35,076 nt of DNA from Ignavibacteria bacterium (GTDB taxonomy: Bacteria; Bacteroidota; Ignavibacteria; Ignavibacteriales; SURF-24). The stretch spans positions 1 through 35,076 of the forward strand of contig JAAXKQ010000027.1 of NCBI GenBank assembly GCA_025612245.1, in the 5' to 3' direction. Each line of letters opens with the position of its first letter. Position 1 is the first letter of the stretch. Made by a program: the position numbers and the translations under genes. Below the pieces are notes generated by a model. That model did no database searches, was not told the origin of the DNA, and saw only the letters and a list, made by a program, of their open reading frames with translations. Below, one piece after another: positions 1 to 35,076 of the stretch.

Positions 1-152
1 AGATTGCAAGGGCGGCAGAGGACTTGAACCGACTTACTGTCAACCTGCAGGAGCTTGTTTCGAGATTTAAGCTTCAAGGAAACAGCAGTGAAACTGGGAA
101 CTATTTACGTGAAAGGCACTATAAGGATAGCTTGACAGAAAAAGTTTGTTAG
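1..152 (+). CDS. Methyl-accepting chemotaxis protein, C-terminal fragment (5' end outside window)
   Basis: Only the last 49 or so codons are present, ending at TAG 150-152. The translation reads [19 protein letters not shown] and continues to a short polar tail. This is the distal end of the coiled-coil signalling domain of a chemoreceptor, which transmits ligand state to CheA through CheW. The first 52 bases match 3286-3337 of the complete chemoreceptor downstream with a single difference (t/c at position 24), and the tails then diverge. The two receptors are therefore paralogues with an almost identical signalling tail at DNA level. The cheW gene follows about 150 bp later on the same strand. 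Family assignment is secure through this match; the sensory domain cannot be seen. Confidence 0.9.
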   Translation, partial: IARAAEDLNRLTVNLQELVSRFKLQGNSSETGNYLRERHYKDSLTEKVC

Positions 153-304
153 CATCACCAGGGAATAAAAATAATTACAAAAACCCTAAACTTGAGCTAA
201 AATTTTCTGATTACAATACGATAATAAGCTAATTATCTAGTAATATGGGCAGGAATAAATCCCTGATTCTCATAAAAACAGGAATTTTCAAAGGAGAAAT
301 AAAA

Positions 305-778
305 TTGGAAAAACAGGACGCGGGTTCATCTGAACTTCTTCAGCTCGTGAGCTTTACCATTGGGCGTGAAGAGTTCGGAGTAGATATACTGAAGGTGCAG
401 GAAATTATAAGAATGATAGAAATCACTTCTATTCCAAACTCACCCTCATTTGTCGAAGGTGTCATAAACCTGAGAGGAAGGGTGATCCCTGTAATCAGCC
501 TTAGGAAAAGGCTGGGCCTGGAAAGGCTTGAGCACGACAGGAATACCAGAATTGTGGTAGTGGATCTTTCAGGAAGAACCATTGGCTTCATTGTCGACAG
601 TGTAAGCGAGGTCCTGAGGATTCCGGCAAGCACTACCGAAGCTCCGCCAAGCCTTGTTGCCGGCATCAATTCCGAATATATTACCTCGATTGCAAAGCTG
701 GAAGACCGCCTTCTTATTCTGCTGGACCTGGATAAGGTTCTGGTTGAAGAAGAGAAGCAATTGCTCTCAGGTGTGTAA
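305..778 (+). CDS. cheW: CheW chemotaxis coupling protein
   Basis: CheW is the cytoplasmic adaptor that links chemoreceptors to the CheA kinase. The protein is a single CheW/SH3-like domain: LVSFTIGREEFGVDILKVQE near the N-terminus, then GVINLRGRVIPVISLRKRLG, which is the family hallmark, then IVVVDLSGRTIGFIVDSVSEVLRI. I chose TTG at 305 (157 aa) because AAAGGAG at 290-296 lies at ideal spacing; an in-frame ATG at 245 would add 20 residues not typical of CheW and has no clear ribosome-binding site. It sits between two chemoreceptor genes, consistent with a receptor-coupling role. No cheA, cheY, cheB or cheR is visible, so this is probably an auxiliary receptor/CheW set that works with a kinase encoded elsewhere. 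Confidence 0.93.
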   Translation: MEKQDAGSSELLQLVSFTIGREEFGVDILKVQEIIRMIEITSIPNSPSFVEGVINLRGRVIPVISLRKRLGLERLEHDRNTRIVVVDLSGRTIGFIVDSVSEVLRIPASTTEAPPSLVAGINSEYITSIAKLEDRLLILLDLDKVLVEEEKQLLSGV

Positions 779-788
779 ACCTTTCATT

Positions 789-826
789 ATGACCTGCTGC
801 AGGCGCTTCAACCCGCAGCAGGTCAT
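789..826 (+). terminator. Hairpin after cheW, possible terminator
   Basis: Perfect 12-bp arms ATGACCTGCTGC (789-800) and GCAGCAGGTCAT (815-826) enclose a 14-base loop, starting 10 bases after the cheW stop. No clean T-run follows (TAAAAATTAAG), so it is either a non-canonical terminator or a 3'-end stabilising structure. Confidence 0.5.
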
Positions 827-926
827 TAAAAATTAAGTATTAACATTTTTAGAAAAAAATCCACGCATACTCCTGAGGCCACTCTCCTGGAAAAGGCCTA
901 TCTTATACTTTTGTCCGTAAAATTCA

Positions 927-993
927 GTGTAAGGAAATCCTTACGTCATTTTCATGGTCTTGCTTACAGTAAATTACAGGCGATTCCTTACAC
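927..993. repeat. GTGTAAGGAA inverted repeat cluster
   Basis: GTGTAAGGAA at 927-936 recurs as its reverse complement TTCCTTACAC at 984-993. The first copy also forms a tight local dyad, GTAAGGA-aa-TCCTTAC, at 929-944. The same half-site therefore occurs three times in 67 bp of non-coding DNA, which resembles a regulator-binding region. The protein that might bind is unknown. Confidence 0.4.
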
Positions 994-1297
994 AAAATTC
1001 AAATTCTCAGCCGATAATCTGTAAGATTATTCAATAAATTGTATTCATATGTTAGATGGTCCTGGTTCATTGCTCTTGCAGGGAAAATATTAAGGCATAA
1101 GATTGTATTAAATGAAAAGCTGAGCTCAAAATCCGAATCATATCGCATTAAACATTTTCTCCTGTTTTGCAATAACTTCCCGTTTCTTAAGATTCCGCAT
1201 TTAGCATTAAAATATAAGTTATTATTGCCCCTGGGAATAAATCTGATGGGAATAAATATGAGGATTTAACAGGGTAAATTGACAGTTCAGGAAAAAG

Positions 1298-1311
1298 TGA
1301 AAACGTTTTCA
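1298..1311. promoter_or_regulatory. cre/LacI-type palindrome upstream of chemoreceptor
   Basis: TGAAAACGTTTTCA is a perfect 14-bp palindrome 32 bases before the receptor ATG. It fits the LacI/CcpA-family operator pattern (TGWAANCGNTNWCA as I recall it). This suggests sugar- or catabolite-linked control by a LacI-family protein, but no such regulator is in the window. Confidence 0.4.
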
Positions 1312-1343
1312 AATTAAAAATCAAACCAGACACAGGGTGAATT

Positions 1344-3425
1344 ATGGATCTATTTAAAAACATGAAAATGCTCTCGAAAATACTGGCGAACTCAGGAGTG
1401 ATATTGTTTCTGATGGCTATTGTTGGATTAGGAATATACTTAAACGTGCGGTCGATGAATGAAACATCTAAATGGGTGAAGCATACTGAAGAAGTCATTG
1501 GAGAAGCAAATCTGCTGGGCAAGATGCTTATTGATATGGAAACAGGTGAAAGAGGTTTTCTCGTTACAGGTGAAGATAATTTTCTTGATCCGTACAAAAA
1601 TTCTAAAAATGAATTTGACAACAGGCTTAATCAACTAAAAGAAACTGTTGGTGACAATCCAGTACAGGTTAGCAGGCTGGAAAACCTTTCCGCCCTGAAG
1701 CTTGAATGGGATAAAGACATTGCACAAACGGAAATCCAGCTCAGACGAGATGTCACCTCCGGAGTGCACCAGATGAATGACTTAATTTCTGAGGCCAAAA
1801 AAGCCCGCGGCAAGGTAAAAATGGATAAAATGAGAACCATCATAAAAGACTTCACCTCTGCGGAAGAATCCCTCAACGGCGTAAGAATAGCCAAGGCAGA
1901 CAGCGCTTACAGACAAACTATCCTTTATGTTATTTGGGGAACACTAATTGCCACTGTAATTGGAATATATTTATCACTGAAGAATGCCAAATACATATCG
2001 GGCGGAATCAGAAAGGTTGCCGACAGCCTGGAGGACCTCAAGAAAGGCTGCCTTACGAACCTGGCCGAAGGCACTGAGCGGATGCAGGCCGGAGACCTGA
2101 CTTTCAGCATAAAAAGCAATGCAAAACCGCTCGAAGTAAAAAGTACTGATGAAATCGGTGAGCTTTCGAGAACTACAAATGAAATGATAGAGAAAATACA
2201 CTCTACAATTGTTTCAGTTGATAATGCCGCAGGAGTAGTCCGTGAAATGGTAGGGGAGACACAATCACTTGTAAAAGCTGCCTTTGAGGGAAAACTTTCC
2301 GCCAGGGGAAGAGCTGAGAAGTTCAACGGAGTTTATAAAGAAGTAATTGACGGATTGAACCAGACCCTGGAGGCAGTTGTAAACCCAATCCGGCAATCCA
2401 CCCGGGTACTGGAAGTTATTGCAAAAGGGGATCTTACAATTAGAATGGATGGCGAGTACATGGGCGACTATAAACTCATTAAAGACAGCATCAATGTGCT
2501 TGCAGATTTAATGGGGAATGCTCTTTTGGAGGTCCACGAGGCCGTACAGGCCACGGCCAGCGCTGCAAACGAGATATCCTCTTCAAGTGAGCAGATGGCA
2601 GCAGGGGCTCAGGAACAGAGCCAGCAGACGACCGAGGTGGCCAGTGCAGTAGAGGAGATGACAAAGACGGTCTTTGAGACCGCAAAGAACGCCAACGAGG
2701 CGGCCGAGGTCTCCAGAACCTCAAGTGCCGCGGCTGAAAAAGGATCAAGGAAAATTCACGATACAAAGAAGGGAATTGAGAAGATCGTCCTTTCAACCAA
2801 AGAAACGGGAAAGATTATTGCAAATCTGACAGGAAGGACTGACCAGATCGGAGAGATCACGCAGGTAATTGACGACATAGCAGACCAGACGAACCTCTTA
2901 GCCTTAAATGCCGCAATTGAGGCTGCCCGTGCAGGCGAGCAGGGGCGTGGCTTTGCAGTTGTAGCAGACGAGGTAAGAAAGCTTGCAGAACGGACCACCA
3001 AGGCGACAAAAGAGATTGCCGGGACTATAAAGGCTATACAGATGGAAGCCAATGAGGCAAATTTATCAATGGAGCAGGCGCAGAAATCGGTAGAGGAAGG
3101 GATGTCCTTAACGGAAGAAGTGTCCCAGGTATTAAATGATATACTTGGAGGAGCCAGGAAGACGACGGACGTAGTCCTACAGGTTGCAGCAGCAAGCGAG
3201 GAGCAGTCGAGTGCAGCCGAGCAGATCAGTAAGAACATTGAAGGCATATCATCGGTTACACAGCAGAGTGCAGCCGGAACAGAGCAGATTGCAAGGGCGG
3301 CAGAGGACCTGAACCGACTTACTGTCAACCTGCAGGATCTAATATCCAGGTTTAAGCTTGAAGAAACGGAAGGGAAAAAGAGTACTATTTCACATAAAAG
3401 AAACAGAGAACTGGTAAGACATTAG
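1344..3425 (+). CDS. Methyl-accepting chemotaxis protein with CHASE3 sensor
   Basis: A membrane chemoreceptor of 693 aa that senses an extracytoplasmic signal and controls CheA. Order: TM1 about residues 17-34; CHASE3-type sensor about 38-185 with its hallmark [13 protein letters not shown] at 66-78; TM2 about 192-209; HAMP and a second HAMP-like helical segment about 210-395; coiled-coil signalling domain to the end. The hairpin tip, near residues 510-550, carries [20 protein letters not shown], the near-invariant CheA/CheW contact. There is no C-terminal CheR/CheB-tethering pentapeptide. The ATG at 1344 has AGGGTGA just upstream. The signalling tail is nearly identical in DNA to the partial receptor at 1-152, pointing to recent duplication or gene conversion. 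The ligand cannot be read from the sequence. Confidence 0.95.
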
Positions 3426-3443
3426 CTTGAATTCCTGAATTTG

Positions 3444-3473
3444 AATTGCACGGCTCAATTAGGCCGTGCAATT
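3444..3473. terminator. Hairpin between convergent receptor and kinase genes
   Basis: Arms AATTGCACGGC (3444-3454) and GCCGTGCAATT (3463-3473) are perfect complements with an 8-base loop. The hairpin lies between the stop codons of two convergent genes, as expected for a bidirectional terminator, although neither side has a strong T-run. Confidence 0.6.
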
Positions 3474-3486
3474 AGAATCCGGCATT

Positions 3487-5757
3487 TCAGGAGGCTGCGC
3501 GAAAGATGACAGTAAAGGCAGAACCCTTTCCCTTTGAACTTCTTACGTGGATTTCCAGGTTATTCAGCTCGCAATATTTCTTTACGAGGGCCAGGCCTAA
3601 GCCATTGCCCTCAAATCTTCGCGTATAGCCGGTATCTTCCTGCAGAAAAGGCTCGAAAAGCCTATCCATGAACTCCTCCGACATGCCGATTCCGGTATCT
3701 GAAACCTCGGCAAAAACGAGCCCCGATTTTCCCCAGAGGCTTACTGCTATTTCGCCTTTGGGAGTGTATTTTATTGCATTGTCCACCAGGTTAATGAATA
3801 TCTGTCCCACCGTATAACTATCGACTTTTACCTTTGGAATTGCGGTACCCCGGTTAAACCTGATTCGCAATCCTCTCGACTCGGCAGCTGATGAGAACTC
3901 GTGCAAGATGTGTCTCAGCACGTCTTTCTCCAGGTCCAGCTCTTCATAGAGGCACTCATAGCGTCCTGCCTGCACGTCAGACATGTTGAGTATAAGGTCG
4001 ATTGTCCTGATCAGCCTTCTACCGCTATTGTCAATAGCGTTAAAGCTGTAGTCGGTAAGTTCATTTATTGAATTTTGCATCTCTTCCTTAAGAAGCGATA
4101 CATAGCTTAATATTACATTTATCGGGGTACGGATCTCGTGAGAAATCTGTGCCAGGAATTCGCTTTTCAGGCGGTTGGCTTCCTGGGCTTTTTCTTTAGC
4201 TCGTATGAGCTCTTCTTCAGTTTCTTTGAGTGAAGTGATATCCGAGGCTATGCCGATTATTCCTTTAATGTTCCCCTGTTCATCCTTGAATGGGATTTTA
4301 TCAACCTTTATCCACCTTTTTCCCTCGCGCATTGTCATCTGTTCAACTACGTCTTTTACTGCTCTTTGAGTCTCAATTACTTTTTTGTCCGATTCATAAT
4401 AAAACTCTCCCTCGCCTGGGAATACCTCGGGCAGGGGTCTGTTTATGAGATCTTCTTTTCTGCAAGAAAACCATTTTTCAGCCGTATCGTTAACCCAGAT
4501 AAATTCGTTCTTCAGGTTCTTGTAAAAAATCAAAGCTGGCACGGCATTAAATATTTCCAGCTGTTCTTCCTGATGACGTCTGAGTTTATATTCGGCGTTT
4601 CTTATATCGGTTAAGTCGGCTGCCATGGTCAAAATAAGTGTATGTCCATCGGGGAGTGTTCCGAGATCCGCCCTGTTAAAACTCCATACCCTTGAGGTGC
4701 CGTATTTTGTATTGATTACGAATTCGCCGTCCTGAGTTTTCTGTCCCTTTTGATAGAAGCTGCTGATTACTTCCAGCATTTTATCTTTATCTTTGCCGTA
4801 AGCCTTTTCAACCCAGTGTTTTACAGTCGGGATCTCCTCGTGAGCGTAACCGGTAATCCTGGTCCATGCCTGATTTAATCGTAAAATGTTCCCACCCGAC
4901 GTGGAGATTGCCATTGGGAAGGGAGCCCTGTCGAGAGCCAGCCTGAAGCGTTCCTCGCTTAGCTTAAGTGCGGCCTGTATCTCCTTATATTCTTCAAGTA
5001 TGCGTGCATTCTCAAGGGCAATTGCAGCTATTGTAGCCAGCGACTCCAAAAGTTCTTTGTCTCCGGAGTTAAAGCCCTCGGGTTTGTTGTGAATTTCAAA
5101 GCATCCGGCAAGCCTGCCGTTTTTGTCTATGATCGGAACGTCAAGGAGCGAATAAAATTTCAGCTGCTTTTGGATCTCCTGAATGACGTATGGATCATTT
5201 GGGGCGTCATTTGTCAGGTACGCCTTGCGCGTGGACATTACATGGCCCGGGACACCAGCGTATTCGCTAAAGGATATATTGATAGGAAGGAGCCTGCCGT
5301 TTTCGTTGTATTCGGTAAATACCATCTGCCCATTCTGCATCATGCCGGCGCCGCCGGAAGTGGCTCCGGTAAGGTCAAAGGCATAGCTTACAAGCTTGCG
5401 CATGATTTCAGGAATCTCCAGAACGGAATTAATGTCCCTCGAGGCATGATTTAACACCTGGAGCTGGACGTTCTTCCTCTGGATTTCCTTCTCGACGATG
5501 CTTCGGCCCTCGACGTACTTATTTATCCTGTTAATATAAAAGCTGATCAGCCCGAATATTAAAAAGCTGGTTAAAAGGATAAACAAGATGCCTTTATATA
5601 TGCTAAATTCAACCGACTGTTCCAGGTTTTCAACAAATCTCCCCAAAATCCAGTCCGAGGACAGTATCCACAGCCCGCCAAGAACGGCATATATTATAGC
5701 TACCTTAAAGGCTACATTTTTCTTATTAAGATAATTTTTGTATTTATCAAACAACAT
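3487..5757 (-). CDS. Membrane-bound GAF-PAS-PAS sensor histidine kinase
   Basis: A 756-aa orphan two-component kinase. Order: two membrane segments (about 18-33 and 53-75) with a short loop between them; GAF domain about 108-255; PAS about 272-385 (ERFRLALDRAPFPMAIS); second PAS/PAC about 400-515 ending GIIGIASDITSLKE; HisKA about 530-600 with phosphoacceptor His540 in SHEIRTP; HATPase_c about 640-755 with N box NLVDNAIKYTPKG, G1 DTGIGMS, F box LFEPF and G2 GNGLGLALV. No receiver domain and no adjacent response regulator, so the partner lies elsewhere. The small outer loop means signals are probably sensed inside the cell by GAF/PAS. The start codon lies inside a 16-bp palindrome (5753-5768), which may couple transcription or translation control to the start. 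Confidence 0.94.
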   Translation of the reverse strand: MLFDKYKNYLNKKNVAFKVAIIYAVLGGLWILSSDWILGRFVENLEQSVEFSIYKGILFILLTSFLIFGLISFYINRINKYVEGRSIVEKEIQRKNVQLQVLNHASRDINSVLEIPEIMRKLVSYAFDLTGATSGGAGMMQNGQMVFTEYNENGRLLPINISFSEYAGVPGHVMSTRKAYLTNDAPNDPYVIQEIQKQLKFYSLLDVPIIDKNGRLAGCFEIHNKPEGFNSGDKELLESLATIAAIALENARILEEYKEIQAALKLSEERFRLALDRAPFPMAISTSGGNILRLNQAWTRITGYAHEEIPTVKHWVEKAYGKDKDKMLEVISSFYQKGQKTQDGEFVINTKYGTSRVWSFNRADLGTLPDGHTLILTMAADLTDIRNAEYKLRRHQEEQLEIFNAVPALIFYKNLKNEFIWVNDTAEKWFSCRKEDLINRPLPEVFPGEGEFYYESDKKVIETQRAVKDVVEQMTMREGKRWIKVDKIPFKDEQGNIKGIIGIASDITSLKETEEELIRAKEKAQEANRLKSEFLAQISHEIRTPINVILSYVSLLKEEMQNSINELTDYSFNAIDNSGRRLIRTIDLILNMSDVQAGRYECLYEELDLEKDVLRHILHEFSSAAESRGLRIRFNRGTAIPKVKVDSYTVGQIFINLVDNAIKYTPKGEIAVSLWGKSGLVFAEVSDTGIGMSEEFMDRLFEPFLQEDTGYTRRFEGNGLGLALVKKYCELNNLEIHVRSSKGKGSAFTVIFRAAS

Positions 5758-5768
5758 TACGTAATGTT
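5753..5768. promoter_or_regulatory. 16-bp palindrome covering the kinase start codon
   Basis: AACATTACGTAATGTT is a perfect palindrome whose left part contains the kinase ATG (CAT at 5755-5757 on the plus strand). Its core ATTACGTAAT recurs at 19371-19380, upstream of sppA. It could be an operator, or an RNA hairpin that occludes the start. Confidence 0.4.
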
Positions 5769-6067
5769 CAAATATAAATTGAATTAAAGATAGAAACTAA
5801 AATATTAAAAGCAATGCTCTTTTTATGAATAACATGCTCGCAGGATTCACTAAAAGCAGTTTTTCAATGTGAAATGAAACTCAATTTACAAAAGGTGGAA
5901 GAATTTATGTAAAGTACGCAATTGAGAATAAAAAAGCACGAATAAAGTGTAAAAATATGCACAAATGCAAGGAGAATTTCTAATTATTTTATGGTTTCCC
6001 GAAAACGTTTCATATTGGCATATTTCGTGTATAAAAATTCCTTTTGTTGTCTGATCTACAACACCAC
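5769..6067. other. Non-coding stretch upstream of the kinase
   Basis: AT-rich 300 bases between two minus-strand genes; it should hold the kinase promoter. There is no credible gene. A plus-strand open frame from 5991 reads straight through a terminator into the antisense of the transporter. A GAAAACGTTTCAT motif at 6001-6013 resembles half of the palindrome at 1298-1311. Confidence 0.5.
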
Positions 6068-6103
6068 GGCCAGTTTCAGATTGAAACTGGCCTTTTATTT
6101 TTT
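6068..6103 (+). terminator. Canonical intrinsic terminator on the plus strand
   Basis: GGCCAGTTTCA (6068-6078), 3-base loop, TGAAACTGGCC (6082-6092), then TTTTATTTTTT (6093-6103). This is a textbook Rho-independent terminator reading rightward, yet no plus-strand gene lies upstream of it. The hairpin also sits 10 bases past the minus-strand transporter stop and may serve it, but the T-run is on the wrong side for that. Confidence 0.75.
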
Positions 6104-6112
6104 AAAAGGGGA

Positions 6113-8062
6113 TTACAAGCCGGACGTTGCATTTTTCTTTGTCTCTCCATTTTTTAAGGAATTTTCCACCTCCGGGGTTTCAACGCGCGTATCGGAGACA
6201 CGGACCGTCAGTACGGGAATCTCCAGGGCATGCCTTACGCCGGTAATTGTCTGTCCGAAAATAATATCGCTAAGGCCCGTATGTCCGTGCGAACCCATGA
6301 CCAGCATATCCAATTTCAATTCCCTGGCAGTTGCAATGAGCACCTGTACGGGATTTCCGACTTTAAGGCAAATTTCCACCGGGAGGCCCGGTTTTTCGAC
6401 CTCACGCACCAGTTCTTCCATGTAGGCTTCATCCTGGCGGAAATGCCTGCTGTCAGATTCATCTCCATAAACGTAAGTTCCTGGCGACTCAAGTACGTGT
6501 ATCAGGGTAATAATGGAATGGTCAGGCCTTGCAAGCGACAGGGCCATGGAAATCACGTCATTATCACCGGGGCCGTTTTCCAGAGCAACGCCAATGTGCC
6601 TGATCGATCTGTGTGTGAGCCCTTTTGCTACAGACTGTCCGCGTGTTACGATGCCGCTTTCCCAGACCCTGCGTTTTCCTAGTATGGGGGCAAATAGTAT
6701 ATATAGAAGAACTGCGCCCAGAAAGATTGCTCCGGCCAGAATGAATATATAGTAATAAAGTGGCAGATCCCTGGAAAATTCAGCCATGGTGTCGCTTACA
6801 AGCTTCAGGTTTAAGACAACAATTGCTCCAGAAACAACCCATGCGGCAATCTTAACCCACAGCTTATTTGTAAAACTTCCCATTTTTCCCGCATCTGATG
6901 TAAAATGAACCAGAGGAATTACGGCAAATGGAAGCTGAAGGCTTAAGACCACCTGAGATAAAATTAAAAGCTGGTATATGCCCTGGCTTCCGGAAATTGC
7001 AATTACAACAACTGCCGGGAGCAGTGCAATACCGCGTGTTAGAACTCTTCTTAACCAGGGCCTCATCTTGAAATTAAGAAATCCCTCCATTACCACCTGT
7101 CCCGATATCGTTCCGGTCAGCGTGGAGCTCTGCCCGGCAGCCAAAAGCGCAATTGCAAACATGGCAGGTGCTATTGCAGTGCCAAGTATCGGTTTCAGTA
7201 GGTTGTGAGCCTGCTGAATCTCAGTAACTTCAATACCCCTGCTGAAAAAGGTGGCGGCACTGAGTACCAAAATTGCGGCATTTACAAAAAATGCAGCATT
7301 TAAGGCAACCGCAGAATCCAGGAGATTGAACTTGCAGGCTTCGGCTTTACCGGTATAGGTTTGCGGTATTGCCCTCGACTGAACGAGCGAGGAATGAAGG
7401 TACAGGTTGTGCGGCATAACGGTAGCGCCAATTATTCCTATTGCCACGTATAAGGCTCCGTTGGGAAGGCTGGGTATAAAACCTTTTACAACGCCGCCCC
7501 AGTCGGGACTTACAAATGCAAGCTCAATTAAAAAGCACAGGGCAATTGTACCGATTAGCATTACAATAAAGGCTTCCATTTTTCTTACTCCAAGCCTTTG
7601 GATTGCAAGCAGGAGGAAGGTGTCAAACGCCGTAACGGCGCACCCCCAGAGTAAGGGCAGGCCGAAGAGCATGTTCAAACCCAGTATTGTTCCAATTACT
7701 TCAGCCAGGTCCGTTGCCGCAATGGCAATTTCAGCCAGAAACCAGAGTACGTAGCCCACGGGCTTCGGGTATTCCTTGCGGCAGCCCTGTGCCAGGTCAT
7801 ATCCCGTTACTATGCCCAGTCTTGCCGAAAGTGTCTGAAGAAGGACCGCCATCAGGTTGGACATTAAAAGGACCCAGACGAGAGCGTAGCCGAAGCGGGC
7901 TCCGCCTTCAAGATCCGTCGCCCAGTTTCCGGGGTCCATATAGCCAACGCTGACAAGATATGCGGGTCCCACAAATGCCAGCAGGCGTCGCCACCAGCCC
8001 CGCTTTCTTACTTCAACTTTCTCCATTACGGGCATCTTCTGAACTTCAACTTTTTCCATCAT
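6113..8062 (-). CDS. mntH: Nramp (MntH-type) metal transporter fused to UspA domain
   Basis: Proton-coupled divalent-metal (Mn/Fe) importer of 649 aa in the inner membrane. Residues about 25-462 are the Nramp transporter with multiple membrane helices. The two metal-site motifs are intact: DPGN at 43-46 in TM1 and MPHN at 216-219 in TM6. Residues about 488-622 are a cytoplasmic universal-stress-protein domain with the nucleotide-loop pattern GSHG (590-593) followed by FGQT (602-605); the residue after the last Gly is Gln, where ATP-binding members usually have Ser or Thr. The N-terminus holds a near duplicate, MEKVEVQK and MEKVEVRK, so Met13 could be the true start. No strong ribosome-binding site decides this. 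The fusion suggests transport gated or tuned by nucleotide or stress state. The metal is inferred from the motifs. Confidence 0.93.
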   Translation of the reverse strand: MMEKVEVQKMPVMEKVEVRKRGWWRRLLAFVGPAYLVSVGYMDPGNWATDLEGGARFGYALVWVLLMSNLMAVLLQTLSARLGIVTGYDLAQGCRKEYPKPVGYVLWFLAEIAIAATDLAEVIGTILGLNMLFGLPLLWGCAVTAFDTFLLLAIQRLGVRKMEAFIVMLIGTIALCFLIELAFVSPDWGGVVKGFIPSLPNGALYVAIGIIGATVMPHNLYLHSSLVQSRAIPQTYTGKAEACKFNLLDSAVALNAAFFVNAAILVLSAATFFSRGIEVTEIQQAHNLLKPILGTAIAPAMFAIALLAAGQSSTLTGTISGQVVMEGFLNFKMRPWLRRVLTRGIALLPAVVVIAISGSQGIYQLLILSQVVLSLQLPFAVIPLVHFTSDAGKMGSFTNKLWVKIAAWVVSGAIVVLNLKLVSDTMAEFSRDLPLYYYIFILAGAIFLGAVLLYILFAPILGKRRVWESGIVTRGQSVAKGLTHRSIRHIGVALENGPGDNDVISMALSLARPDHSIITLIHVLESPGTYVYGDESDSRHFRQDEAYMEELVREVEKPGLPVEICLKVGNPVQVLIATARELKLDMLVMGSHGHTGLSDIIFGQTITGVRHALEIPVLTVRVSDTRVETPEVENSLKNGETKKNATSGL

Positions 8063-8358
8063 GTAAATTTCTGTATTAGTTTAATCCTCGTTGATTTCTA
8101 ATAATAACAAAATATAATAAATAAAACCTTAAAAAGTTCAAGTTGTGCAGCAGTACAATGCCTTAAGTAACAGATAAGTATTTGAGCGGGAAGGCAGTTC
8201 AAGTTGTGAGCCTGACACATTTTCTGGCGGGCAAGTGGTGCCTGAGCTCTCATGCGGCATATGAGGGCAGCAATCTTGCAACACTATTTCACAATAATGA
8301 ATAAAGGTCATAGTTTTAAGACTCGGAGGCACGGGTGGAATATGTAGCTGACATGAGC
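8063..8358. other. Non-coding stretch upstream of the transporter, with direct repeat
   Basis: Nearly 300 bases between two minus-strand genes. AGTTCAAGTTGTG occurs twice in direct orientation, at 8135-8147 and 8196-8208, 61 bp apart and about 73-146 bases upstream of the transporter start. These are possible sites for a metal-responsive regulator. No gene is convincing; a 64-codon minus-strand frame has atypical composition. Confidence 0.4.
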
Positions 8359-8928
8359 CTATTTTCTTTTCATATAAAGCACTTCATTTATCTGCCAGTT
8401 ATTCTTTGGATATCTGGAGAGTTTGAGTTTGCCTGCGTTATGCAGTTTTTCGAGGAAATAATCCACCATCAGTTTCGGCTGCTTGAGTGCCCTTGCAATG
8501 TTAGAGGAATAAAGCTCCTCAATGGCGCCTTCATCCATCTTGTGCTTTATCAGGTCCAGCAGTCCTTTTAGTATATCGATATAATTCTTATAGTACTTAC
8601 GCAGAAAAATAGTAAAGCCCCTGGAAGTTATTCCGTAAACATAGACGGGTCGCGCCGATTCCATATAGAACAGGCGGAAAATGTTGCCGTTTTCGTGCAG
8701 CCTTTCGAGTGCGTCTATGATTTCCTTGTCGTCAATCAGGTAACTATCGAGCTCCTTGCGTATATTCGACAGGCTGATAACCGGATAATCCTTCATTAAT
8801 GCATGACTGTAAGAAACGTTGAATAGCAGGTCCACAATGCCCGACATTTCAGGTTCATTCTTAGACTTACCGGTTCTATTCCGTGGCTGATCGACCTTTG
8901 AGCGGAAAGAATTTGGGGTTAAGTCCAT
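8359..8928 (-). CDS. Hypothetical protein, predicted winged-helix fold
   Basis: I do not recognise a named family for this 189-aa protein. It has no signal peptide or membrane segment. After a polar, basic N-terminus (1-28), residues about 30-115 read like a winged helix: ISLSNIRKELDSYLIDDKEIIDALERLHENGNIFRL, then a beta-wing YVYGITSRGFTIFLR. Residues about 125-185 look like a second helical unit with a similar ending (LHNAGKLKLSRYPKNNWQI). It may be a DNA-binding or protein-interaction module. The ATG at 8928 has GAGGG about 10 bases upstream. It is divergent from the S24-type regulator across a 584-bp spacer, so the two may share control. Reality of the gene is likely; function is unknown. 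Confidence 0.75.
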   Translation of the reverse strand: MDLTPNSFRSKVDQPRNRTGKSKNEPEMSGIVDLLFNVSYSHALMKDYPVISLSNIRKELDSYLIDDKEIIDALERLHENGNIFRLFYMESARPVYVYGITSRGFTIFLRKYYKNYIDILKGLLDLIKHKMDEGAIEELYSSNIARALKQPKLMVDYFLEKLHNAGKLKLSRYPKNNWQINEVLYMKRK

Positions 8929-8993
8929 AAAATTATGCCCTCGTTTTGGTTGAAGAATTCTGCTTTTCTCCCGGTGTGTGATATGATGCCGGC

Positions 8994-9039
8994 GGGGAGA
9001 GATGGACTTGCCCTCTTTTCAAATGTCCATTTTCTCCCC
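8994..9039. repeat. Interrupted inverted repeat (hairpin)
   Basis: GGGGAGA (8994-9000) plus ATGGAC (9002-9007) pair with GTCCAT (9025-9030) plus TCTCCCC (9033-9039). That is 13 paired bases with a small internal bulge and a 17-base loop. It lies about 65 bases upstream of the minus-strand gene start. Confidence 0.5.
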
Positions 9040-9303
9040 TTTATCCCTCCTCCATGAAGACGACCGGAGCCGGCGCTCCAATTTGCCTTCAGCTTCGTGC
9101 CTTTATTTCAATAAAGAGATATTTGCGCCCTTTGTCAAGTTTAATTGGCCCCGCCGTTCCACTGCAAGAGGAACTTGTGACGCACACCGCAGGTGGGGAG
9201 AATAAAGTTGAATTTTTCAAATTTTGCCGTATAAATAACGCTCTTTTAATTCCCCCCGGTACTGCCAACAGCTGAATTAGTCCTGCCAGTTACAGGTCCC
9301 TTT

Positions 9304-9355
9304 AGAGCCTGATTTTTCAGTGGAGAAATAAGAGGCACATTCTCCATCAGGCTCT
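9304..9355. repeat. Two-tier stem-loop in the spacer
   Basis: Outer arms AGAGCCTGAT (9304-9313) and ATCAGGCTCT (9346-9355) pair perfectly. Nested inside, GGAGAA (9322-9327) pairs with TTCTCC (9340-9345). It lies directly upstream of the promoter at 9383, so in the plus direction it is outside the regulator transcript. It may terminate or belong to another transcript. Confidence 0.5.
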
Positions 9356-9382
9356 GGGAGAGCGGGAAAGAGTAAATTTCGC

Positions 9383-9411
9383 TTGACATCTCCGGACTAA
9401 TCAGCTATTTT
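9383..9411 (+). promoter_or_regulatory. Sigma-70-like promoter of the S24 regulator
   Basis: TTGACA (9383-9388), 17-base spacer, TATTTT (9406-9411): perfect -35, four of six at -10, optimal spacing. It would give a leader of roughly 95 bases before the ATG at 9513. Confidence 0.65.
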
Positions 9412-9448
9412 ACACGCCTGTGTATCATGTACTGTTAAGAAAGCAGTA
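9411..9448. promoter_or_regulatory. Putative autoregulatory operators
   Basis: Two dyads overlie the expected start site: TACAC-gcct-GTGTA (9411-9424) and TACTG-N9-CAGTA (9430-9448). Their placement just after the -10 box fits repression by the LexA/CI-like protein encoded downstream. Confidence 0.4.
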
Positions 9449-9512
9449 TTCTTTTGAAATCGGCAAGGACCCGTAAAAGTTTTTTATATAAATTTAAGGC
9501 AGGGGTAGCGAA

Positions 9513-10118
9513 ATGAAAAAAGAAGAAGTACTGAAGTTCTTACACCGCAAAAATTATACAAAGATGTTTCTGGCCCGGGAGCTGGGAATGACCAGGCAGG
9601 GACTTGAGTATCACCTCAGGGGTGAAGGCAATGTAAAGCAGTTCATTGCCGATAAGATCCGGGAAATTACCGGATACGACAGCGGCTGGGAGGACGAAGA
9701 GGATGCAGTAAACGCAAAAGGCCATTTTTACCCGCTTCTGGAGCTGCCTAAAATGGATGCCGGCAACATAACATTCCTGCTTACACATACGGCTCATAAC
9801 CAGTTTTTCCACTATACCAAAAAAGAGTTCTGTTTCTGCATTACGGCCTCCGGCGATTCCATGCAGGGGCAGTGTGCACGCTCAATTACTGACGGGGATA
9901 TCCTTTTTATCGATATGGAATATCAGCTGATGAGCGGGGATATTGCATTTGTGATGCTCAAAAACGGCAGGAAGTTTGTCCGCGTCTTTATGGCAAATGA
10001 CGGCGAATTCACCTTCAATCCACTGAACCCGGCCTATCCCGAGATCAGCGTTAAAAAAGAAGACGTAGAGTTTATCTACCGCATTCTCTTTGCCCGCAGC
10101 AGGGATAGGGAGTTGTAG
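9513..10118 (+). CDS. LexA/CI-like transcriptional regulator (S24 fold), probably non-cleaving
   Basis: A 201-aa regulator. An N-terminal helix-turn-helix spans about residues 8-52 (FLARELGMTRQGLEYHL). A C-terminal S24 peptidase-type domain spans about 105-195 (ASGDSMQG, TDGDILFID, SGDIAFVM, NPLNPAYPEI). The nucleophile Ser116 is present in GDSM. Lining up its end (NPLNPAYP) with lambda CI (QPLNPQYP) places Arg157, in KFVRVF, at the position of the catalytic Lys192; a Lys lies three residues earlier. Self-cleavage may therefore be lost. There is also no clear Ala-Gly cleavage site in the linker. It has its own promoter and candidate operators upstream. No phage genes surround it, so a cellular stress or metabolic repressor is as likely as a prophage relic. 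Confidence 0.85.
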   Translation: MKKEEVLKFLHRKNYTKMFLARELGMTRQGLEYHLRGEGNVKQFIADKIREITGYDSGWEDEEDAVNAKGHFYPLLELPKMDAGNITFLLTHTAHNQFFHYTKKEFCFCITASGDSMQGQCARSITDGDILFIDMEYQLMSGDIAFVMLKNGRKFVRVFMANDGEFTFNPLNPAYPEISVKKEDVEFIYRILFARSRDREL

Positions 10119-10164
10119 GGGATAAATTAACCAAAAGCCAGGCTTGAAATCCGTAGAAATTGAC

Positions 10165-10188
10165 GGGGCAGAAAGGGATTTCTGCCCC
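10165..10188 (+). terminator. GC-rich hairpin terminator after the S24 regulator
   Basis: GGGGCAGAAA (10165-10174), loop GGGA, TTTCTGCCCC (10179-10188): a perfect 10-bp stem 46 bases past the stop. It is followed by ATTACATT rather than a full T-run. Confidence 0.65.
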
Positions 10189-10329
10189 ATTACATTAAAT
10201 CATTTTAAGCTTTATTCCTCTTTGTGCGCATAAGCTTTAAAATCCCTCCTCATAGTTTACTTTTACCGGCTAACTATTTACTTTATTCTATAAACACTTA
10301 AGCAGAGAACCTTTCTTCAAGAGGGCACA

Positions 10330-11124
10330 ATGAAAACCAGGGCTAACTTTAAGGGGCATGCCATACACCAAATGCTCATTCCTTTCCCGATTGGACTAAT
10401 GATAGGAGCTTTCGCTTTCGACGTTCTTGGCTACATTTTTGAAATTCCCGCTTTATGGCACACGGGCTATTATACCTCTTTTGCCGGGGCGCTGATGGGA
10501 CTTATGGCCGGGCTGCCGGGATTTATAGATTACACGTTCAGCGTTCCGCCAAACAGTACAGGCTTTACGCGGGCTACCAAACACATGATCTTCCAGATTA
10601 CAACCATAATTTTATTTGCCATAGCTTTCTTTTCAAGGGGCGGGGTGGGTGACAAACCGGGGATGGTAGTCTTGTTGCTGGAACTGGCCGGGACAGTCAC
10701 TGTTACAATTGGAGGCTGGATGGGCGGCACGCTCGTAGACCGCAATTTCATAGGACCTGACCACCGTTACGCCCAATCCGGCAAATGGAAAGAGGTTACA
10801 CTTAACGGCAAGAAAGGAGAGATGGTTGAAGCTGCCAAAACTGACGAGCTTAAGGTTAACCAGATGAAGCTTCTTCACATTAACGGCGAGAGAATTGTGC
10901 TTGCCAGAACTGAAGAGGGCTACCTGGCTTTCCACGACAGGTGCACGCACAGGGGCGGGCCTCTTTCTGACGGCGTCTTGATCTGCAGTACCGTTCAGTG
11001 CCTCTGGCACGGGTCGCACTTCGACATAAAAACGGGAAAAGTTAAATCGGGTCCGGCAAAAGAAGACATTAAGACTTTCCCCGTTGTTGAAGAAGATGGC
11101 AGGGTAATGTTAAAAATTAACTAA
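10330..11124 (+). CDS. DUF2231 membrane domain fused to Rieske [2Fe-2S] domain
   Basis: A 264-aa inner-membrane redox protein. Residues about 10-140 are a DUF2231 domain with four membrane helices and family-typical histidines (GHAIHQMLIPFPIG at 9-22, plus His44 and His85). Residues about 154-263 are a Rieske ferredoxin domain. Both cluster-binding pairs are intact: Cys205-x-His207 in CTHRGGPL and Cys224-x-x-His227 in CLWHGSHFD. It probably passes electrons between a cytoplasmic partner and the membrane; the partner is unknown. The ATG follows GAGGG. The next two genes on the same strand are a Crp/Fnr regulator and DUF4405, another His-bearing small membrane protein, suggesting a shared oxygen- or redox-responsive function. 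This joining is inferred from position. Confidence 0.9.
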   Translation: MKTRANFKGHAIHQMLIPFPIGLMIGAFAFDVLGYIFEIPALWHTGYYTSFAGALMGLMAGLPGFIDYTFSVPPNSTGFTRATKHMIFQITTIILFAIAFFSRGGVGDKPGMVVLLLELAGTVTVTIGGWMGGTLVDRNFIGPDHRYAQSGKWKEVTLNGKKGEMVEAAKTDELKVNQMKLLHINGERIVLARTEEGYLAFHDRCTHRGGPLSDGVLICSTVQCLWHGSHFDIKTGKVKSGPAKEDIKTFPVVEEDGRVMLKIN

Positions 11125-11293
11125 AAGACGTAACTGTATATAATATCATAAGATAGCATCGGGGCCGAATAAAAATTCCGCCTGAAAAATTCACTTTACA
11201 GGCCGGGAAGCCGGAGCATATAATTCCATGCCATCCTGTTCAAACCTTTAAAAAACCGTTTCCGCTATTTTTGCCGGGAAAGCATATCTATTG

Positions 11294-11312
11294 TTCAAAG
11301 ATGTACTTTGAA
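11294..11312. promoter_or_regulatory. Perfect dyad upstream of the Crp/Fnr gene
   Basis: TTCAAAG (11294-11300), 5-base spacer, CTTTGAA (11306-11312), 79 bases before the ATG. It has the size and symmetry of a Crp/Fnr-family site (two-fold, TTGAT/ATCAA-like), so autoregulation is plausible. Confidence 0.4.
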
Positions 11313-11391
11313 TTTCATCCCGATTTTTATACTTTTTCATTTGTAAATGCCGGAGTACGGGTCCGGTTAGTAGAAAAGTTAATTTGAGGGA

Positions 11392-11964
11392 ATGAAAATG
11401 ATTGACATCCTGCTTGGGAAAATACCTGAACTTAAAAGTAACTGGGATAAATACAGCTGCTTTTTCAGGGAAGAAAAAATTAGTGCAGGAACCGTTCTTC
11501 TTTCTGAGGGCAGTGTTGCAAATACCATGTACCTCATTAAAAAAGGGTGCCTGAGGATCTGGTTTAATAAGGACGGGAAGGACATTACGCTGCAGTTTTT
11601 CTTTGAAGGAGAGGCTGTCTCTTCCATAGAGAGCTTTCTTTCCGGCAAGCCAAGCGAATTTACCATTGAAAGCATTGAGGCTTCTGAATTGGTTGCCGTC
11701 TCGAAAAGCGCATTTCAGGAAATGGTTCATTCAGTACCCTCATTTGGCGGGTTCATGCAGGAATATTTGGTAAAAAGACTGATCCATTATGCCGGGCTTT
11801 TCCTTTCGCGCATAAGGGATAACCCGGTAGAAAGGTATGAGGATCTGATAAAAACAAATCCGCAGGTAGTTCAACGCATACCGCAGCATTTTATTGCATC
11901 CTATCTTGGCATTACTCCCGTTTCCTTGAGCAGGATAAGGAAACGGCTTAAGAAAATTTCTTAA
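11392..11964 (+). CDS. Crp/Fnr-family transcriptional regulator
   Basis: A 190-aa cytoplasmic DNA-binding protein. The N-terminal cyclic-nucleotide-type beta barrel spans about 20-115 (SEGSVANTMYLIKKGCLRIWF, then LQFFFEGEAVSSIESFLSG). A dimer helix follows, then a C-terminal winged helix about 150-188 (RIPQHFIASYLGITPVSLSRIRKRL). The SLSRIRKRL recognition helix is like that of Crp-family regulators common in Bacteroidota. It lacks the Cys cluster of Fnr, so it does not sense oxygen with an iron-sulphur centre; the ligand is unknown. It lies between the Rieske and DUF4405 genes, with palindromes on both sides that could be its own sites. The second Met (11398) could also start. Confidence 0.9.
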   Translation: MKMIDILLGKIPELKSNWDKYSCFFREEKISAGTVLLSEGSVANTMYLIKKGCLRIWFNKDGKDITLQFFFEGEAVSSIESFLSGKPSEFTIESIEASELVAVSKSAFQEMVHSVPSFGGFMQEYLVKRLIHYAGLFLSRIRDNPVERYEDLIKTNPQVVQRIPQHFIASYLGITPVSLSRIRKRLKKIS

Positions 11965-11988
11965 CAATTGTTAATGAAAAAGTTCATT
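11961..11988. promoter_or_regulatory. Tandem palindromes between Crp/Fnr and DUF4405
   Basis: TTAACAATTGTTAA (11961-11974) is a perfect 14-bp palindrome overlapping the regulator's stop codon. It is followed at once by AATGAA-aaag-TTCATT (11973-11988). They lie about 110-135 bases upstream of the DUF4405 start and are candidate binding sites for the regulator just encoded. Confidence 0.45.
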
Positions 11989-12095
11989 CCCCGTGCTAGT
12001 TTTGTTTTTGAACGGCAGGTGCTATTTCTCTTGAGCTGCACTCTGGCAGTCCAGGGGTTATTAAAAACAAAATTACTTAAAAATGGGAGGAAAGA

Positions 12096-12434
12096 ATGAT
12101 GGAGAAGCAACGCAATTTTAATAAACGGGCCTTTATTTCCTCGGTGATGTTCATTTCGGGCCTGGGTCTTCCTTTTTCAGGCTACATGAATCACATCCTT
12201 GGATTTAGCGGAATGAATGTAAGCAGGCATGCCTGGATGTCGGTGCATAACGTATTGGGCTTACTTTTTGTTGCCTTTGCCCTCTGGCACATCGTGCTAA
12301 ACTGGAAGGTGATGAAAAACTATTTCAGGAAAGTAACGGGTGTAATCCTGAGCAGGGAAACGGTTTATGCATTTTCGCTGGTGCTGATTTGTGTGGGCTT
12401 TTTTGTCTTGCACGCCTTTCATCTTTCCCGGTAA
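12096..12434 (+). CDS. DUF4405 small membrane protein, possible b-type haem protein
   Basis: A 112-aa protein with three membrane helices (about 13-32, 48-68, 88-108). Histidines sit at 33, 45, 51, 65, 106 and 109; the spacing in SVHNVLGLLF and ALWHIVLNW is as in DUF4405 proteins, which resemble cytochrome-b-type subunits. If haem is bound, it would be a natural electron partner for the Rieske protein encoded 1 kb upstream. GGGAGG precedes the ATG at good spacing; a second Met follows immediately. It is convergent with the efflux operon. Family call is fairly sure; haem binding is inference. Confidence 0.8.
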   Translation: MMEKQRNFNKRAFISSVMFISGLGLPFSGYMNHILGFSGMNVSRHAWMSVHNVLGLLFVAFALWHIVLNWKVMKNYFRKVTGVILSRETVYAFSLVLICVGFFVLHAFHLSR

Positions 12435-12469
12435 TCAGAACCTCTGGAGAATCCGTAAGAGTGGGGCCA

Positions 12470-13783
12470 TTATTTAATTTTCACCCTTTCTCCACCAAGC
12501 GTGCCCATGGATTTTTTCAGCCTTATCAGCGAGGTATTATAGTCGTAAAGCGCCTGTATGTTCGTTATCCTCGCGTTTGAAAGCGTAATCTGCGCATCAG
12601 TTATTTCCGTAGGCGAGCCTACACCGGAGTTATAGCGACCCTTTGCCAGCCTGAGGTTTTCCACGGCCGACTGCACCAGTTTTTCCGAGGCCCCGATTCT
12701 CTGGAAGGCTTCGTCTGCTGCCAGGTAGCTCTGCGAGACGTCCAGTATTGCATTCTGCCTCGCCAGGTCCTCCGTTGCCGCAGCCTCTTCGACGTTAGCC
12801 TGACTTTCCTGTACCTGTGCACTGACGTAAAAGCCCTGGAAAATGGGCAAGCTGAAATTAAGTCCGGCGTTCCACCTGCTGTATAAAGGAAGCCCGAAGC
12901 CGTTCCAGTTGTAGTTCCCCACGGCAGAAATTACGGGGAGGTTCTGCGCCCAGGAAGCACTAAGGAGTTCCTTGTTTGCCTGCACCCTGAAATTTGCCGC
13001 CTTTAATTCCGAACGGTTCTCAAGTGCAATTGCTCTTGCGCTGTCTATGGACAAACTGAGCCTGACGGCTTTAAGAGAGTCAAGGAGCACATAGTTCTTA
13101 GGGTTCTGCACTCCAATTGCGTTTTCAAGCTGCAGCTTTGCTATCTGTACCTGGTTCCGGGCCCGCAAGAGGTTTACCTCGGCATTTGCTACGTCTACCT
13201 CTGCCTTTGTGACGTCGTATTCAGCCGTTCTACCGGCCTTGAAGAAAGCCTGTGCCACCTTCAGGTGCTCCTGCGCCTGCTGAAGCGTCTCCTCGTCAAC
13301 TCTTACAACGTACTGAGTCTGAAGGAAGGAGTAGTATGCGGTCTGTACCGATACGATTACGTTTTCAAGTGCCGACTGGTAGTCCTCGGCCGAAGCACCC
13401 AGGAAGTTTTCGTTTGCGGAGACTCTTGAGGAAGTTCTCCCGAAATCCCAGAGGAGCTGCTGCGCCTGGAAGCCTGCCGTATAGCTCCTGTAGGTCTGTT
13501 CGCGCACGGGAATAGAAGGGTTAAATACAAAGGAGCCTTCAGTATAGGTTCCGGAGGCATTAAAGCTGATGACAGGGAAGTAGCCGGAACGGCTCTGCCT
13601 TAAGAGGGCGTTACTGACGTCGTAGCCCGAAGTGGCAATCCTTACCGAGGGATTGTTCTCAAGCGCCATCCGGGTAGCATCCTGTATGGAAAGCCTGTCG
13701 AAATCAGTAAGCCTGGCCTGCCCATGAACATTGGCAAGAAAAACCATGAGCAGAATGGCTGCAAGTGCCGTTTTTTGAATCAT
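12470..13783 (-). CDS. TolC-family outer-membrane efflux protein
   Basis: Outer-membrane channel (OMF) of a tripartite pump, 437 aa, the usual length. A signal peptide covers residues 1-21 (MIQKTALAAILLMVFLANVHG). The mature part holds the two internally repeated OEP units: the first from about LSIQDATRMALENNPSV to LENAIGV, the second from about ALENRSELKAANFRVQA to IRLKKSMG, each with long coiled-coil helices rich in Ala, Gln and Asn. Its ATG overlaps the stop of the RND gene by 4 bases (TCAT 13780-13783 on the plus strand), so the genes are translationally coupled. It is the last gene of the minus-strand pump operon. Confidence 0.94.
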   Translation of the reverse strand: MIQKTALAAILLMVFLANVHGQARLTDFDRLSIQDATRMALENNPSVRIATSGYDVSNALLRQSRSGYFPVISFNASGTYTEGSFVFNPSIPVREQTYRSYTAGFQAQQLLWDFGRTSSRVSANENFLGASAEDYQSALENVIVSVQTAYYSFLQTQYVVRVDEETLQQAQEHLKVAQAFFKAGRTAEYDVTKAEVDVANAEVNLLRARNQVQIAKLQLENAIGVQNPKNYVLLDSLKAVRLSLSIDSARAIALENRSELKAANFRVQANKELLSASWAQNLPVISAVGNYNWNGFGLPLYSRWNAGLNFSLPIFQGFYVSAQVQESQANVEEAAATEDLARQNAILDVSQSYLAADEAFQRIGASEKLVQSAVENLRLAKGRYNSGVGSPTEITDAQITLSNARITNIQALYDYNTSLIRLKKSMGTLGGERVKIK

Positions 13784-16700
13784 TTATCGTTTTCCTCCCC
13801 CGTACTTTCTGTCATGGAGTCTTCTCCGTTTGATTTCCTGATTTTCCTCCTGAATTTCAGTTCAAAGACCATATAAAGTGCCGGTACAAAAAAGAGCGTC
13901 AGCAGAGTGGAGATCGTAAGGCCACCGATTACGGCAATTGCAAGGGGGGCCTGTGTGTTTTCGCCGCCGATTCCAGCGGCCATGGGAATGAGTCCCAGCA
14001 CGGTGGCAAGCGAGGTCATAAGTATCGGTTTAAGCCTCGTCCTGCCTGCCAGTACAACTGCCTCGTTCAGTGCAATGCCCTGCATCCTGAGCCGGTTTGT
14101 AAAATCAACGAGCAGTATGCCGTTACTGACAACGATACCGATCATGACAATTATTCCCTGGAATGATGTAACCGAGAGCGTGGTGTTTGTCAAGAACAGC
14201 GCCCATAAGACGCCTACAAGCCCCAGAGGAACGGTAAACATTATTATGAAAGGATCTATAAATGACTGGAACTGCGAAGCCATTACGACATAGATCAGGA
14301 GAATTGCGAGTGCAAATGCAAGAAGAAGGTCGCTGAAAGTTTTCTGCTGCTGTTCCACGTTTCCGGTCAGCTTTATCTCAAAACCGGGAGGAACCGTAAT
14401 TCCGGAAAGCCTCTGGTTAATGTCCGAAGCCACGCTTCCCAGGTCGCGTCCCGTAACATTTGCCGTCACGTCAACTATTCTCTGCTGGTACTTTCTATCG
14501 ATCTGAACCGGGGCATTGGCTCTCTGGATAGTTGCTATATTGCCTAAGAGCACCTGATCGCCCGACGGGGTAGTAATGTTTATGTTCTGAAGGTCGTTAA
14601 TCTGGGACCTGTAGTTTTCGTTCAGCCTTACCAGTATGTTATACTGGTTTCCTGTAACGGGATCCGTAAAAAGCGAAGCGACGCTTCCGTTGATCATGGT
14701 ATTAATTGTATTGGAAATTTCCGCTACATTAATGCCAAGTGTTCCTGCCTTCTGCCGGTCGATATTGATCCTCAGTTCAGGGAGGTTATCCTCGCGGCTG
14801 CTTTGGACGTCTGTTGCCCCGGGGACGCTTCGTACAATGTCCGATATCTCGTGCGAAAGCCTGGAGCCCGTCTCAAGGTCGAAGCCCCTGATTTCAACGT
14901 CAATTGGAGCTGTGGAGCCGAAGTTCATCAGGAACTTTAAGAATCCCCCGGTACTTGCAAAGACTGTCATGCCGGGAATTCCGGAGATTTTCGGGCGCAG
15001 TGCCTTTACGATTTCAAAAACCGTCCTGCTGCGCTCTTCAACCGGCAGAAGCGCAACCTGTATGTTGGCCGCATGGCTGCCCGCGTTCCTGCTGAAGAGG
15101 TTTCCGCTTCTAGAGGCCGGGACGCCAATATCTGAGATCATTGTCTGTACTTCAGGTACGTTTTTAAGAATTATCTGCTCCAGGCGCCTAACGGTCTCAT
15201 CGGTTACCTCGGCTCTCGTTCCTACCGGGAGCTTTACGGTCAGTGTAAACTGTCCTTCATCCTGTTCGGGGAAGAATTCCGTTCCAATAAACTTGAAAAG
15301 TACCAAAGAAACCAGGGCTGCTGCAACAATCCCAAGTATGACGTACCTTTTCTTTCTTAACCCCAGTTCAAGAAGCCGCACGTACGAGTCGTCAATTTTT
15401 TCAAGCGCGTCGTGCGCAAAAACCCTAATCATGTCGGGAAGTTTTGTGGAATTCCTGTCCAGCTGCTTTTCAGGGGGAAGGTATTTGAGGCACATCAGGG
15501 GCGTGACGGTTCTTGAGACAAAGAAAGAACCGAAGAGTGCCACGGCAATTGTAATTGTAAGAGGAATAAAGAGCATCTTGGCTATGCCGCTTAAGAAGAC
15601 GATGGGTAAAAATACAATGACAGTTGTAAGCGTGGAAACAAAGATCGGGGAGGCAACCTCCTTTGCCGCTGCCAGAGTGGCCTGGATTTTATTTTGCCCT
15701 TCGTGTCTTTCATTATAATGGCGCGAAATTGCCTCCAGCTCCACAATCGAGTCATCTACAAGGCGTCCTACTGCAAGGGCAAGTCCGCCGAAGGTCATTA
15801 TGTTTAAGGTTACGTTACCGAATCGGAACCAGATAAAAGTAATAAGAATGGATAAGGGGATTGCAACCAGAATTATCAGCGTGCCCCTTAAGTTCCTGAG
15901 GAAAAGCATGATTATGATCATTGCCAGTACTGCACCCAATAAGGCTTCTCTTTGGAGGCCGGAGATTGTCTGCCTGATGTAGACCGACTGGTCGAATGAA
16001 AGAGAAAGCCTGACTGTGTTTGGTACCCCGTTAAGGTGCGGAAGGGCTCGTACGACCGCGTCTACAACCTCAACTGTATTTGCGTTTGCGAGTTTCTGTA
16101 CTCTAAGCGTGAGTCCGGGCTGTCCGTTGATTCTTACTAGCTCGGTCTGCTCCTGGAAGCTGTCCTCAACTTTCCCGATATCACGGATCCTGATGGGCAC
16201 ACCGTTTGAGACCCTTACTACAATGTCCTGCATCGGCTGAACTATGTTAAATCTGCTTTCGGTCTTGAGCGAGTAGTCGTACGTGCCGGCCTTAAGGTCA
16301 CCCGAAGGAATAATGAGGTTTGAATTTGCAATTGCGCTTAAGACAACCTGAACGGGAATCTGGAGGGCTTCAAGGCGGTCGCGGTCTACCGTAACGTGAA
16401 TCTCGCGGATTTTACCACCGAGGACCTGTGCAGATGCCACCCCGGGCAGGTGCTCTATCTGAGGCTCAACGACGTTGTAGGCCAGGTCGTAAAGATCCCT
16501 TTCATCCATATTGCCCGACATGGCGATGTTGCAGACGGGCAGGTTAGTGATGTCGAACCTGAGGACGACGGGGGTATTTATGCCCGTAGGAAGCTGGTTC
16601 ATAATACGGTTTACCCTTTGCACCACGTCTACTAGTCCTACGTCCAGGTTTGCATCCCAGTTAAAGTTAATTCTCACCTGCGAGATGCCTTCTTTTGTAG

Positions 16701-16947
16701 ATGACTGCACATAATCGACGTCGCTGACCGAGCTGACGTTCCTTTCAACCAGCGTCGTAACGGTCTGCTCCATGTCCAAAGGGCCTGCGCCGGGATAAAA
16801 AGTAACCGTCGTTACTACGGGAATTGTAATATTGGGAAGCAGGTCCACAGGGAGCTGTGAAAATGAAACCACTCCGAATACCATAATGATGCAAGCCAGC
16901 AGGAATGTGGAAATAGGGTACCGGAGCGCTAATCTAGTTAACCACAT
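13780..16947 (-). CDS. RND-family efflux transporter (AcrB/HAE-1-like)
   Basis: Inner-membrane proton-driven pump subunit, 1055 aa, full length for AcrB-like proteins. The N-terminal helix is followed by the porter domain with FYPGAGPLDMEQTVT, typical of the family. The TM4 proton-relay pair is present as Asp398-Asp399 in VGRLVDDSIVELE. In TM10 (about residue 940) the motif is VSNGILLVDF; the position of the E. coli AcrB Lys940 is taken by a Ser, as in other non-proteobacterial members. The C-terminus is polar and acidic. It lies between the adaptor gene (27 bases upstream) and the TolC-like gene (4-base overlap). Substrate is probably drugs or other amphiphiles; export of the lipopeptide made at the right end is possible but unsupported. 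Confidence 0.95.
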   Translation of the reverse strand: MWLTRLALRYPISTFLLACIIMVFGVVSFSQLPVDLLPNITIPVVTTVTFYPGAGPLDMEQTVTTLVERNVSSVSDVDYVQSSTKEGISQVRINFNWDANLDVGLVDVVQRVNRIMNQLPTGINTPVVLRFDITNLPVCNIAMSGNMDERDLYDLAYNVVEPQIEHLPGVASAQVLGGKIREIHVTVDRDRLEALQIPVQVVLSAIANSNLIIPSGDLKAGTYDYSLKTESRFNIVQPMQDIVVRVSNGVPIRIRDIGKVEDSFQEQTELVRINGQPGLTLRVQKLANANTVEVVDAVVRALPHLNGVPNTVRLSLSFDQSVYIRQTISGLQREALLGAVLAMIIIMLFLRNLRGTLIILVAIPLSILITFIWFRFGNVTLNIMTFGGLALAVGRLVDDSIVELEAISRHYNERHEGQNKIQATLAAAKEVASPIFVSTLTTVIVFLPIVFLSGIAKMLFIPLTITIAVALFGSFFVSRTVTPLMCLKYLPPEKQLDRNSTKLPDMIRVFAHDALEKIDDSYVRLLELGLRKKRYVILGIVAAALVSLVLFKFIGTEFFPEQDEGQFTLTVKLPVGTRAEVTDETVRRLEQIILKNVPEVQTMISDIGVPASRSGNLFSRNAGSHAANIQVALLPVEERSRTVFEIVKALRPKISGIPGMTVFASTGGFLKFLMNFGSTAPIDVEIRGFDLETGSRLSHEISDIVRSVPGATDVQSSREDNLPELRINIDRQKAGTLGINVAEISNTINTMINGSVASLFTDPVTGNQYNILVRLNENYRSQINDLQNINITTPSGDQVLLGNIATIQRANAPVQIDRKYQQRIVDVTANVTGRDLGSVASDINQRLSGITVPPGFEIKLTGNVEQQQKTFSDLLLAFALAILLIYVVMASQFQSFIDPFIIMFTVPLGLVGVLWALFLTNTTLSVTSFQGIIVMIGIVVSNGILLVDFTNRLRMQGIALNEAVVLAGRTRLKPILMTSLATVLGLIPMAAGIGGENTQAPLAIAVIGGLTISTLLTLFFVPALYMVFELKFRRKIRKSNGEDSMTESTGEENDK

Positions 16948-16974
16948 ATAAAAGATCTTTCACTTAAAAAGTTG

Positions 16975-18048
16975 TTACTTATTTTTTGCTAATCTTACCT
17001 TAATTCCGTCTTTCAGGAACTGCTGCCCCACGGTAATGACGTTTGCCGAATCGGTAAGGCCCCGGGTGACCTCGGTACGGCCGTTCTGATCGGCTCCGGT
17101 CTGAACGTCGCCGCGTTTGGCATTTCCTCCTTCAAACAGGTAGACGAAATTACCCTTGTCGTCGTGCATTACCGACTGCACGGGCACGGTAAGCGTATTT
17201 AGGTGCTGTGCCGCAATAATGTTGACCTCGGCGTACATTCCGGGCTTCAGGGCGTAGTCCCTGTTTGGTATTACAATCTCAACAGCCAAGGTGCGCGTAG
17301 TCAGGTCAATTGCCTGGTTGACCCTGGAGATAGTGCCCAGGAAATCGCGTCCCGGGAAGGCGTCTACCTTAAGTATGGCTTTTTTCCCGAGGGCAATTGA
17401 CGGTATGTCTTTCTCCAGGATATTCACTACAATCTTGACGCTGTCGTTATCCATAATTGTATAGAGTGTAGAACTGCCCGGCTGAACCAGGGCCCCGCGG
17501 TCGAGAAATCTTTTGGTTATATATCCGCTGAAAGGGGCGGTTATCCTGGCGTAGCTGAGCCTGGTCTGTGCGGTGGCAAAGTTGGCAGAGGAGACTTTTA
17601 AGGCTGCCTCGGCATTATCCAGCTCCTGCCTTGCAATCAGGTTCTGCTGGAAAAGCTGTTTTGTGCGGTTGTAGTTTATCTTATTGTTGTTGAAAGTAGC
17701 CAGTGCCTGCTCATACTGCTGAAAAAGCTCGGTTGAGTCTATTACGGCAAGCATCTGGTTGCGCCGGACGCGGGAGCCAATGTCGGCGTACATCCTTTCA
17801 ATGTTGCCGCTTACCTTGGAGAAGATATTTGCCTGCTGCACGGGTGATATGTCGCCTGTATACCTGAGCATATAGGTGACATCCTGCCTTAGCGGTTTTT
17901 CAACCTGCACCAGGGGAGCCATCTGTCGTGTAGCCTGTGGCGCCTGGTTATCCTGCCTTCCAGAAAAAATCCTGAATCCAATAAATATAATCACCAGGGC
18001 CGCGGCAATTATTATGATCAGTTTTGTCCTTTTGTTCATCTGCTTCAC
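16975..18048 (-). CDS. RND efflux periplasmic adaptor (MFP/HlyD-like)
   Basis: A 357-aa adaptor bridging RND pump and outer-membrane channel. It has an N-terminal membrane anchor at about 8-29 with no lipobox Cys, so it is an anchored rather than lipid-modified form. Then come a barrel-sandwich half (NIFSKVSGNIERMYADIGSRV), an alpha-hairpin of about 60 residues (EQALATFNNNKINYNRTKQL), the second lipoyl half (ARITAPFSGYITKRFLDRGA), a beta-barrel, and a membrane-proximal domain ending LKDGIKVRLA. First gene of the pump operon; its promoter must lie in 18049-18338, shared with the divergent pentapeptide gene. Met4 is an alternative start. No local repressor gene is present. Confidence 0.94.
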   Translation of the reverse strand: MKQMNKRTKLIIIIAAALVIIFIGFRIFSGRQDNQAPQATRQMAPLVQVEKPLRQDVTYMLRYTGDISPVQQANIFSKVSGNIERMYADIGSRVRRNQMLAVIDSTELFQQYEQALATFNNNKINYNRTKQLFQQNLIARQELDNAEAALKVSSANFATAQTRLSYARITAPFSGYITKRFLDRGALVQPGSSTLYTIMDNDSVKIVVNILEKDIPSIALGKKAILKVDAFPGRDFLGTISRVNQAIDLTTRTLAVEIVIPNRDYALKPGMYAEVNIIAAQHLNTLTVPVQSVMHDDKGNFVYLFEGGNAKRGDVQTGADQNGRTEVTRGLTDSANVITVGQQFLKDGIKVRLAKNK

Positions 18049-18285
18049 GTCAAACTATGAATAATACCGCAAATGGAAAATCTCTGAAGAAGAAGAAAAC
18101 TCCTTATTTCAGAGTATCCATATAATATTCACCCAAAAAGAATTCAAAAAAAGGTATTCTTTTTTTCTCACTGCCGGTGGCTCAATTATGGAACAATTCC
18201 CGCTTCAGTCCGGTGAAACAAAGAACACTTTTTTCACGATAATACAATGCCGACGAGTAAATAAACTGCCGGAATTATAAACTTA

Positions 18286-18314
18286 TTGACACGTCGCATT
18301 TATTTCTATAATTT
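18286..18314 (+). promoter_or_regulatory. Promoter of the pentapeptide-repeat gene
   Basis: TTGACA (18286-18291) followed by overlapping -10 options: TATAAT at 18307-18312 (15-base spacer) or TAATTT at 18309-18314 (17-base spacer). Transcription would begin near 18320, leaving a leader of about 20 bases or less. The rest of the 290-bp divergent spacer shows nothing else clear. Confidence 0.55.
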
Positions 18315-18338
18315 TAATTTTAACAAAATGAAATTTGT

Positions 18339-18956
18339 ATGGACAACGACAATTTATTCAGCCAGGAAGGCGGTAATAATATCAAATTTGACAAGGAATA
18401 CTACCTAAGGGAAAGCTTCTCCGGGCGGGAATTCTCAGATTCGGAGCTGCAGGAGACGGAATTTTCAGAATGCACATTTGAAAAAATGAATTTCGAGAAA
18501 ACAAAGTTCAAATACGTAAGATTCGAGAACTGTACGTTTCATAAGTGCAACCTTGGACTGATAAAGATTACTGGAAGCAGGTTTATTGACTGCAAGTTTA
18601 CCGACTGCAAGCTGATTGGCGTAAACTGGCAGGAAGCCGAAGCCCCGGTGGAAATTGTTATGGAAAAGTGCAAGCTGGATTATTCCATTTTCTATGGCCT
18701 CGACTTAAGAAGAATTGAAATAACCGAATCCTTCGCGAAGGAAGTAAATTTTGAGAATGCGGATCTGAGCAAAGGGAAATTCAACGGGACCGACTTTTAT
18801 CTGAGCAAATTCAAGAATACAAACCTTTCTTTTACTGATTTCAGGGAGGCGACAAACTACGACATTAATCCCGAGTTCAACAGGATAAAGAAGGCAAAGT
18901 TCAGCATGCCTGAGGCAATGACACTCCTTCAGTGCTTTGATATTCAAATTATGTAG
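18339..18956 (+). CDS. Qnr-like pentapeptide-repeat protein
   Basis: A 205-aa protein built of A(D/N)LxF-type five-residue repeats from about residue 24 to 165 (for example FSECTFEKMNFEKTKFKYVR, then FENADLSKGKFNGTDFYLSK), forming a right-handed beta-helix. There is a break around residues 100-106 (EAEAPVE), where Qnr-type proteins carry a loop. The C-terminus (YDINPEFNRIKKAKFSMPEA, then a hydrophobic helix) matches the dimerisation end of the Qnr/MfpA group, and the length is close to Qnr (about 218 aa). Qnr proteins mimic DNA and protect gyrase from quinolones. Whether this one does is not known; many chromosomal relatives have no tested role. Single gene, with a promoter before and a terminator after. 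Confidence 0.85.
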   Translation: MDNDNLFSQEGGNNIKFDKEYYLRESFSGREFSDSELQETEFSECTFEKMNFEKTKFKYVRFENCTFHKCNLGLIKITGSRFIDCKFTDCKLIGVNWQEAEAPVEIVMEKCKLDYSIFYGLDLRRIEITESFAKEVNFENADLSKGKFNGTDFYLSKFKNTNLSFTDFREATNYDINPEFNRIKKAKFSMPEAMTLLQCFDIQIM

Positions 18957-18984
18957 TCTGCGGAAAGTAAGTATTTATTAAAAT

Positions 18985-19020
18985 AAAGGCCCTGAAGACA
19001 CAACGGCCTTCGGGGCCTTT
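18985..19020. terminator. Strong hairpin between convergent genes
   Basis: AAAGGCCCTGAAG (18985-18997) pairs with CTTCGGGGCCTTT (19008-19020): 13 pairs including one G-T, with a 10-base loop. It is placed between the stops of two convergent genes, with A- and T-flanks on both sides, so it probably ends both transcripts. Confidence 0.75.
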
Positions 19021-19033
19021 GAAAAGCGGGCAA

Positions 19034-19249
19034 TCAACTAAGGAATTCCAACTCGTCCTGATCCGAAAGCGGGATCCAGTCGTACTCTTTGCGCCTGGTT
19101 TTTCTGACAAACGGCTTAAATCCGAAACTGTTTTTTCCTGGTCCCTCAGTCAAATATCCTATTGTGCCCTGGTAGTCGGCAGCTCCTTCAACCACAATGA
19201 GCTGCACCGGTTTGTTCAAGTCGGCTTTCCTGAGGTTTTTTACTAACAT
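19034..19249 (-). CDS. Small hypothetical protein, 71 aa
   Basis: I do not recognise a family. The protein is soluble and basic in the middle, with an acidic end: VQLIVVEGAADYQGTIGYLT, then FGFKPFVRKTRRKEYDWIPL, then DQDELEFLS. The pattern suggests a small beta-rich fold. I chose ATG at 19249 because AAAAGGTG lies 5-7 bases upstream; an in-frame GTG at 19255 would overlap that site. The gene has a proper start and its own terminator, and it lies between genes read the other way, so it is likely real. No function can be offered. Confidence 0.65.
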   Translation of the reverse strand: MLVKNLRKADLNKPVQLIVVEGAADYQGTIGYLTEGPGKNSFGFKPFVRKTRRKEYDWIPLSDQDELEFLS

Positions 19250-19370
19250 AGACACCTTTTCAGTTGTTTCTGGACATAAATAGTTTAATAAAGCCCCGGA
19301 TCGGGTTCAACATCTAAATGAATCCCCGCCGGCTTTAGGGAATAAAAATTACACCAGCGGTCTTTACAAT

Positions 19371-19380
19371 ATTACGTAAT
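19371..19380. promoter_or_regulatory. ATTACGTAAT palindrome upstream of sppA
   Basis: Perfect 10-bp palindrome within ACAATATTACGTAATTGT, 44 bases before the sppA start. It is identical to the core of the palindrome at the kinase start (5753-5768). Confidence 0.3.
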
Positions 19381-19423
19381 TGTCATAGCTTTGTTTTATC
19401 AACAATAATAATTTCTTGGGCGT

Positions 19424-21196
19424 ATGAAACAGTTTTTTAAATTTATGTTTGCCTCCATGCTGGGCACGTTTCTGGTTTTTCTGGTTGCAGGAGTTATATT
19501 CTTTTCAATCCTCGCCATCCTGGTTTCGGGGCTGCAAAGGGAAAAGACAGAATCCATCCCTTCACACTCGGTCCTGGTCTTAAAGCTGGATTATCAGGTA
19601 CCCGAAAGGAGCTCGCAGAATCCATTCTCGGGCTTTTCATTCAGCTCTTTTCAGGTCAATAGAAAGGCCGGACTTAATGACATAATTAAGAATATACATA
19701 AGGCAAAAGGCGACTCCGATATAGACGGCATATACCTGGACCTGAATAACTTTATGCCGGGCGGAATGGCAACCATTGAGGCCATAAGGCGGGAGCTTAA
19801 TGACTTCAGGCGCTCGGGTAAATTTATTTATGCCTTCGGGGACGATATCTCACAGGGAGCATACTACCTGGGCTCCGTTGCAGACGGGATTTTCCTGAAT
19901 CCTGCAGGAAGCCTGGACTTTAAGGGTCTCAGCGCGGAGATGTATTTCTTCAAGAAAACGCTGGATAAACTGGAGATTGAACCCCAGATATTCCAGTACG
20001 GTAAATTCAAGAGCGCAACCGAACCTTTCAGGCTGGACAGGATGAGCGAGGCAAACAAAACACAGATGTCGGCTCTACTGGCTTCCATATACGACAACAT
20101 GCTGAAGAACATTGAAGACAGCAGGCACATTTCACATTCAGAGCTAAATAGGATTGCCGGCAATCTTTTAATCCAGTCACCCGAAGACGCCAGGAAATAC
20201 CATTTCGTAGATTCACTGCTTTATTACGACCAGGTTTATGAGTTCCTGCGCGCAAAAACGCATACGCCGCAAAAGAAAAAGGTCAGCCTTGTTTCCATGG
20301 ATGAATACAGCGACGTTTCAGGCGCTTCGGGCAATGCATCAAAAAACAGGATTGCCGTAATTTACGCCAGCGGAGATATTCAGAATTCGGAAGGCAGTGA
20401 AAACGTAATCGGGAACAGGAATATTGCCGAGGCTATAAGGCAGGCCAGGAATGACGGAAACGTAAAAGCTATTGTAATGAGGGTTAACTCTCCCGGCGGG
20501 GATGCTCTTATAGCAGATGAAATCTGGCGCGAGGTGAGCATCACACGCGGAAGGAAGCCATTCATAATTTCAATGGGAAATTATGCCGCCTCGGGAGGCT
20601 ATTATATCTCGTGCGCCGCCGATACGATTGTAGCCGAACCTAATACCATTACAGGCTCAATCGGGGTATTTGGCATTATCCCGAACTTTGAAAACTTCCT
20701 TAAAAACAAGCTCGGCGTGACCTCCGACAGGGTAAAGACTGGAAAGTTCTCCGACCTGGGTACTACGAGCAGACCCTTTAATGCCGAGGAAAAGGCAATT
20801 ATTCAAAAAGAGATCGACAGGATCTATGAAAGGTTCGTCAGCAAGGTGGCGCAGGGCCGAAAGAAAACCTTCGCACAGATTCATGACGTTGCACAGGGGC
20901 ACGTCTGGACGGGCCTGCAGGCCAAAGAGCTGGGGCTTGTGGACGTAATTGGCGGGCTTGACGACGCGGTTAAGATTGCGGCTAAAAAGGCAAACATAAA
21001 GAATTATTATGTCTCAGAGCTTCCAAGGCAGAAGGGCTTTTTAAGGTCCATAGTGGAGGATTTTTCAGCCGAAACGGAGGAATCAATCATAAAAAACAGG
21101 CTTGGCGAGGGCTTTAAGCTTTTTAATGAGCTGCAGGCAGTAAAAAATATGCAGGGAATTCAGACCCGTCTGCCCTTTATTTTAAGCCTTTATTAA
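19424..21196 (+). CDS. sppA: Signal peptide peptidase SppA, long (67K) type
   Basis: Membrane-anchored serine protease that degrades cleaved signal peptides at the periplasmic face of the inner membrane. It is 590 aa with an N-terminal anchor at about 9-34, then two tandem S49 domains. The catalytic Lys is Lys196 in GKFKSATEPF, in the first domain, and the nucleophile is Ser390 in NYAASGGYYIS, in the second; this split Lys/Ser arrangement is as in E. coli SppA. GSIGVFG and KTGKFSD also match the family. It is followed after about 80 bases by an exported peptidase gene, so the two may be co-transcribed and share a role in envelope peptide turnover. Confidence 0.96.
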   Translation: MKQFFKFMFASMLGTFLVFLVAGVIFFSILAILVSGLQREKTESIPSHSVLVLKLDYQVPERSSQNPFSGFSFSSFQVNRKAGLNDIIKNIHKAKGDSDIDGIYLDLNNFMPGGMATIEAIRRELNDFRRSGKFIYAFGDDISQGAYYLGSVADGIFLNPAGSLDFKGLSAEMYFFKKTLDKLEIEPQIFQYGKFKSATEPFRLDRMSEANKTQMSALLASIYDNMLKNIEDSRHISHSELNRIAGNLLIQSPEDARKYHFVDSLLYYDQVYEFLRAKTHTPQKKKVSLVSMDEYSDVSGASGNASKNRIAVIYASGDIQNSEGSENVIGNRNIAEAIRQARNDGNVKAIVMRVNSPGGDALIADEIWREVSITRGRKPFIISMGNYAASGGYYISCAADTIVAEPNTITGSIGVFGIIPNFENFLKNKLGVTSDRVKTGKFSDLGTTSRPFNAEEKAIIQKEIDRIYERFVSKVAQGRKKTFAQIHDVAQGHVWTGLQAKELGLVDVIGGLDDAVKIAAKKANIKNYYVSELPRQKGFLRSIVEDFSAETEESIIKNRLGEGFKLFNELQAVKNMQGIQTRLPFILSLY

Positions 21197-21277
21197 GCTA
21201 TCTCTTTTAAGCCGGGAAATCAAAAGCGCAGTTTTGCATTACATATGAACATATTATTAACTAACATAGGATATAAA

Positions 21278-23146
21278 ATGAAATTCCTAACTTTTCTAAC
21301 ATTAACTTTTATGGTTACTATGGCAACATTTGCACAGACACTGGAAAGAAAAGATGTTCCGCTTAAGTACCAGTGGAACCTTGCCGACCTCTATGGCTCA
21401 GTTGAGCAGTGGAGGCAGGATAAGGCTGAAATACAAAAAGGCATAGACGAGATTGCGGCCTATAAGGGCCGTCTTGGCGAAAGTGCCGGAACATTCTATA
21501 AGGCAATGTCGACGTATTTTGACGTACTAAAAAAATATTACAAGTATTCCGAATACGCCACGCGCTTAAGCGATGAAAACCTCAAGATCGGCGCCAACCA
21601 GGCCTTAAGCCAGGAAGCTTCGGCCCTTGGGACGCAGTTTTCCGAGAAAACCTCCTTTATAAGGCCTGAAATATTAAATATAAATTCAGATAAGCTTAAG
21701 AACTTCTTTAATGAAGAAAAGAAGCTTGCCGATTACCGCATGTTTGTAGACAATATAGAGCGCCTAAAAAGCCACACCCTTTCAGAAGGTGAAGAAAGAA
21801 TTCTTGCAAGCTTCAACCTTCCGGGTGAGACTCCAAGCATCGTCTATAACATATTCAACAACGCCGAAATGCCGAACCCGAAGGTTACTCTGTCCACAAA
21901 TGAAACCGTTGAGCTCTCGGCTCCGGCATTTACGCAGTACCGTACCTCAGAGGTAAGAAGCGACAGGGAAAAGGTTTTCAGCACCTTCTTTACGGGATAT
22001 TCAAAATTCCAGAATACCATCGGCTCAAACCTGGCCGGAAAGGTCAAGAACGACTACGTATATTCCAAAAGCAGGAACTACGCCACCACACTGGAATACG
22101 GCTTGTCGGGCGCCAATATTCCGGTTTCAGTCTATGAGAACCTTATAAGTCAGATACACAACAACCTGCCTACACTCTACAGGTTCCTGGACCTGAAGAA
22201 AAGGATGCTTAACCTGGATACGCTGCACTACTACGACCTTTACACTCCTATTGTAAAGGAAGTCAAGATGCCTTTTACAATTGAAGAAGGGCAGAAGGTA
22301 ATTCTTGAGGCATTAAAGCCGATGGGAGAGGAATACCTGAAGACCCTGCAGAAAGCATTTGACAGCAGGTGGATCGATTATATGCCCACGGCAGGCAAAA
22401 TGTCGGGCGCTTACTCTTCAGGCGCGGCATACGACATTCATCCTTACATACTGACAAACTGGACGGGCGATTACGAATCGGTCTCAACGCTTGCACATGA
22501 GCTCGGGCACACGATGCACAGCTATTTCTCGAACAAATCGCAGCCTTTCTCGAATTCCGATTATGCGACCTTTGTTGCCGAAATTGCCTCTACGTTCAAT
22601 GAAAACCTGCTGAACAATTATATGGTAAGCCGCGCAAAGACAAAAGAAGAGAAACTTTACTTGCTCGGAAGCTACCTGGAGCTCTTAAGGACGACCATAT
22701 TCCGCCAGGTCCTCTTTGCCGAATTTGAATGGGATATCCATAAGGCCGTTGAAAACGGGCAGTCGCTTACCGGTGAAGCAATGAGCGACATGTACTATAA
22801 ACTGGTCAAGCAGTATTATGGAAACAATGAAGGCAAATGCGTGGTTGACCCCTACATTGCATATGAATGGGCATACATACCTCACTTCATTAATTATACG
22901 TACTATGTTTTCCAGTATTCAACCTCGCTGATTTACTCAACGGCGCTTGCACAGAAGGTCATTGCAGAAGGAAAACCTGCAGTTGATAAATACTACAACA
23001 TACTTAAAGGCGGAAGCTCAGACTATCCGATTGAGCTCATAAAAAAGGCAGGCATAGATCCCCTTTCCTCACAGCCCTTTGAGCTGGCAATGAAGAGAAT
23101 GAACGACGTTATGGACCAGATTGAAGCTCTGTTAAATGAAAAATAA
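21278..23146 (+). CDS. pepF: Oligoendopeptidase F-like M3 metallopeptidase, exported
   Basis: Zinc peptidase that cuts short peptides. The active-site helix HELGHTMHSYF begins at His407 (HExxH 407-411) and the downstream Glu ligand region is EIASTFNENLL. The N-terminal PepF domain (WNLADLYGSVEQW) and the C-terminal tail ending KRMNDVMDQIEAL are both present. I chose ATG 21278 (622 aa) because AGGATAT precedes it at normal spacing and it gives a clean signal peptide, MKFLTFLTLTFMVTMATFAQ. An in-frame ATG at 21245 would add 11 residues ahead of that signal. Most studied PepF proteins are cytoplasmic, so export is notable, though common in Bacteroidota-type relatives. It follows sppA closely and ends at a canonical terminator. 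Confidence 0.95.
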   Translation: MKFLTFLTLTFMVTMATFAQTLERKDVPLKYQWNLADLYGSVEQWRQDKAEIQKGIDEIAAYKGRLGESAGTFYKAMSTYFDVLKKYYKYSEYATRLSDENLKIGANQALSQEASALGTQFSEKTSFIRPEILNINSDKLKNFFNEEKKLADYRMFVDNIERLKSHTLSEGEERILASFNLPGETPSIVYNIFNNAEMPNPKVTLSTNETVELSAPAFTQYRTSEVRSDREKVFSTFFTGYSKFQNTIGSNLAGKVKNDYVYSKSRNYATTLEYGLSGANIPVSVYENLISQIHNNLPTLYRFLDLKKRMLNLDTLHYYDLYTPIVKEVKMPFTIEEGQKVILEALKPMGEEYLKTLQKAFDSRWIDYMPTAGKMSGAYSSGAAYDIHPYILTNWTGDYESVSTLAHELGHTMHSYFSNKSQPFSNSDYATFVAEIASTFNENLLNNYMVSRAKTKEEKLYLLGSYLELLRTTIFRQVLFAEFEWDIHKAVENGQSLTGEAMSDMYYKLVKQYYGNNEGKCVVDPYIAYEWAYIPHFINYTYYVFQYSTSLIYSTALAQKVIAEGKPAVDKYYNILKGGSSDYPIELIKKAGIDPLSSQPFELAMKRMNDVMDQIEALLNEK

Positions 23147-23168
23147 ACTTTGCTTCTGAATCTCTTGT

Positions 23169-23206
23169 AAAAAGCCTTCAGCATCCCAAAGATCTGGAGG
23201 CTTTTT
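23169..23206 (+). terminator. Intrinsic terminator after pepF
   Basis: AAAAAGCCTTCAG (23169-23181) pairs with CTGGAGGCTTTTT (23194-23206), 13 pairs with one G-T, and the arm itself ends in TTTTT. A clean Rho-independent terminator 22 bases after the stop. Confidence 0.85.
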
Positions 23207-23332
23207 GTTATAGTTCCAGCGTACAAAGCCTTTTGAAACCTCATACGGGTCTTATTGTATAATTAACTGCTAAATTTTTATATTTAATAATGCTTCTTTT
23301 TGTCTTTTGATTTATGAATTTGAGGGTAAACA

Positions 23333-24274
23333 ATGGAGTTTAAGAACTATTATGAAATTCTGGGCGTAGACAAAAGCGCCACTACAGATGAAATAAAGAA
23401 AGCCTACAGGAAACTGGCAAAACAATATCATCCGGATAAAAATCCGGGCGATAAGGCCGCCGAGGAAAAATTCAAGGAAATTACAGAGGCAAACGAGGTC
23501 TTAAGCAACCCGGAAAAAAGACAGAAGTACGATAACCTTGCCAATAACTATAACCAATACCAGAGTACAGGCGGTGGAAGCGCCGACGACTGGTTCAGGA
23601 ATTATGCCTCCAGCCAGCAGGGGAGGGAGTACCAGGATACAGGGAACTTTGACGACATTTTCAGCAATCTCGGGGGCGGATTTTCGGACTTTTTCCAGGC
23701 TTTTATGGGAGGCGGCGGGGGCTTTAGCTCTTCTAAAAGAGGCACCCGCGGAAGAAGCCGCAAAGGAAGCGACTATGAGGCTTCAATGAATATTACGCTT
23801 GAAGAAGCCTTTAACGGATCTGAAAGGCAGTTTACAATTGACGGAAGGACAATCCGCATTAAAATCACGCCCGGGATGCAGGAGGGCAAAAAGCTGCGCC
23901 TTAGAAACCAGGGGGCTCAGGGCCCCTCAGGCGGTGAAAAAGGTGACCTGTACCTGACGATCCACGTCCAGAAGCACCACGCCTTTGAACGTGACGGGGA
24001 CGACCTCAAAATGACGGCAAAGGTAGACCTTTATACCGTCGTACTCGGCGGAAAGAAATCGATCAGGACAATAGACGGCAAGGTTGTTAACGTATCCATA
24101 CCGGCCGGGAGTGAACCGGGAACCACCCTCAGGCTGAAGGGGCTTGGAATGCCGAAATTTGAAAACCCGTCTCAAAGAGGGGACCTTTTGGTTAAGGTTG
24201 CCGTCAGCATCCCATCGAACCTCTCGGAAGAGGAAAGGAGATTATTCACGCGTCTGGCTGAATTAAGAAGGTGA
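23333..24274 (+). CDS. cbpA: CbpA-type DnaJ co-chaperone
   Basis: J-domain partner of DnaK, 313 aa, cytoplasmic. The J domain spans residues 1-70 with HPD at 33-35. A Gly/Phe-rich linker spans about 75-140 ([20 protein letters not shown]). Two C-terminal substrate-binding beta domains follow (about 148-310: [35 protein letters not shown]). The Cys-rich zinc domain of DnaJ itself is absent, which makes this the class B / CbpA type. GAGGG precedes the ATG. It is a single gene between the pepF terminator and the regulator promoter; no cbpM modulator gene follows. Confidence 0.94.
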
Positions 24275-24349
24275 CAGATGAGTCCATTCCGGGCTACTTT
24301 ATGGCCCCGGACTTAACTGTGACTATTGTCATTATGGCAGGAGCTCGTC

Positions 24350-24378
24350 TTGACAATTTTTGCATTTATGGATATATA
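24350..24378 (+). promoter_or_regulatory. Promoter of the LytTR regulator, with long leader
   Basis: TTGACA (24350-24355), 17-base spacer, TATATA (24373-24378). It predicts a transcript start near 24386 and an untranslated leader of about 185 bases before the ATG at 24573. I see no recognised riboswitch in that leader. Confidence 0.6.
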
Positions 24379-24572
24379 TTAGAAGAGAATCATCTTAACG
24401 AAAAACAATCTGCCATTTTAATACTATTCTGACCAATACATAGAGGGTGTTCGTTCATTATTTTTTGAATTAAATCCTGCTTGAAAAGGCAATCGTTTGA
24501 TTTAGAACCTTTGCGCTATCTTCGACACTAAATAGTTAAGTTTTAGGACAGGCTGAACAAGGTAAGGATGTA

Positions 24573-25361
24573 ATGAAAAAAATTCTACTGATTGAAAACG
24601 ACGCCAGCTATTGTAACTATATCCGCGAACTGTTGGAAGACTTTGGCTATAAGACTGCCGTTGCGGAAAACGGCAGGGAAGGCATTAAGATTGCCAGGCT
24701 TGCAATGCCCGACCTTATTATCTGCAGCACTGAACTCTCTGAGCCCGACGGATACTCGGTCTTTGACGAGATTAATAAAAGTCCCGAGACCGGTGCAACC
24801 CCCTTTATATTTTTTGCTCCGGCCGGCAAGTCGGGCATAGAGGAATTCCGGCGGGCAATGGACCTGGGAGTTGATGACTTCCTGATTAAGCCCGTCAGAT
24901 CCGGCCACCTCCTGAAGGTAATTGAAACGAGGCTAAAGAAGGTGGACCGGATAATGGAAAAGCAGGAAAGCCTCACAAAGAAGAACAACAAGAACAATTC
25001 CTTCAAAAAACTCACCAGCGACGACCGGCTCTTTCTAATGGTTGGAAACCACCCAGAAATCATAAAAATAAACAAAATTGTGTTTATTACTGCTGCCGAG
25101 GAATACAGCAATGTATATACCACAGACGCCAGGCATCTCCTGGTACAAAAGCTCCTGAAAGAGTGGGAGAAAACTCTTCCTTCAAAAGTCTTCCTGAGAA
25201 TCCACCGTTCTACGATAATAAATCTCGACTACGTAAAAAAAGTTGAAAAGTGGTTTAATCACTCCTTCCGTGTCTACCTGGAAGACGTTAGTGAGCCTTT
25301 CATCATTAGCAGAAGATACAGCACCCGTTTAAGAGCCCTCCTGAACACTTCCAAAAGATGA
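24573..25361 (+). CDS. LytTR-family response regulator with degenerate receiver
   Basis: A 262-aa transcription factor. The receiver-like domain (1-125) keeps the fold, with the N-terminal acid motif reading IENDA and Lys106 in DFLIKPV. However, the phosphoacceptor position is Ser52 (DLIICSTELSEPDG instead of a DLILLD-type motif) and the conserved Thr/Ser is Ala82. Ordinary Asp phosphorylation is therefore not expected. A Lys/Asn-rich linker (about 126-155) leads to a LytTR DNA-binding domain (about 161-258: AAEEYSNVYTTDARHLLVQK, then LRIHRSTIINLDYVKKVEKW). The NRPS genes follow on the same strand, 260 bases on, with LytTR-like repeats between. It is probably their regulator. No histidine kinase is adjacent. 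Confidence 0.92.
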   Translation: MKKILLIENDASYCNYIRELLEDFGYKTAVAENGREGIKIARLAMPDLIICSTELSEPDGYSVFDEINKSPETGATPFIFFAPAGKSGIEEFRRAMDLGVDDFLIKPVRSGHLLKVIETRLKKVDRIMEKQESLTKKNNKNNSFKKLTSDDRLFLMVGNHPEIIKINKIVFITAAEEYSNVYTTDARHLLVQKLLKEWEKTLPSKVFLRIHRSTIINLDYVKKVEKWFNHSFRVYLEDVSEPFIISRRYSTRLRALLNTSKR

Positions 25362-25422
25362 GCCTCATTATAGCACGCCTTATGCACAAAGCACCAAAGT
25401 AAATAGCCCTTGATACGTGAAG

Positions 25423-25472
25423 AGTAACCCTTTACTATAAAAAGTAACCGTTTATTGATTTTATTCGTTTAC
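25423..25472 (+). promoter_or_regulatory. LytTR-like direct repeats upstream of the NRPS operon
   Basis: AGTAACCCTTTA (25423-25434) and AGTAACCGTTTA (25443-25454) are direct repeats one base different, exactly 20 bp apart, so they lie on the same helix face. The second contains ACCGTTTAT, which fits the AgrA-type LytTR pattern [TA][AC][CA]GTTN[AG][TG] as I recall it. A weaker third copy, TTCGTTTAC (25464-25472), overlaps the -35 box. This is the arrangement expected for LytTR activator sites. Confidence 0.55.
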
Positions 25473-25496
25473 AGGGCAATTATTTATTATTATAAG
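25468..25496 (+). promoter_or_regulatory. Candidate promoter of the NRPS operon
   Basis: TTTACA (25468-25473), 17-base spacer, TATAAG (25491-25496). The -35 box abuts the direct repeats, fitting an activated promoter. The leader to the ATG at 25622 would be about 120 bases. Confidence 0.5.
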
Positions 25497-25621
25497 TCAT
25501 GTGTCTTCTACTCAATGGGAGTGTGTTTTTGAGGGTTCGGTCTTCCGTATACTGTGGGTGTTGTGCTGTATTGTGATTATGATTATGCCGTGCAAAATTT
25601 AATAAATAATTGCGGAAAGAT

Positions 25622-28600
25622 ATGAATTACGAGGCGATGGAATACGCAGGACTGAATTTTAAGACGAGTAGTTTTGTTGATATACTTAAATATCGTGCGG
25701 AACATTCGGGTGATAAAGTAATATTTACTTTCCTGTCCGAAGGGGATAATAGACAGGAGAGCATATCCTATGCCGAGCTGGACGAAAAGGCCAGGCAAAT
25801 AGCTGCCTGCCTGCAGTCCCTGAAATTAAAGGGGGAAAGGGCACTGCTTTTATATCCTCCGGGCTTGCAGTATATAGCAGGATTTTTCGGATGCCTTTAT
25901 GCCGGGCTGATTGCTGTGCCGGCTTACCCTCCCAGTCCCGCCGCACTGGAACGTTCCCTGCCAAGACTGGAAGCTATTTCAAAAGATGCAGAAGCCTCGC
26001 TCGTACTGACCACAGAAAAAATAAAATCCCTCATGCAGGTTTATTTCGGACGCATGCCGCAGAGTGTGCAATCCAGCAGGGCAATAAAAAAATGGAATGA
26101 ATCCGCGGCTGCCTCTGAGATAAACAGGCTAAACTGGATTGCCACGGATTCACTTGAAGGTGCCGAATGCGGCAATTACAGGGAGATGCACTTTTCTTCC
26201 AAAGAAACTGCCTTTCTTCAGTACACTTCGGGCTCAACCGGCTCACCAAAGGGGGTAAATGTCAGCCACGGTAATCTAATACACAACTCCGCTCTGATTA
26301 AGGATGCCTTTGGAATTGATGCTGAAAAAATGGAAGTTGTACTCTGGCTGCCATTTTATCACGATATGGGGCTTATCGGGGGAGTCCTTCAGCCGGTTTT
26401 CTCAGGCATTCATGCCAGACTCATGTCGCCAATTTCATTTCTTAGCTGGCCGCTGAGGTGGCTTCAAATTATTTCTTCCGTCAAAGACAAGTCTGTCATC
26501 AGCGGCGGTCCGAATTTTGCATACGAACTCTGCCTCAGGAAACTCTCCCCCGAACAGATTGAAAGCCTGAACCTCAGCAGATGGGATATCGCCTTTACTG
26601 CCGCCGAGCCTGTCCGGGCAGAGACAATAGAGAATTTTTCAAACGCATTCAGGCCCTCTGGATTCAGGAAAGAGGCATTCTTCCCGTGCTATGGGATGGC
26701 GGAGACAACTTTGATGGTAACGGGGAAAAGCTCTAAGGAACCTCCGGTCATAGAAGCTTTCGGCAAAAAATCGCTCCAGGGAAATATTCCTTCAAAAGAT
26801 GCCGGCGGTAGTGGGGATACGCCACTAAAACTGGTCGGGTGCGGCAAGGCCGCAGGTGACCTCAAGGTAATTATTGTCAATCCTGAGACCGGAAGAAGGT
26901 GTCCCAATGGGGAAATCGGCGAAATCTGGGTCTCCGGTGCCAGCGTTGCTAACGGATACTGGAAGAAAAGAGAAGAGACGCTTAATACTTTTCACGCCTT
27001 GACAGAAAATGAAAAAGAAGGCCCTTTCTTAAGATCGGGAGACCTCGGGTTCCTGGATGAAAACGGTGAACTGTTTATTACGGGAAGAAAAAAGGACCTG
27101 ATCATAATAAGAGGAAGGAATTTCTACCCGCAGGATATTGAGCGCACGGTTGAAAAATCGCACCCTTCCTTGCGTCCTTCGTGTGTAGCGGCATTCTCAA
27201 TTGAGGAGGGAGCGGAAGAACGCCTGGTTGTCGTTCAGGAAATCTCGGCCGGAGAGAGCGACCCGGATGAGATCATCGAAAAAATCAGGGGTGCAATAAA
27301 CGAAGAACATGAAATCCTGGCTTACTCAATTGTTCTGATAAAGGCCAGGACAATTGCAAAGACCTCCAGCGGAAAGATCCAAAGGCAGGAAATTAAAAAG
27401 CAGTATTTATCCAATTCTCTGGGTGTAATTAAGGAAAGCAAGCTTTCCGGCATTTCCATCAAGCAAAAGTCCCATAAAAAGGAAGAGGCTTTGGATCTGG
27501 CCTTACGCATTAAAGATAATCCCGACATAAACAATGTCGGCAGGTGGCTCATAAACGCCCTGTCGTCGATACTTAAAACCGAGCTGCAGAATATCTCACC
27601 GGGTAGGCCGATTTCAAGTTTTGGGATGGATTCCCTGATGATGGTGGAATTGAAAAACGACATTGAGTCGAAGCTCGGGATCAGCATTTCAATATCCGAA
27701 TTTTTCCAGAATTCCACTTTCTCCAAGCTGTCCTATAAAATCGTAGAGCAGATGTCACGCCGGCGCATATCATCCGCCCGGGTTATACCCGTAATGGAAA
27801 AGCGGGAAGAAAGCGTATTGTCCTATGGACAGAAGTCACTCTGGTTCATGCAGCAGCTCGAGCCTGGCAATGCCGCATACAACGTATTCTTTGCCGCAAA
27901 GATTCAATCCGAGCTTGATGTCAGTGCACTTAGGAAATCCCTGGATATCATTGTTGAAAGGCACGCCTCGCTTAGAACCGTATACGTAAATAACGGCAGC
28001 GAGCCGGTGCAGAAAATTCAGGCAAGCGGAATGAACTATTTTTCACAAACGGATGCAAAGGGATGGAAGGATAACGAGTTAAGAGAAAAGATCATAAGCG
28101 AGGCTCATCTTCCTTTTGACCTGGGCAAAGGACCTTTATTCAGGGCCTCTCTTTTTGATGTTCCGGATGGGGAACACATACTGCTGCTGAATTTCCACCA
28201 TATTGCCGTGGACTTGTGGTCAATTGTCATTTTGCTCTCAGAACTAAGGGCGCTATATCCGGCCATAAAAAGGGGAGAGAAACCTGAACTGGAGCACACA
28301 GAACTGCAATACACAGACTTTGCAAACTGGCAAAAAACGTATCTTGAGGGTCCGGAAGGAAGAAAGAGTTTGGATTACTGGAAGCATCAGCTCTCAGGCG
28401 AGCTTCCCGTAGTAAATCTTCCCTTCGATAAAGCCAGGCCTCCGGTAAAAACCTATAACGGCGCCGTATTTTCATTTCAGATAAATAACAAGATCACAAA
28501 CAGGCTGAAGACAATTGTACGCGATGAAAATTCAACTTTATACATTCTCCTTCTTTCGGCCTTTAATATTCTTCTGTCGAAGTACACAAACCAGGATGAA

Positions 28601-31075
28601 ATCATCGTAGGATCTCCTGGCGCGGGAAGAACCCATTCGGAGCTGGAAAACATAGTCGGTTACTTTGTAAACTCAATGGTCATAAGAAGCCAGGTAAAGG
28701 AAGACCTTTCCTTCAGGGAATACCTGCACGGCATAAGAAAGACTGTGCTTGAGGCTTTGGACCATCAGGATTACCCGTTTTCGCTGCTGGTTGAAAAAAT
28801 GCAGCACTACCGGGGTGCCAGCCGCTCACCTTTCTTTGACGTAATGTTTGTTCTTGAAAGGCCGCACCTGCTAAAAGAGCTGGGACTGGCAGGATTCATC
28901 CTTTCAGATTCCGGGGCCAAAATTAACATTGGCGGATTAAAAATGGAATCTTACTACATAGAGCAGAAAGTAGCACAGTTTGATCTGACGCTCAGCATTG
29001 TTGAAAAAGCAGATTCACTTTCGGCGTCTTTCCAGTTTAATACCGACCTCTTTGAGAAAGGCACAATAAGCCAGATGGCAGAACATTTCCGCAATCTTTT
29101 GACAGAAATTGCCGAAAATCCACAAAAAAGAATAAGCGAAATGTCTTTGGTTTCAAAGATGGAAAGAAATTCCCTGGTAAACATGTGGAATTCGGTAAAT
29201 AATAATTTCCAGGAGAAGCTTCTAATACATGAATTATTTGAGGAATATGTAGGGCTGAATCCACAGGCCGTAGCCGTTAAATTCGACGGGAGCACTGTGA
29301 CTTACGGACAGCTGAATCATCTTGCAGAAAAGGTGAAAAGCCGACTTGAAAGGATGAATTTGCCTGCCGAAACCCCCGTAGGTATATACAGCAGAAGATC
29401 CATTGAAATTATTGCAGGAATACTGGGCATATTTAAGGCAGGCCTGACCTATATCCCGCTTGATCCTGAATACCCCGAGGAAAGAACAAACTATATGATC
29501 GGTGACGCAGGAATATCGGTGGTTTTAACGCAGGCGGAGCTGTCGGGGCGTATTAGAGATAAAAATCTGGAAGCGGTCATACTGGATGATATAAAAGATG
29601 AGATTATGCCTCAGGCTTACTTCTCAAGGTCAGTTGAGCCTGAAGGCACTGCCTATGTCATTTATACTTCCGGCTCCACGGGGAAACCAAAGGGTGTCAT
29701 GGTCTCTCACCAGGCGCTTGCCAACCACTGCAGGCAGATAAAAAACAGCTACAAAACCACGGAAAAAGACCGCGTGCTTGAGTTTTCCTCCATGAATTTC
29801 GACGCCTCATTAGAGCAGATATTTACGACACTGATTTCCGGGGCCACTCTGGTTCTAAAGGACGAGGAGCTATTAAGTCCGAAGGAGTTCCTGGAAATGC
29901 TGAATTCTGAGGAAGTATCGGTCCTGAACCTGCCTCCCTCATACTTTGAGCAGCTGGTAAGCGAATGGGCGAAATATGAGAGCCTGAACTTCCACAGGCT
30001 GCGCCTTGTAATAGTGGGGGGAGATGTTTTGTATTTCAACACGATAAAAAAATGGTTTACCCTCGCCCCGGTCGGAATAAAACTCATTAATGCATACGGG
30101 CCCACGGAAACTACAATTACTTCGGTTGCAGGAGAAATAGGGCCTGAGGTTGTACGCGATTGTGAAAGAAGTATTCCGATTGGCAAACCTCAGGCAAACA
30201 GGACGGCCTATATACTGGATTCAAAGGGAAATTTAGCCCCCAGGGGTGTAATAGGAGAACTTTATATCGGGGGCAGCTGTCTTGCCCGTGGATATACGGG
30301 AAAGCCGGATCTGACGGCCGAAAAATTTATACCCGATGCATTCAGCAAAAGCGAGGGGCAGCGGCTCTATAAAACCGGGGACCTGGCAAGGTACATCGGC
30401 GACGGGAGTCTGGAATTTATCGGCAGGGTGGATCACCAGGTTAAAATCCGCGGCTTCAGAATTGAACTGGGGGAAATTGAAACGGTACTTCACCTGCATC
30501 CTTCTGTCGAAGAAGCTGTGGCAGTGCTAAAGCAGAACGCCCGGGGAGATAAGAGCATTGCCGTCTACATTGTACCCGGAGAAAATTATAATATTAGTGA
30601 ACTGAAGAATTACTTAAGGCAGCAGCTACCCGATTTTCTTATTCCTTCTTTTTTTGTAAAAATGGAGCACCTGCCTTTAACACCGGCAGGCAAGATTGAC
30701 AGGAGGGCATTATCCGCCTTCCCGACGGATTTTACCGATTCCGGAGAAACATATAAGGCGCCACAGACACCGCTGGAGAAGAATATTGCAGGCATTATAT
30801 CTGAAGTGCTCGGGGTCCAGAGAGTCGGGCTTTATGACAACTTTTTTGATCTCGGGGGGCATTCACTCCTTGCCATTAAAACCCTGTCGAGGATAAATTC
30901 CTTTTATAAGATTGAACTGACCGTAAGGCAGATGTTTGAAAACCCGACTGTTGCCGGTCTGGCAGATGCAATTTTAAGCAGGCAGCTTGGAACCGACCAA
31001 GACGAGTTAAAGGAAATGCTTTCAAATATTGAAAATCTTTCGGACGATGAGGTAAGAAAACTACTTGGTGAATGA
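25622..31075 (+). CDS. Lipopeptide-initiating NRPS: FAAL-ACP-C-A-PCP
   Basis: Multi-enzyme of 1817 aa. Residues about 1-590: fatty-acyl-AMP ligase (YTSGSTGSPKG from 201; LPFYHDMGLIGG; GRKKDLIIIRGRNFYP), which activates a fatty acid. About 635-705: carrier domain, Ser671 in FGMDSLMM. About 720-1155: condensation domain, His859-His860 in HHIAVDLW, where the usual DG is DL. About 1170-1690: adenylation domain (YTSGSTGKPKG from 1348; NAYGPTETTI; GRVDHQVKIRGFRIELGEIE). Its selectivity residues, read by eye against GrsA, are D-A-E-N-I-G-A-I-T-K. About 1695-1790: PCP, Ser1748 in DLGGHSLLA. The acidic C-terminus (LSDDEVRKLLGE) may dock to the next enzyme. No thioesterase or epimerase. I chose ATG 25622 (GGAAAG five bases upstream) over an in-frame TTG at 25610. 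It loads a fatty acid and adds the first amino acid. Confidence 0.93.
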   Translation: MNYEAMEYAGLNFKTSSFVDILKYRAEHSGDKVIFTFLSEGDNRQESISYAELDEKARQIAACLQSLKLKGERALLLYPPGLQYIAGFFGCLYAGLIAVPAYPPSPAALERSLPRLEAISKDAEASLVLTTEKIKSLMQVYFGRMPQSVQSSRAIKKWNESAAASEINRLNWIATDSLEGAECGNYREMHFSSKETAFLQYTSGSTGSPKGVNVSHGNLIHNSALIKDAFGIDAEKMEVVLWLPFYHDMGLIGGVLQPVFSGIHARLMSPISFLSWPLRWLQIISSVKDKSVISGGPNFAYELCLRKLSPEQIESLNLSRWDIAFTAAEPVRAETIENFSNAFRPSGFRKEAFFPCYGMAETTLMVTGKSSKEPPVIEAFGKKSLQGNIPSKDAGGSGDTPLKLVGCGKAAGDLKVIIVNPETGRRCPNGEIGEIWVSGASVANGYWKKREETLNTFHALTENEKEGPFLRSGDLGFLDENGELFITGRKKDLIIIRGRNFYPQDIERTVEKSHPSLRPSCVAAFSIEEGAEERLVVVQEISAGESDPDEIIEKIRGAINEEHEILAYSIVLIKARTIAKTSSGKIQRQEIKKQYLSNSLGVIKESKLSGISIKQKSHKKEEALDLALRIKDNPDINNVGRWLINALSSILKTELQNISPGRPISSFGMDSLMMVELKNDIESKLGISISISEFFQNSTFSKLSYKIVEQMSRRRISSARVIPVMEKREESVLSYGQKSLWFMQQLEPGNAAYNVFFAAKIQSELDVSALRKSLDIIVERHASLRTVYVNNGSEPVQKIQASGMNYFSQTDAKGWKDNELREKIISEAHLPFDLGKGPLFRASLFDVPDGEHILLLNFHHIAVDLWSIVILLSELRALYPAIKRGEKPELEHTELQYTDFANWQKTYLEGPEGRKSLDYWKHQLSGELPVVNLPFDKARPPVKTYNGAVFSFQINNKITNRLKTIVRDENSTLYILLLSAFNILLSKYTNQDEIIVGSPGAGRTHSELENIVGYFVNSMVIRSQVKEDLSFREYLHGIRKTVLEALDHQDYPFSLLVEKMQHYRGASRSPFFDVMFVLERPHLLKELGLAGFILSDSGAKINIGGLKMESYYIEQKVAQFDLTLSIVEKADSLSASFQFNTDLFEKGTISQMAEHFRNLLTEIAENPQKRISEMSLVSKMERNSLVNMWNSVNNNFQEKLLIHELFEEYVGLNPQAVAVKFDGSTVTYGQLNHLAEKVKSRLERMNLPAETPVGIYSRRSIEIIAGILGIFKAGLTYIPLDPEYPEERTNYMIGDAGISVVLTQAELSGRIRDKNLEAVILDDIKDEIMPQAYFSRSVEPEGTAYVIYTSGSTGKPKGVMVSHQALANHCRQIKNSYKTTEKDRVLEFSSMNFDASLEQIFTTLISGATLVLKDEELLSPKEFLEMLNSEEVSVLNLPPSYFEQLVSEWAKYESLNFHRLRLVIVGGDVLYFNTIKKWFTLAPVGIKLINAYGPTETTITSVAGEIGPEVVRDCERSIPIGKPQANRTAYILDSKGNLAPRGVIGELYIGGSCLARGYTGKPDLTAEKFIPDAFSKSEGQRLYKTGDLARYIGDGSLEFIGRVDHQVKIRGFRIELGEIETVLHLHPSVEEAVAVLKQNARGDKSIAVYIVPGENYNISELKNYLRQQLPDFLIPSFFVKMEHLPLTPAGKIDRRALSAFPTDFTDSGETYKAPQTPLEKNIAGIISEVLGVQRVGLYDNFFDLGGHSLLAIKTLSRINSFYKIELTVRQMFENPTVAGLADAILSRQLGTDQDELKEMLSNIENLSDDEVRKLLGE

Positions 31076-31156
31076 TTGGGAGAGAGTGCAGACGTGAGAT
31101 AAAACAGATCCGATGAATAAAATTCCTTTTGTAAGACTAACTTAATACCTGAAACG

Positions 31157-34100
31157 ATGGATAACATAAAAGAAAGAATTGCTGAACTTTCTCCGGAAAA
31201 ACTGGCACTCCTGATAAAAAGGTTAAAGAAGGATAAGAGCCCTTCTGAAGACTGTATTATTCAGCGGAAATGTAATTCCAATGAATATCCCATGTCTTCC
31301 GAACAAAAGGGGATCTGGTTCTTGCAGCAGCTAAAACCCGAGAGTACATTCTACAATATACCTGCTGCGGTAAGGATAAAAGGGGCGCTCAATGTGCAGG
31401 CATTGATTGGGGCCATAAAATCAATAATCAAGCGCCACGAGGTGCTGCGGGCAAATTTCACTCTTCAAGGTGATGAACCCCGAGAGATCATCAGGCCGTT
31501 CGACGAACTCGCAATTGATATCCCTGTCCTGGAATACCCGGATGCTTCAGATATTCAGGCACGAATTGGGGAAGCCATTATAGAAGAAAGGGACAGAAAA
31601 TTCAGCCTTGCAGAGGACAGCCTGATACGCGCAAAGCTTATTGCTATTAATAAAAATGAGCACTTGCTCTTTTTGACATTTCACCACATTATTTCCGACG
31701 GCTGGTCTTTGGGCATTTTCATTAAAGAACTTTCCAGGCTTTATAAGTCCTACTCGGAGAATAAAGAGCCGGAGCTGGAAGAACTGCCGATCCAGTACAC
31801 GGATTACGCCTTCTGGCAGGAGAGCTACCTGAAAAGTACAAAGTATGAAAAGTCGCTTTCATACTGGAAAGAAAAACTGGGAGGAATGCCCGTTGAGCTA
31901 AGTCTGCCGCTGGATAAAAAGCGCCCAACGGCGCAAAGTTTTGCGGGCTCACATTATAACTTTTCCGTAAGCCCTGAGGTTGCAGTCAGCCTCAGAGAGC
32001 AGTTTAAAGCCTTAAACGTGAACGGGTTTGTTTACTTTTTAACCGCCTTTGAGATTTTGCTATCCAGGTATTCAAATCAGTATCAGTTCGGCATCGGCCT
32101 GCCCGTTGCCAACAGGTCAAAGTTCCAGACGCAGGAATCGATAGGCCTTTTTACAAATACAGTGGTAATAAGGGCGGATCTGGCAGAAAGCCATACCGTA
32201 AGTGACGTTCTTAAAGGGACGAAAGACTCTGTCATGGATGCTTTCGAAAATCAGGAATGCCCGTTCGAGAAGGTTGTAAATGCCCTCAAGCCGGAACACA
32301 ATACCGGACTCAGCCCCCTGTTCCAGGCGGTCTTCGATTTCCAAAACCGCCCTTTATATTCTCTTAAGATGGACGGGCTGGATATTGAAATAGCTGACAT
32401 TGAAAGGGGTACCTCGAAATATGACCTTACGCTTTCAGTGGAAGAGGGGACAGAGGGCTACAAATGCACAATTGAATATTCCACGGATCTCTTCTTTGAA
32501 GAAACCATTGAGAGGATGTCAGGAAGTTTCCTGAATATATTAAAGGATATGGCGGGAAATGAAAATAAACTCATAGGGGAGCTCCTTCTGCTTTCAGAAA
32601 AAGAAAGAAACCGCATACTTTATGAATGGAACAATACCCGAAGCCCTTACCCCAGGGAAGAGACATTCCACCACTTATTTGAGCTCCAGGCCCTGGAGAC
32701 TCCGGATAAGACGGCAGTGGTTTATGAAAATAAAAAACTGACCTTCAGGGCATTAAACCGAAGGGCTAACCGCCTGGCTCACACTCTTATTGCAATGGGA
32801 GTTGGCCCGGAGAGGATTGTCTGCCTTTATATGGACAGGTCGGTTGACATCATGGTTGCAATTTTTGCAATTCTCAAGGCCGGGGGAGCATACCTGCCTC
32901 TGGACGTTAACTCACCTGTTCAGCGCCTGAAAATGATTCTGGATGATATAAAAGACCCGATAATACTGACACAAAACAGGTTGAAAGGAAGGCTTAAGCT
33001 TGAAGGCATAAATACGCTTGGAATAGATGAGCCTGATGGATATTCCCATAAAGCTGGTTACACTAACCCGGTTACAAAAGTGTGCCCTGAAAACCTGGCC
33101 TATATAATCTATACCTCAGGCTCAACCGGCAGACCCAAAGGCGCAATGATTACTCACCGGTCGATAGTAAACCTTGTACATGCGCTTGACAGGGACATAT
33201 ATTCCAGGGCTCTTAATAAAAGGATAAAGAAAAAAAGTCTTCCGGAAGGCAAGCCCCTCAGGCTGATGATGAATTCCTCGCTCATTTTCGATGCATCAAT
33301 TCAGCAGATGATCCTTATTACAAAGGGGCACTGTATATATATTCTCCCGGATGAGATCAGGCGGGACGGGCGGGCGTTTGTAAACTACATCAGAAAACAT
33401 AGAATAGAGGTACTGGACTGTGTGCCTTCACAGCTTACCATGCTTTTAGAAAGCGGACTTCTGGAAGAAAATAAATACTGTCCTTTTCTTGTTCTTCCGG
33501 GCGGAGAGGCAATAAGCATGAGCGTATGGAAAGAGCTGTCAAAAACCCGCAGGACCGAGTTTTTTAACATGTATGGTCCTACCGAAACGACCGTGGAAGT
33601 AACGGCAGCCCATATCAATGATTCAGAAAGTCAGCCCGTTATTGGAAAGCCACTGGATAACGTCCGCCTTTATGTGCTGGATAAGTATCATAATCCTCAG
33701 CCCGTTGGCGTTACCGGGGAGCTATTCATTGCAGGCGAGTGCCTGGGAAGAGGCTATCTTAACAGGCCCGAGGTTACGGCGGAAAAATTTATACCAAATC
33801 CTTTTGCGGAAATATCGGGTGAAAGGATCTATAGAACAGGCGATCTTGCCCGCTACACGCACAAAGGAGACGTGGAGTATATGGGGCGACTGGACAGCCA
33901 GGTAAAGATCAGGGGATTTAGGATTGAACTGGGTGAAATTGAGTCGGCAATAAATGAACTGCCGGCTATAAAGGAATCGCTTGTAGTGGTCCGGGAGGAT
34001 ACAGCAAACGACAGGAAAATAGTTGCTTATCTGATTCCCAAAAACAAAGGGGCTTTTTCGCCACGGGAAATAAAGCAGATGCTGAAGGGGAAACTTCCTG

Positions 34101-35076
34101 AATACATGATACCGTCTTATCTGATGGTGCTGGAAGATTTCCCGCTGATGCCTTCAGGAAAGATAGACAAGAAAATGCTGCCTGCTCCAAAGCCGGAGGA
34201 TTCTCTTTCGGGTAATGAGTTTCTTGCTCCAAAAACCGCTCTGGAATGCGAACTGGCAAGAATGTGTGAGGACGTCCTGAATGTTAAAAACATAGGACTT
34301 AAGGATAATTTCTTTGAACTGGGAGGGGACTCAATCAAAGCCGCGATATTCATGAACAGGATCCGCTCCAGGTATAAAGAACAGATTCCTGTAAAGGCAA
34401 TCTTTGAGAATCCGGCTCTTCTTGATCTATCTGCATACCTGTTAACAACTCATCCCGGCAAGTTCTTGCTCAAAGGCGCATCCTCCATTTCTTCAATAAA
34501 AAAGGCTTCCCGAAATGATGAAATTCCACTTTCGTATACACAGGAAAGGATGTGGTTTTTAGAACAGCTGGAACCGGGTAAGGCCGTCTATAACCTGCCA
34601 ATTATGTTCAGGATTAAAGGAGAGCTAAACCCCGATCTGCTTGCAAAAAGCCTTAACGAGATAATAAGGCGTCATGAGGTCTTAAGACTTTCTCTCACAA
34701 GTACCGAAGGAAAGGCAAAGGCAAAACTGAATTCGCATGTAAAGGTTAAATGCACTCTTACCGACTTACGGGCACTGTCTAAAGGTGAGCAAGATGATTT
34801 TATAAGCCGGATTTTGGAAGAAACGGCAGCACAGCCTATACCGCTAGACAATGCTCCGCTTTTCAGGACGAGCCTGCTGGCTATTTCGGAAAAGGAATAC
34901 CTGCTTATTGCCGTATTCCACCACATAATAATGGATGAATGGTCCTCCAGGGTGATCATAAGTGAGCTGTCGGAAATATATACTTCACTTAAATCGGGAA
35001 GGAGGCCTTTACTTCCAGAGTTAAAGATCCAGTACGCGGATTATGCCATCTGGCAGAGGGAATATCTTCAAGGAGA
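31157..35076 (+). CDS. NRPS elongation enzyme: C-A-PCP-C..., runs off the window
   Basis: The frame from ATG 31157 stays open to the last base (1306 codons seen). A short N-terminal helix (ELSPEKLALLIKRLKK) is of the linker/docking type. About 45-465: condensation domain with canonical HHIISDGWS at 176-184. About 480-1010: adenylation domain (YTSGSTGRPKGA near 650; MYGPTETTVEV). Here the region before the pocket is unusual, with a basic insertion (NKRIKKKSLPEGK) and LDCVPSQL; selectivity residues by eye are D-A-Q-D-V-P-M-V-E-K. About 1020-1090: PCP, Ser1059 in LGGDSIKAA. From about 1110: second condensation domain, HHIIMDEWS from 1255, cut by the window edge. It should take the acyl-aminoacyl chain from the upstream enzyme and add at least one more residue. 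No frameshift is seen. Confidence 0.94.
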   Translation, partial: MDNIKERIAELSPEKLALLIKRLKKDKSPSEDCIIQRKCNSNEYPMSSEQKGIWFLQQLKPESTFYNIPAAVRIKGALNVQALIGAIKSIIKRHEVLRANFTLQGDEPREIIRPFDELAIDIPVLEYPDASDIQARIGEAIIEERDRKFSLAEDSLIRAKLIAINKNEHLLFLTFHHIISDGWSLGIFIKELSRLYKSYSENKEPELEELPIQYTDYAFWQESYLKSTKYEKSLSYWKEKLGGMPVELSLPLDKKRPTAQSFAGSHYNFSVSPEVAVSLREQFKALNVNGFVYFLTAFEILLSRYSNQYQFGIGLPVANRSKFQTQESIGLFTNTVVIRADLAESHTVSDVLKGTKDSVMDAFENQECPFEKVVNALKPEHNTGLSPLFQAVFDFQNRPLYSLKMDGLDIEIADIERGTSKYDLTLSVEEGTEGYKCTIEYSTDLFFEETIERMSGSFLNILKDMAGNENKLIGELLLLSEKERNRILYEWNNTRSPYPREETFHHLFELQALETPDKTAVVYENKKLTFRALNRRANRLAHTLIAMGVGPERIVCLYMDRSVDIMVAIFAILKAGGAYLPLDVNSPVQRLKMILDDIKDPIILTQNRLKGRLKLEGINTLGIDEPDGYSHKAGYTNPVTKVCPENLAYIIYTSGSTGRPKGAMITHRSIVNLVHALDRDIYSRALNKRIKKKSLPEGKPLRLMMNSSLIFDASIQQMILITKGHCIYILPDEIRRDGRAFVNYIRKHRIEVLDCVPSQLTMLLESGLLEENKYCPFLVLPGGEAISMSVWKELSKTRRTEFFNMYGPTETTVEVTAAHINDSESQPVIGKPLDNVRLYVLDKYHNPQPVGVTGELFIAGECLGRGYLNRPEVTAEKFIPNPFAEISGERIYRTGDLARYTHKGDVEYMGRLDSQVKIRGFRIELGEIESAINELPAIKESLVVVREDTANDRKIVAYLIPKNKGAFSPREIKQMLKGKLPEYMIPSYLMVLEDFPLMPSGKIDKKMLPAPKPEDSLSGNEFLAPKTALECELARMCEDVLNVKNIGLKDNFFELGGDSIKAAIFMNRIRSRYKEQIPVKAIFENPALLDLSAYLLTTHPGKFLLKGASSISSIKKASRNDEIPLSYTQERMWFLEQLEPGKAVYNLPIMFRIKGELNPDLLAKSLNEIIRRHEVLRLSLTSTEGKAKAKLNSHVKVKCTLTDLRALSKGEQDDFISRILEETAAQPIPLDNAPLFRTSLLAISEKEYLLIAVFHHIIMDEWSSRVIISELSEIYTSLKSGRRPLLPELKIQYADYAIWQREYLQG

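Follow-up and report, generated by a model that had tools for sequence, protein, structure and literature searches.

What controls the NRPS genes at the end of this contig, and does the LytTR regulator encoded just ahead of them take part? Throughout, the window denotes the whole stretch of DNA that was analysed, 35,076 nucleotides long. In it, a 260-bp spacer that separates the LytTR gene (24573-25361) from the NRPS start codon (ATG at 25622) holds AGTAACC[C/G]TTTA twice, 20 bp apart, which raises the question of whether this repeat is an operator. The features that the argument draws on are the following, where G001 is a second genome of the same genus.

24573-25361, + strand: LytTR response-regulator gene, 262 aa (Pfam LytTR, PF04397, 1.9e-24; Response_reg, 4.1e-17)
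25406-25414, + strand: weak candidate outer half-site GCCCTTGAT, 21 bp ahead of the next half-site; aligns with ACCTTTTAT in G001
25423-25434, + strand: first copy of the 12-bp repeat, AGTAACCCTTTA, read directly
25427-25435, + strand: candidate half-site ACCCTTTAC; ACCGTTTAC in G001
25443-25454, + strand: second copy of the 12-bp repeat, AGTAACCGTTTA, one mismatch to the first copy, spacing 20
25447-25455, + strand: candidate half-site ACCGTTTAT, 20 bp past ACCCTTTAC with 11 bp between; degraded to ACCGGACGT in G001
25488-25493, + strand: proposed -10 box TATTAT, 32 nt past the second half-site; TATCAT at the aligned place in G001
25622-31075, + strand: first NRPS gene, ATG at 25622 (TTG 25610 in the ORF list)
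31157-35074, + strand: second NRPS gene, running off the contig end (contig of 35,076 bases)

The first NRPS gene encodes AMP-binding, carrier, condensation, AMP-binding and carrier domains, and from this order and a DIP2-like subdomain the first AMP-binding domain is probably a fatty-acyl-AMP ligase (FAAL). Some 6.5 kb upstream of the LytTR gene, three RND efflux genes (HlyD-type, AcrB-type and outer-membrane factor) occupy 12470-18048 on the - strand.

A first-pass annotation had reported two 12-bp direct repeats with one mismatch and a spacing of exactly 20 bp, 61 bases behind the regulator gene. We could confirm both the repeats, at 25423-25434 and 25443-25454, and the distance, the ORF ending at 25361; the identity stretches to 13 of 15 positions (25420-25434 and 25440-25454). 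When the 260-bp spacer was shuffled 4000 times (dinucleotide shuffling), 11 or more of 12 positions were identical at spacing 20 in 0.125% of cases, at spacings of 20-22 in 0.275% and at any spacing from 12 to 60 in 4.05%; 13 or more of 15 at spacing 20 occurred in 0.05%. Counting the repeat by itself is too weak as proof, as about 4% of shuffled spacers match at some spacing; taken alone, the window repeat is weak, suggestive evidence for an operator, and the comparison with relatives carries the case. The annotation had also placed a third copy over the -35 (TTCGTTTAC, 25464-25472, + strand). This copy did not hold up: it is out of register, lying 17 bp past the second half-site, it is poorly conserved, reading TTGGCTAAC in G001, and it is probably outside the operator, the weak third half-site sitting upstream instead. 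Rfam at gathering thresholds gave no match anywhere in the window.

Read as 9-bp half-sites, the window pair is ACCCTTTAC-11 bp-ACCGTTTAT in direct orientation, and so agrees with the sites in excerpts of PMC6193735, that is 9-bp half-sites near ACCNNTTAT, direct and 11-13 bp apart. In that source the LRS half-sites are ACCNCTTAT or ACCACTTAC, 11-13 bp apart and about 10 bp before the -35, the BrsR site is ACCACTTAT-12-ACCGCTTAT, and a LytTR site of Treponema bryantii is ACCACTTAT-11-GCCACTTAT. The resemblance to the BrsRM/HdrRM LRS of Streptococcus mutans concerns half-sites and spacing. As these excerpts describe them, LRS regulators have no receiver, an inhibitory membrane protein as partner and repeats before their own operon, whereas the window regulator has a receiver, DnaJ and NRPS genes as neighbours and the repeats behind its gene.

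For a wider comparison, we took 50 LytTR genes from the window's genome and its relatives and searched 350 nt on either side for over-represented direct-repeat spacings. The 50 proteins comprise the best match from up to 30 of the 46 matching genomes (59 searched), chosen paralogues and selected loci, and the 49 downstream regions include near-duplicates (the window and G001, L037 and L038, L047 and L054). With no motif assumed, spacing 20 was found downstream of the LytTR genes in 22 of 49 regions against 2.6 expected and spacing 21 in 11 of 49 against 2.8, the next excess being spacing 42 (8 against 2.4). Upstream, spacing 20 was at chance (3 of 50 against 3.2 expected), spacing 21 was seen in 7 regions against 2.8, and the biggest excess was at spacing 33 (8 against 2.4).

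The motif common to the downstream repeats is near CCCGCTTACTACA. In a two-fold test at a score of 16, pairs were found in 20.1 of the 49 downstream regions (mean of ten splits). As controls, the reverse strand of these regions gave 0.0, the two upstream strands 0.1 and 0.8, shuffled sequences 0.1, and incorrect spacings 0.1 and 0.8. Unlike the spacing test, this one is not wholly independent, because the seeds of the motif came from these regions themselves. Ten of the 49 regions gave no qualifying pair and three more scored under 10. When the motif was trained without the window and G001, 25427 was the best + strand position of the 35-kb window, and its pair beat 500 of 500 shuffles of its own region; its score, 13.8, falls short both of the two-fold test's threshold of 16 and of the 14.2 reached by a - strand position, 33739, within the second NRPS gene. 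The motif alone is unspecific, because coding positions in a G004 locus (L158; G004 is a genome of the same family) reach 17.6.

As to what follows these LytTR genes, the first downstream ORF of 70 aa or more shares the strand of the regulator gene at 42 of the 50 loci and is on the opposite strand at six, with none in view at two. Of the proteins encoded downstream, 18 (346-384 aa) are similar at 2e-44 or better to one receiver-HisKA-HATPase protein, which is counted among them, and Pfam confirmed seven of the 18; the other Pfam results among the 20 downstream proteins scanned include transporters (MFS, SSF and EutH), receivers standing alone and parts of chemoreceptors. The same-order LytTR genes with a receiver-HisKA-HATPase gene downstream share the motif, the spacing, the strand and the position just behind the regulator with the window locus; they differ in their downstream genes and in their half-sites, which never start with A in the same-family cases examined. 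From these comparisons, the window seems to exemplify a more general layout, in which an operator after the regulator gene faces the next promoter.

Pattern scans of the window's own genome (G000) gave no bulk excess of such sites. CCGYTTAY-N12-CCGYTTAY matched 32 times at up to two mismatches, compared with 42 for the reversed control. Only two of the 32 have at most one mismatch, namely the window site and one directly after another LytTR gene, and five, at four places, stand just behind LytTR genes. Exact AAAAGTAACCGTTTAY occurs once in G000 and once in G001, both times at this operator; at up to two mismatches it is near background (18 against 20 in the control for G000, 23 against 16 for G001). 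A separate site, G000:C40:94081-94128 (L092, L155), has three in-register half-sites 20 bp apart, followed some 230 bp later by a chemoreceptor gene; the ORFs of the surrounding 3 kb include no LytTR gene.

We then compared the spacer in relatives. G001 retains the order DnaJ-LytTR-NRPS, with 88% identity in the regulator and 80% in the first 500 NRPS residues. While the surrounding spacer has diverged, a three-part array is present (ACCTTTTAT, ACCGTTTAC and ACCGGACGT, spaced 21 and 20): its outer half-site is better than that of the window, its last one is degraded, and the ACCTTTTAT-ACCGTTTAC pair scores well. The repeat conservation that the annotation had proposed to check in relatives keeping both genes thus holds, the repeats being kept in G001, although the equivalent of the second window half-site is degraded there. 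In the stretches fetched, the G001 operator, at 19.3, is the only intergenic pair above 10 inside or at the head of the cluster, and one further intergenic pair (11.2) lies among the genes ahead of it. This cluster runs as same-strand ORFs from the NRPS start at C18:67549 via further NRPS ORFs to near C18:18,500, where a thioesterase-bearing NRPS, an MFS exporter and a PPTase end it; the Pfam scan left out three intervening ORF pieces.

In G004, the gene behind the related LytTR gene encodes a beta-propeller/fn3 protein and not an NRPS, and the NRPS start, 47% identical and cut by a contig end, lies behind thioesterase and PPTase genes. The spacer before this unlinked NRPS gene carries ACCACTTAC-11-ACCGCTTAT, and another pair is found roughly 150 bp ahead of the thioesterase gene in the thioesterase-PPTase set. 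The pattern TAACCRYTTAY-N9-TAACCGYTTAY, at up to three mismatches, has five matches in G004, compared with none for its reversed version. Four of them point at the start of a gene on the same strand (NRPS, thioesterase, chemoreceptor and T9SS-type secreted protein); the fifth does not. Elsewhere, the pattern matches twice in G000, never in G001 and zero to two times in the other five genomes (controls zero to two). A possible second TAACC-type site in the window's genome, with three mismatches, lies at G000:C3:26027 (L066, L150), about 570 bp before the gene of a T9SS-type secreted protein. LytTR-like pairs in G004 at C23 positions 781, 5068 and 6017 (L158) and at C307:3188 (L154) precede, respectively, a T9SS-type secreted protein, the LytTR gene itself, a large beta-propeller/fn3 protein and another T9SS-type protein; they hint at a secreted-protein regulon, a hint that needs caution because equally high scores, up to 17.6, are reached inside coding sequence on C23.

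Altogether, a pair precedes the NRPS gene in all three family genomes found with one, among five family genomes examined. Among 391 genomes sampled from the class, 12 have NRPS homologues, nine of them outside the family. Seven of these nine have upstream DNA in view, with no convincing pair in it (best 11.1, in G339), and two loci show under 110 upstream bases, too few for a judgement, so that the link between operator and NRPS is shown only within one family. Before the homologues in G286, G360 and G339 (L127, L128 and L129), the upstream DNA seems to encode the end of a CheW-like protein.

The claim that LytTR-type sites stand before the NRPS gene is borne out by the resemblance of the half-sites to those in excerpts of PMC6193735, by the recurrence of the motif after LytTR genes and by the pair in three of three genomes; together, these comparisons make a predicted LytTR operator before the NRPS gene well supported. 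That the repeat arose by chance or is the site of another protein is, in our judgement, very improbable: it would fit the 4% of shuffled spacers and the conservation of AGTAACC, which reaches past the usual 9-bp half-site, and is opposed by the spacing-20 signal behind LytTR genes, the strand bias and the operators of G001 and G004.

Which promoter would such an operator serve? The hexamers TTTACA-N17-TATAAG named by the annotation are present (25468-25473 and 25491-25496), but they are absent from the consensus scan and unconserved in G001, which has CTAACT and CATAAC there, and we rejected them as the promoter. The scan, near chance with five promoters found against 3.3 expected, offers TTGATA-N17-TACTAT at 25410-25438 (+ strand) instead. 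A promoter overlapping the repeats could be blocked by a bound LytTR protein, and repression of this kind has a parallel in AgrA acting on bsaA via a site downstream of the promoter (excerpts of PMC4227749). Yet these hexamers are unconserved in G001 (TTTATT and TACTAC), and many sites of the family stand at a fixed distance before a promoter-like element, as activator sites do; we consider repression here quite improbable.

Activation, which we prefer, would act on the TATTAT box at 25488-25493. A 17-bp spacer would put the start of its -35 at 9 bp past the half-site, where the sequence is weak and holds no good -35. The TATCAT of G001 begins 32 nt past its degraded third half-site, ACCGGACGT; the nearest comparable box before the G004 NRPS gene, TAATAT, starts 26 nt and not 32 nt past the half-site. 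Among the 33 scored sites downstream of LytTR genes, a CGAWWAW element begins 31 or 32 nt past the second half-site in 13, at 51 or 52 nt in three more and elsewhere in three others. It often reads CCGAATAT or CCGATAAT, and is also present at G004:C309 near 23227 (L153). The element may resemble the -10 of flagellar-type sigma promoters, and some genes behind it encode chemoreceptors. In the window, transcription would start near 25500, about 7 nt past the -10, and on this assumption the repeat centre, 25441, lies near -59. AgrA repeats are likewise centred near -60 of the promoter in excerpts of PMC4227749, and the tandem 9-bp direct repeats of agr P2/P3 in Staphylococcus aureus are a close parallel to the arrangement here, where binding is predicted.

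We next consider the regulator. Its LytTR domain has the conserved FhRhHRS motif (excerpts of PMC4227749) as FLRIHRS. Its receiver, in contrast, has S52 and N9 where 45 of the 50 aligned proteins have Asp at each place, the same five proteins lacking both; in an alignment with the solved receiver 3gt7, S52 falls on the Asp. The receiver has thus lost its phospho-acceptor Asp (D to S), which is intact in 45 of 50 proteins of the same-order set, and one metal-binding Asp, and an ordinary kinase switch is therefore unlikely. No cognate kinase gene adjoins it either, the flanking genes being DnaJ and NRPS. These two observations speak against the "complete dedicated switch" of the first-pass annotation, and "dedicated" is further weakened by the similar half-sites that follow other LytTR genes of the same genome and by the G004 sites that also face other genes. 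The locus also departs here from AgrA, which is kinase-driven and acts on its own locus (excerpts of PMC4227749), its receiver lacking the Asp and its target being an NRPS gene.

The regulators of the window, G001 and G004, with S, S and E at the phospho-acceptor place, group in one clade with support of 95/98. Two further LytTR regulators that have N in place of the receiver Asp, L048 in G000:C25 and L056 in G001:C25, are on a long branch and have no operator downstream.

A LytTR regulator may be active without phosphorylation: according to excerpts of PMC12323615, ComE of Streptococcus mutans binds and activates with its Asp replaced by Ala and expression raised. Unlike the window regulator, ComE has the Asp and a kinase, and its independence was seen with altered proteins at raised expression.

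The operator could also be genuine and yet be worked by a paralogous regulator with an intact receiver, the adjacent degenerate protein competing or pairing with it. G000 does hold several further LytTR response regulators (nine matches), with similar half-sites behind some of them. Against this, the regulator adjoins the operator in both same-genus genomes, and NRPS-linked half-sites share TAACC-type starts, unlike those behind kinase-linked paralogues; we regard control by a paralogue as unlikely. Half-sites starting with A make up 9 of 11 that are linked to NRPS or thioesterase genes or to the clade of the window regulator and 0 of 10 that are linked to kinase or chemoreceptor genes (Fisher p 0.0002), the latter group coming from four loci of the same genus, three with a kinase and one with a chemoreceptor. 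As the groups were hand-picked and the sites are not independent, this contrast only hints that the adjacent regulator may have a half-site specificity of its own.

Taking these observations together, we consider it likely that 25406-25455 is a LytTR operator, bound most likely by the adjacent regulator, that activates the NRPS operon. It would consist of a pair of good 9-bp half-sites at a spacing of 20 bp, with a weaker half-site outside them, and the LytTR regulator, most likely the product of the preceding gene, would bind these in tandem on one helix face. The bound regulator would bring RNA polymerase to a promoter whose -35 is weak and whose -10 lies at 25488-25493, and this recruitment would switch on the NRPS operon. 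Since the receiver lacks a phospho-acceptor, the amount of regulator or a non-phosphate signal or ligand probably sets the output. Use of the operator by the adjacent regulator is likely, and activation of the NRPS operon by the predicted binding is probable.

Among the literature matches listed (titles and abstract starts), none describes a LytTR operator at an NRPS gene, and among those listed for LytTR in Ignavibacteria or Bacteroidetes there is no paper on LytTR sites in this group. Links between LytTR regulators and lipopeptides are only indirect in excerpts of PMC11782227, PMC10663231 and PMC9040809, as where treR deletion in Streptococcus mutans raises one LytTR system and lowers mutanobactin lipopeptide proteins.

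The window element is of a known kind, and what is new is its setting: the receiver is degenerate, and the placing next to the downstream neighbour seems to be part of a wider pattern. More broadly, we see an even chance that the dead-receiver LytTR lineage is a phosphorylation-independent, pathway-specific activator of lipopeptide clusters whose operators were kept after regulator and cluster separated, and that across the order the target promoter often lies behind the regulator gene. If LytTR target promoters often stand right behind the regulator's own gene in this order, targets would be readable from the genome, by a rule that combines half-site, spacing, distance to the promoter element and place behind the regulator gene. 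The predicted operator also gives experiments a starting point for finding what switches on a large lipopeptide cluster in a lineage that is represented here by genome assemblies. A naturally phosphate-blind LytTR regulator, if the proposal is true, would be a clean system for studying how such regulators act in the absence of phosphorylation.
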